A stretch of 45,757 nt of DNA from Bacteriovoracaceae bacterium (GTDB lineage Bacteria > Bdellovibrionota > Bacteriovoracia > Bacteriovoracales > Bacteriovoracaceae). The notes beneath the pieces were generated by a model. It did no database searches, had not been told where the DNA came from, and worked only from the letters and a program-made list of their open reading frames with translations. This document shows, piece after piece, positions 1 through 45,757 of the stretch. Made by a program: the position numbers and the translations under genes. The stretch is from positions 1 through 45,757 of the forward strand of contig JAGSHI010000012.1 in NCBI GenBank assembly GCA_023954635.1. Reading direction: 5' to 3'. Each line of letters opens with the position of its first letter. Position 1 is the stretch's first letter.

Positions 1-119
1 ACATGATCGTTAATGACAGTTTCACCTTTGGATTCTAACAGCTGGTTTACTTTAAGAGCACTAGGAGTACTTTCAATATATTTATTAAAGGATTCTTTAA
101 AAAACTGATCTAAATCCAT
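1..119 (-). CDS. DUF1338 family protein (2-oxoadipate dioxygenase/decarboxylase-like), N-terminal fragment
   Basis: Only the first 39 codons lie in the window; the rest is beyond the left edge. The translation begins MDLDQFFKESF and contains ESKGETVINDH. This matches the start of DUF1338 proteins, in which the 'GETVxNDH' segment carries a metal-binding His. Characterised members (HglS/YdcJ type) convert 2-oxoadipate to D-2-hydroxyglutarate in lysine catabolism. The gene starts 7 nt after the stop of the FAD oxidoreductase and is clearly in one operon with it. The assignment rests on a short but characteristic stretch. Confidence 0.65.
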   Translation of the reverse strand, partial: MDLDQFFKESFNKYIESTPSALKVNQLLESKGETVINDH

Positions 120-126
120 AACTCAC

Positions 127-1308
127 CTACTGAAATCGTTTCGCTGTAATAAACTCTGGGATTGGTCTTTCAAACAATGAATCGGCTAACACTTTTCCGC
201 TATGAAAAGCTAAACCTAATCCGTGTGCAGTAAAACCACCCAAGAAGTAAAGCTGGGGGTCAGTAGGAAGAGCTCCGACCATTGGTTGCCCATCAACACT
301 GAAGCCCATTATCCCACTCCAACGGTGAGTAATTTTTGCTTTTCTAACCGGTGGAACATGATCGTGAAGAAATTTCTCAAGGGCCTCTTGTATAGAGTCA
401 CTTGTTTCATCAGAGTAACCTTTTTCAACATCTTTTTGGAGTTGTCTAAAGCCGCCGATTACCATCTCACCAGTAGGTAGTTGTCTAAAGTAATCGAGAA
501 CAAAGTTGGCGTAACATGGGCCTTCCATAAATCTTGGAACTGGTTCAGTTGCCAGAATTTGTCCCCGTGTTGGAAAAATTTTATCTTCAAAGAAGTCTTC
601 TAGTAATGGGCTGTAACCATTTGTCGCAAAGACAACCATTGGAGCTTCGATATAGACTTTATTGGTCTTAACTAATTTATTTCCATTAACCGATTCAATA
701 GCAAATACTTCTGCATTTTCCATGAATTGAACCTTTGAATTACTTTGTTCAATACGATCTTTAATTTTGTGAAGCATTTTAATGGGATGAACAGAAGCAT
801 CTTCTTTGTACTTAATACCCCCAACGAATCCAGCCCCACCGAGTCTCGACTCAATTTCATTTTCTTCAACTGTCTCAACATTGATACCTAACCTATCCAT
901 AAGAGAAGCCGATTCTTTGAGCTCAGCAAATTCATTATCAGTTGAGGCCAGAGAAAAACTTCCCTTTTGCTCAAATAAGATTCCTTCTCCACTATCTTGA
1001 ATAATTTCCTCACGAAGAAATTTTAAGTTGTCTTCTGAAAATTTCCATATATCGAGCGCTTCTTTTTCACCGTGCTTTCCAACCAGTCGATTAAAATGCT
1101 CAACAGAACCACAAGTAATGAAACCAGCATTTCTCCCGGTTGCCCCAAAGCCAAGTTCATTCTTTTCGACTAAAGCAATATCGAGAGTTGGATCCTCTTT
1201 TTGAAGCCAGTATGCCGCAGACATCCCTGCGATCCCACCACCAATAATGACGATATCTTTTGTAATAACTTTTTTATCCGATCGGTCTAACCATAAGGAG
1301 ATACTCAT
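127..1308 (-). CDS. FAD-dependent amine/amino-acid oxidoreductase (DadA/PuuB/AmaA type)
   Basis: A 393-aa DAO-fold flavoprotein. The Rossmann FAD motif GGGIAG lies at residues 23-28, followed by the family motif GATGRNAGF at 55-63. The C-terminus has the usual HRWSGIMGFSVDGQPMVG segment and a GGFTAHGLGLAFHSG FAD-contact stretch. Relatives oxidise secondary or primary amines (gamma-glutamylputrescine, L-pipecolate, D-amino acids) with release of H2O2 or electrons. The downstream DUF1338 gene makes an L-pipecolate or related lysine intermediate attractive, but the substrate is inferred. ATG at 1308 follows a GAGGATTGAG ribosome site and lies 3 nt after the stop of the acetyltransferase gene. 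Confidence 0.8.
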   Translation of the reverse strand: MSISLWLDRSDKKVITKDIVIIGGGIAGMSAAYWLQKEDPTLDIALVEKNELGFGATGRNAGFITCGSVEHFNRLVGKHGEKEALDIWKFSEDNLKFLREEIIQDSGEGILFEQKGSFSLASTDNEFAELKESASLMDRLGINVETVEENEIESRLGGAGFVGGIKYKEDASVHPIKMLHKIKDRIEQSNSKVQFMENAEVFAIESVNGNKLVKTNKVYIEAPMVVFATNGYSPLLEDFFEDKIFPTRGQILATEPVPRFMEGPCYANFVLDYFRQLPTGEMVIGGFRQLQKDVEKGYSDETSDSIQEALEKFLHDHVPPVRKAKITHRWSGIMGFSVDGQPMVGALPTDPQLYFLGGFTAHGLGLAFHSGKVLADSLFERPIPEFITAKRFQ

Positions 1309-1311
1309 CTC

Positions 1312-1878
1312 TCAATCCTCTTTCAAATATTTAATCATTTCCATTGCCGTACAGATACATCTGTCCGGAGAACATCTTGTACATTCGTAATCTATTGGGA
1401 ACCAAAACTTTTTATGTTCACACACTCCTTCAAAACCCATCTTTTGAAGATATTTTTGAGAAGAGTTTCCAGGTGACTCTAACCAGCTATGACAAAGAAT
1501 CGCCTCTGCGCCCATTTCTCTTAATATTCTTATGGATGTATCTGAAAGATTCTTTCCGATACCTTTTTGTTGATAGTCCCCACTGACAAACAAACTTTTG
1601 AAGTAAGCCGCTTTCTCTTTTGGGACATTCCAATTATCTGGAGTGAGCCCTCTCGTTTCTGGGTTAATCCACTGCCCTGGAGCGTAGGTAAGTCTAGCGC
1701 CAGCGATGATATCGCCGTCCATGGCCAAAAAGCTGGCCGAGCTGTCACCCATCTGGCTCCAGCTATATATTCTTTCAAGTTCCTCTAGGGAGAAATAGTT
1801 TTCACCGATCCATTTGTCAGTAAAAACTCTAACGGCCTCGAGATCGTCTATGGTGAGTGGGCGGATTTTGATATCCAT
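1312..1878 (-). CDS. GNAT N-acetyltransferase with Cys-rich tail
   Basis: A 188-aa GNAT-fold protein. The acetyl-CoA pyrophosphate-binding signature QQKGIG is at residues 103-108, after the typical beta4 strand FKSLFVSGDY. The end of the fold (SQKYLQKMGFE, about 140-150) is also typical. The C-terminus has four cysteines (C166, C169, C174, C176; spacing CxxCx4CxC) beyond the normal fold, which may bind metal. It is the first gene of the operon with the FAD oxidase and the DUF1338 gene. ATG at 1878 follows a TGAGGCG ribosome site. The substrate is unknown; an amino acid or amine of the same pathway is plausible. Confidence 0.75.
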   Translation of the reverse strand: MDIKIRPLTIDDLEAVRVFTDKWIGENYFSLEELERIYSWSQMGDSSASFLAMDGDIIAGARLTYAPGQWINPETRGLTPDNWNVPKEKAAYFKSLFVSGDYQQKGIGKNLSDTSIRILREMGAEAILCHSWLESPGNSSQKYLQKMGFEGVCEHKKFWFPIDYECTRCSPDRCICTAMEMIKYLKED

Positions 1879-1918
1879 TTAGCGCCTCATTGTGTTCAAA
1901 CAAGGGCTAAGGCTACCA

Positions 1919-1965
1919 AAAAAAGAAGGAAAGGCGCAACATTGATGCTACGCCACCTTTCTTGT
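1919..1965 (-). terminator. Probable intrinsic terminator of the cytochrome c gene
   Basis: Read on the minus strand just after the stop at 1968, an imperfect stem closes on GGTGGCG...CGCC and is followed by CCTTC and a run of seven T. The stem has bulges, so it is weaker than the other terminators in the window. It would separate the cytochrome gene from the operon starting at 1878. Confidence 0.45.
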
Positions 1966-1967
1966 TT

Positions 1968-3659
1968 TCAAAGGGTTTTTAGGTATTCGATGACTGACAT
2001 TTTTTCTTCATGTGAGTAGATTTCATTTTGATTCTCATCTAACCACATTCTGTAATGCCCTTTATTGGATAAACCTGGTTTTCTAGTGTCGAAATGAGCA
2101 TCTTTCTCTTCCTTCCATTCCTTAGGAATATCGTTGCCTACAGGATACCCAACACAGTCTTTAGTGAAGTCTGTTTCAGGGTTATCAGCAGGCCCCTGAT
2201 AAAATGTTGTTGGTCTCAACTTCGATGGAGTCACCAAAGCACAGAGATTTGGAATAGAGTTATTATGAAAGTAAGGGTATCTGGCCCAAATTCCAACTAG
2301 TGGTGGTGGAACATAACCTTCTTGAGGCTCGACAACTGTTTTCATCCATTTACTTATCTTAAGTTTATTCAAGGCACCTGCGAAGGCCTCAGTTCCCTGC
2401 CATCTTTGAGGGTCTGTTCCAACATTCTTAACAGGAGTTTTCTCATGATATGTAACACGAACTGTCTTAAGCTGTTCAGTGAGAGAAAGACCTGGTCCTT
2501 GAGTCAGTGACCAGCCTTTTTCGTAAGTTCCATGGCACTTTTTACAAGTGTTATTGAAAATAGTTTCACCTCTTTTTGCTTTTTCAATATCAATAGAAGA
2601 AGCCGGGAAAAAATCAACCCACTTAGGAGCTTCTGTGGCAAAGACAGCAGCGGTAAGCTCTTGAACTTTATCCATATTATTTTTAAGCCAATCTTCTAAC
2701 TCTTTAAGGTCGACACCTCTTCCAATTTCATTCCAAAGAAAATTAGTAAAAATGGGGTTCCCTTGAACAATTGAGCCATCTGATAGCCAACGAGTTTTAT
2801 ATTTTAAGTTCCACCAAGTGGCCGGTTTAGAGTCGGCCACAAATTTTTCAAGTTTGTTTTTTCTTGGAAAACGCTCATAGAATTTTGACTTTGAAGCGTA
2901 TTCATCTTTTTTTCTTCTCGCCAAAGAAAGGGCCACTTGAGGAAATGAAGTATCGAGTCCTAAGACCTGAGGATCAACTGCCCCAATAGAGAAGAGGTTA
3001 TATTTTGTTTTTCGAAACATTTTTCTTTCGTCTTCAGTGGCCTTCGTCGCCGCTTTAAATACGTGACTTGGAATAAGGGGGATCGTCTTTTTTGCAAGAG
3101 TGAAGAAGTTATTGGCCCGAGGTCTTTTATTAGTGAGACCCATAACGGTTTTCCCAAACATTCTCATCGAGTGGCATGTAGCACAGCTAAAAGTTAGAGC
3201 TTTCCCACGAGGTGTATCAATAATACTTGCACCAATATAATAATCAGGCTTCGTCCCTTCAGGGTACGGAAGTTTATAAATGCCTGTCGCATTCTCATCG
3301 TTAAAAGGATACAGTCCTAACCATTTATAGATCTCTTCCATACTTTGAAAAGGCATCATTCGACCTGATATTTTTCTAATCAAACGTCTCAAAGGATTGC
3401 TTTGATCGGCCTCCATAAAGTTTCTTAATGGCTCATAAGGTATAAGTGCCCCACTGACTTTGATGGGGTATTTCATGGCATGGATATAGCCTTTATTTCT
3501 AAGCTCTTTTAGTTTTTCTGGTCCAACTTTATAAATATCGGCCCTATCTGTTCCGGCAGGAAGTACTGCTGTTTCAGACCAGTCAGGTGTAGAAAGTCCA
3601 GGGATGCCCGATGCATACGAATTTAAACTAATGAGTACGAGAATCAATGTGATCTTCAT
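1968..3659 (-). CDS. Exported di-haem c-type cytochrome, RoxA-like/peroxidase-like
   Basis: A 563-aa protein with a short Sec signal (MKITLILVLISLNSYASG). It has exactly two haem-binding motifs, CATCH at residues 159-163 and CKKCH at 372-376, about 213 residues apart. A conserved PPLVGIWARYPYFHNNSIP segment lies near the C-terminus. The wide motif spacing and the 'GIWARxPYFHNxSxP' segment are typical of the RoxA/di-haem cytochrome c peroxidase-like group, which act in the periplasm or outside the cell as peroxidases or, in RoxA, as rubber dioxygenases. The actual reaction cannot be told from sequence. ATG follows a GGGGGATATTAAG leader. It is transcribed alone or after the 1012-aa protein gene. 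Confidence 0.75.
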   Translation of the reverse strand: MKITLILVLISLNSYASGIPGLSTPDWSETAVLPAGTDRADIYKVGPEKLKELRNKGYIHAMKYPIKVSGALIPYEPLRNFMEADQSNPLRRLIRKISGRMMPFQSMEEIYKWLGLYPFNDENATGIYKLPYPEGTKPDYYIGASIIDTPRGKALTFSCATCHSMRMFGKTVMGLTNKRPRANNFFTLAKKTIPLIPSHVFKAATKATEDERKMFRKTKYNLFSIGAVDPQVLGLDTSFPQVALSLARRKKDEYASKSKFYERFPRKNKLEKFVADSKPATWWNLKYKTRWLSDGSIVQGNPIFTNFLWNEIGRGVDLKELEDWLKNNMDKVQELTAAVFATEAPKWVDFFPASSIDIEKAKRGETIFNNTCKKCHGTYEKGWSLTQGPGLSLTEQLKTVRVTYHEKTPVKNVGTDPQRWQGTEAFAGALNKLKISKWMKTVVEPQEGYVPPPLVGIWARYPYFHNNSIPNLCALVTPSKLRPTTFYQGPADNPETDFTKDCVGYPVGNDIPKEWKEEKDAHFDTRKPGLSNKGHYRMWLDENQNEIYSHEEKMSVIEYLKTL

Positions 3660-3747
3660 TCTTAATATCCCCCAATGGATTATGGAGATATTATGCCTAG
3701 AATGCTTTAGAATGACTATAGCGGTGCGTAAAACTTATAGGACTTGA

Positions 3748-6700
3748 TTATGGTGTAGCTTGTTGAAATAACGAGATTAAGTCTTCATGTTTGGCAATTA
3801 TTCTCTTTGAAGCATCAATTTCTGACTCTAGTTTCTTCTTACTTTTAACAGTTCTTATCGCCGCCAAAACCGAAGATGGCTTACGCTTGATATAGCTGAC
3901 CTTCCCCTCTTTGATTTGAGGGAAATAGTACTCATAAACATCTTGAACTTTAACACTATCACCTTCAGTGATTTCAACTTGTTTTTTTACAACAATGGGA
4001 TCACTTCCATGATCTTTGTAATACTCATCAAATTGCTTCTGTTCATAAGTTGAGAAGACATCTGGTGCAATAACTTGGTCAGAATTAGTCACAACAATAG
4101 ACTCAAGGTTTAGAGCATCTGTTCCATTAAGATTTTTATATGAAACAGTTCCAGAACTCTTAATGCTCTTTGGGTAATTTGTTACAACAGGTGTTGCAAC
4201 ATAATCAACAGGATTAACAGTATTGTTTGAATAGTTGTTTGAAGTTGTTCCTTTCTTAGTTGAACTTGAATAGCTCGCAGTATTAAAGTTTCGAGGACGC
4301 TCATCTTTAACATTAGTGATGTATTGATTTGAAGATGGAATAGAAGCTGGAGCTCTCGTTTGCTCTTTTTTAGATTTTGCTTCACTTAATTTTGTCTCTC
4401 TTACAACCTCAATTGAAGTCAACATATCTTCTCTTTGTTGCTTTAAATCTTCTATCGATTTCTTAAGGTCATCTAATTGCTTTTGAAGCTCAGATTGTTC
4501 AGAACGACTTTCAGTTGAATCAATCTCTTCTTCTTTGGCCTCAACAATTTTTTCACCATCTTCAATGGATTCATCGAGACTTTTAACAGTTTCATTATAT
4601 TCTTTTTTCTGCTCTTCTGTGAGATCATCAAATCGAACTGGTTTTGAGGGAATATTTTGTGCGTTAAACATTCCACTTTGTTTACTGTACTGAGTTTGGT
4701 TATTTAAATCTGCAACTGAATCATTTACTCCATACATCGCAAAGTTATTACCTACCATTAACTCTGACTCTGAGTTGTTACTGATCCCATTTTCTAACTG
4801 AGCGAAAAAACCTGATCCACTTTCTGTTTGACTATTTCGACTCGACCTTCGACTTGAACTAGCATAAGTACCATTCATCATATCCTGAACAACACTTGGT
4901 TTATTCTCAAGAATAGCACTTACAAGTAAGTCTCTATTTTCATTTTTTACTGTATAATTTGTTACACTATAGTTACCACCGGAATCTACCCCAGAACTTC
5001 CGCCACCACTATTTCTATTAGAATTTCTTCTTCGATTAGTTTGCGCAGGAGGAAGTCCGTCAAAGACTTGTAACCAACTAGGTTTATTTTGTTCTGTTGT
5101 TGCGACTGGGGTACTATTATTTCCACCATCTCCAGTTTCGCCATTATTTCCTGTTTCACCTGTGGTCGTATTGATGACATCAGCATCAACAACAATAGTA
5201 CCAGGAACGTCGACACTTCTATTCTCTTGAGTTGTTTGAGGATTATCATCAGCAACTAAGATTGTTTCATCATAACCACCTAAGTGCTTTAGATATCCTA
5301 CAAAGTTTTGCTCATTCAGACTTTCGTAATCATTATCTCCATTTTGGCTATAATATGTGTGAGCTTTCTCACACATAACCTTTACGCCTGTCCCTTTTGG
5401 GTTAAATTGAAGTGCATGAAGAGAAAAGTCTCCTCCATTATACTCAACATCATCAAAGTTTTGATTTCCACAAACCTCATCAAAGTTATCTCTATAGTCA
5501 GAGCACAATGCCCCTAATGGTTTAAAAACTTTCATCATTCTAAAGAAGAAAAGAGAAAAAGTTTTCTTATAAAGATCTCTCATCTCTTGTTCATTAAAAA
5601 TATGTGAAACACTTTTTCCTTGAAGAAATGTTTTTATATCTAAAACACCTTCGGGGAGTTGATCGTGCTTTTTGACGGCCTCTGTCACCATATTTTCCAT
5701 ATAGATTTTAATAAAAAGTGGACTTTTGAAAAACTGGGCTACAGTTACTGCTTGATTAAAAGAGCGAGTCGTACTCGCACCAAAAGCATTATGATAAGCA
5801 ACTGCCTTTTCTGACATTATCATTCGCCCATCATTATCTTCAGGGGCCTCATTGTTAAATGGACCAGTTCCAAAAAACTCGTGAGCTAACCTCAAAAGTT
5901 TCTCTCCCTCATTTCCATTAGTATTTGATATAAATTGAGTTGAAACTTGACCCGCTAATGCTCCAATATGTCCTTCTCTAGAGTTAGAAGTCATATCTTC
6001 AGGAGCAACCATTTTTTGAACACTAACACCATATTTATCAAAGATATTCCCTATGGCAGGTCCTAGAATATGTTGAGTTGATCTAAACTTTTCATTCCTT
6101 TCTAATCTTTGAATAATTTTTTCTGGGCTTGGATCTGTTGTAGCGTTCAAATCAAGTCCAGTCCCTCTAGAGTTTCCAAAACCAAAAAAACTCATAATAT
6201 CAAAAGGTGCTTTATTATAAAGAGACGCTGACTCATCAGGGACGACTTTTTTAAAGATATCATCTAAAGAGTTTTTTCCTGAGATAGCTTTAAGTTCATC
6301 TAGCTTTTCCTCAGATGTACATGAACCATAACCAAGTTTTTCTTTATCAAGGTATGCCTGGCAAGCTTCAGGATATGATGCATTACTATCTTTTATATAC
6401 TCTAGAGCGCTTAGAAGTGTTGCAGAGCTCGTTTCTGTATTAGCTTCTAACTTATTTTTTTTACTAATGGCCCTATGAATTCCCGTTCTTCTTTTCATGA
6501 ACTTTTCAAATTTTTCTTTCTCTTCTGCTGTTGGAACAACTTTATTACACTCGCAGTAAGCAGCATAAGAAACTGGTGAACCATTGAGGTGTTGATTTTG
6601 GCAAGCATCACTGACTACTGATTCTACAACTGAACCAACTCCAGAGTGCATGACATTGTGATCAGGTTGGGTTTGAGTAAGGTCTGTATTACAGCCATCC

Positions 6701-6786
6701 CCCGCTTGTTCGCGAGCAGCATGAGAAGCAAGGCTTGCTCCCAATAAAATGATAAATAGGTAGTACTTACAACTTTTCGCTTTCAT
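3748..6786 (-). CDS. Large secreted protein of unknown function with low-complexity and coiled-coil regions
   Basis: A 1012-aa protein from the ATG at 6786, which opens the signal peptide MKAKSCKYYLFIILLGASLASHA. The open frame extends to a TTG at 6837, but that start would put 17 charged residues before the signal and has no ribosome site. The N-terminal ~520 residues look globular, with scattered Cys. A Thr/Asn/Gly-rich stretch follows (about 545-620, including NSGGGSSGVDSGGNYS). Next are an Asn/Ser-rich segment, a charged coiled coil (about 745-820, with SELQKQLDDLKKSIEDLKQQ) and a final charged domain. No family is recognised. Signal and composition suggest a periplasmic or surface structural protein. 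Confidence 0.75.
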   Translation of the reverse strand: MKAKSCKYYLFIILLGASLASHAAREQAGDGCNTDLTQTQPDHNVMHSGVGSVVESVVSDACQNQHLNGSPVSYAAYCECNKVVPTAEEKEKFEKFMKRRTGIHRAISKKNKLEANTETSSATLLSALEYIKDSNASYPEACQAYLDKEKLGYGSCTSEEKLDELKAISGKNSLDDIFKKVVPDESASLYNKAPFDIMSFFGFGNSRGTGLDLNATTDPSPEKIIQRLERNEKFRSTQHILGPAIGNIFDKYGVSVQKMVAPEDMTSNSREGHIGALAGQVSTQFISNTNGNEGEKLLRLAHEFFGTGPFNNEAPEDNDGRMIMSEKAVAYHNAFGASTTRSFNQAVTVAQFFKSPLFIKIYMENMVTEAVKKHDQLPEGVLDIKTFLQGKSVSHIFNEQEMRDLYKKTFSLFFFRMMKVFKPLGALCSDYRDNFDEVCGNQNFDDVEYNGGDFSLHALQFNPKGTGVKVMCEKAHTYYSQNGDNDYESLNEQNFVGYLKHLGGYDETILVADDNPQTTQENRSVDVPGTIVVDADVINTTTGETGNNGETGDGGNNSTPVATTEQNKPSWLQVFDGLPPAQTNRRRNSNRNSGGGSSGVDSGGNYSVTNYTVKNENRDLLVSAILENKPSVVQDMMNGTYASSSRRSSRNSQTESGSGFFAQLENGISNNSESELMVGNNFAMYGVNDSVADLNNQTQYSKQSGMFNAQNIPSKPVRFDDLTEEQKKEYNETVKSLDESIEDGEKIVEAKEEEIDSTESRSEQSELQKQLDDLKKSIEDLKQQREDMLTSIEVVRETKLSEAKSKKEQTRAPASIPSSNQYITNVKDERPRNFNTASYSSSTKKGTTSNNYSNNTVNPVDYVATPVVTNYPKSIKSSGTVSYKNLNGTDALNLESIVVTNSDQVIAPDVFSTYEQKQFDEYYKDHGSDPIVVKKQVEITEGDSVKVQDVYEYYFPQIKEGKVSYIKRKPSSVLAAIRTVKSKKKLESEIDASKRIIAKHEDLISLFQQATP

Positions 6787-6898
6787 CACAACTCTCTTAA
6801 CGGCTACATCAACGATTAACTTGAATTTATGACTCAAGTATAAAGGAAGGGTGCTCTAAACTAGGCGAGAATAATCACAAGGTCTCCTCCTCCTCAAA

Positions 6899-6942
6899 AA
6901 TTTCAATGAGTTAACAGTAAATTCTATGAATTTTAATGAGTT
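6899..6942. repeat. Direct repeat of 14 bp, 30-bp period
   Basis: AATTTCAATGAGTT (6899-6912) and AATTTTAATGAGTT (6929-6942) agree at 13 of 14 positions. They lie between the aldehyde dehydrogenase stop and the start of the large secreted protein gene. Just downstream on the minus strand is a GAGGAGGAGGAG purine run (6885-6896 region). Tandem sites of this kind could bind a regulator of the secreted-protein gene; the function is unknown. Confidence 0.4.
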
Positions 6943-6976
6943 GTCTGCTGCCAATGAAATGTGGCGATTTTCGGTT

Positions 6977-8419
6977 TTAAAAAATAAGAAGTTTTGGCTC
7001 AGTAAATTCATCCATGACATACCTAGTGCCCTCTCTTCCAAGACCAGAGTTTTTTATTCCCCCGTAAGGCATATGATCAATTCTAAATCCTGGAACATTG
7101 TTGATCATCACTCCACCAACTTCGAGATTAGTAAAAGAATATTTCATTTTTCCAATGTCATTAGTAAAAACTCCCGCCTGAAGACCATAAGGAGAATCAT
7201 TAACTTCAGAGATGGCCTCATCAAAGTTTGAATATTTTATCAATGTTGCCACAGGACCAAATACTTCTTCAGAGCAAACCTTCATGGATTTTTTTACACC
7301 CTCAAGAAGAGTGGGTTCATAGAGACAACTCTTCTCATCCAGGATTCTTCCCCCACTAAGAACTTTTGCTCCGTCCTTAACTGCTTCCTTAACCCATGAA
7401 TCAATTCTCTCAAGATGAACTTTGTCTATTAATGGACCTACAGTTACTTTTTCATTTTTTGGGTCACCACTATGAACCTTTTCGAGGGCCACAATTAAGT
7501 AGTCTTTAAATTCATCGTAAACTTTATCGCAGACAAATATTCTTTGAGTCGAAATACAAATTTGACCGGCATAAAGAAAGGCCCCATTAGCAACAGTATT
7601 TGCAGCATTCACAAGGTCAACAGTCTCATCAATTACAACTGCAGCATTTCCACCAAGTTCTAAAGTCACACTTTTTTTCCCACAAATATTTTTTAGCATC
7701 CATCCAACACTCGGTGATCCTGTGAAAGAAAGATGAGCAATTCGCTCGTCTTCCACCATGAGCTGTGATGTTTCATTATCTGCGATCACAATATTTAGCG
7801 ATCCTGCGGGGAAGCCGGCCTTCACTGCCAAGTCACCTAAAGCAAGGGCCGACAAAGGTGTGTAAGGCGATGGCTTTAAAAGAACACTGCAGCCAACAGC
7901 TAAGGCCGGGGCAATTTTATGCATGGCCAAATTAAGAGGAAAATTAAAAGGAGAAATACATGCAACAACTCCTTTTGGAAATCGTTGAGTGAAGGCAGAT
8001 TTTCCAATCCCTCCATCAAAATCCATAGGGATTTGCTCTCCAGCATAAGTTCTTATTTGTTCAATTGAGTGCTCAAGTGTAGCTAGGGTTCTCTCCACTT
8101 CGGCCCTAGCATAAAGGAGTGGTTTACCTGCCTCGGCCACAATCAGGTCGGCCAAAGCTAATTCATTTTCTTTTATCAAGTCATAATATTTTTTTAAACA
8201 TTCACGCCTTTTTCCAACTGAAAGCTTTCGCAAAGAGTCAAAACCCTCGAGGTTTGATTGTATCGCCTCTTCCATTTGGAGTTTATCAATCGTATTAATG
8301 GTGGCGAGCTCTTCTCCTGAGTACTTATCTGTTACTGTCAGACTGTTTTTCGACCTAGATTCTGGTTCAGTATTGTGAATAAGACTGGCAACTTGGATAA
8401 GTGAAGTAAAACTGTGCAT
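6977..8419 (-). CDS. NAD(P)-dependent aldehyde dehydrogenase
   Basis: A 480-aa member of the ALDH superfamily. The catalytic Glu is in TLELGGN (E254) and the nucleophile Cys in AGQICIS (C288). The cofactor-site segments ISPFNFPLN (about 155-163) and LSFTGSPSVGW (230-240) are present. The CISTQR context and PFNFPLN segment resemble the lactaldehyde/ALDH21-like branch. The first ~28 residues are an unusual extension, but the ATG at 8419 has a good AAGGG ribosome site 6 nt upstream. It oxidises an aldehyde to an acid in the cytosol; the substrate is unknown. It could supply the aldehyde step for the FAD oxidase at 127-1308, but it is not in that operon. Divergent from the transketolase gene. Confidence 0.85.
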   Translation of the reverse strand: MHSFTSLIQVASLIHNTEPESRSKNSLTVTDKYSGEELATINTIDKLQMEEAIQSNLEGFDSLRKLSVGKRRECLKKYYDLIKENELALADLIVAEAGKPLLYARAEVERTLATLEHSIEQIRTYAGEQIPMDFDGGIGKSAFTQRFPKGVVACISPFNFPLNLAMHKIAPALAVGCSVLLKPSPYTPLSALALGDLAVKAGFPAGSLNIVIADNETSQLMVEDERIAHLSFTGSPSVGWMLKNICGKKSVTLELGGNAAVVIDETVDLVNAANTVANGAFLYAGQICISTQRIFVCDKVYDEFKDYLIVALEKVHSGDPKNEKVTVGPLIDKVHLERIDSWVKEAVKDGAKVLSGGRILDEKSCLYEPTLLEGVKKSMKVCSEEVFGPVATLIKYSNFDEAISEVNDSPYGLQAGVFTNDIGKMKYSFTNLEVGGVMINNVPGFRIDHMPYGGIKNSGLGREGTRYVMDEFTEPKLLIF

Positions 8420-8526
8420 GACGACCCTTGTTAATAACTGGATGCAAAAAAAGCAATCCTTTTCAATAATGATTAAATTTTATATTTATAGTGGAACCTT
8501 GTAACCCCAAACTTTTTGGAGGCACC

Positions 8527-10527
8527 ATGTCCCTAGGCCCTTTAAAGATCCAATGTAAATTGGCAAAGACCCCAGTAGATTCCCCCAAGTACTCTGTCCC
8601 CGTCAAAAACCTTGATGGAACAGAATCCCAAGTTGGCGATCCCAAAGTCACAAGGGCGCTCGTAGCACTTATGAACCAACACGCTGTCATCGGTGGAGCT
8701 GCTGCTCACTGGGGCGGTCCTGCTGCTTTTGCAGAAATTATGTCATCCATTCATGGAATTATGTTTAAAGACAAGAGCAAGTCTTGGTTTGAAGAGTTTA
8801 ATTTTGTAAACGATGCTGGCCACTGTGAAAATGGTGTTTATGCACTTAGAGCTAATTATGGATTTGATGGACTAAATTTTGATGATCTAAGGAAGTTTAG
8901 ATCTATCGAAAGTAAACTCACTGGTCACGGTGAAGCTCACTTAAATCCAGAAGGTGTTTTTGTTTCTAACGGACCTTTAGGTTCTGGTCTTCCTCAAGCT
9001 CAAGGGCTTGCAATGGCCGATAGTCTTATTGGAAATGATCGACTTACCGTTTGTACCATTTCTGATGGAGCGAGCATGGAAGGAGAAGCGAAAGAATCTT
9101 TTGCGGCCCTCCCAGGACTTGCACAAAAAGGAAAACTAAACCCATTTGTCATGGTTATATCTGATAACAACACAAAACTTTCAGGAAGAATTGATCAAGA
9201 CAGTTTTTCTATGGCCCCAACTTTTGAATCTCTAAGCATTTTAGGATGGGAAGTTGTCAAAGTTGAAAACGGTCACGATATCCAAAGCACGCACACCGCT
9301 ATTGAAAAAGCGATGGAAACGGCAAGAAAAAATCCAAGTAAGCCAGTAGCTGTTTGGACAAAGACAATTAAAGGCTACGGAGTTAAATCTACAGAAGAAG
9401 CCGCTTCAGGAGGACATGGTTATCCTCTCAAAGCTTACGACGACAAACTTCCAGCATTCATCGATGAGATCTTTGGATCTGATACGCCTAATGAATTCAG
9501 CCAATGGTCTAAAGATGTAGTGAATTCTAAGCCAGAAGCAAAAGCAAACACTTCTTCTTCAGATGTTATTAATGAAAAAGTACAACCTGGATTTTCAAGA
9601 GCTGCGATTAGAGCAACGAAAGAAGGTCTACCTGTTTTCTCTTTAAGTTCTGATCTTCAAGGTTCTACAGGTATTGCAGCTTTTCAAAAAGAATGTACTG
9701 ATAACTATTATGACCTTGGTGTTGCAGAATCAAATATGGTTTCAACTGGTGTTGGACTTTCAAAGCAAGGCCTTATTCCTATCGTTGATACCTTTGCACA
9801 GTTTGGAATTACAAAAGGAAATCTTCCTTTAATAATGTCTACTCTCTCTGAAGGACCAGTCATCGCACTTTTTTCACACACTGGTTTTCAAGATGCTGCT
9901 GATGGAGCAAGTCACCAAGCAACAACATTTATGGCGGCCACAGCTGCGATACCTCATACAACCATTGTGAATTGTACTTGTTCGGCCGAAGCTGAATCTC
10001 TTATGTACCAAGCAATCACAAGATTTAAAGACGCCAAAGAAAAAGGAAAAATGCCTGATACAGTTTGTTTCTTTTTTGGTAGAGAGAATCACCCTCAATA
10101 CTTTATTAAAGATTGTGATTACAAATGGGGAAAAGCTCAAATCATTGAAGAAGGTAGTGACGTCACAATTGTGGCAACTGGACCAATGCTTCCAAAGGCC
10201 CTTGCTGCTGCAGAAAAATTAAAAGAAAATGGAAAGTCGGCAACAGTAATCAATAACTCTTTTGTAAACAGACCTGACACTGAAACAATTTCAGCTGCTC
10301 TTAAAAAGACAGGTAATAAACTTATTACAATTGAAGATCATCAACTCATTGGTGGAATGGGATCACTTCTTATTCAGGCCCTTAAGTTAGAAGGTCATGA
10401 GTTTAATGTTAAGTCACTAGCAAATAGTGGGAAGTTTGGTCAGAGTGCATACAAAGCAGATCATCTCTATGATCTTTATGGCCTCTCAGCTGATGGAATC
10501 TTACAGGCCTTAAAGGACTTAGATTAA
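8527..10527 (+). CDS. Transketolase-like thiamine-diphosphate enzyme
   Basis: A 666-aa protein from the ATG at 8527, preceded by TTTGGAGG. An upstream GTG at 8491 in frame is less likely. Three transketolase regions are in order: the TPP-binding N-terminal domain (HWGGP at 61-65, GPLGSGL about 149-155), the pyrimidine domain (GVAESNM with the catalytic Glu), and the C-terminal domain. Transketolase moves two-carbon ketol units between sugar phosphates in the pentose phosphate pathway. The usual GDG of the TPP motif is SDG (179-181), with the distal asparagines in SDNN (about 212-215). The match to classical Tkt is only moderate, so another ketose substrate is possible. A monocistronic unit with its own terminator. 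Confidence 0.8.
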   Translation: MSLGPLKIQCKLAKTPVDSPKYSVPVKNLDGTESQVGDPKVTRALVALMNQHAVIGGAAAHWGGPAAFAEIMSSIHGIMFKDKSKSWFEEFNFVNDAGHCENGVYALRANYGFDGLNFDDLRKFRSIESKLTGHGEAHLNPEGVFVSNGPLGSGLPQAQGLAMADSLIGNDRLTVCTISDGASMEGEAKESFAALPGLAQKGKLNPFVMVISDNNTKLSGRIDQDSFSMAPTFESLSILGWEVVKVENGHDIQSTHTAIEKAMETARKNPSKPVAVWTKTIKGYGVKSTEEAASGGHGYPLKAYDDKLPAFIDEIFGSDTPNEFSQWSKDVVNSKPEAKANTSSSDVINEKVQPGFSRAAIRATKEGLPVFSLSSDLQGSTGIAAFQKECTDNYYDLGVAESNMVSTGVGLSKQGLIPIVDTFAQFGITKGNLPLIMSTLSEGPVIALFSHTGFQDAADGASHQATTFMAATAAIPHTTIVNCTCSAEAESLMYQAITRFKDAKEKGKMPDTVCFFFGRENHPQYFIKDCDYKWGKAQIIEEGSDVTIVATGPMLPKALAAAEKLKENGKSATVINNSFVNRPDTETISAALKKTGNKLITIEDHQLIGGMGSLLIQALKLEGHEFNVKSLANSGKFGQSAYKADHLYDLYGLSADGILQALKDLD

Positions 10528-10553
10528 TTTATTGAAAAAATTTTCAAATAAAG

Positions 10554-10582
10554 AAAAGGGCCTAATAGGCCCTTTTTTTTTT
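10554..10582 (+). terminator. Rho-independent terminator of the transketolase gene
   Basis: AAAAGGGCC, a TAATA loop and GGCCC, then ten T. The perfect GGGCC/GGCCC stem is extended by A-T pairs, starting 26 nt after the stop codon. Confidence 0.92.
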
Positions 10583-10668
10583 GCTCAAATTGGCCCTCAT
10601 AAATTTTATTCACACTCAAGAACCCTTGAAATCTCTACATACCAGTGACAATTTGACACCAAATTTAA

Positions 10669-10684
10669 TGGCCTAGATTTTGCT
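10669..10684 (+). promoter_or_regulatory. Candidate sigma54 (-24/-12) promoter
   Basis: TGGC (10669-10672), 7 nt, then TTGCT (10680-10684). This gives the exact GG-N10-GC spacing of RpoN promoters, and the conserved R and W positions fit. The predicted start near 10695 leaves a leader of about 25 nt before the 38-codon gene at 10720. A sigma70-like TTGACA also sits at 10653-10658 but has no good -10 partner. Confidence 0.5.
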
Positions 10685-10719
10685 TCTTAGTATTGCGTAA
10701 AAGAATGAGAGGAACACTA

Positions 10720-10836
10720 ATGAGAAAAGATCAGCGTCAAATGAACGTTCTAAAGAATTTGCCCATCATTATTTTGATGAGCACCTTCATTATCTTACTT
10801 CTGTTAATGAGTGCAAAAGCTGCACAGATCTTCTAG
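10720..10836 (+). CDS. 38-aa membrane or exported peptide
   Basis: A short gene: ATG preceded by GAGAGGAACACTA, 38 codons, stop TAG at 10834-10836. The peptide has a basic N-terminus (MRKDQRQMNVLKN), one strongly hydrophobic segment (residues 14-30) and ends SAKAAQIF. It reads either as a single-span small membrane protein or as a signal sequence whose cleavage after AKA would leave almost nothing. Support comes from the ribosome site, the sigma54-like promoter just upstream and a start at the right distance. No homologue is recognised. Confidence 0.5.
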   Translation: MRKDQRQMNVLKNLPIIILMSTFIILLLLMSAKAAQIF

Positions 10837-10845
10837 TGTCACTAG
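10833..10845. repeat. 13-bp palindrome between convergent stops
   Basis: CTAGTG-T-CACTAG is a perfect dyad overlapping the stop of the small peptide gene and lying 1 nt before the convergent stop at 10847. The one-base centre cannot form a terminator hairpin, so if functional it is a DNA site. Confidence 0.35.
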
Positions 10846-10846
10846 T

Positions 10847-11506
10847 TTAAAAAGAGGTAAAGATTTGTCTAAAAGTCTGATCTGCTCCGCTTGAGCAATC
10901 TCTCACTATAAGACGTTCCTTTAATATACCAAGATAATTTTGGGCCGTTCCACTTCTACTTGTTATAACACTAGCCTTTTCAATCTCATAAACAATCCAA
11001 GCTCCGTTTGCATTTTTTTGTGCTTTAGCAATATGAAAATTATCGTAGTTACTAGCGACCCCAGCAAAGATTTGTAATTTTGTAGTTCCAACGATGGCCG
11101 TATTTTCGACTACAGCTCCGCTTAGAACAGTCTGACAAAATGTTTTAATATCACCGTTTTGATCATTAACAATATCTTTTAAATAACGAGATCGATTTCT
11201 GGCCTCTAGCCAATTGTTCTTTCCGATTTGAACTCTAAGGTCGGCATTAAAAGGTCCCATATCAAACTCGGTTGTGTCACCACAATCTCGTTTTTTTGAG
11301 CGTAATGAAAATGTTGCTTGCCTATCGCCCAAAGTATTAAAATATTCTCGTTTATCTTGAAGGGCCTCACAAATTCGATTCAAACTTTGAAGCTCTTCCC
11401 CTCTAAGTTCTCTAACTCCACCTTGAGTACCCTCATCTTCAGCTTTTTCAACTTTACAAGATAGTCCAAGTATTAAAACAAAACCTAACACTATTACTTT
11501 TTTCAT
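10847..11506 (-). CDS. Lipoprotein of unknown function
   Basis: A 219-aa protein with a lipoprotein signal ending LGLSC (lipidated Cys at residue 17) followed by a charged linker (KVEKAEDEG). The mature part has several Cys (for example in KRDCGDT, TFCQTVL and VRDCSSG) that could form disulfides, and no recognised domain. It starts 11 nt after the stop of the phosphatase gene with an AGGAGTTTCA ribosome site, so it is probably the third gene of the 13846-10847 operon. Expected anchored in the outer or inner membrane facing the periplasm. Confidence 0.75.
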   Translation of the reverse strand: MKKVIVLGFVLILGLSCKVEKAEDEGTQGGVRELRGEELQSLNRICEALQDKREYFNTLGDRQATFSLRSKKRDCGDTTEFDMGPFNADLRVQIGKNNWLEARNRSRYLKDIVNDQNGDIKTFCQTVLSGAVVENTAIVGTTKLQIFAGVASNYDNFHIAKAQKNANGAWIVYEIEKASVITSRSGTAQNYLGILKERLIVRDCSSGADQTFRQIFTSF

Positions 11507-11517
11507 TGAAACTCCTA

Positions 11518-11958
11518 TTAGAAATCGCCCCAGTCACATTGCAAACAAACAAGACCAATTGATCTCCACATTTTCACAACAGATAGTCTGTCATCAATAA
11601 CAAAAAGAACATCATGGTCATTTTTAATATCGTGTTCATAAATATCTTTTTTAACTTCATCGTCACCACGATAATCGGCGGCTTGTCTCATATAGAGATC
11701 TTTATATTCGATATGATGTCTTTTTAACCAATCTTCTGTATGTTTTCTATAGTTCTCATCTCTTCCTGTGACAAAGATAATCTCGAACCCATTTGAATTC
11801 ATTGATTCAATCAACTTTGCGCACCAGATATTAAGAGTGTCATCAATCATTCCGTCATTAAATGCTCGCCAGTTTTTTTCTTCTTGCTGAACATGATGAA
11901 CACGATGTTCGACATCACATAGAGTTCCATCTAAGTCGACAATGATGGCCTTATTCAT
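11518..11958 (-). CDS. PseT-like polynucleotide 3'-phosphatase domain protein (HAD fold)
   Basis: A 146-aa stand-alone HAD phosphatase. The catalytic DLDGT (D8, D10) opens the protein, FVTGRDENYRKHTEDWL is motif II, and VIDDRLSVVKMWRSIG supplies the acidic motif IV. This motif series, including the final CLQCDWGDF, closely follows the C-terminal phosphatase half of T4 polynucleotide kinase, which removes 3'-phosphates from nucleic acid ends. The kinase half is absent. The start overlaps the end of the upstream fusion gene by 8 nt, with GGAG inside that gene, so the two are translated together. A role in RNA or DNA end repair is inferred from the family. Confidence 0.8.
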   Translation of the reverse strand: MNKAIIVDLDGTLCDVEHRVHHVQQEEKNWRAFNDGMIDDTLNIWCAKLIESMNSNGFEIIFVTGRDENYRKHTEDWLKRHHIEYKDLYMRQAADYRGDDEVKKDIYEHDIKNDHDVLFVIDDRLSVVKMWRSIGLVCLQCDWGDF

Positions 11959-13846
11959 TAACGATATCTCCAGTTGTCTTCCCTAAAACTCCTAGCATAT
12001 GATTTCTCATCTTATCAGGACAGTATTCTTCAGGAGTAATAGGTTGACCGATGTGAACGACTACAGTTCGCCTAAGAGTTTTTGGAAATTTAAAAATAAT
12101 TTTTCCACCTTCAAATGAAAAGATAGAGCCCCAAAGTCCTTCCAGTGTTACAGGAACAATACTAACTGGATCTTTTTTTATTATTTTAATGAGACCTGGT
12201 TGAAATTTTTTAATTTTCCCATCCCTTGTAATCCATCCCTCAGGAAAGATACCAAGGCAATGACCTTCTTTAATATTTTGAGAAATATTTGAAAAAGCTT
12301 TCTCTAGAACTTCGGCACTTTCTTTTCTCGTGGCTATTGGAATTAACCCGGCCTGAGAAAACCAAAATTTCCCCGTTGGTAGTGAGTAAAAAGCATTATC
12401 AATGATGAATCTCACAGGTCTAGGACTCGCGGCCATTATGAAAATCCAATCAATATAAGTCACATGGTTAGTGGCCAGAATAATAGGTCCATCTTTTGGA
12501 ATATTGTCGTGACCTTTGACCTCTAGTTTATAAAAGGTATGTGAGAAAATCTGCATTACAAAACGAACAGTTTTTTCACTGTGAACATAATAAATATAAA
12601 AAGACATTAAGAGGTTCATACCACCCAAGATTCCAAACTGCATTGGAACCGTTACTTTCAGAGTATGTAGAATCATAATCATGATAGCCGCACTCACCAT
12701 AAAGAGAGCGTTAATGATATTATTACCACTTATGATTCTTGAAAGCTCTTTAGGATCACTTCCTTCCTGAACAAAAGTCATTTGAGGAATAATATACATT
12801 CCCCCAAATACTGAGATCATCATCAAATCAAAAAATATTCGAATTGAGTTATCTTGTGTAAAAAACTCTTTAACTCCAAGAAGGTTATCAGGGCTTCCAA
12901 TACCCTTCCAATGAGAACCAACCCAATACATATCAACCATAAAAAAGCTTAATAAAAGAGCTGCTGGCGCGACCATGCCAATTTCAACTTTCTTTTTACT
13001 AAACTTATCCGACATCATCGAACCAATACCCATACCAATGGTAAAAGTGGCCAAGAACATCGTTCCAACTTTTTCTCCTCCAAAGAGTACATCTTTTGAC
13101 ATCACTGGAAGTAAAGATAAAATTCCGGCACCTAAAAACCAAAACCAAGAGATTCCAATAATAGTATTGAAGACTAACTTGTCTTTGGCAGTCATTTTCA
13201 AAATCTGCCAGCTAGGGCGAAAAAGAGTGAAGTCGATCTTTACATCAGGATTAGAATTCCCCACTTTATTTAAAGCTGTAGAACTTATTATTCCAACAAG
13301 AGCTAACAAAATTAATCCTATACTTAGGAAAGCAAAGTAATTCGGAAGAGTAACAACAAGTCCACCAAGAATAGTTCCGATAAGAATTGCTAAAAATGTT
13401 CCTCCACCAACAAAAGCATTTCCTTGAACTAGTTCTTCTTTTTTAATGAGGTGAGGAATTATTCCATATTTTAAAGGTCCAAAGAAAGCTGACTGAGCAC
13501 CCATCATAAAAAGGACAATCATCAAAAGTGCATAGTTATCTAAATAGAATCCAATCGATGCCAATATCATCACACAAAGCTCAGTCACTTTTGTGATAAA
13601 GATAACCTTAGATTTTTCAAATCTATCTGCCAACTGCCCTGCTGTTGCTGAAAAAATAAAAAACGGAAAAATAAAAATACCACCAGCTGCTGCTACTAAT
13701 AATCCGGAGCCGAGTCCAAAAAGAGTCACACTTTTATAGGTAATAAGAATAACGAGGGCATTTTTAAAAAAGTTATCATTCAATGCACCAAGGAATTGTG
13801 TCCAAAATAATGGCCAAAAACGTTTGTCAGATAGCAATGTACTCAA
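11951..13846 (-). CDS. LplT-like MFS transporter fused to PlsC-like acyltransferase
   Basis: A 631-aa protein. Residues 1-420 form a 12-span major facilitator domain opening with the LplT-like FLGALNDNFFKNAL. Residues about 440-631 form a 1-acylglycerophosphate acyltransferase domain with HX4D (H461-D466) and FPEG (534-537). LplT flips lysophospholipids inward and Aas re-acylates them. In many bacteria the three parts (LplT, PlsC and AMP-binding acyl-ACP synthetase) are fused; here the synthetase part is missing, so acyl donors must come from elsewhere. The start is TTG at 13846, supported by GGAG 7 nt upstream. Likely recycles lysolipids at the inner membrane. Confidence 0.85.
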   Translation of the reverse strand: MSTLLSDKRFWPLFWTQFLGALNDNFFKNALVILITYKSVTLFGLGSGLLVAAAGGIFIFPFFIFSATAGQLADRFEKSKVIFITKVTELCVMILASIGFYLDNYALLMIVLFMMGAQSAFFGPLKYGIIPHLIKKEELVQGNAFVGGGTFLAILIGTILGGLVVTLPNYFAFLSIGLILLALVGIISSTALNKVGNSNPDVKIDFTLFRPSWQILKMTAKDKLVFNTIIGISWFWFLGAGILSLLPVMSKDVLFGGEKVGTMFLATFTIGMGIGSMMSDKFSKKKVEIGMVAPAALLLSFFMVDMYWVGSHWKGIGSPDNLLGVKEFFTQDNSIRIFFDLMMISVFGGMYIIPQMTFVQEGSDPKELSRIISGNNIINALFMVSAAIMIMILHTLKVTVPMQFGILGGMNLLMSFYIYYVHSEKTVRFVMQIFSHTFYKLEVKGHDNIPKDGPIILATNHVTYIDWIFIMAASPRPVRFIIDNAFYSLPTGKFWFSQAGLIPIATRKESAEVLEKAFSNISQNIKEGHCLGIFPEGWITRDGKIKKFQPGLIKIIKKDPVSIVPVTLEGLWGSIFSFEGGKIIFKFPKTLRRTVVVHIGQPITPEEYCPDKMRNHMLGVLGKTTGDIVNE

Positions 13847-13977
13847 AACGGAACTCCATTTCCAAAATCAATGTATATATAAGATAAGTGTATCAAATTC
13901 CTTAAAGTTTTTGTCCAAAAAAGCCTTTTGATCAGGTATCTATTGATCTTTGGTCACGCTGGGATTACATTTCTTTT

Positions 13978-14628
13978 ATGATTAAGCTCTACCACTATAT
14001 CCATTGCCCTTATTGTGTTCGTGTCCGACTTGTTCTTGGTTTGTTAAATCTTGAATGGGAAAGTGCACCTTTGCCTTATCACGATGAGAAGACACCCCTC
14101 GATCTCACTGGTGTAAAAATGCTTCCAATAATTGAGATAGATGGTGCTCCTTCTAACGAGAGTCTCGATATAATTGTAAAGCTCGATAAAGATAATACGC
14201 TTGAAAGTTCACGCCTTGAAGATAAGAAACTACTTTCGGAAGTAGAAGATATTCTTAGTCAATTTAGCCTCCCAGTTCATAGTCTTTGTATGCCTTATTG
14301 GGCCTGGACAAAAGAGTTTAATGAAGAATCAAGAAAATATTTTCAAACCAAAAAAGAGAAAAAAAGAGGCCCTTTCCATTTACTTGTCCAAGACAAACAA
14401 AAATATCTTGATATGCTACCGTCACTCTTTGAAGAATTAACCAAAGAACTTAAGCCTTACTTTCGAAGTGAAAAGATCACGATATTAGATATTATGATTT
14501 CATCTCACCTTTGGGGACTTTATATTTATCCAGAGTTTCAATTCCCTAAAGAGATCCATAACTATTTAATGAAAATCAAGGAAGACTGTAAGTTTGATTA
14601 TCATGAAGACTTTTGGAAAGAAGCCTAG
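13978..14628 (+). CDS. grxB: Glutaredoxin 2 (GrxB family)
   Basis: A 216-aa protein with an N-terminal thioredoxin fold (active site CPYC at residues 10-13, cis-Pro in KMLPIIEIDG) and a C-terminal all-helical GST-like domain. Length and architecture fit E. coli Grx2, a glutathione-dependent disulfide reductase of the cytosol. No clear ribosome site precedes the ATG, but family alignment (MxLYxYxHCPYC) fixes the start. Its last 4 bases overlap the convergent EamA gene. Confidence 0.88.
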   Translation: MIKLYHYIHCPYCVRVRLVLGLLNLEWESAPLPYHDEKTPLDLTGVKMLPIIEIDGAPSNESLDIIVKLDKDNTLESSRLEDKKLLSEVEDILSQFSLPVHSLCMPYWAWTKEFNEESRKYFQTKKEKKRGPFHLLVQDKQKYLDMLPSLFEELTKELKPYFRSEKITILDIMISSHLWGLYIYPEFQFPKEIHNYLMKIKEDCKFDYHEDFWKEA

Positions 14629-15500
14629 AATACAAGAATCCTCATTCCTAATAAAAAGAAAATAAACGCTATTATGAGATAACGGCTGGGCCATTTTTTT
14701 GCAATAATACATTCAAATGCTGAAGAAAAAATTGTACCAGTAATAGCAATACCTGATAGTGAGGCAAGGTGAGCTTTTTGAAGGGCCATTAAATATAACC
14801 CTAGGCTTAAGTATGTACCTAGAAAACTACCGCCAATAGCGAGCCACTTTTCCTTTATTTCTAACTTTTTAAACGTATCTATAAAATTAATCGGTTTAAA
14901 AAAACTCCAAATAACGAAAACGAGAATTGCCCCAAAGCATCGATAAAAGTTTCCTTCAAGAGGCGTTAGATCTGGGTTTTGATCAAAAGATAATCTCGTT
15001 ATGACTACTCCTGTTGCATCTAATAGCATTCCAGTGAAGGCCATTAAGATACCTTTCATTTGCCAATGACCTTCTTTCTTAAATGCTTCAAAAGAAAAGG
15101 TAGCAATACAAAGAATAAAAAAAGTAATCGCCCAAAACTTTTGAATATCTACAGTTTGATCGAAGAGTAGATATCCCATACTTCCTAAAATTAAAGGTTG
15201 AAAACCAAAAAGAATAAGCGTTCTTCCTGGTCCCATAATAGAAAATGACCTTAGGAGGAATACGTCTCCAATCCCAAGACCAATCATTCCACTAAAAACA
15301 AGTAGTGCAACATAGAGAGGTTGGACTTGATTCCAACCAGTGGCAAAAACAATGGTAAAGGCAAAGGCAACAAAAGCGAGAGAAGCTTTAAAGAGATTCA
15401 TCCATACAGGACCAACCTTCCTTGAAAATAAGGTATAAACCTGACTTCCAAGAGCAAAGCAGAGATTAGCTCCAACAGCGAATAGGTAAACGTCTTTCAT
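14625..15500 (-). CDS. EamA/DMT-family transporter
   Basis: A 291-aa protein with about ten hydrophobic spans arranged as two EamA repeats, typical of drug/metabolite transporters in the inner membrane. Repeat 1 contains GMIGLGIGDVFLLRSFSIMG; repeat 2 contains LGTYLSLGLYLMALQKAHLA. Substrate unknown (amino acids, nucleotides or sugars in relatives). The start has a GAGGGG ribosome site. No operon partner is evident. Confidence 0.8.
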   Translation of the reverse strand: MKDVYLFAVGANLCFALGSQVYTLFSRKVGPVWMNLFKASLAFVAFAFTIVFATGWNQVQPLYVALLVFSGMIGLGIGDVFLLRSFSIMGPGRTLILFGFQPLILGSMGYLLFDQTVDIQKFWAITFFILCIATFSFEAFKKEGHWQMKGILMAFTGMLLDATGVVITRLSFDQNPDLTPLEGNFYRCFGAILVFVIWSFFKPINFIDTFKKLEIKEKWLAIGGSFLGTYLSLGLYLMALQKAHLASLSGIAITGTIFSSAFECIIAKKWPSRYLIIAFIFFLLGMRILVF

Positions 15501-15630
15501 GACCCCTCACAGTAATAAACTGATACCTATCATGTTAACGTAAAATTTAATATGAGTTGGCTTTATCTACATCTTTATTACATATTCACGTGGAATAAGA
15601 ACTCTGCTCAACTTGAATTATTTATTCAGT

Positions 15631-16098
15631 TTAAACTTGAACACCTATAACACGATAAAAACTTCTTAGAACCCAAAGAGGGCCAATAAGAAGAAAGAGT
15701 AGATCTTTTAAAAAAGATGGTTTTTTTCCCTCTATCTTGTGACCTACAAATTGGAAGATCCAAGCGATAATAAAGACGACAGTCATGACTTTCCAAATGC
15801 TAATAGCTGGAACCTGGGCCATGTAATAGATACTGACATACATTGGTACGATCATAAAAATCATTCCGAAGAACATTTTTAAGTTCAAAGTTAGATAAAA
15901 CACCATACAGAAAAGGCCAAATATTGTTGACCAATTTAGAAGTGGGCTTACATTCATAAAGTCAGGAGTAGGAATGATCCACATCAGGCCAAGGATAGTC
16001 CACATAATAGCTGGAACCATAATCTTATGAATAATTTGATTTGTAGGATGGGTATGGCTTTCACCATATTCATTCATCCAAGACTCGAATGATTTCAT
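15631..16098 (-). CDS. Mpo1-like (DUF962) membrane protein
   Basis: A 155-aa protein from the second in-frame Met (16098, after a GAGAGATAAA leader); the frame also allows ATG at 16110 without a ribosome site. The N-terminal motif YGESHTHPTNQIIHK is the DUF962 signature YxxxHxxPxNxxIH, whose histidines bind Fe2+ in yeast Mpo1, a dioxygenase that shortens 2-hydroxy fatty acids by alpha-oxidation. Four hydrophobic spans follow, then a basic loop and a terminal helix. A role in lipid turnover is inferred from the family. Confidence 0.75.
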   Translation of the reverse strand: MKSFESWMNEYGESHTHPTNQIIHKIMVPAIMWTILGLMWIIPTPDFMNVSPLLNWSTIFGLFCMVFYLTLNLKMFFGMIFMIVPMYVSIYYMAQVPAISIWKVMTVVFIIAWIFQFVGHKIEGKKPSFLKDLLFLLIGPLWVLRSFYRVIGVQV

Positions 16099-16209
16099 TT
16101 TATCTCTCATGTTTAAACAATATGTGATTATAGACTAGCCAAATATTGCAAACTCGACAAGTAAACATACTTTCAAATTAAACGAGATTTCTATTAGTTA
16201 GATAAACTA

Positions 16210-16737
16210 TTATTTATCAACCATAGTCTTGATAAGATTCCCCATGAGAAGGGCCCCTGCTCCAAAAAGAACAGCATTAGTGACTTTATCAGAAACTCCC
16301 TTTCCTCTCTTTCGAACAATTGGTTTCTGGGCAGGAACAGGCTCAAGATTTTGATCTAAAACAGTCTTTTTATTCTTCTCTACTTTTAAATTTGATAAAG
16401 CAAAAGATTCGAGTTTATTTAAGTAAATAACATCAAGAGATTGGTTATTTTCAACTCCTCTTGTTTTTCGTTTCCCAATTTTGCCTTCAACCTTTACGAA
16501 CCTTCCTTTGTTCTTTTGAACTAAACTTTCAACTTGCTTATTACCTGGTTCAATCGGGTAACCAAAAACCTGCTCACCTTTCTTTACAGAGAGTAAATAG
16601 CTGTAACCAAAAAATTGATCCACTTGTTTTTCTGGAACCTTAATGATCTTCCCCCAGTGGACAATTTCATAGTCCTGAGAAGCAAAGGCTGGATTTATTA
16701 ATAATAAGATCGTTAAAAGTACCGGGAGAAGTTTCAA
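16210..16737 (-). CDS. Exported protein of unknown function
   Basis: A 175-aa protein with a Sec signal (MKLLPVLLTILLLINPAFAS) and a mature domain of about 110 residues rich in short beta strands (for example GRFVKVEGKIGKRKTRG), which might be OB-like. A Lys-rich linker follows, then a C-terminal hydrophobic helix (VTNAVLFGAGALLMGNLIK) that could span a membrane. The start is TTG at 16737 with AAGGA 7 nt upstream, 1 nt after the stop of the transglutaminase-like gene. The two genes are therefore co-translated and probably work together. Confidence 0.65.
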   Translation of the reverse strand: MKLLPVLLTILLLINPAFASQDYEIVHWGKIIKVPEKQVDQFFGYSYLLSVKKGEQVFGYPIEPGNKQVESLVQKNKGRFVKVEGKIGKRKTRGVENNQSLDVIYLNKLESFALSNLKVEKNKKTVLDQNLEPVPAQKPIVRKRGKGVSDKVTNAVLFGAGALLMGNLIKTMVDK

Positions 16738-16738
16738 A

Positions 16739-18211
16739 TTATTGTCCTTGTCTTGATAGCTCTATTAATTTGTCTACTATTTTAGCCAATGGCTCGCCTG
16801 AACGAGAAGCATATTCGTAAACTTTTTTCCAAGATTTTCGAACTGGCTTATCTCCATCCCAGCTAGAGTTACTTAAATATCGATCACCTACAGATAACGC
16901 TCTGGCTCCATTTGAAGGATTCCAAACAAAGTCAGGGTGATAAATATTATACCACTCCCCTCCAATAATATTCCCATCACTATCAAGCTCTAAGTCATAG
17001 ACATAATCTGCGCCGTGACTACGGTCGTGCTTAGGGGAGTCTTTCTCTCTTTGTCTTGGCTCAACCTCAACTCCATATTCAATATTCATAAATACGCCAA
17101 CAACTTGTCTGACATCAGGAGACCGATATTTTTTAAAAACATCTTTATCAAAATCTTCGATTTTAATTACTGCCTCCTTTAAAGAGTCTCTTGCTTCCAT
17201 GTTGTTTGGATTGAAATAACTTAACTCATAAGAGATAACTGGTTGATTCCAAACCTGATAATCATAGGTCGCATCAAAAACAAAGCTTTTATTTTTTATC
17301 CCTATCATATTCAACACACTCATATGCCACGCACCGGGATTGATATCAAAACATTCCTGGTCTTGAATTCTAATTCCATCCTCATCTACAGCGGGATCAT
17401 TTTGATTACAACGACCCCCTAAGAATTTCACAGGGAATTTTGCTTTAGCCCATAATAATGATGAAAGGGCCTTTATATCACTAGGATAAAAATTAATAAG
17501 TTCTCCATCAAACGCTGGAACTTGAACTTTATTTATCGGTCTCTTAACCATATAGCTTGCAGGAGCCCATCCGTGACAAATTCCCATCCAGGTTTCGACA
17601 TCACCATTTCTGTCATAATAATATTTCCCCTCAGACCAATTTGATTCAGTTAATGAAAAACTTTTATCTCCAAATAATAGATCGTATTTTTCAGATGGTG
17701 AAAGGTCATCAATTCTTTCAGGGTCGCCTGACTCATAAATACTTCCAGGACTTAAGTCAACGACGTAATCTCTTGCTTCTTGCCAATCATCTTTGTAGGC
17801 AAACATATTATCTGCATAGCGAGAGCCTAAAATCCCTTTATAAATTGGCCAGTAATCATCTGACCAAGGACCTTCCAAAACTTTTCCTTGATTCAATTGA
17901 AGATCATCCATCTTGAAGATATTTTTGATAATATTTGATGAAGGTATAAAGTCCTGAACTCTTTCATTTTCTTCTATTCCGGCCTTGAGAACCCCACTAA
18001 AAAGTAGTTTTTTCTTCCAACTATTTTTTTGTTCTACATAATCCTCATTTTGATTAAAAAGGATTCGAGCATCTTCATTATGATTATGATTAGTTAGATA
18101 GTAAGTTTTAAAATCTTTTTTAATTAAGTTAAGTTCTGCTTGAACTTCAACTTTATCTAAGGCCAACACATTAAATGATAATACGATTATAAAAAATGAA
18201 ATAAACTTCAT
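16739..18211 (-). CDS. Exported transglutaminase-elicitor-like enzyme
   Basis: A 490-aa protein from ATG 18211, preceded by AAGGAGAG and followed by a Sec signal (MKFISFFIIVLSFNVLA). The open frame runs upstream but without support. The core holds WMGICHGWAPAS (C212), FYPSDIKAL, FGGRCN-like LGGRCNQ, NPGAWHMSVLN (H296) and FDATYDYQVW (D313), a papain/transglutaminase Cys-His-Asp order. The stretch PWSDDYWPIYKG is also typical. The layout matches, from memory, the Phytophthora GP42 transglutaminase elicitor family, known mainly from oomycetes and some marine bacteria, which crosslinks proteins through Gln-Lys bonds. Likely secreted to the periplasm or outside. Coupled to the small exported protein at 16210. 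Confidence 0.65.
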   Translation of the reverse strand: MKFISFFIIVLSFNVLALDKVEVQAELNLIKKDFKTYYLTNHNHNEDARILFNQNEDYVEQKNSWKKKLLFSGVLKAGIEENERVQDFIPSSNIIKNIFKMDDLQLNQGKVLEGPWSDDYWPIYKGILGSRYADNMFAYKDDWQEARDYVVDLSPGSIYESGDPERIDDLSPSEKYDLLFGDKSFSLTESNWSEGKYYYDRNGDVETWMGICHGWAPASYMVKRPINKVQVPAFDGELINFYPSDIKALSSLLWAKAKFPVKFLGGRCNQNDPAVDEDGIRIQDQECFDINPGAWHMSVLNMIGIKNKSFVFDATYDYQVWNQPVISYELSYFNPNNMEARDSLKEAVIKIEDFDKDVFKKYRSPDVRQVVGVFMNIEYGVEVEPRQREKDSPKHDRSHGADYVYDLELDSDGNIIGGEWYNIYHPDFVWNPSNGARALSVGDRYLSNSSWDGDKPVRKSWKKVYEYASRSGEPLAKIVDKLIELSRQGQ

Positions 18212-18315
18212 TACACTCTCCTTATGTCTTACTAATCTGACTCCTTTTTCCCAATTCTTGAATTTTTTGTACACAAACATGAACATAGAATTTCATGACT
18301 AAAATCATGATTTTT

Positions 18316-18343
18316 TTCGTCATATATTTGAAAATATGACGAA
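18316..18343. promoter_or_regulatory. Perfect 10-bp inverted repeat, candidate operator
   Basis: TTCGTCATAT (18316-18325) and ATATGACGAA (18334-18343) with an 8-bp centre, in the gap between the divergent transglutaminase-like gene and the gene at 18480. A related half-site ATATGGTGACGAAG occurs about 60 bp to the right (near 18395-18408). The spacing and symmetry suit a dimeric regulator. Confidence 0.45.
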
Positions 18344-18479
18344 GAAAAGTACCTTTTTACGGGTAATTAGCTATGATTCATACGTCGTCCAAATATGGTG
18401 ACGAAGTTTCTTCTTTCACCCCGTTGACTTGCATCAGCAATCATCGTTCAATTTTCACATCCAAGGAAAGGAGAAATTG

Positions 18480-18728
18480 ATGACAACTAGAACGTTCATC
18501 TTCAAGGTCAAAGGAATGGATGACCCGAGTCGGTTACGAATGGCACAGAATGCCCTATTCAGAGAATTGTTTGTGGAAGATATGTCACTATCTAAAAGCA
18601 AAGAAAGACTCACTTTAAAAATCCAGGAAAATTCACTTGACCGAGCTCATTCAATTCTCTCAGGACTTGGACATAATGCAGAAATATTAAAGCCAATGTC
18701 GGCGGGAGTGGAAGGAATTTTCTACTAA
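18480..18728 (+). CDS. Small HMA-like ferredoxin-fold protein without metal site
   Basis: An 82-aa protein starting at ATG 18480 after AAGGAAAGGAG; an in-frame TTG at 18429 is less likely. The pattern FIFKVKGMDD...LFVEDMSLSKSKERLTLKIQ...AHSILSGLGHNAEI follows the beta-alpha-beta-beta-alpha-beta outline of heavy-metal-associated domains. The CxxC metal motif is absent (MDDPSR in its place). It is therefore more likely a protein-binding or regulatory module than a metal chaperone. Function unknown. Confidence 0.6.
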   Translation: MTTRTFIFKVKGMDDPSRLRMAQNALFRELFVEDMSLSKSKERLTLKIQENSLDRAHSILSGLGHNAEILKPMSAGVEGIFY

Positions 18729-18755
18729 TTTAGGCAGGAATAATATTCCACTCCC
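18704..18755 (+). repeat. 10-bp inverted repeat spanning the 3' end of the HMA-like gene
   Basis: GGGAGTGGAA (18704-18713) and TTCCACTCCC (18746-18755) are perfect complements. The 32-nt interval includes the stop codon and part of an inner dyad (GGAATA-A-TATTCC, 18737-18749). There is no T run after it, so it is not a standard terminator; it could be an mRNA-stabilising stem. Confidence 0.45.
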
Positions 18756-18806
18756 CCTGTACTTCTATATCTTAATTCGATCAAACAACAACCAATGACG
18801 ATAAGT

Positions 18807-18829
18807 CCGTGTACACAACATATACACGG
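18807..18829 (+). promoter_or_regulatory. Leader hairpin before the ribosome site
   Basis: CCGTGTA (18807-18813) and TACACGG (18823-18829) pair perfectly with a 9-nt loop. The stem ends inside the purine stretch (GGGTGG) used as ribosome site for the ATG at 18839. It may modulate translation or be an operator. Confidence 0.4.
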
Positions 18830-18838
18830 GTGGAAATA

Positions 18839-19699
18839 ATGAAAAAATCAATACTGATTTTCTTGGTTCTAGGCCTCTCTATGACGGCCAATGCTCTTGG
18901 ATTAAATCATCTTAAGATCAGATCTCTCAACGTAAATTACGACGGCTCACAGGGTACTGTAGATGCTTCTGTTTTTGATGTAGCTACTGGCTCTACAGCA
19001 ATTGAGGCATCTGATTATCATCTCGAAGTAAGTAAACTTGACGGTAATATGTATTTCGAAAAAAGCGATACTAGAATTACTCTCTCTGATATTGAAGAAA
19101 GTCTTTTTGGGTCACTTGGAGTTCTTCAAGTTGGTAACCTCAATCTTGAATACATCTCAAGTGGACAGCTAATGCTAAACTTTGATTCTGTTGGAGTTGA
19201 ATCTGGAGACGGTATACATTCAATTGGGAAAGTAGATCTAAAATGTAAATCTTCTGCAACTCGGAATGGCGACATATTTAGTTTCTTAACTCCATGTACA
19301 GAATACGGAGTTCTTTACATACCAGAGTTTGTTTTCTCAAATGAAAGTAAGAAATCTATTGAAAGTGCTTTTCAAGTTAATGAATTTCAAAAAGCTTTTT
19401 TTGAAGATGGTCACGATGTCTCAGTGAAAGGAATTCTTCCAGATAGGATCAAAAACCTACTCATTAATGTGAAAGATAATAAATTCACTTTGAAAGGTAA
19501 GGTAAAAGTTCTTTTTAACCTTAAATTAAAAGGTAATGGAACAATTCGTTTTCATGAGCAAGGATCAGAACTAGAAATTCACCTCTCAAAAGTGAAAGTC
19601 GGATTTATAGGTATTACTGGAACTATCATTAAAAAAATAAAAGAGGCCAAGCTTAAAAATACGAGAGTTGTTGGTAATTCAATTTTTATCAAGATCTAA
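18839..19699 (+). CDS. Exported protein of unknown function, possibly DUF2993-like
   Basis: A 286-aa protein from ATG 18839 (the frame runs to 18809). The signal peptide MKKSILIFLVLGLSMTANALG is followed by a beta-rich protein with many alternating hydrophobic strands. The C-terminal third (LKGKVKVLFNLKLKGNGTIRFHEQGSELEIHLSKVK, split by turns) resembles the lipid-binding beta sandwich seen in DUF2993/LmeA-like or AsmA-like proteins, but this is a loose resemblance. Two Cys in the middle (DLKCKSS and TPCTEYG) may form a disulfide. Its end overlaps the convergent AlkB gene by 11 nt. Confidence 0.6.
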   Translation: MKKSILIFLVLGLSMTANALGLNHLKIRSLNVNYDGSQGTVDASVFDVATGSTAIEASDYHLEVSKLDGNMYFEKSDTRITLSDIEESLFGSLGVLQVGNLNLEYISSGQLMLNFDSVGVESGDGIHSIGKVDLKCKSSATRNGDIFSFLTPCTEYGVLYIPEFVFSNESKKSIESAFQVNEFQKAFFEDGHDVSVKGILPDRIKNLLINVKDNKFTLKGKVKVLFNLKLKGNGTIRFHEQGSELEIHLSKVKVGFIGITGTIIKKIKEAKLKNTRVVGNSIFIKI

Positions 19700-20300
19700 T
19701 TATTTGTCGGAAGGTCAGATTAATTCGACCTTCCGTTACTTTCTTTGTTTTTGAAATCTGGTGTTCATAAACTTCTTGAGTTTTATCCGACATTAAAAGT
19801 AAGTCTCCGCTTCCTAAGAGAAGTTCTACTTTAGAGACCTTGTTATCCTTCTCTCTTAATATAAATTTTCTTTCTTCACCAAAACTTAAAGAAGCGATAA
19901 ATGGGTTTGGGCCAAGTTCACTTTCATTATCAGAATGCCAGGCTACATAATCACTTCCGGAGCGATAGAAGTTACATAAAACGGAGTTAAACTTCTGAGC
20001 AGTATAACTTTCAATCTTTTCTTTAAGCTCTTTAAGCTCCAGAGTCCAGTTATTGGGCATTAAATGTATTCCAGAGTAAGTGTACTCCATGCCAGGATCT
20101 CCATACCAGGCTTGAAGCCTTGGAACGTTATGAGTTTTACCGTATAACGTTATCTGATCCTGCTGCCAGGCCAGACCTTCAACTAATTGAAAGAAATAAT
20201 TTTGATGATTAGAAATGAAACCTCTAAAGAGTTCTACCCTACATTCATTTGTATTTATTATAGATTCTGAAGAGACAGGGAAGAGTGAGCTTTGTTGCAT
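19689..20300 (-). CDS. alkB: AlkB-like 2-oxoglutarate/Fe(II) dioxygenase
   Basis: A 203-aa protein with the AlkB fold. The iron ligands are H122 and D124 (AWHSDNE) and H180 (YEHQISK), and the 2-oxoglutarate-binding arginines R192 and R198 are in GRINLTFR. PRLQAWYGD (about 60-68) is the substrate-side motif seen in ALKBH2/3-like members. These enzymes reverse N1-methyladenine and N3-methylcytosine damage in DNA or RNA by oxidative demethylation. It lies 14 nt downstream of a small gene on the same strand and probably shares its transcript. The gene symbol names the family; direct orthology to E. coli AlkB is not claimed. Confidence 0.85.
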   Translation of the reverse strand: MQQSSLFPVSSESIINTNECRVELFRGFISNHQNYFFQLVEGLAWQQDQITLYGKTHNVPRLQAWYGDPGMEYTYSGIHLMPNNWTLELKELKEKIESYTAQKFNSVLCNFYRSGSDYVAWHSDNESELGPNPFIASLSFGEERKFILREKDNKVSKVELLLGSGDLLLMSDKTQEVYEHQISKTKKVTEGRINLTFRQIIRS

Positions 20301-20314
20301 TTAGAGAAGTTATC

Positions 20315-20707
20315 TTAACCTAGAGCTGATGTAAATTTTTGTTGGGTAGGAGTTAGTCCACCCTCTTTTTCGAGAATGTCTAACATTTCGACGCCATACT
20401 CATTGAGCTTATCAAAAGTGACCAGACAGTAACCATTATCTACGGACTCTTGTTGGTCCTGGCCTTCATAGTTTTCACAAACAACAACTAGTCTATGTCC
20501 AGCAGGGACTTTTTTAAGTGCTATTTTTACGATCCCCTTTGCTTTACTTATATCTGGAGCGCAATAAACAACGTACTTTTTGTCGCCACTAGGACTCATG
20601 GCCGAGAAGTTCCAAATTTCAGAATTATTTTTTGTTCGCTTCACGGTGAAGTCAAAAGTTTTAAAAACAATTGTTGTCTTCGAAATAAATGTCTTTAAGT
20701 TGACCAT
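20315..20707 (-). CDS. Conserved-looking small protein upstream of alkB
   Basis: A 130-aa cytosolic protein with no signal. Predicted order is strands around VKRTKNNSEIWNFSAMSPSG and KKYVVYCAPD, a helix (ISKAKGIVKIALKKV), the strand HRLVVVCENY, a short acidic loop, YCLVTFDKL and a final helix. That alpha/beta outline resembles small nuclease-like folds, but no catalytic motif is clear and I do not assign one. ATG 20707 follows AAAGAAGAAAAT. Position just before alkB suggests a role in alkylation damage or a shared regulator. Confidence 0.6.
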   Translation of the reverse strand: MVNLKTFISKTTIVFKTFDFTVKRTKNNSEIWNFSAMSPSGDKKYVVYCAPDISKAKGIVKIALKKVPAGHRLVVVCENYEGQDQQESVDNGYCLVTFDKLNEYGVEMLDILEKEGGLTPTQQKFTSALG

Positions 20708-20825
20708 ATTTTCTTCTTTACCAGATGAGACTTACTCAATTATACCTATCTTTTCGATGAATACAGCACAAACCTAAGTAAATTTTTTGTCAAGATTTCA
20801 CCTTCTAAGGATTATACTTGCTTAC

Positions 20826-20851
20826 AACACTTAGCCTTCTAGGACAGTGTT
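20826..20851. promoter_or_regulatory. Imperfect dyad in the divergent gap
   Basis: AACACT...CCT..AGG...AGTGTT forms an interrupted inverted repeat in the 270-bp gap between the gene starting at 20707 and the TerB-like gene at 20978. A TTGACG with a weak -10 candidate lies to its right (about 20879-20906). Nothing else is seen in this gap. Confidence 0.3.
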
Positions 20852-20977
20852 TTAGGGACTCTGAAGTGTAAACTTACGTTGACGATAATTCTTGCCAGCT
20901 ATCTTTTGTTTCCCTTAAGGTTGCGGCGAATTTAACAAAGCCCTAAAATATATTTGAAACTTTAACTTGGATAGAAA

Positions 20978-21412
20978 ATGAAAGTAATGGACGAGAGTAA
21001 ATTTCATATGTGGCGGGGAACGATTTGTGCAGCTAACTTAGATAATAAAATTACCTCCGAGGAAAAATCCTGGCTACAAGAACATCTTTTGAAGTTACCT
21101 TTTGATGCTGAACAGTTAAAAATTATTCAAAAAGATTTAAACTCTCCTCCCTCAATTGAAGAGGTTCTTCCTCTCATAACTGCTCCTGCTGACAGGTCTA
21201 TGTTACTCCACTTTGCTAATATTATTTTTCATGCTGATGGAGATTTCTCCAGTGAAGAAAAAGATTTCAGAGATGTGTTTACCAAAAAGATTATGTCAGG
21301 AATTCAAGTTGAAAAAATACTAGATGAGTCCGAAATTCATGGTGTTCTTAAAAGTGAATCTAGTAATATCGAAGGTGGATTTGGTCTTTTAACTAAGTGG
21401 TTTTCAAGTTAG
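20978..21412 (+). CDS. TerB-like domain protein
   Basis: A 144-aa all-helical protein. Two acidic loop motifs, NLDNKITSEEKSWL and HADGDFSSEEKDF, follow the TerB/DjlA-N pattern (DGxxxxEE) in which paired acidic residues can bind metal. TerB domains are linked to envelope stress, tellurite resistance and, in larger contexts, phage defence. This is a stand-alone copy with no ter operon around it. ATG 20978 has only a weak ribosome site (GGATAG). A C-terminal Gly/Phe-rich tail (GGFGLLTKWFSS) is extra. Confidence 0.65.
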   Translation: MKVMDESKFHMWRGTICAANLDNKITSEEKSWLQEHLLKLPFDAEQLKIIQKDLNSPPSIEEVLPLITAPADRSMLLHFANIIFHADGDFSSEEKDFRDVFTKKIMSGIQVEKILDESEIHGVLKSESSNIEGGFGLLTKWFSS

Positions 21413-21569
21413 TTGCCCTTAAAAATCGGCAAAATTTAAATTTCCTCATTCATATTGTTTCTCAATTATCCCCGTAGATTGTTGATATTACTAGCTTTTA
21501 AGTCTCTTATATATAGTGCTGTTCAAGAACATGCTACTATTTAAATCAAGTACTTACGATCTTTGTCCA

Positions 21570-21587
21570 ACTTTCCGAAAAGAAAGT
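21570..21587 (+). promoter_or_regulatory. Short leader hairpin before lipoprotein start
   Basis: ACTTTC (21570-21575) and GAAAGT (21582-21587) flank CGAAAA. The stem directly abuts the GGGAG ribosome site used by the ATG at 21599. Confidence 0.35.
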
Positions 21588-21598
21588 GGGAGAAAACC

Positions 21599-23173
21599 AT
21601 GTTTAGGACCGGAGTTAAAATTCAGGCCATACTACTACTTGTCATCACTTTGATGGCTACGTCTTGTAACGTACAAGAAAAAGAAAAAAGTAAAGTTGTA
21701 GGTCAAAATGCAAACGCTCCAACTCAAACAAATTTTTCAATCACAAGTGCTCCGACAGGAGTTAATGAAAATAATAATACTGCCTTTCCAATTCTTGGAG
21801 TTTGTTCCGAGGTTGGAAATGTAATTGAACTTAGATTTGGTCCATTGGTTCAAACCTCTAGTTGTCAATCAAATCTATCTTGGTCATTTTCATTGAACCT
21901 GACTCTGGTCAATGACGGTGCCATTAATTTTACCCTCATAGAACATAGACCAAATGGAAAGAAACCAATAGTTACTCATACGGCTTACAAGGACAGTACC
22001 GATCCGGTAATTACTGGCCTCACTGATCAGCTGATCAGAACAAATTCTAAAACTTTTACTTGGGGTTGTTCTGAAACTTGTACATATCGTTTTGTTATTA
22101 CAACTTCAGGAAGCTTTAATCCAACAGGGGCCTATACTTCATCAAACACTTATACCGACACAGTCCGTGATGGTTTTTGGAAAATAAGAGTTCAGGCTCA
22201 AGATGTCGCAGGAAATGAAAGTGCTGTTTACACTGCAAACTATTGGATAGATATTACTGCTCCTAATATGACAGGAATGACAAACAACTCCACTCCGACA
22301 AAAAGTACGACTTGGAATTGGGCGTGCTCAGATAATTGGGGAACATGTCAAACCCGTTTTGTTGTTGATCAAAATCCGACAACTACTCCTACAGGAGCTT
22401 ATAATGGAACCCTTACAACAACTCAAAATACAGGAGATGGCACTTGGTACCTACATATTCAAACTCAAGATGATGTTGGAAATGAGTCCCCGGTAGAGCA
22501 CTATAGTACTGTTTTAGATAATACTCCTCCCGCTAGCTCTGCAACAATTAATGGACTTGGTTCCAGCCCAACAATAGATACTGCAGATAGAACTATAACC
22601 GTTAATGCTCCTGGAGATGCAACTCATTACAAAGCTGCCAATACTACTGCTGCAAACTGCTCTGGTGTTGCATGGGGCGGAATAACAGAACAAGTTATCT
22701 CATCTAGCTTTAACATGGTACTAGATGAAGGTAATACCCATCGATTTTGTCTTATAACAAGAGACACTCTTAACAACTGGCAAGTAGTCCCTCAAGAATT
22801 CCCGATCGTTGTTAACTTTCCTTCAGGAATGTTAATTCCTTATCAGCTTGGGGCATGCCCAACAGGTTGGACTGAGTTTACAGCCGCCAGAGGGAGAGCT
22901 CTTATTGGGGCAGGAGTTGGAAACAATAATGGGTTTGGCCAGCCTCTTTCCAGTAGAACCTGGACACAAAGTGGTGGACTTGAAAAAACAAGTGGTATTC
23001 CAGCAAATACAAATGCGGCCACAACTCAAACTCCTTCTACAAGTTTAGTATTTCGAACAGCAAATTTTAATTATCTTGTTAATGCTGCTTCAGCAAATAC
23101 AACACTAGATTTTAAAATTACCGATAGTAATATGGCTCCTTACCTAGTCGTTCGCTATTGTAGGAAAAATTGA
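21599..23173 (+). CDS. Surface lipoprotein with Ig-like repeats and tail-collar-like tip
   Basis: A 524-aa protein from ATG 21599 (GGGAG upstream). The lipoprotein signal ends MATSC (C23). After a short linker come at least two related beta repeats, one around TWGCSETCTYRFV...FWKIRVQAQDVAGNES and one around NWACSDNWGTCQTRFV...TWYLHIQTQDDVGNES, each ending in a 'DxVGNES' motif. A linker domain follows, then a C-terminal ~110-aa domain with CPTGWTEF, RALIGAG, SGG.EKTSG and DSNMAPYLVVRYCRK. That last domain resembles receptor-binding tips of phage tail fibres/collars. Likely an adhesin or fibre on the cell surface. First of three tandem genes sharing the tip domain. Confidence 0.7.
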   Translation: MFRTGVKIQAILLLVITLMATSCNVQEKEKSKVVGQNANAPTQTNFSITSAPTGVNENNNTAFPILGVCSEVGNVIELRFGPLVQTSSCQSNLSWSFSLNLTLVNDGAINFTLIEHRPNGKKPIVTHTAYKDSTDPVITGLTDQLIRTNSKTFTWGCSETCTYRFVITTSGSFNPTGAYTSSNTYTDTVRDGFWKIRVQAQDVAGNESAVYTANYWIDITAPNMTGMTNNSTPTKSTTWNWACSDNWGTCQTRFVVDQNPTTTPTGAYNGTLTTTQNTGDGTWYLHIQTQDDVGNESPVEHYSTVLDNTPPASSATINGLGSSPTIDTADRTITVNAPGDATHYKAANTTAANCSGVAWGGITEQVISSSFNMVLDEGNTHRFCLITRDTLNNWQVVPQEFPIVVNFPSGMLIPYQLGACPTGWTEFTAARGRALIGAGVGNNNGFGQPLSSRTWTQSGGLEKTSGIPANTNAATTQTPSTSLVFRTANFNYLVNAASANTTLDFKITDSNMAPYLVVRYCRKN

Positions 23174-23175
23174 TT

Positions 23176-23619
23176 ATGAAGAAGCTGATTGCATTTACAT
23201 TTTTATTTTTTTCATTGAGCGCGTTTGCTCAATCAGGACAAGTAATACTTCAAAACTCAGTAATAGCTTTTGATCAAACGACATGTCCCACTGGATGGAC
23301 ACAAGTGACAGAATCACAGGGGAGAATTCTAATTGGAGAAGGATCTGGAAATTTAGATTCGCTAGGAGCTCCTCTTACTGCGAGGACTCTGGGAGCGACA
23401 GGAGGACTTGAGTATACTTCAGGAACTCCAGCATCAACATCAGCTCCAACAAGCTCAGCACCCAGTGCTACAACTGTTCTTGCCGTTGGAAACGACCCGG
23501 GAGGACCAACAGATGTTAGCCTCTATAATAATGCTGGTACAAATGCAGAGGTAGGTGAAGTTCCGCTCGATTCAAATATGCCTCCCTATTCAACTGTAAT
23601 ATTTTGCAAAAGGCTTTAA
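23176..23619 (+). CDS. Secreted tail-collar-like tip domain protein (copy 2)
   Basis: A 147-aa protein with signal peptide MKKLIAFTFLFFSLSAFAQ and one tip domain: CPTGWTQV, RILIGEGSGN, LTARTLGATGGLEYTSG and LDSNMPPYSTVIFCKR. It is plainly paralogous to the C-terminal domain of the preceding lipoprotein but lacks the repeats and lipid anchor. ATG 23176 starts 2 nt after the preceding stop with AGGA about 10 nt upstream; an earlier in-frame TTG (23170) is less likely. The paired Cys of CPTGW and FCKR probably form a disulfide closing the domain. Confidence 0.7.
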   Translation: MKKLIAFTFLFFSLSAFAQSGQVILQNSVIAFDQTTCPTGWTQVTESQGRILIGEGSGNLDSLGAPLTARTLGATGGLEYTSGTPASTSAPTSSAPSATTVLAVGNDPGGPTDVSLYNNAGTNAEVGEVPLDSNMPPYSTVIFCKRL

Positions 23620-23622
23620 TGT

Positions 23623-24048
23623 ATGAAGATTTTGTCATTGATGATATTTACATTTTCTTTTTTAGCACAAGCTGAGCTTCTCCCTTCAGGAACCGTTTCA
23701 GCGTTTGACCTTACCTCTTGCCCTACAGGCTGGAGCACTTACGATTCAGCAAAACAAAGAACTCTTTTAGGTTCAGGAACTGGTAACCTTGATCAGCTTG
23801 GTGGCGCTCTATCAACTAGAAGTTACGGCCAAACTGGTGGCTTTGAACATACAACTGGTGTTAACGGTAAAGCAGTAGCAGGAAGTACACATATTCCCTC
23901 GACAGCTAGGTTCCCAGCTTCCACTTCTGGGCCATATAATCTCTATGGACCTCAAGTTCCAGACGCTACAGAGACGACTATTGCCGGCGCTAAGGCCGAT
24001 TCTAATATGGGCCCATACTACGTCATTATTTACTGTCGCAAAGACTGA
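23623..24048 (+). CDS. Secreted tail-collar-like tip domain protein (copy 3)
   Basis: A 141-aa protein with a short signal (MKILSLMIFTFSFLAQA) and the same domain: CPTGWSTY, RTLLGSGTGN, LSTRSYGQTGGFEHTTG and DSNMGPYYVIIYCRK. It starts 3 nt after copy 2, with AAAGG upstream. The centre of the domain (between the HTTG and DSNM motifs) differs strongly from copies 1 and 2, as expected if that loop is the variable binding surface. Confidence 0.7.
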   Translation: MKILSLMIFTFSFLAQAELLPSGTVSAFDLTSCPTGWSTYDSAKQRTLLGSGTGNLDQLGGALSTRSYGQTGGFEHTTGVNGKAVAGSTHIPSTARFPASTSGPYNLYGPQVPDATETTIAGAKADSNMGPYYVIIYCRKD

Positions 24049-24100
24049 CTAAAACGCTAGCCTTCTTAATTCATCTCTATGAAATTCCGATAAGCTCTCT

Positions 24101-25621
24101 ATGAGACTAGTATCATATTTGATTCTATTCACAGTTTTGTTTAGTGCATGTTCATCAACATCACACAAAGCTAAAGTAAAAGTTGAGCGAGGCAGAGTGC
24201 TTGCGAGTGAAACTAATGTTCAATGGAAACAGTGCTATCTCTGGAAAAAAAAGTCGTGCTCGAAACGCTATCCTTATCAGAGTATTAATAAGAAATGGTA
24301 CGAGTTTGAATATAAATATTTGAATAGAAGAAATAAATTACATGTTCAGTTTAATCAATGTGTAATCGATGCTGGAATTTATTGTTCAGATAAATTTGAA
24401 AAGCTTGAAACATCAAAAGAAATGCAAACCATTAAGAGTGAACAGAAGTTATCAGAAGACCTAAAAGAAATTTCAGAAAATACGATCTGGAGAAATATTC
24501 AAATTCCAGGAATAAACCTTAGTAGTGAAAGGATTAAGCAGATTTTCGAATTTGTCACTCGAACAAAGGCCATTCATGGCCAACTTGTAGAACAAATGTC
24601 TGAACAAGGTCATCAAATACAGGAAAGTTCTTTAGATGCTCTTCATGGGTTCGGTCTTAGTTTAACTGGCTCAGCTTTTGCTGGTCTTGGCGTTGAAGTT
24701 AGACATGAAGCTGTTGTCCATGAAGGTATTATGGCCGTTTTTTGTGCTCCAGGAATTGAAGTCATAACAGATGTTGGAATAGCAATGGAGTTAAGTATTG
24801 TTAAAACTCTAGGCTGTAAATCTAATGGAGACTATAAAGGAAAGTTCCTTTCTATGACTTTTGGTGCAAGCGCAGAAACTCTCGGACTCCCCGTTACAGG
24901 TTCTGTAAGCTACAGCCTTGGAGTCAACTTAACAAATTATCTCAAAAATTTAGTTACCTTAAAAAGGAACAAGAAGTTTTTTCCAAAAGAACTTCTTCAC
25001 GAATTAATGAGTCTTTCAAGGTTATCAAATAGTGAACTCACCAAATTTGCGGGATCTCCAACTGGGGCATGGGGAGTTCTTTTTGTTTCTCAGTTTTTCT
25101 CTAAGAGTTTAGAGGATAAAGAAACTTCAATAGAATTAAATGCGAAAATGTTAGAGATAGAAGAAGAGAAGATTGAGTTTGATAAAATAGAAAGTATTAG
25201 CCAGCTTTTGAAACTTGTTCTTCAAAATGCAATGCTTAGCCCAATTTTTAGAAATGGAAGTTATCCTCAATTATTCATGACCCTAAGAGAACTTACCAAG
25301 CAAATGTCAGGGTGTGACTCAGCTAACCTTTCAGGAGGACTATCATTAAGCTTAGCACCTGTCTCAGCAGGTTTTAGTATGCACCATTATTACAAAGTTA
25401 CTGAAGTCGACCTTAGGGATATCCTCTATCTTGCTACATTTGGTCCTCGAACACTTGTTTCCCTAAAGCTTGGTCCTACAGAATTCGAAAGATTCAAAAA
25501 AGCATTATTTAATACTCTTAAAGTTGTCCCTGACTACCTCTTTAATAAATGTCTTGAAGAAAGTTCTCAGAAATTTTACCTAGACGGCAAAAATATTATA
25601 GAATTGTTAAAAGAGGATTGA
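24101..25621 (+). CDS. Large lipoprotein of unknown function
   Basis: A 506-aa protein. The lipoprotein signal ends LFSAC (C17). A basic, Cys-containing N-terminal region (KQCYLWKKKSCSKRY) and a helical segment (about 100-190) precede a Gly-rich central region (GFGLSLTGSAFAGLGVEVRH...TFGASAETLGLPVTGSVSYSLG). That region could form membrane-associated strands and is weakly echoed near LSGGLSLSLAPVSAGFSMHHYY. No family is recognised. The next lipoprotein gene starts 3 nt downstream and an RND exporter follows, so the three probably form one envelope unit. Confidence 0.65.
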   Translation: MRLVSYLILFTVLFSACSSTSHKAKVKVERGRVLASETNVQWKQCYLWKKKSCSKRYPYQSINKKWYEFEYKYLNRRNKLHVQFNQCVIDAGIYCSDKFEKLETSKEMQTIKSEQKLSEDLKEISENTIWRNIQIPGINLSSERIKQIFEFVTRTKAIHGQLVEQMSEQGHQIQESSLDALHGFGLSLTGSAFAGLGVEVRHEAVVHEGIMAVFCAPGIEVITDVGIAMELSIVKTLGCKSNGDYKGKFLSMTFGASAETLGLPVTGSVSYSLGVNLTNYLKNLVTLKRNKKFFPKELLHELMSLSRLSNSELTKFAGSPTGAWGVLFVSQFFSKSLEDKETSIELNAKMLEIEEEKIEFDKIESISQLLKLVLQNAMLSPIFRNGSYPQLFMTLRELTKQMSGCDSANLSGGLSLSLAPVSAGFSMHHYYKVTEVDLRDILYLATFGPRTLVSLKLGPTEFERFKKALFNTLKVVPDYLFNKCLEESSQKFYLDGKNIIELLKED

Positions 25622-25624
25622 TTA

Positions 25625-26341
25625 ATGAAAACAACCATCTTTCTTTTGGCGATTCTTGTGACTTCCTGCTCTCATGAACCCAAACTCCCTAAAACCGTTA
25701 ATGTCCAAAGCGTGGAACCCAAAGGAACTACTGCCTCCGATATTAAAGGGCCTAAGGAGTATCATATAAAGAGAAAAGCAACGATAGTTGAAGGGTTTAT
25801 GACAAGTCAGAAATCATCTGAGACTGGAAATTACAATGCTCATTCATGTGTTTTCGGTTATGAAAAAGGCTCCGGACAAATGAATGAGACTTCTCCGGAA
25901 TTTAAATTCGAAACCCTATCCATAAACATGACCGGAACAAATGCTGAAGAAGAAACTTCTTTTGAGCGTATAAGTTATACAAATGTCGATTTTACAAATC
26001 TATACAAGGAATGGAATTTCACTGAAAGTTTTGGTCCTATTTTTCTAGATAATTCTGCGAAATTTGGAACGAATACAAAAGAAGCTAACTTAGAATTTAT
26101 TCGAAAAGGTAAAGCGGCAACGATGATCCTAAAACACACATATTTATTCGATGGTGGTGACTCCAGCTTTTTTAATAGTGGCGAGTTAAGAAAGTACATC
26201 ACGACATTAAATTTTGCTGTTTTTACAGATAAAAAAATTATTCTCAATAACGCAAATGTAAAAGTAATAAAGGAAATGAAAGAAGATGATCAACTATTGA
26301 TTAATGTTGATTGTCTCAATTTCAAAACAGTAAATGAATAA
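25625..26341 (+). CDS. Lipoprotein of unknown function
   Basis: A 238-aa protein with lipobox LVTSC (C15) and a Pro/Lys-rich linker, then a domain of about 180 residues rich in Thr, Asn and aromatic residues with predicted beta structure (for example FKFETLSINMTGTN). Two Cys (SCVFGY and VDCLNF) may pair. GAGG precedes the ATG. The 3' end overlaps the RND gene by 8 nt, indicating translational coupling and a likely accessory role for that transporter. Confidence 0.65.
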   Translation: MKTTIFLLAILVTSCSHEPKLPKTVNVQSVEPKGTTASDIKGPKEYHIKRKATIVEGFMTSQKSSETGNYNAHSCVFGYEKGSGQMNETSPEFKFETLSINMTGTNAEEETSFERISYTNVDFTNLYKEWNFTESFGPIFLDNSAKFGTNTKEANLEFIRKGKAATMILKHTYLFDGGDSSFFNSGELRKYITTLNFAVFTDKKIILNNANVKVIKEMKEDDQLLINVDCLNFKTVNE

Positions 26342-29057
26342 GATTATTCTTTGGAGTGAGAAGCACCCCTTTCTTGTTGTTCTTTTTGTTATTATAGTCA
26401 GTGTACTTTCTGCACGACAGCTTCCGTATATAAAAATTGACCCTACTATTGAAAAACTCCTCTCTTCAACACATCCAGAAAAAGTTTTTTATCATCAAAC
26501 TGAGCACAAATTTACTAGTGACATTATCACCTCTATCTACATAAAAGATGAAAATCTATTTACAGTGGATAAAATTGAAAAATTAGAAAAACTTACCTGG
26601 AAGCTCGTTGAGTTATCTGAAGTTCAAAAAGTAGAATCCCTTTATAATTCGCCCAATTTTTTCAATGAAGATGGAATGTTATCAACAGTTCCTCTTTTTG
26701 ACCCTGCTCCAGATGAGCAAAAAGAGTTAGATCGGCTTATGAAGATTGGATTGAATAACCCTCTCTTTGTGAATCAGTTTATTTCTCCCGACTTAAAATC
26801 GATGACTATTATTATTTATGCGATTAAAGGAAAGCAGGAAATCGCATTTTATAAGAAGTTATCAACAAATATCGATAATTTGATAGCTCCCCTTCAAGGT
26901 GAATTTGAGAGGATGCATCAGATTGGAGTTCCTAAACTTTCCGTAGAGATGTCTAAAGGAATGTTGAAAGATCAAAAGACAATGCTACCGATTGGTATGT
27001 TCATTGTTGCTCTCTGTCTCTTTTTAATGATTAAAAGTATAAATGCATCCATACTTCCTATACTCACGGGAGGTCTCTCTCTTCTTTGGACATTGGGCTT
27101 TATGGTAGCGGTAGATATCCCTGCCCAAATGTTAATTTCCACTGTTCCTATTATTCTCTTCATCATAGGCTCAACAGAAGATTGTCATATTTTGGCAGAG
27201 TATATGGAAGGGTTAAAAAAGAAGGCTGATAGAAGCTTTGCGATCAGTTATTATTCAAAGAAGGTTTCACTTGCTATTACCCTAACCTCTTTAACAACTA
27301 TCATTGGTTTTCTTTCAATTACCTTAAATGAAATTGTCCTCTTAAAAGAATTTGCTGTCGTTGCCTCCGCAGGTCTTCTTTTCAATTTCATTGTCACTGC
27401 TACGATTATTCCTGTTTATTTAAAATTTTTTGGTGAATCAAAACCACCGAGTTCAATTGTTAATCCAAACAGTTTAACTGAAAGAATGTTTGCAAATCTT
27501 CAAAAAAAGTTGATCTATATTTTGGAGTTCCACAGAAGACATACAGCAACGGTTGTTATCATTTTTATCTTTTTTGGAATAGGTGCCACGACTTTGATTA
27601 GAACTGATATTGATAATATAAAAGTCTTTCCTGAAAAGCATCCCTTTCGAGTGAAAATTGATCAGATGAATGAGAACTTTGAAGGTGGTATTAACAACTT
27701 TCTTCTCGTTCTTAAGAAAGATGGAGACAAGCCTTTCAAAAAATCTATCAATATGAGAAAGGTCTTTGAAATTCATCAATGGGTAAATGGACAAAAGGAT
27801 CTTGGGATTGCTCAGTCTTTAGCGGGGACTCTCGCTTTGATTAATCGGGAAATGCATGACAGCGATCCTTACCAATATCGAATCCCAGACAATGACAATC
27901 TTATTAGTCAATATATGCTCTTTCTTTCTAAAGATGATTGGGAAGCATTTGTCACTCCAGATTTTAAAGAGGTAAACCTCATCGTTCGTCATAAGATGAG
28001 TTCATCTATCGATACTAAAAAAGCATTAGCAAAAATGTCTAAGAAGCTAGATAACCTGTTAGAAGGAACAGGTATCACGTACAGATTTACCTCTAAATTA
28101 TTTTTGCAGACTTCTGCTGCACAAACATTAGTGAGTGCACAAGTTGAAGGTCTTTTACTGATTCTTACGTGTATATTCTTTTTAATCGCAATTCTCTATA
28201 AAAGTTTTAAAATTGCCCTCATCAGTTTAGTTCCAAATATAATTCCTATAATTGGAATTTTTTCCGTCATGGGAATCACCGGAATTCCTCTTGATATAGG
28301 AACATGTTTAATTGCAACGATAGCTATTGGTGTCGCGACTGATGACACCATTCACTTTTTTACTAGATTTAATGACGAAATGCGAATTCACAACGATAGC
28401 GTTGTCGCCGCACAGGAAACCCTTAAGCATGAAATAAGGCCAATTGTGACAACATCTGTTTCTTTGACTCTAGGCTTGGGCATCTTAGGTTTTTCGAATT
28501 TTGTACCACTCATTGAATTTGGAGTTCTTGCCGCAGTAACAATGTTTTTTGCACTGATTTCAGATCTTATAGTCACTCCCGCCCTACTCATTTGGGCAAG
28601 GATTGATGGCGCCATATCAATTTATGAAATAATGACGACTAAAGTCTCTCCTTCAATTCTTTCGAACTCTGTTCTTTTTAAGGATATGAATATGAAAGAC
28701 TGTAAATATTTAACTTTGATGGGCAGAGTAAGGACTTTTAATCCTAATGATACAGATGACCTCTTTACCAATCGAGCGGACTCATTATTCATAATTCTTG
28801 AAGGTCAAATGAAGCTTATAAAAAAAGCTGAGCGCTCTGGCGATGATGTAGAGCACATCGATATTGCAAAACTATCCTCAGGTGCCTCTTATGGACAAGG
28901 CCGTGTTCAAGGGCCACATTATGTGAAGGCCTTAAGTTATGTTCGTGTCTTAGAAATCAATACTAAATTTATTACCAGAGTAGAAAAGAAAAGACCGGAT
29001 CTGGCCCGGTCTCTTCGCGAAAACTTAAATGTCATTATGGAATCTGCTGCGTACTAG
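26334..29057 (+). CDS. RND-superfamily exporter with C-terminal cyclic-nucleotide-binding-like domain
   Basis: A 907-aa MmpL/COG1033-type RND protein. TM1 is near the N-terminus, then a periplasmic loop and a five- to six-span bundle (with PILTGGLSLLWTLGF and the sterol-sensing-like stretch LITVPIILF-type STVPIILFIIG). A second loop and a second bundle follow (IGVATDDTIHFFTRFNDE carries the usual acidic pair). About 130 C-terminal residues form a cupin-like cNMP-binding fold (LFIILEGQMKLIKK...LSSGASYGQG...ALSYVRVLEIN). The phosphate-binding cassette is degenerate (YGQ instead of FGE, no matching Arg), so ligand binding is doubtful. Relatives export lipids or hopanoids. Ends 4 nt inside convergent asnB. 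Confidence 0.82.
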   Translation: MNKIILWSEKHPFLVVLFVIIVSVLSARQLPYIKIDPTIEKLLSSTHPEKVFYHQTEHKFTSDIITSIYIKDENLFTVDKIEKLEKLTWKLVELSEVQKVESLYNSPNFFNEDGMLSTVPLFDPAPDEQKELDRLMKIGLNNPLFVNQFISPDLKSMTIIIYAIKGKQEIAFYKKLSTNIDNLIAPLQGEFERMHQIGVPKLSVEMSKGMLKDQKTMLPIGMFIVALCLFLMIKSINASILPILTGGLSLLWTLGFMVAVDIPAQMLISTVPIILFIIGSTEDCHILAEYMEGLKKKADRSFAISYYSKKVSLAITLTSLTTIIGFLSITLNEIVLLKEFAVVASAGLLFNFIVTATIIPVYLKFFGESKPPSSIVNPNSLTERMFANLQKKLIYILEFHRRHTATVVIIFIFFGIGATTLIRTDIDNIKVFPEKHPFRVKIDQMNENFEGGINNFLLVLKKDGDKPFKKSINMRKVFEIHQWVNGQKDLGIAQSLAGTLALINREMHDSDPYQYRIPDNDNLISQYMLFLSKDDWEAFVTPDFKEVNLIVRHKMSSSIDTKKALAKMSKKLDNLLEGTGITYRFTSKLFLQTSAAQTLVSAQVEGLLLILTCIFFLIAILYKSFKIALISLVPNIIPIIGIFSVMGITGIPLDIGTCLIATIAIGVATDDTIHFFTRFNDEMRIHNDSVVAAQETLKHEIRPIVTTSVSLTLGLGILGFSNFVPLIEFGVLAAVTMFFALISDLIVTPALLIWARIDGAISIYEIMTTKVSPSILSNSVLFKDMNMKDCKYLTLMGRVRTFNPNDTDDLFTNRADSLFIILEGQMKLIKKAERSGDDVEHIDIAKLSSGASYGQGRVQGPHYVKALSYVRVLEINTKFITRVEKKRPDLARSLRENLNVIMESAAY

Positions 29058-30658
29058 ACAGCTACAGACTCTTCATCTTCCTCATAATATGTCGCCACAT
29101 GATGAGTAGATGCTCTCCCTGATGGATCTTTATCATCTTGCCATCTTGGGATCCACTTTTTCACCATCAAACTTGCTGAAGGATGAGGAAAAAGCTCTTC
29201 ATACATCTTTCTGTACATGTAGGCTTCTTTTGAAGATGGAGTATTGTATGGATACCTCATCTCTCTAGCTTCAAATTCTTCATCAGTAATCGTACTTTCC
29301 GCTAATTCTTTTAAGCTATCAACCCAGCTGTACCCAACACCATCAGAGAATTGTTCTTTTTGTCTCCACAATACTTCTGGTGGAAGGTAGGGATCAAAGA
29401 GATCATCAAAGGCCTTTCGTAAAACCATTTTTTCCATACCATCTCTAGGAGTCACTTTATATTTTGGATCAAGCTCCATTGAAACTTCGAGGAATTCCTT
29501 ATCGAGGAATGGAACTCTAGCTTCAACACCTGCTCCCATTGTGCTTCTATCAGCTCTAAGTAAGTCAGCTGTATTCAATCTCTTCACTCTTCGCACACAT
29601 TCTTCATGAAAATCTTGAGGAGTTGGTGCATTTTTAAAATAGAGGTAACCTCCAAAGATTTCATCTGCTCCCTCTCCAGAGAGAACAACTTTGACTCCTT
29701 GAGATCTAATATACTTACTCATGATATACATTGGAGTTGATGCACGAATTGTTGTTACATCGTAACTTTCAAGCTTTTGAATCATCTCTTTAAGAACTTC
29801 AATTCCTTCTTCAGGAGTGTAAACAACTTCATGATGTTCAGTTCCAATCATATCAGCAACCGCTCGGGCCTTTGAAAGATCAGAACTATCTTTACTAATA
29901 CCAACGGAAAAACTTTTTAACGTCTTTCCTTCTTTTTTCATTTCTCTTGCTACTATCGAAGCAACAAGTGATGAGTCTAGACCACCTGAAAGTAATACTC
30001 CTAAAGGAACATCACTCATGAGTCTTTTTTTACAGGCCTTAACAAGTGCTTCTCTTAATTCTTCTGGTCCTCGTGTTGGTTTCTTACCTTCGTACCAACC
30101 TGGCTCGAAATATTTTACAAACCCTGTTTCAAGAGTGAAGTAATGACCTGGAGGAAACTCTTCAATTTGTTCACAGTGATCAATCAGGGATTTATATTCA
30201 CTGGAAAACCAGATACGTTCTTCTTTATCAAAACCATAGAATAGTGGTTTAACCCCAAGCGGATCTCGTCCGGCCAAAACCTTACTGCCATCAACAACGA
30301 CAAATGCAAAAACCCCATCAAGTTCATTTAAAAACTCATAACCTTTTTCTTCATAGAGGTGAATGATCACTTCACTATCAGAAGTTGTCCTAAACTCCAC
30401 ATCTGAAAATTGTTCTTCGTGAAGGGCCTTATGATTATAGATTTCCCCGTTGTGAACGACGTATGTTTCTCTCGTTCCTTGAATCGGTTGCTTTCCAGTT
30501 TTTAGGTCATTAATCGATAACCTTTGATGGCAAAGAACAGCATGCTCTGTAACAACCATGTCTGATTCATCTGGCCCGCGATGAGATAACTTCTTTGAAG
30601 CGCTAAACGCTACCTTCTCATCAATTTCTTTTCCAATAACCGCTAATATTCCACACAT
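29054..30658 (-). CDS. asnB: Asparagine synthetase B (glutamine-hydrolysing)
   Basis: A 534-aa enzyme starting MCGILAV at 30658 with GGAGG 5 nt upstream; the frame extends ten codons further but Cys2 must be N-terminal. The class II glutaminase domain (Cys2 nucleophile, NGEIYNH, DGVFAFVV) is followed by the synthetase domain with the PPi loop LLSGGLDSSLVAS and VKVVLSGEGADEIFGGY. It makes Asn from Asp, Gln and ATP in the cytosol. Length is close to E. coli AsnB (554). Monocistronic; the 195-bp upstream gap holds a 16-bp palindrome. Confidence 0.95.
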   Translation of the reverse strand: MCGILAVIGKEIDEKVAFSASKKLSHRGPDESDMVVTEHAVLCHQRLSINDLKTGKQPIQGTRETYVVHNGEIYNHKALHEEQFSDVEFRTTSDSEVIIHLYEEKGYEFLNELDGVFAFVVVDGSKVLAGRDPLGVKPLFYGFDKEERIWFSSEYKSLIDHCEQIEEFPPGHYFTLETGFVKYFEPGWYEGKKPTRGPEELREALVKACKKRLMSDVPLGVLLSGGLDSSLVASIVAREMKKEGKTLKSFSVGISKDSSDLSKARAVADMIGTEHHEVVYTPEEGIEVLKEMIQKLESYDVTTIRASTPMYIMSKYIRSQGVKVVLSGEGADEIFGGYLYFKNAPTPQDFHEECVRRVKRLNTADLLRADRSTMGAGVEARVPFLDKEFLEVSMELDPKYKVTPRDGMEKMVLRKAFDDLFDPYLPPEVLWRQKEQFSDGVGYSWVDSLKELAESTITDEEFEAREMRYPYNTPSSKEAYMYRKMYEELFPHPSASLMVKKWIPRWQDDKDPSGRASTHHVATYYEEDEESVAV

Positions 30659-30673
30659 AAGAACCTCCGTTAG

Positions 30674-30698
30674 ATAACCATATAGCATTATCGGTTAT
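30674..30698. promoter_or_regulatory. Inverted repeat upstream of asnB
   Basis: ATAACC (30674-30679) and GGTTAT (30693-30698) with a 13-bp centre, 16 to 40 bp before the asnB start. It could be an operator or chance. Confidence 0.25.
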
Positions 30699-30807
30699 TA
30701 TTGAATAAAATGTTACATACACCCAATACTTTTAACGAATGCCTACCATTTCTAGCATTTGACTATATATTATCGATATTAAGTGGTTTGTGAGAGTAAC
30801 CATTGAA

Positions 30808-30823
30808 CATTCTTTAAAGAATG
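30808..30823. promoter_or_regulatory. 16-bp perfect palindrome between asnB and the fructosamine kinase gene
   Basis: CATTCTTTAAAGAATG is fully self-complementary. It lies 150 bp before asnB and 31 bp after the stop of the kinase gene, on the same strand. No T run follows, so it is more likely a protein site than a terminator. Confidence 0.35.
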
Positions 30824-30853
30824 GGGATAAAAATAAATGGAGATGCAAAGAAT

Positions 30854-31705
30854 CTAGATATATTTTGCCATTAAATCTAGGGATTGATCCAAATAATGAC
30901 CACCAAATAAGTTGTAGTGATTGAGTACATGGTAGAGCTCATAAAGGCCTAGCCTATCTTCGAAACCAGGCGGTAAGGGATACTCATCATTATATGAAGT
31001 ATAAAATGAGTCCTCAAAGCCACCAAACAATTTAGTCATAGCGAGCTCGGCCTCTCGATGGCCATAATAGACGGCAGGGTCAATTAAGACTACTTCCCCT
31101 GAGTCATCTATAAGAAAATTACCAGACCATAAGTCACCATGAATAAGGCAAGGTCTCAAGGCCGACTCCAATAGAAGTTCTCTAGAGTTCGACTCCATTG
31201 CTACTAATCGGTCTTTTAGCTTTTTGGGTGCCCCTTTTAAAAGGGCCAACTCTACCTGATAAACGAGACGATTTTGCCAATAGAAATCGACCCAAGAATG
31301 GCGAAACTCAGTATTGATCTGAGGAGTAGACCCTATAAAGCCATCACTCTCCCACCCAAAGCTTCCTGATTCATGACGATGAAGTTTTGCCAGCGCTTGT
31401 CCGAATTTGGCAAAGAAGTGTTCTGACTTTGAACCAGGCCTTATATACTCCATCAAAATAGAGTTATCTTTATAAAGGTGTATTTCTGGAACCTTGATTT
31501 CTCCGGTTTTTCTAAGCTCATTAAGTCCATCCACTTCAGATTTTACCATTTCAATTTTTGGATTAATTTTAAGGACATAGCTCCTACTATCGCTCATATC
31601 GAGCTTCAAAGTAGAGCCGATTGAACCACCCGACAGGATAGAGGAATGGACGATATCATGGCCTAAATACTCTTGAATTTCGGTCTTAATTTGCTTTGAA
31701 TACAT
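30854..31705 (-). CDS. Fructosamine kinase family protein (deglycation kinase)
   Basis: A 283-aa member of the fructosamine-3-kinase family (protein-kinase-like fold). The catalytic loop is LIHGDLWSGNFLID (HGDxxxxN) and the metal motif is LIDPAVYYGHREAELAMTKLFGGF. The N-terminal nucleotide-binding lobe contains ILSGGSIGSTLKL and YVLKINP. Relatives phosphorylate sugar adducts on protein lysines (ribulosamines/fructosamines) so that the adduct falls off. The start at 31705 lies inside a 19-bp palindrome and has no evident ribosome site. Confidence 0.88.
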   Translation of the reverse strand: MYSKQIKTEIQEYLGHDIVHSSILSGGSIGSTLKLDMSDSRSYVLKINPKIEMVKSEVDGLNELRKTGEIKVPEIHLYKDNSILMEYIRPGSKSEHFFAKFGQALAKLHRHESGSFGWESDGFIGSTPQINTEFRHSWVDFYWQNRLVYQVELALLKGAPKKLKDRLVAMESNSRELLLESALRPCLIHGDLWSGNFLIDDSGEVVLIDPAVYYGHREAELAMTKLFGGFEDSFYTSYNDEYPLPPGFEDRLGLYELYHVLNHYNLFGGHYLDQSLDLMAKYI

Positions 31706-31722
31706 GTCTAAAGTTTAGACAT
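31704..31722. promoter_or_regulatory. 19-bp perfect palindrome over the fructosamine kinase start
   Basis: ATGTCTAAA-G-TTTAGACAT has two perfect 9-bp arms around one base. It includes the kinase start codon (31703-31705, minus strand), so a bound regulator or an mRNA leader structure could control the gene. Confidence 0.5.
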
Positions 31723-31801
31723 CTTCATCTTTGCTGTCACATCTACTCTTTTGCACCTTCGTGATTTCGAGAGATTAGACTGTATTTCTCTGTTTCAATA
31801 C

Positions 31802-31817
31802 TGGCATTTATATTGCA
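31802..31817 (+). promoter_or_regulatory. Candidate sigma54 (-24/-12) promoter
   Basis: TGGCA (31802-31806) and TTGCA (31813-31817) are in exact -24/-12 register (TGGC-N7-TTGC). Predicted start is near 31828, 35 nt before the ATG at 31863. It is a better consensus match than the one at 10669. Confidence 0.6.
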
Positions 31818-31862
31818 TCGAGTAATGCATATATATTTTGAAATCTTGGAAAGGAAGGAAGA

Positions 31863-32687
31863 ATGAAATCGTTATGTCTAGTAGGACTATTACTATCACT
31901 AAGTGCCACGACCTATGCTGGCTCTAGAAATATATGTGATGACCTCATTGATAATGGAGCACCAAAAGCTTCAATTGAAAGATGTTGGGAAACACATGGG
32001 AAGTCAGAGCACTACCTTAGTAATCAACAAGATCTTTTAAGAGACGCTGAAGAGCGTGAAGAAGACGATAGACGAGAACGTCAACAAAGAGAAGAAGAGG
32101 AAACTAGACTTAGAAGACTTCGTTCAGCAATTAGCGAAAAGAAGTTTACTTTTCTTGACCTTAAAGAAAAAGGTTTTGGATTACCTTATATAGCTAAGCA
32201 AACTACATATGAATACGATAGTCGTGGTTATATTGACGGACAAGATGATGAAATGCTTACGAGTGGTACAGAAATGTGTAAGTACCTAGGTTATGAAAAA
32301 GCAAAACTTGTCATAATTAATAAAAAAGGTGTGAGTTCTAGAAATGCAAAAGGACAAGCTCTTTATATAGACACTGAAAATCCACTTTTTGGATCAAAGA
32401 AATATGTTCAAAAAGTTTTTAAAAGCAACAAGACAGGAAGAAAGATTTATTACTTCCAGTCAATCACATGTGTGAGAAGTCGAATTGCAGATAATGAACT
32501 AATGGAACATGTCAGCGAAGTTATTAGTTACTTGGAAGCAGACCTTCAAACAGGTGCTCCAATTAGAAGTACAAACACTAGAGTCAATGATCGAAGTCGT
32601 GGAAGTAGTGACGACGCTAACGATGATTACGAAGACGAAGGTGATAATGGAGATTTCATCTACACGCCAAATGGCAGTAGCAGATAA
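31863..32687 (+). CDS. Exported protein with charged helix and acidic tail
   Basis: A 274-aa protein with signal MKSLCLVGLLLSLSATTYAGS, then a Cys pair (ICDDL, IERCWE) and an Arg/Glu helix (about residues 58-90, DAEEREEDDRRERQQ). A domain of about 120 residues with two Cys follows (EMCKYLGYEKAK and SITCVRSR), then a Ser/Asp-rich disordered tail. No family recognised. It stands alone between the sigma54-like promoter and a strong terminator. The ribosome site is AAAGGAAGGAAGA. A periplasmic or secreted role under RpoN control is inferred. Confidence 0.7.
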   Translation: MKSLCLVGLLLSLSATTYAGSRNICDDLIDNGAPKASIERCWETHGKSEHYLSNQQDLLRDAEEREEDDRRERQQREEEETRLRRLRSAISEKKFTFLDLKEKGFGLPYIAKQTTYEYDSRGYIDGQDDEMLTSGTEMCKYLGYEKAKLVIINKKGVSSRNAKGQALYIDTENPLFGSKKYVQKVFKSNKTGRKIYYFQSITCVRSRIADNELMEHVSEVISYLEADLQTGAPIRSTNTRVNDRSRGSSDDANDDYEDEGDNGDFIYTPNGSSR

Positions 32688-32700
32688 TACCCCCTATCTG

Positions 32701-32734
32701 AAAAAGGTCAGGTTCCCCCGCCTGGCCTTTTTTT
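32701..32734 (+). terminator. Rho-independent terminator
   Basis: AAAAAGGTCAGG pairs with CCTGGCCTTTTTTT across an 8-nt loop (one G-T pair), 14 nt after the stop at 32687. Confidence 0.92.
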
Positions 32735-32755
32735 ATTTTAAGCCTGGAGTTAGAG

Positions 32756-33418
32756 ATGAAAGTATTGAGAGTAAATTTATTTCTAGTAACATCAGTCCTT
32801 CTTGGATTAGTTGTTGTCTCTTCTTGTTCTACATCTTCTAAAAAGAACGAAACTTGTTTAAAGCACGAAAATCAAACTGAATCAGGATTCTTCAATCGTG
32901 GATTAGTTTTAGCATGTCAAAAAAATGATTCTAAAGCCAAGTCAGCATTCCTAAAATCTTGTCAATCAAACTATGCCCCAGGTTGTACACGTTTGGGATA
33001 CCTTGAAGAGAAGGCCGATAATTTCTTTATGGCCAAAGATCTCTATAATAAAGGTTGTCGTCTAGGAGATAAACTCTCTTGCGATAACAAAATCAGACTC
33101 TCAAAAACTCAACATCCTTATGTTGGAAAAATGATGAATTATCTATCTCGATTTGATGGAAATATTACGAATTGTTATAGCTTACACTTCAGTAAGTTAA
33201 ATAAAGCTCAAAGTGAAATGCAACTCGATAAAAAGATTCAATTACTTAAGTATGGGCTTACGATCAGTAAAAAAGGTAAAGCAAAAAGAATCCGAATTAA
33301 AAGTAAGCTAGGTGAAGACTTTAACCAATGTGTTGTTGAGGTTCTTCAAGGTATTCAATTTAAAAAACCGCCAAAAACAGTTATTGCAAAACTAGATAAG
33401 TCTGTAACTTTCCACTAA
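32756..33418 (+). CDS. Lipoprotein with Sel1-like repeats and AgmX/PglI-like C-terminus
   Basis: A 220-aa protein. The lipobox is VVSSC (C24). Residues about 40-120 hold Cys-paired Sel1-like units (LVLACQKNDSKAKSAFLKSC, APGCTRLGYLEEK and LYNKGCRLGDKLSC), as in Hcp-type proteins. The last ~90 residues (GNITNCYS...GLTISKKGKAKRIRIKSKLGEDFNQCVVEVLQGIQFKKP) match the AgmX/PglI/TonB-C-like domain common in myxobacteria and relatives. The combination suggests a periplasmic protein-interaction lipoprotein. GGAG precedes the ATG; it has terminators on both sides, so it is its own unit. Confidence 0.75.
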   Translation: MKVLRVNLFLVTSVLLGLVVVSSCSTSSKKNETCLKHENQTESGFFNRGLVLACQKNDSKAKSAFLKSCQSNYAPGCTRLGYLEEKADNFFMAKDLYNKGCRLGDKLSCDNKIRLSKTQHPYVGKMMNYLSRFDGNITNCYSLHFSKLNKAQSEMQLDKKIQLLKYGLTISKKGKAKRIRIKSKLGEDFNQCVVEVLQGIQFKKPPKTVIAKLDKSVTFH

Positions 33419-33444
33419 AAACCAACTAAAACATTTTGATATTC

Positions 33445-33478
33445 AAGGCCTTGTTCATATCGCGAACAGGGCCTTTTT
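33445..33478 (+). terminator. Rho-independent terminator
   Basis: AAGGCCTTGTTC pairs over 12 positions (one T-G pair) with GAACAGGGCCTT, a 7-nt loop, ending in TTTTT, 26 nt after the lipoprotein stop. Confidence 0.92.
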
Positions 33479-33517
33479 CATTTATACTAAGTGAAATCAA
33501 AAACAACCGAGGTAAAT

Positions 33518-33829
33518 ATGAAATTAATTTTAATCGCTCTCCTTTTCATTTCTTCTACTGCTATGGCTTCAGGAAATATGGAAGGTGGAGGAAACAAAGA
33601 AAACTTTGAAATGGGCAAAAAGATGATGTTAGAGCATATGGATATGAAAATTGCAGGTCTTCAAAAGGCCAAATCCTGTATCCAAGCGGCCACTAATAAA
33701 GAAGGACTTAAGGCGTGTCGCTCTCATATGAAAGAATCAAGATCTCAAATGAAGCTTAATAGGAAGAAAATGAAGGAAATGCGCAAAGGAATGAGGAAGA
33801 AGAAAAAAAAGAACTCTTCAGACGAATAA
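33518..33829 (+). CDS. Small exported Met/Lys-rich protein
   Basis: A 103-aa protein from ATG 33518 (GAGGT ribosome site); a GTG at 33491 is also in frame but has no support. Signal MKLILIALLFISSTAMASG. The mature part is helical and very rich in Met and Lys (MGKKMMLEHMDMKIAGL, KLNRKKMKEMRKGMRKKKKK) with two Cys (KSCIQ, KACRS) spaced like a helical-hairpin disulfide. It could bind nucleic acid, lipid, phosphate polymers or copper (Met-rich); unknown. Confidence 0.65.
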   Translation: MKLILIALLFISSTAMASGNMEGGGNKENFEMGKKMMLEHMDMKIAGLQKAKSCIQAATNKEGLKACRSHMKESRSQMKLNRKKMKEMRKGMRKKKKKNSSDE

Positions 33830-33838
33830 TCTCTCTTA

Positions 33839-33857
33839 GGCTCCCCTTCAGGGAGCC
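33839..33857 (+). terminator. Hairpin after the Met/Lys-rich gene, possible terminator
   Basis: GGCTCCC-CTTCA-GGGAGCC is a perfect 7-bp GC-rich stem 10 nt after the stop, but only AATTCTC follows rather than a T run. Confidence 0.5.
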
Positions 33858-33920
33858 AATTCTCACCATCAATTGACAATCTCATGACAATTTCGATCTC
33901 TGTTTTCGATATATTGAATC

Positions 33921-33940
33921 TGTTCTCAATGACGAGAACA
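33921..33940. promoter_or_regulatory. Inverted repeat in leader of the 49-aa lipoprotein
   Basis: TGTTCTC (33921-33927) and GAGAACA (33934-33940) are perfect 7-bp arms with a 6-bp centre, 18 bp before the start codon. Upstream are two TGACAAT copies, 11 bp apart (33874-33880, 33885-33891), overlapping a TTGACA. Together they look like a regulated promoter region. Confidence 0.45.
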
Positions 33941-33957
33941 ACATCACGGAGAAAAAG

Positions 33958-34107
33958 ATGTTACCAGACAACACGGTTGTGATTTCATTATTAATCATGG
34001 TTGCTTTTGCCATGGGGGCTTGTAGCACAGGTCAGATGGTGACGGTAAAATCAAAAGTTAAAGCTCAATCTTTCCAGGAGATCAGTGAATACAGATCTTC
34101 AAAATAG
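33958..34107 (+). CDS. 49-aa lipoprotein
   Basis: A short gene of 49 codons with a good ribosome site (CGGAGAAAAAG before ATG 33958). The product has a hydrophobic segment (VVISLLIMVAFA) and lipobox AMGAC (C22), leaving a mature peptide of 28 residues (STGQMVTVKSKVKAQSF...). The signal has no basic N-region (MLPDNT), which is atypical. A strong terminator lies 14 nt after the stop, which supports it as a real unit. Small lipoproteins of this size act as toxins, entericidin-like peptides or envelope tethers; the role here is unknown. Confidence 0.6.
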   Translation: MLPDNTVVISLLIMVAFAMGACSTGQMVTVKSKVKAQSFQEISEYRSSK

Positions 34108-34120
34108 CATAATGTAGAAC

Positions 34121-34154
34121 GGCCGGTCCTCCCTCCCTCGGGGCCGGCCTTTTT
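34121..34154 (+). terminator. Rho-independent terminator, possibly bidirectional
   Basis: GGCCGGTCC pairs with GGGCCGGCC (nine positions, one T-G) and is followed by five T. It sits between the small lipoprotein gene and the convergent nhaC-like gene. Confidence 0.88.
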
Positions 34155-34161
34155 CATTTCC

Positions 34162-35643
34162 CTAAGAGAACCCAGGACTAGACATACCTTCAGCTTTTTC
34201 TTTTTGAATTTTATCAATCGTCCAACCCATTGAAGCCAGAAATAAAGAAACTAATGGTGAAAGAATATTAAAGAAGCAATAAGGAGCATAGGAAAGTGTG
34301 GCAACCCCTAAGACACCACTATTATACGCTCCACCAGTATTCCAAGGAATCAAAACAGATGTAACTGTTCCTGCATCTTCCAACGCTCTTGAAAGGTTTT
34401 TAGGATCTAATCCAAAATCTTCATAAGCTTTTCGAAACATTCTTCCAGGAACAACAATTGCCAAGTACTGATCAGAGGCAGTTAAGTTTAGTAAGAAACA
34501 AGAGGCGAGAGTCGCACCAACAAGAGAGCCTGCCCCTTTAACAAGTCTTAAGACAGCATTAGCAAGAACATTTAACATTCCTGTTCCTTCAAGCGCGCCA
34601 CCAAAAACCATAGCCATAAGAATTAGCCAAACAGTAGATAACATTCCAGACATTCCACCTCGAGAAAGAAGTTTATCAATCAACTTATCTCCAGACTCAA
34701 TACTAAATCCACTATGACTTACTTCTATGATTCTCATATAGGCAGTCTTCATATTTAAAACGCCATCACTCATGCTAGCAATTAGTTCACTTTGAAAGAT
34801 GAGAGCAAATATAGCTCCCAAGAATGTTCCGATAATAAGTGCGGGAAGTGCAGGTATCTTTTTTGCTACCATAACGATAACACCGACTGGAACGAGAAAT
34901 AGAAATAGTGAAATATTAAAGTTTTTATCTAAAAGAGTTAACGTATTTTGAATATCGCTTGGATTAGCATTATTTCCACCGTAGAAAAAGCCAAGGACTG
35001 AAAACCCAACTAGTGCCATTAAAATGGCTGGACCAGAGGTAAAAACCATATGTCTGATATGTGAAAACAGATCTGTTCCGGCCATCGCTGGAGCAAGGTT
35101 AGTTGTATCAGAGAGAGGAGACATTTTATCTCCAAAGTAAGCTCCAGAGATAATCGCTCCCGCAACCATTCCTTCAGGAATTCCTAGAGTATTTCCGATC
35201 CCGATAAGTGCAATACCGATTGTCCCTGTTGTCGACCAAGATGATCCTGTTGAAATTGAAACAATACAACAGGCCACACAGGCAACTGGTAAAAAGAAGC
35301 TTGGATTAATAATTTGAAGTCCATAATAAATCATGGTCGGAACAATTCCACTGAGTATCCAAGTACCGATTAGCGCACCAACGACTAAGAGAATTAAACT
35401 GGCTTGCAGTGCGAGAGAAATGGAGTCGACAACTTTATCTTCAATCTGCTTGTAGGGCATTTTTAAGTACAAGCGACCAATTCCCATTGTCATCATCCCT
35501 ACAAATAAAAGGGCCAATTGATTTGGTCCACCTGTTGCGTCATCTTTAAAAAGAACAACATTGAGGATTAAAATAGCAATCAAGGTTATAATGGGGACTA
35601 AAGATAAACCAATGCTTGGTATCTTGGGTTTAGAGGTTGTCAT
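34162..35643 (-). CDS. nhaC: Na+/H+ antiporter, NhaC family
   Basis: A 493-aa inner-membrane protein with about 12 hydrophobic spans. Family segments include STGSSWSTTGTIGIALIGIG, GAYFGDKMSPLSDTTNLAP and LEDAGTVTSVLIPWNTGGAY, the last two lining the ion path in NhaC/ArcD-like carriers. Exchanges sodium for protons, which suits a salt-exposed or marine organism. The start has AAGGAAGG 5 nt upstream. Close relatives exchange malate/lactate (MleN), so the substrate is not certain. Confidence 0.88.
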   Translation of the reverse strand: MTTSKPKIPSIGLSLVPIITLIAILILNVVLFKDDATGGPNQLALLFVGMMTMGIGRLYLKMPYKQIEDKVVDSISLALQASLILLVVGALIGTWILSGIVPTMIYYGLQIINPSFFLPVACVACCIVSISTGSSWSTTGTIGIALIGIGNTLGIPEGMVAGAIISGAYFGDKMSPLSDTTNLAPAMAGTDLFSHIRHMVFTSGPAILMALVGFSVLGFFYGGNNANPSDIQNTLTLLDKNFNISLFLFLVPVGVIVMVAKKIPALPALIIGTFLGAIFALIFQSELIASMSDGVLNMKTAYMRIIEVSHSGFSIESGDKLIDKLLSRGGMSGMLSTVWLILMAMVFGGALEGTGMLNVLANAVLRLVKGAGSLVGATLASCFLLNLTASDQYLAIVVPGRMFRKAYEDFGLDPKNLSRALEDAGTVTSVLIPWNTGGAYNSGVLGVATLSYAPYCFFNILSPLVSLFLASMGWTIDKIQKEKAEGMSSPGFS

Positions 35644-35753
35644 GGCCTTCCTTAATTCTTAAGTTATCGAAATTTGGAAAATCTTATCAAAACTAGAACG
35701 TGCTGAGTACGATTATTTTTGTTGGGTATAGTCCCTAAGCTACTGGAAAAACA

Positions 35754-37208
35754 TTGAAAGTCTTGAAAATCTACATTCCACTTCTTTCCCTCATTTTTTG
35801 CTCAACAGCTCAATCTCAAAAGAACATCTCTTCAAAAAGTTTTGAGAAGTTTAGGGAAGGTACAGTTGTGGTCTCTATTCAAGAAGGGACTAGAAATAAT
35901 CTAAAAACAAAAAAGTCCGGACTTGGAATCATAATTTCAAAGAATGGTGAATTTATCGTAAGCCGATCTCTCGTCAAAGATTCTATCCGTTACCCAGGAC
36001 TTACTTATATTAGTGTGACAAATAAGGATGGGGCAAAACTCTCAGGTCTCAAACTCAGTAAATGCGGACTCGTCCATGAAATGGATATATGTTTAATGCG
36101 AGTCAATTATTCTCCACTCTTTTACTTTAAGTTTATTAAAAAGCCCTTAAAGCAAGAACAACCTCTTCATTCTTTTTTATCTATTAAAGGTGACAAGTTA
36201 CAACCTATAACTGGACACTTTGCCAGTTATAGAGAAAATAATTTTGTTGATATATTTTTATCGAAATTTATGTTTGATAGATATGATTCAAAGTTAAAAC
36301 CGAGAGGAATACCAAGAGGTGCTCCCCTATTTACAAACTCAGGAGAGCTTGCGGGTCAAGTAGTAACATACCTAGACAAGTACTGGTCTGATGAAATACC
36401 TAACGCTTTAACAGCAAGAGAAATAGAACTCTTTATTTTAAAAAATAGATTTTTCTACCCAATAAAAAGATCGAGAGATACTAATTATTTCTTAAGTGAA
36501 CTAGAAAGACTATTAAGAGAGAAAAAGCCTCTTCCAAATGCTTCAATCTCAGACCTGAGACATCTAAGAAGCAAAGAAATGCTTATTCAAAAATATTGGC
36601 CTTCCTATAAAGCAACAATTGATGCTAAGGGTGTTCAGGAATTAAAGAAGTTATATAAACAAGCAAATAGACTAAGTTCTAAAACAAGATTTAAAGAAGA
36701 TTTTCATGGAACGAATGAAGAGAAAGCTCAAAGAATCATGGGAAGAAGGCAAAAGATTAGAAATGAAATCGCAAGTGTTAATCAAGAACTACAAAATCTT
36801 GAGATGAAATTAAGCAAAGACAATTCAAATTCTTCTGCTGCAGTAATAGATAAAAAAATTGGCGATACTGAAAAAGAAATAAATAAACTAAAGGAAAAGA
36901 TAGGCCAAGGTCAAAAATTAAAAAAAGAACAATCAGAGAAGATGAAAGGGAATAAAAATAAAAAAGAAGTTGAAATGTTTAAAAAAGGAATTGAAATTAC
37001 TTCTGAAAATATTATCTCTAATAAAAGCCGAATCAAAGAGTTACAAGAAAAGATATCGCAGCTTAAAATACAAAAGAGTAGTTCATCAAAATCAAATAGC
37101 CCTACTTCAGAAAAATATAATCTAAAAGTTAAAGAGCTAGGCATTTTAAATGGTAAGCTTGAAAGTCTTGATAAGAAAGCTTTTGATCTATTCGAAGATG
37201 CTATCTAA
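35754..37208 (+). CDS. Exported trypsin-like pseudoprotease with coiled-coil tail
   Basis: A 484-aa protein from a TTG at 35754 (GGAAAA upstream; no nearby ATG). The signal MKVLKIYIPLLSLIFCSTAQS is followed by a DegP-like trypsin domain (about 30-230). GLGIIISKNGEFIVSRSLV aligns with the GSGxIISxDGxIxTNxHV region and PRGAPLF (187-193) with GNSGGPL. The catalytic His is replaced by Ser and the catalytic Ser is missing; D111 in MDICLM may remain. Residues about 330-475 are a long charged coiled coil. It is therefore a binding or scaffold protein, not a protease. Overlaps the convergent TIR gene by 4 nt. Confidence 0.65.
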   Translation: MKVLKIYIPLLSLIFCSTAQSQKNISSKSFEKFREGTVVVSIQEGTRNNLKTKKSGLGIIISKNGEFIVSRSLVKDSIRYPGLTYISVTNKDGAKLSGLKLSKCGLVHEMDICLMRVNYSPLFYFKFIKKPLKQEQPLHSFLSIKGDKLQPITGHFASYRENNFVDIFLSKFMFDRYDSKLKPRGIPRGAPLFTNSGELAGQVVTYLDKYWSDEIPNALTAREIELFILKNRFFYPIKRSRDTNYFLSELERLLREKKPLPNASISDLRHLRSKEMLIQKYWPSYKATIDAKGVQELKKLYKQANRLSSKTRFKEDFHGTNEEKAQRIMGRRQKIRNEIASVNQELQNLEMKLSKDNSNSSAAVIDKKIGDTEKEINKLKEKIGQGQKLKKEQSEKMKGNKNKKEVEMFKKGIEITSENIISNKSRIKELQEKISQLKIQKSSSSKSNSPTSEKYNLKVKELGILNGKLESLDKKAFDLFEDAI

Positions 37209-38920
37209 TTAATTGGCCTAACGAGAGCAGAGAATGATTCAGATATTATTCCTATAATTTCTTTTAGTCCTTTAGACTCTTGAATCTCTTTCATGTTTTC
37301 GCCGAGGGAAAGAGAGATTTCGATTTTAGGAACTTCTCTAGTTTCTTGCATCTCAAGCTTAATCAACACATTTTCAAGTTGTCCTTGGAAACCCATTTGT
37401 AGACCACTTTTAAACATTTCAAAGTCCAACTTAGAGCGACCATTGTCTATAATCTTAACTTTTAGAGTTGAATCACCTTCAGGGTCAAGAGAAGCATTTA
37501 CAACAATATTTCCCTTTTCTCTTAAATAAGTAGGATTCCATTCTTCTTGATCTGGGTAGTTTTTCGTTGTTTTGGAGATTACTCTATGATTTCGAACAAG
37601 AGATACCATTAAAACGTTATGGAGAATCCAGCTGCCCTCTGTTCTTCGATCGTCTTTAAAAGAAGATGGTTCAAAGTAGATGACAGGGAACTTCTTATCA
37701 AGATCCAAGTTTTGAGATTGAACAGATTTAAGTCTACTTACTCTTTTCTCGTGTTGTTTACTGTCTATTACGGCAAGGTTATTTATCTCGAACCTATTGT
37801 GAAGTTTCTCAACTAAGTTTGATCCTTGCTTTTCAAATAAATCGCCATTCTTCGCAAGAATCATACTTCTCAGTTTTTCTAGTTCGTTTTCAGATTTAAA
37901 AGTTAAATCGTTCTTATCCAATACTTTTGTAGAAATGTATTCATAATTAATCTCATCTGGATCAGATTGAGGGGCTTGATCTTTTGCTTTTTGCATTTTA
38001 CGAATATTTTCAGAAACTGTAGTGATTTTCTTTTTAGAATCAGTTTTATCTTTAAGAAATAGAATTCCTCCTCCTCCAAAAAGAACCAATATAAAAATCA
38101 TAGTAAGAGGGCTTTTCTTCTTTTTCGTCGCTTTGGCAACTTCATCAGGTGAGTTAAATTCTATCTTTCTCTTTTTTCGAACTTGTTCTACTTTAGGGGC
38201 AGCTTTACCTGGCTCTACAACTTTTAAAGCTGGTTTCTTTTTCTTGGCCTCAACTTTTGGGGCATAAGTACGATCAACTTTTCCTCCTTCAATTGATTGA
38301 AGACCCTTAGGTTTTTGATCCTTATGAAAAGGGTTTTTCATAGGTGCTGTTTTATCAGGATCGTCTTCATCCCTTTGGGAGTTTCTAAAACGTTTCCCTT
38401 CTTCGACATCTTTTTCAGCTTCACTTTCCAAGCGATCCAGCATCGCTCTCATACCTTCACTCATTTCCTCTTTTGGCTTTTGAGGTCTTGAGGGCACTAC
38501 AACTTCAGATGACTTTCCAGAAAGGACCATCTGACATGTTCTTAGTATTTCAGGAAAGTATTCTGTAGAAGGTTTCGCAAATGCATCTAACCAATGTGTA
38601 TTACACAAGTAATATTCCATTGCTTCAGTCGGAACATGATCTACTATACGGAATGGGACGATTGGCAACCTTGCATTAACTGCTCTATCAACTTCTTTTA
38701 AACATTGTTCTGAGGAATCTGAATATGGAGAAAAAAGAAGGAAAAAAACTTTAGACGTTTTTATAGCTTCTAGAATTGCACTTGCATAATGTTCACCAGG
38801 AGTTATGTTTCGAGGGGCCATCCAACACTCAATTCCATTATTCTCTAAATACTCTAAAACTTTTTTAGCAATATCAAAGTCTTTTGAAGAATAACTGAGG
38901 AAAACAACATGATTACTCAC
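37205..38920 (-). CDS. Membrane-anchored TIR-domain protein with YARHG-like domain
   Basis: A 571-aa protein. The TIR domain (1-135) has VFLSYSSKD, CWMAPRNITPGEHY and the catalytic Glu E76 in SEQCLKEVDRA, matching bacterial TIRs that cleave NAD+. A long charged, Lys/Pro-rich linker follows (136-270), then one membrane span (about 271-289), then a YARHG-like domain (about 328-382: LDKNDLTFKSENELEKLRSMILAKNGDLF) and a C-terminal beta-rich domain of about 170 residues. The TIR should be cytosolic and the YARHG part periplasmic. GTG start at 38920 shares one base with the cyclase stop and has AAGGAG 9 nt upstream: tight translational coupling. Probable effector of the upstream cyclase protein. 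Confidence 0.78.
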   Translation of the reverse strand: MSNHVVFLSYSSKDFDIAKKVLEYLENNGIECWMAPRNITPGEHYASAILEAIKTSKVFFLLFSPYSDSSEQCLKEVDRAVNARLPIVPFRIVDHVPTEAMEYYLCNTHWLDAFAKPSTEYFPEILRTCQMVLSGKSSEVVVPSRPQKPKEEMSEGMRAMLDRLESEAEKDVEEGKRFRNSQRDEDDPDKTAPMKNPFHKDQKPKGLQSIEGGKVDRTYAPKVEAKKKKPALKVVEPGKAAPKVEQVRKKRKIEFNSPDEVAKATKKKKSPLTMIFILVLFGGGGILFLKDKTDSKKKITTVSENIRKMQKAKDQAPQSDPDEINYEYISTKVLDKNDLTFKSENELEKLRSMILAKNGDLFEKQGSNLVEKLHNRFEINNLAVIDSKQHEKRVSRLKSVQSQNLDLDKKFPVIYFEPSSFKDDRRTEGSWILHNVLMVSLVRNHRVISKTTKNYPDQEEWNPTYLREKGNIVVNASLDPEGDSTLKVKIIDNGRSKLDFEMFKSGLQMGFQGQLENVLIKLEMQETREVPKIEISLSLGENMKEIQESKGLKEIIGIISESFSALVRPIN

Positions 38921-41157
38921 TACGTTGTTCTCCTTAAGTGAAAAGTAGGAAACACACCATACTTCTTAGGCATACTCATTTGACCAACATAGACACATTG
39001 AAATTCTTTTATATGCTCACTCGCGGCAAGAGCGGCATACTCAATACTTGTATAAACTTGACCTGGAGGTGTTAGCGGTTCAATTCTTGCTGCTCGACAA
39101 ACATTCGCACCATTAAAATGCATTTGGCCTGTAACAGGATTAAAAGAGCAATGAACAGGTCCAGCATGCACAGCAGTTCTAACTTGCATTTTTTTACTAA
39201 ATCCTGATTCGTACCAGTCAATCTCCCCCATTCTTTCGTTAAGTTCGAGAGCAAATGTGCCAGCATCCTTAATCTTATCGAAAACCATATAAATGGCATC
39301 TCCCCACGTATTTTTTGTGGCGATTTCATAATTCCCACTATCAATCATGTCTTTTACAATTCCAAAGACAATGTTTTCAAATTTTAGGAACTCATGATCT
39401 TGAAGTTGAGAATAGTTAACAGTGTCTGCAAAAAGAATTCCCTTAATTTTATAATCATCATAATAATCAAGTTCTTTAACAGCTTCTTTTTTTACAATAT
39501 CAAATGGATCTTCACCGCTCTCTTCATCAATAACGGCCTTAAGATCAATGATATTGACTTCATTTCCTAACTCAAGCCACTTTTTTATGAAGCTGGAAGA
39601 ACCACCTGTTTTTCCAATATCTTCTTTATGCCAAACGGCGAGAGGAGCTAAGCTGGTGTCTAACTGTTGAGCTCTAATTCGAGCAAGTCCATACATAATA
39701 TTGTTTGCGTATTGAAAATAGTAATCAGAGTAAGTAGTCCCCTGTCGATTAAGTTCAATAATCTCATGTTTTCCATTGATTATTTTCCAAAACCTTTCTT
39801 CCCAAGATGGATCAATTTCGTCTTTAACACTTTCTTGAAAGAACTGTTCTCGACAAAAAGGCATAATGACTGAAACCTTATTCCCTAGGGCCTCCATCGC
39901 CTCAATAAAAATGATATCGGCTCCCTTAGCAGCTGAGCAATAACCAACACAAGGTCCTTGAGTTTCTAGCCATTTATAAATTTCGTTGTAAACAGCCTTT
40001 TCTTTATCTCTTGGGAACCGAGGTTTCTTTCTTTTTTTAGAGTCAATCATATGACCTGTAAACACGACAACCTTAGGAATACAGAGTGCATGCTCTACTT
40101 TTTTAACGATATCTTTAGGAACATTTAAACCATCAAATAACAAACGAGCATTTCGTCTTGTAGAGTTGATATCTCCAATATTTTTCTTTCCTATCTCAAC
40201 TGCACTCTTATAAAATTTTAAAGCTTCTTCATTTTCTTTTAATATGAGGTTTGCTTCCCCCATAGTCGCGAGTAGCCAATAATCAGAAGAGCCATTAATT
40301 ATTTCAATTTCACAAAGATTCTTTATTTCAGCAGCTTTTCTTCTCGCCTCTTCAATATTCCCTTCAAAAGCATAAGTTGCTGCAACATTAATACCGGTCC
40401 ATACAGAAGGTTCTTGTTTATAAGCTTCTAAATAGTACTCTCGTGATTTTTGAATATGGTATTTCTTATCTTTTTCTTCTGAGCATGAAAGCCATAAGTC
40501 TTTATGAGTTCTTCCTAGCATTCCTAATGTTTCAATACTTCCCTTACCTAGAGAGTGGTAAAGCTCATAAAGAACATTATTTGCTTTTTCATAAGAACCT
40601 AACCTTGCAAGAGTAAGTCCCTTCAGTTCTTTTAGTCTTACATTATTCCCGAAGGCCTCAATTCCTTCTTGTATTATGTCAAAGGCCAACAAAGGTTCGG
40701 CAAATTTTAAAACTCTTTCAGATAGAGTGATATAGAGTTGTTCGTTATGTCTCCAAGATTCGACATCATGACCATGCCAAATATGAAGTAATTGCTCTAA
40801 GTCGGCTTCGTTACTTTGAAGAAAACTTAAAAGGTTTTTGTGTAAGGATTTTTCTTTTTGATTAATCTTATGAACAGGTAATTCAATATTGTAGCCAAGA
40901 CTTAAGATAAGTTTGATAGCACCTAGCGCCGTGTTCCTGTCGTAATCTTTTTCAATTTCAGGAAGTTCATCATAAGCAACTAGACAAGGGTGAAGTTTTT
41001 TATTGTCATCTCTTTCTTCACCGTATTTCCAGCCTTCACTCATTCTTTGTTGTGACCAAATTTCGTGGGTATTTTCTGATAGATACTCTGTAAGCTCTAC
41101 CATATCTTCAGATAATTTTACTCGTTCTGTATCAATTGGTTTCGGGCGATATTCCAA
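38920..41157 (-). CDS. RyR-TPR-SLOG-like-class III nucleotide cyclase fusion protein
   Basis: A 745-aa cytosolic protein, TTG start at 41157 with AAGGAAGGAA upstream. Residues 1-92 are a RyR domain (YRPKPIDTERVKL, HEIWSQQRMSEGWKYGEERD, HPCLVAYDELPEIEKDYDR). About 140-345 are TPR-like helices. About 360-540 form a Rossmann/SLOG-like domain (VVVFTGHMID, GYCSAAKGADIIFIEAM, VSVIMPFC). Residues 570-745 are a class III cyclase domain with metal Asp D578 (FADTVNYS) and D620 (NTWGDAIY) and R691. The purine-reading Lys is N616, and the usual Asn is C687 (GANVCRAARIE). Adenylate or guanylate specificity is therefore not supported. Coupled to the TIR gene, suggesting a sensor/second-messenger producer. 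Confidence 0.8.
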   Translation of the reverse strand: MEYRPKPIDTERVKLSEDMVELTEYLSENTHEIWSQQRMSEGWKYGEERDDNKKLHPCLVAYDELPEIEKDYDRNTALGAIKLILSLGYNIELPVHKINQKEKSLHKNLLSFLQSNEADLEQLLHIWHGHDVESWRHNEQLYITLSERVLKFAEPLLAFDIIQEGIEAFGNNVRLKELKGLTLARLGSYEKANNVLYELYHSLGKGSIETLGMLGRTHKDLWLSCSEEKDKKYHIQKSREYYLEAYKQEPSVWTGINVAATYAFEGNIEEARRKAAEIKNLCEIEIINGSSDYWLLATMGEANLILKENEEALKFYKSAVEIGKKNIGDINSTRRNARLLFDGLNVPKDIVKKVEHALCIPKVVVFTGHMIDSKKRKKPRFPRDKEKAVYNEIYKWLETQGPCVGYCSAAKGADIIFIEAMEALGNKVSVIMPFCREQFFQESVKDEIDPSWEERFWKIINGKHEIIELNRQGTTYSDYYFQYANNIMYGLARIRAQQLDTSLAPLAVWHKEDIGKTGGSSSFIKKWLELGNEVNIIDLKAVIDEESGEDPFDIVKKEAVKELDYYDDYKIKGILFADTVNYSQLQDHEFLKFENIVFGIVKDMIDSGNYEIATKNTWGDAIYMVFDKIKDAGTFALELNERMGEIDWYESGFSKKMQVRTAVHAGPVHCSFNPVTGQMHFNGANVCRAARIEPLTPPGQVYTSIEYAALAASEHIKEFQCVYVGQMSMPKKYGVFPTFHLRRTT

Positions 41158-41207
41158 GGTTCCTTCCTTTAAATTACACCCATTTATTTTAACTTATGGC
41201 AGGGTTT

Positions 41208-41882
41208 CTACCAAGGAAGCTTTTCACCATTTGAATGGAAAAATTCACCTGAATTATCAGGTTCTAATTCTGAAATTCTAACAATCAATTGGCTTGCACA
41301 TTCTGTAGGTTTTAGTTGACCAGATAGCCCCGTCATATTGGTTTGTACCCAACCCGGATGATAAATTCCAACCAGAATTCCCTTTGGTTTTAAATCTTGT
41401 GCCATTGAGACAGCGGCTACATTTAATGCACACTTTGACATGCGGTATCCATACTTTTTTCCACTAGTATTATCTGTAATACTGCCCATCCGTGATGTAA
41501 TCATCACAATTTTTGAACCTTCTTTTAAGTTTGGTAGTAAGACGCTGGTAACTCTCAGCGGTCCTAAAGAGTTAACTTCAAACTGCCTTCTCATTTTCTC
41601 AAAAGCTGATTCAGATAAATCATCAATTGTTTCCGAGTCCATTACTCCAGCATTATTAATGAGAATATCTATTTTTTTGTTTTTAAGTCTTTCTCTTAGA
41701 ACATCTAATGAATTTAAGTCAGAAACATCAATTCCTTCGATAAACTCAACTCCAAGATTAGTGAGATCATTGGAGGCATTACGGCAAAGTCCAATTACTT
41801 CGTCTCCTCTCTCATGATATTTTTGACAGAGGGCAAGACCAATTCCTTTATTAGCACCTGTAATGACAATTGTTAGGGACAA
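41208..41882 (-). CDS. Short-chain dehydrogenase/reductase
   Basis: A 224-aa classical SDR with the NAD(P) motif TGANKGIG (residues 8-15), NNAGV, the active-site Ser in MITSRMG and YGYRMSK (YxxxK). The C-terminal PGWVQTNMTG follows the usual PGxVxT. It resembles the C-factor/sniffer-like group. TTG start at 41882 with GAGAGG upstream. Its stop lies 50 nt before the cyclase start on the same strand, so it could share a promoter with the cyclase-TIR pair, but SDRs are common and the link is weak. Substrate unknown. Confidence 0.85.
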   Translation of the reverse strand: MSLTIVITGANKGIGLALCQKYHERGDEVIGLCRNASNDLTNLGVEFIEGIDVSDLNSLDVLRERLKNKKIDILINNAGVMDSETIDDLSESAFEKMRRQFEVNSLGPLRVTSVLLPNLKEGSKIVMITSRMGSITDNTSGKKYGYRMSKCALNVAAVSMAQDLKPKGILVGIYHPGWVQTNMTGLSGQLKPTECASQLIVRISELEPDNSGEFFHSNGEKLPW

Positions 41883-41936
41883 GATTTACCTCTCTAGTTA
41901 GTTGACACAATAATACATGAAGCCAACAATTAAGTC

Positions 41937-42764
41937 ATGTCTCCAGTAACGATAGTAAAACATTCTGGTGAAGAAGAATTATTTTCTGACCAAAAATTAT
42001 TGAGTTCACTCAAAAGAAGTGGAGTCAGTAGTGAAGCCGCTAAAGAAATTCTGAGAGAAGTGAAAGATCGTCTCTATCCTGGAATCAAAACAAAAGAAAT
42101 TTACAAACTCGCCCACAGGCTTCTAAGACAAAAAAGTAGAAAGTTTGCCGCCAACTACTCACTCAAGAAAGCAATACTTAAACTTGGGCCCACTGGCTAT
42201 TATTTTGAAAAATTTGTTGCTCATATGTTTAGAGCATGGGGTTATGAAGCCGATGTCGATATAGTCTTTCAAGGAAAATGTGTTCCTCATGAAGTAGATG
42301 TTGTGGCCAAAAGAAAAGACAAAACAGTCTTTGTCGAGTGTAAGTTCCATAATAATCCCTCAAAGAAAAATGACATCAAAACCGTTCTCTATATTCAATC
42401 AAGGCGTATAGACTTAATGGAATCTAATAAGTGTCCTAAGTTTAACGAGTTTCATCTCATTTCCAACACAACTTTTAGTAAAGATGCCATCGCTTATGCG
42501 AATTGTATGGGATTAGAAATTCTTGGACTAAACTCTCCAGGCAAGGCTACCTTTCATGAAGTTGTGAGAAAATACGACCTTCACCCTGTGACTTGCCTCA
42601 AGCGCCTCAGAGTCAAACATATGAACTTTTTATTAGAAGAAGGAATTATTCTTTGCAAAGAACTTCAAGCAAAAAAAATAATTTTAAAAAAGCTTGGTTT
42701 GAAGCAAGCGGAAATCAAATCCATAATGAATGAAATTGAAGACATTATGGAGGCCTCCCAATGA
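41937..42764 (+). CDS. ATP-cone plus Mrr-like restriction endonuclease-fold protein
   Basis: A 275-aa protein. Residues 4-85 form an ATP-cone (VTIVKHSGEEELFSDQKLLSSLK...YSLKKAILKLGPTG), the nucleotide-sensing module of NrdR and ribonucleotide reductases. Residues about 88-190 form a PD-(D/E)XK nuclease domain with E92, D121 (HEVDVVAKR) and E134-C135-K136 (VFVECKFHN), all in the right order for an active Mrr-like nuclease. The C-terminal ~75 residues are helical. No DNA methyltransferase is nearby, so it is not an ordinary restriction system. The last 4 bases overlap the beta-CASP gene start. Confidence 0.78.
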   Translation: MSPVTIVKHSGEEELFSDQKLLSSLKRSGVSSEAAKEILREVKDRLYPGIKTKEIYKLAHRLLRQKSRKFAANYSLKKAILKLGPTGYYFEKFVAHMFRAWGYEADVDIVFQGKCVPHEVDVVAKRKDKTVFVECKFHNNPSKKNDIKTVLYIQSRRIDLMESNKCPKFNEFHLISNTTFSKDAIAYANCMGLEILGLNSPGKATFHEVVRKYDLHPVTCLKRLRVKHMNFLLEEGIILCKELQAKKIILKKLGLKQAEIKSIMNEIEDIMEASQ

Positions 42765-44104
42765 AACTCACTTTTTCAGGCTCAACAGAGACAGTAACAG
42801 GAAGCCAGTATCTAATTGAATCTGAAGGAAAAAAATATCTCATCGACTTTGGGCTATACCAAGGTCCCGACCCTATCTCAAAACTGAATCGAAGAGAATT
42901 TCCTTGGAACCCTAGTCAGATTAACGCTCTTTTTCTTACTCATGCACATATCGATCATAGTGGAATGATTCCTTGGCTTATAAAAAAAGGATTTAAAGGC
43001 CTTATTCATTCGACAAACGAGACATTTGAACTTTGCAAAATCCTTCTTCTCGACTCAGGAAAAATTCAAAATGAAGAATATAAACGTGCCCTGAAAAATA
43101 ACCCTAAGGCCCAACTTCCACTCTACACAGAAGAGGAGGCCTCTCAAGCTTTAGATAGGTTTATTATTCATGAGTTTAATAAACCCTTTAATATCGATCA
43201 CCTCAAAGTGACTTATACTCCTGCAGGTCATATTCCAGGAGCATCTTCAGTTCAAATTGTCTCTCCCCAAAGCAGTATACTTTTTTCGGGAGACCTTGGA
43301 AGAACTGATGACATACTTATGAATCCACCTGATGCTCCTCCAAAAAGTGATTATGTTGTCATGGAAACGACTTACGGAGATAGACAGCACGACCCAACTC
43401 CACCTTTAGAAGAGTTAGAGTTTTATGTAAAAGAAGTTATTAAAAATCAGTCTAAACTTATTGTCCCAACTTTTGCCTTGGCCAGAGCACAACTCCTCAT
43501 TCAATTATTTAAAGTCTTGTTTGAAAAGAACCCTGAACTAAAAATTCCCTTTGTCGTTCACTCCCCTATGACTGAAAAAGTCACTCAACTTTATAAAGAC
43601 TTTTCTAGCTGTCTTAAGATTTCCAAAAAGGAAGTTGAAAACTGGGATGAAGCTGCCAGATTTATTCATTGGAAAAATGAATCTGAAAGTATTGATAGAA
43701 AATCAGGTCCGGCGATTATAATGGGAGCAAGTGGAATGGTCAGCGGGGGAAAGATTATTGACCATATTAAGGCCCTTGGTGATGATCCCAAAAATATTAT
43801 CCTTTTAACTGGCTATCAGGCCGAAGGGACTCCCGGTAAAGAAATTCTTGAAGGAAAAACACATCTCAAAATCTCGGGTATGAAAGTTAGAATCCAAGCG
43901 AGTGTTCATCAACTCAAATCATTAAGTGCACATGCTGATAGCCACGGTCTACATCAATGGATTGATTCAATGGGTTCTAAACCCAAAAAAGTTTTTCTCT
44001 CCCATGGAGAAGAAGATGGCCGTCAAGGCTTCCTAGAAGTCCTTTCAAAGGATGATTATAATGTGGAAGTTCCTAAACTTGACGCTACCTATAATCTGAT
44101 TTGA
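42761..44104 (+). CDS. Beta-CASP metallo-beta-lactamase RNase (YSH1/CPSF73-like)
   Basis: A 447-aa protein. The Zn motif HAHIDH (H61, H63, D65, H66) is in THAHIDHSG; GHIPGAS and FSGDLGR supply further ligands; the beta-CASP insert (about 200-370) holds VVMETTYGDR and MGASGMVSGGKI. C-terminal SAHADSHGL and FLSHGEEDGRQGF complete the active site. This group cleaves single-stranded RNA as endo- or 5'-3' exonuclease. GGAGG is present upstream. It is co-translated with the ATP-cone nuclease through an ATGA overlap, implying a shared task on nucleic acids. Confidence 0.9.
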   Translation: MKLTFSGSTETVTGSQYLIESEGKKYLIDFGLYQGPDPISKLNRREFPWNPSQINALFLTHAHIDHSGMIPWLIKKGFKGLIHSTNETFELCKILLLDSGKIQNEEYKRALKNNPKAQLPLYTEEEASQALDRFIIHEFNKPFNIDHLKVTYTPAGHIPGASSVQIVSPQSSILFSGDLGRTDDILMNPPDAPPKSDYVVMETTYGDRQHDPTPPLEELEFYVKEVIKNQSKLIVPTFALARAQLLIQLFKVLFEKNPELKIPFVVHSPMTEKVTQLYKDFSSCLKISKKEVENWDEAARFIHWKNESESIDRKSGPAIIMGASGMVSGGKIIDHIKALGDDPKNIILLTGYQAEGTPGKEILEGKTHLKISGMKVRIQASVHQLKSLSAHADSHGLHQWIDSMGSKPKKVFLSHGEEDGRQGFLEVLSKDDYNVEVPKLDATYNLI

Positions 44105-44157
44105 GGTAGTCATACTGGACATTTGGCGTTATAAATAAAGACTAACTCGGAGTAGTC

Positions 44158-45519
44158 ATGGCCAAAGTATCGACACCAAAAGGTACCAGAGATTTTTCAC
44201 CTAGTGAGGTGATTAAAAGACATTTTATTTTCGATACAATTGCAGAATCATTTAAAAAATTTGGTTTTATGCCAATTGAAACTCCTTGTATGGAAAACCT
44301 CTCAGTTTTAACTGGAAAATATGGTGAAGAGGGCGACCGACTCATCTTTAAAATCCTAAACTCTGGTGAATACCTTAAAAAGGTTGATGAAAAAGTTTTA
44401 AGCGAAAAAAATGAAAAGGCACTTACTCCAAAAATTTCAGAGAAGGCCCTTCGCTACGATCTAACTGTTCCCTTTGCTCGTTTTGTAGTTCAACACCAAA
44501 ATGACATTGTTTTTCCTTTCAAACGTTATCAAATTCAATCTGTTTGGCGGGCAGAACGTCCACAAAAAGGTCGTTATAGAGAATTTTTTCAATGTGATGC
44601 CGATGTCGTTGGAACAGAAAGTCTTCTGTGTGAAGTAGAACTCATGCAAATCTATGAAGAGGCCTTTAAGAAGATGGGTCTTGGTGGAATCACGATTAAA
44701 ATTAATAATCGAAAGATCTTAACGGGTATGGCCGAAGTCATAGGAGAAAAAGATCGTATTATCGATATGACAGTAGCTATTGATAAGCTCGATAAAATTG
44801 GAAAAGATAAAGTCCTCGAAGAGTTAAAGAAGAAAGGTTTTAATGATGATTCTTTGAATAAGCTAGATCCTCTCTTTTCTCTAAGTGGAACTTCAAAAGA
44901 ACAACTAGATTTTATGAAGTCATACTTGAAAGATAGTGAAGTTGGTCTTCTTGGAATTACAGAGCTCGAAACAGTTATGAACCTATGTTCTGAAGTAGGT
45001 CTAGAAACTCTAGAGTTTGAAGTGACTCTAGCGAGAGGGCTTGATTATTATACAGGTGCTATTTTTGAAGTAAAAGTTGATGATGGTTCGATGGGAAGTA
45101 TTGGAGCTGGTGGAAGATACGATAACCTGACTGAAGTTTTTGGACTTAAAGATGTTAGTGGCGTTGGGATTTCATTTGGTGCTGATAGAATTTACGATCT
45201 TTTAGAAATGAGAGACCTTTTCCCAAAAGACATTGCAACCACGACTAAAGCATTGGTCATCAATTTTGGTGATGAAACTCTTTCTTCAAATTTGAAGATA
45301 TTAAAGACTTTGAGAGATTCTGGTATTAGTTGTGAGATTTATCCTACTTCTTCTAAAATGAAAAAGCAGATGAAGTATGCCGATGGAAAAAATATTCCTT
45401 ATGTGATTATGCAAGGAGCTGATGAAGCAGCTGACGGTAAAGTCACATTGAAAACCATGGAGACTGGTGATCAAAAAGCTGTCTCGGTAACTGATCTTCC
45501 AAAACTATTGAGTAACTGA
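44158..45519 (+). CDS. hisS: Histidyl-tRNA synthetase
   Basis: A 453-aa class II synthetase. Motif 1 region PKGTRDFSPSE and ETPCMENLSVL, motif 2 RYQIQSVWRAERPQKGRYREFFQCDAD, the His-specific ALARGLDYYTG-type LARGLDYYTG and GAGGRYDNL, and the motif 3 GVGISFGADRIYDLL are all present, followed by the anticodon-binding domain. Charges tRNA-His in the cytosol. CGGAG precedes the ATG; 53 nt separate it from the beta-CASP gene, so it may be read from the same transcript. Confidence 0.96.
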   Translation: MAKVSTPKGTRDFSPSEVIKRHFIFDTIAESFKKFGFMPIETPCMENLSVLTGKYGEEGDRLIFKILNSGEYLKKVDEKVLSEKNEKALTPKISEKALRYDLTVPFARFVVQHQNDIVFPFKRYQIQSVWRAERPQKGRYREFFQCDADVVGTESLLCEVELMQIYEEAFKKMGLGGITIKINNRKILTGMAEVIGEKDRIIDMTVAIDKLDKIGKDKVLEELKKKGFNDDSLNKLDPLFSLSGTSKEQLDFMKSYLKDSEVGLLGITELETVMNLCSEVGLETLEFEVTLARGLDYYTGAIFEVKVDDGSMGSIGAGGRYDNLTEVFGLKDVSGVGISFGADRIYDLLEMRDLFPKDIATTTKALVINFGDETLSSNLKILKTLRDSGISCEIYPTSSKMKKQMKYADGKNIPYVIMQGADEAADGKVTLKTMETGDQKAVSVTDLPKLLSN

Positions 45520-45757
45520 TGGTTCAGGTTGATATTCAACACCTATCGTAAAGGCTTCTTTTCCAAAGAAATTAAAATCTTCCTGACGAGTTATATGAAT
45601 AATTCTTCCACCATTTGACGGAATATCAAAATCACTGCATTCAGGCTTTAGTTGAAGAATATCATTTTCATAATACATAGGATATTCAGCACTCGGAACC
45701 AGAAAAGAAAAACCACCTTTACTGAAGTTTGATATGGATTTGATCATACTTTTTTTC
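45505..45757 (-). CDS. PilZ-like domain protein, C-terminal fragment
   Basis: An open frame reaching the right edge without a stop upstream of the first in-window Met, so the start is probably outside the window. The visible ~80 residues (SISNFSKGGFSFLVP, YENDILQL, GRIIHITRQEDF, FTIGVEYQPE) follow the PilZ barrel order. In full PilZ domains the c-di-GMP-binding RxxxR lies just before this part, so ligand binding cannot be judged. Overlaps the 3' end of hisS by 15 nt, convergent. Confidence 0.55.
   Translation of the reverse strand, partial: KKSMIKSISNFSKGGFSFLVPSAEYPMYYENDILQLKPECSDFDIPSNGGRIIHITRQEDFNFFGKEAFTIGVEYQPEPSVTQ

Follow-up and report, generated by a model that had tools for sequence, protein, structure and literature searches.

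Gene organization

The window, meaning the whole stretch of 45,757 nucleotides that was analysed, carries on its minus strand (the strand of the P0001 and P0002 features below as well) a gene at 16739..18211 encoding P0001, a GP42-type transglutaminase of 490 aa that belongs to Pfam family PF16683 and is predicted to be exported. Its ATG has AAGGAG just 5'. As read from the sequence, the protein begins with a predicted Sec signal peptide lacking a lipobox Cys (residues 1 to ~17; 18161..18211, with a putative cleavage point), followed by a predicted propeptide (residues 18-76; 17984..18160) outlined by an AlphaFold2 (AF2) model. At its end lies the tripeptide L75-K76-A77 (17981..17989), aligned with the [R/K]-[A/S] linker position of the family and predicted to be cut after K76. 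Conservation marks the catalytic Cys and its adjoining His as C212-H213 (17573..17578), together with H296 (17324..17326) and D313 (17273..17275), and alignment with PDB entry 3tw5 locates a Pep-13-equivalent stretch, VWNQPVISYELSY, at residues 320-332 (17216..17254). The motifs named in an earlier, sequence-only reading of this DNA (CHGWAPAS with C212, FYPSDIKAL, NPGAWH with H296, and D313) are all found in the translation; that reading had overlooked H213, the Pep-13-like stretch, the disordered linker with K76-A77, two further copies in the genome and a link to clostripain.

The P0001 stop codon (16741-16739) is followed by one spacer base and then by the TTG start, at 16737, of a 175-codon gene encoding P0002 (16210..16737), coordinates that agree with the single-nucleotide gap previously claimed. 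An AAGGA ribosome-binding-like site for P0002 (16745..16749) is situated inside the 3' end of the P0001 gene. Both genes are kept in a sister genome, with 71% and 66% identity, respectively, and with spacing equal within one base; the TTG start is supported by that genome, where the enzyme stop is immediately followed, at the equivalent position, by an in-frame ATG. Near PF16683, at 14625-15500 of the window, is an EamA transporter gene, and two further genomes of the class have one downstream of PF16683. Over 6.7 kb, a MAG that carries the label Halobacteriovorax sp. is within 0.5% of the host genome, which assigns the host to Bacteriovoracia; judging from that label only, the host is probably a predator.

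Membership in the TGase_elicitor family

PF16683 (TGase_elicitor) is the sole Pfam family reported for P0001, at 130.6 bits against a cut-off of 25 (E 7.8e-38; model positions 19-341 of 361), and NCBIfam returned no model. A phmmer search matched the protein to GP42 of Phytophthora sojae (3tw5) with E 1.8e-25, and an AF2 model, built from 59 sequences with a mean pLDDT of 88.9, overlays the crystal structure with Z 28.4 and 2.5 A over 301 residues at 27% identity. Profile and fold matches both confirm the transglutaminase-elicitor assignment originally made from the letters. The next structural matches are papain-like cysteine proteases, Mac-1 and interpain A, at Z ~5. Many papain-fold enzymes are hydrolases, and this was weighed against a crosslinking function. 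P0001 could, in this light, be a papain-like protease or deamidase directing Cys-His-Asp chemistry at prey or matrix proteins, and the pairing with proteases documented below would suit a degradative cassette; we nevertheless consider this unlikely, as the GP42 fold match is far closer, the CH motif and the core of the Pep-13 region are retained, and the literature presents GP42 itself as a Ca-dependent transglutaminase (PMC9879208). An exported P0001 would probably catalyze Ca2+-dependent Gln-Lys crosslinking.

Among 121 aligned bacterial members of PF16683, all have C212, D289 and N291, whereas H296 and D313 occur in 120 each and H213 in 116, the five variants having N, D or E. The Cys212-His296-Asp313 triad proposed earlier is in keeping with the near-invariance of these residues, but for GP42 a classification paper names instead the His directly after the catalytic Cys, as a CH motif (PMC10318531), and P0001 has this Cys-then-His arrangement in C212-H213. 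On sequence grounds we favour C212-H296-D313 as the putative triad over the CH motif, because natural H213 variants keep H296 and all but one keep D313.

The Pep-13 region of GP42 is VWNQPVRGFKVYE (PMC9879208); in the corresponding stretch of P0001 only the start, VWNQPV, is identical. V320, W321 and N322 occur in 121/121 members, and P324 in 117/121. The full Pep-13 sequence, which P0001 does not contain, is a trait of the Phytophthora proteins and is not required for PF16683. Thus P0001 has in common with GP42, the source of Pep-13, the fold, the position of the Cys-His pair, the later His and Asp, and VWNQPV, and differs from it in the latter half of the Pep-13 region, which has diverged, while the bacterial proteins are further distinguished by an N-terminal segment with an R/K-A motif.

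A locally conserved neighbour

P0002 is predicted, from its sequence and a low-confidence model, to comprise a signal peptide, a beta-rich part and a C-terminal hydrophobic helix (~residues 153-171; 16225..16281) apparent in hydropathy and in an AF2 helix at 149-174 (pLDDT ~50). These predictions bear out the initial description of a small exported protein with a possible membrane helix. With pLDDT 43, the AF2 model was too poor for a fold search; P0002 had no Pfam match and nothing above cut-off in NCBIfam, where an identification as type II secretion GspC was rejected at 14.2 bits against a cut-off of 101.6.

The sequence-only reading had also coupled the enzyme to this protein as a dedicated inhibitor, anchor or substrate. 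Adjacency does hold in two species of one genus, with a conserved spacing of 0-1 nt, and the predicted export and C-terminal helix of P0002 are compatible with such a role, as is the presence of a different exported partner directly downstream of five other copies in the sub-clade of the window copy. The P0002 family is, however, otherwise unlinked to the enzyme. A profile search found relatives, mostly of ~160-200 aa and with the same layout, in 23/129 genomes of the class (a count that takes in the window genome and its sister); ten loci from outside the genus were examined and proved to be surrounded by housekeeping or unrelated genes, three genomes (G043, G045 and G046) have a relative with no PF16683 among the matches listed, and neither other PF16683 copy of the window genome adjoins one. 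The pairing is therefore real but local, since relatives elsewhere are unpaired in the contexts examined and those three genomes are without a listed PF16683 match. Distribution and the gene contexts examined lead us to reject P0002 as a family-wide partner of the enzyme, and a dedicated functional partnership with P0001 itself seems decidedly unlikely; P0002 is a genus-level operon neighbour and perhaps acts as an envelope-tethered accessory.

Occurrence among bacteria and relation to oomycete GP42

PF16683 is found in 94/129 genomes of the class and 208/369 of the phylum, so that the patchy bacterial distribution attributed to the family does not fit Bdellovibrionota. Up to 17 matches per genome were observed, with a strong expansion in Bacteriovoracia (e.g. 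G061, G059 and G060). Relatives of P0001 also occur in Thiothrix, Leucothrix, cable bacteria, Myxococcota, Vibrio and a cyanobacterial MAG. At the C-terminal end of nine Thiothrix-type copies, a low-complexity linker leads into a conserved tail resembling WL..LLRRWFG, which, from its sequence, is a possible sorting or anchoring signal. Vibrio proteins such as L060 belong to the same subfamily as the window copy, but, unlike it, L060 has a C-terminal ricin-type lectin domain and in the Vibrio copies the residue at the linker site is not basic.

The nearest bacterial relatives of oomycete GP42 found here are 1201-aa proteins from another genus of the class, encoded at L137:357-3962 (G060) and L138 (G059), the former with PKD and PPC domains. 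Their PF16683 part scores 339-345 bits, reaches up to 45% identity to GP42 and retains VWNQPVR. In a tree with one oomycete sequence, on a long branch, GP42 groups with these two proteins at 100/99, and a grouping of GP42 with Vibrio is rejected (AU test, p 0.0013). Oomycete GP42 thus groups with Bacteriovoracia, not with Vibrio, and on this tree transfer may have gone in either direction. A 2016 review, citing Reiss 2011, confines GP42 homologues to oomycetes and some marine Vibrio and has them transferred from Vibrio to oomycetes (PMC4915311); the common occurrence of PF16683 in Bdellovibrionota departs from that oomycetes-and-Vibrio-only view.

Pairing with clan CD peptidases and a basic linker motif

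In many Bdellovibrionota and Myxococcota, clostripain-type C11 genes are located directly downstream of PF16683 genes, and in cable bacteria the partner is a caspase-like C14 peptidase. Within the class, 41 C11 genes were counted in 125 genomes (split matches merged by hand), and at least 22 of these lie directly downstream of a PF16683 match on the same strand, a lower bound obtained by comparing C11 positions by hand with the PF16683 matches listed. Well under one such pairing is expected by chance, because there are at most 17 PF16683 matches among the thousands of genes in a genome. This recurrent partner belongs to the PmC11/clostripain family (PF03415), with which it has WGHG and D-x-C in common; in most partner C11s both WGHG and D-x-CLM are intact, and the Asp of the latter is considered to set specificity. 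Characterised PmC11 accepts Arg or Lys in P1 and cleaves itself in KLKA, between the second K and A (PMC4850288), and its self-cut residues L-K-A are those at the linker site of the window copy. The body of literature searched contained no paper describing an operon of C11/clostripain with a transglutaminase, nor any on clostripain with Bdellovibrio or on transglutaminase in cable bacteria.

Other arrangements were also seen. At three cable-bacteria loci (L020, L054 and L062) the caspase-like C14 gene is flanked by two PF16683 genes. A second recurrent partner is an exported protein of ~260 aa encoded directly downstream of PF16683 at five loci (L007, L010, L023, L039 and L115), apparently with two repeats with paired Cys; two members were scanned against Pfam and gave no match.

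The segment between signal peptide and catalytic body varies across the family, except that one spot is mostly [R/K]-[A/S]. In the P0001 model a helix extends to residue 39, pLDDT then falls below 50 at 48-56 and 58-81, and K76-A77 lies inside this disordered (lowest-confidence) stretch; the structural alignment with crystallised GP42 begins at residue 81, just past K76. The extended form G-[R/K]-[A/S] is present in 29/29 C11-coupled and 4/4 C14-coupled copies, as against 6/66 uncoupled ones (Fisher 7.6e-19, without correction for kinship), and at loci first inspected once the motif had been recognised it occurs in 9/9 coupled and 0/14 uncoupled copies. The six uncoupled carriers include L072, where a C11 gene is present with a called start that overlapped too far, and four second copies of cable bacteria, of which three sit in a caspase cluster and the fourth on a contig that is truncated; L048 is simply an exception.

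Whether this association reflects processing has to be judged against shared descent. When mapped on a tree of the catalytic part, coupling must have changed at least 10 times and the motif 12 times, and on the well-supported branches there are only 2 independent coupled/uncoupled pairs, so that the motif association is not significant after strict kinship correction. Kinship may be its source. The motif might accordingly be a structural or ancestral feature and the C11 adjacency merely inherited, without functional processing, a reading that gains from the occurrence of [RK][AS], when no Gly is required, in 41/66 uncoupled copies. We regard it as improbable: the preceding Gly tracks coupling across Bdellovibrionota, Myxococcota and the separate, caspase-coupled cable bacteria, and the linker site falls in a stretch that the model leaves disordered.

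The three PF16683 copies of the window genome differ in these respects. Copy three, on contig C69, is followed after 7 nt by the one C11 gene of the genome and has a G[RK][AS] site as well. Copy two (L006/L086, contig C40) has a GCS2-family (glutamate-cysteine ligase) gene 19 nt downstream, and its linker site lacks a basic residue. The window copy, with P0002 as its neighbour and no member of the PmC11/clostripain family encoded beside it, has L-K-A rather than G[RK][AS] and, in the tree of the catalytic part, is placed in a sub-clade (support 91) whose members have no C11 gene next to them.

Implications of a proposed zymogen model

The correspondence between linker motif and coupling, together with the cleavage by C11 enzymes after Arg or Lys, argues for a secreted crosslinking zymogen that is activated by a clan CD protease. 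On balance, we lean toward viewing P0001 as an exported zymogen of the GP42 type that is freed by a cut in its linker, most likely, across the family, through a neighbour-encoded clan CD peptidase. The protein would be secreted as a proenzyme consisting of signal peptide, helical propeptide, flexible linker and catalytic body. A cut after the basic linker residue (K76 in the window copy; usually R/K-A) would then release the catalytic body. Once free, this body would join extracellular or surface proteins through Gln-Lys isopeptide bonds. In the phylum at large and outside it, the cutter would most likely be the clan CD peptidase encoded next door, C11 or, in cable bacteria, caspase-like C14. 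For the window copy, two features of its locus count against the model, namely the lack of an adjoining protease and the L, not G, before K76; it would perhaps be cut by the sole C11 of the genome, beside copy three on C69 (a guess), or by another protease.

Microbial transglutaminase of Streptomyces is a zymogen cut by proteases; should the zymogen model hold, P0001 would function in a similar way. The Streptomyces enzyme belongs to a different family, with the active-site order C-D-H (PMC10318531). More broadly, we tentatively propose, as an idea that may or may not hold, that a GP42-type transglutaminase and a clostripain or caspase-like protease together make up an activation module, encoded as an operon and not described before, that is comparable to clotting factor activation and strongly expanded in Bacteriovoracia, and that the closest bacterial relatives of oomycete GP42 are in this class, not in Vibrio. 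With a protease-transglutaminase pair and a conserved predicted cut site, the activation of this class of enzymes becomes directly testable. P0001 may have a role in predation, for which the sequence-only reading had suggested the crosslinking or sealing of envelope proteins, and enzymes of this kind are candidate crosslinkers for modification of the envelope, the sheath or the prey.
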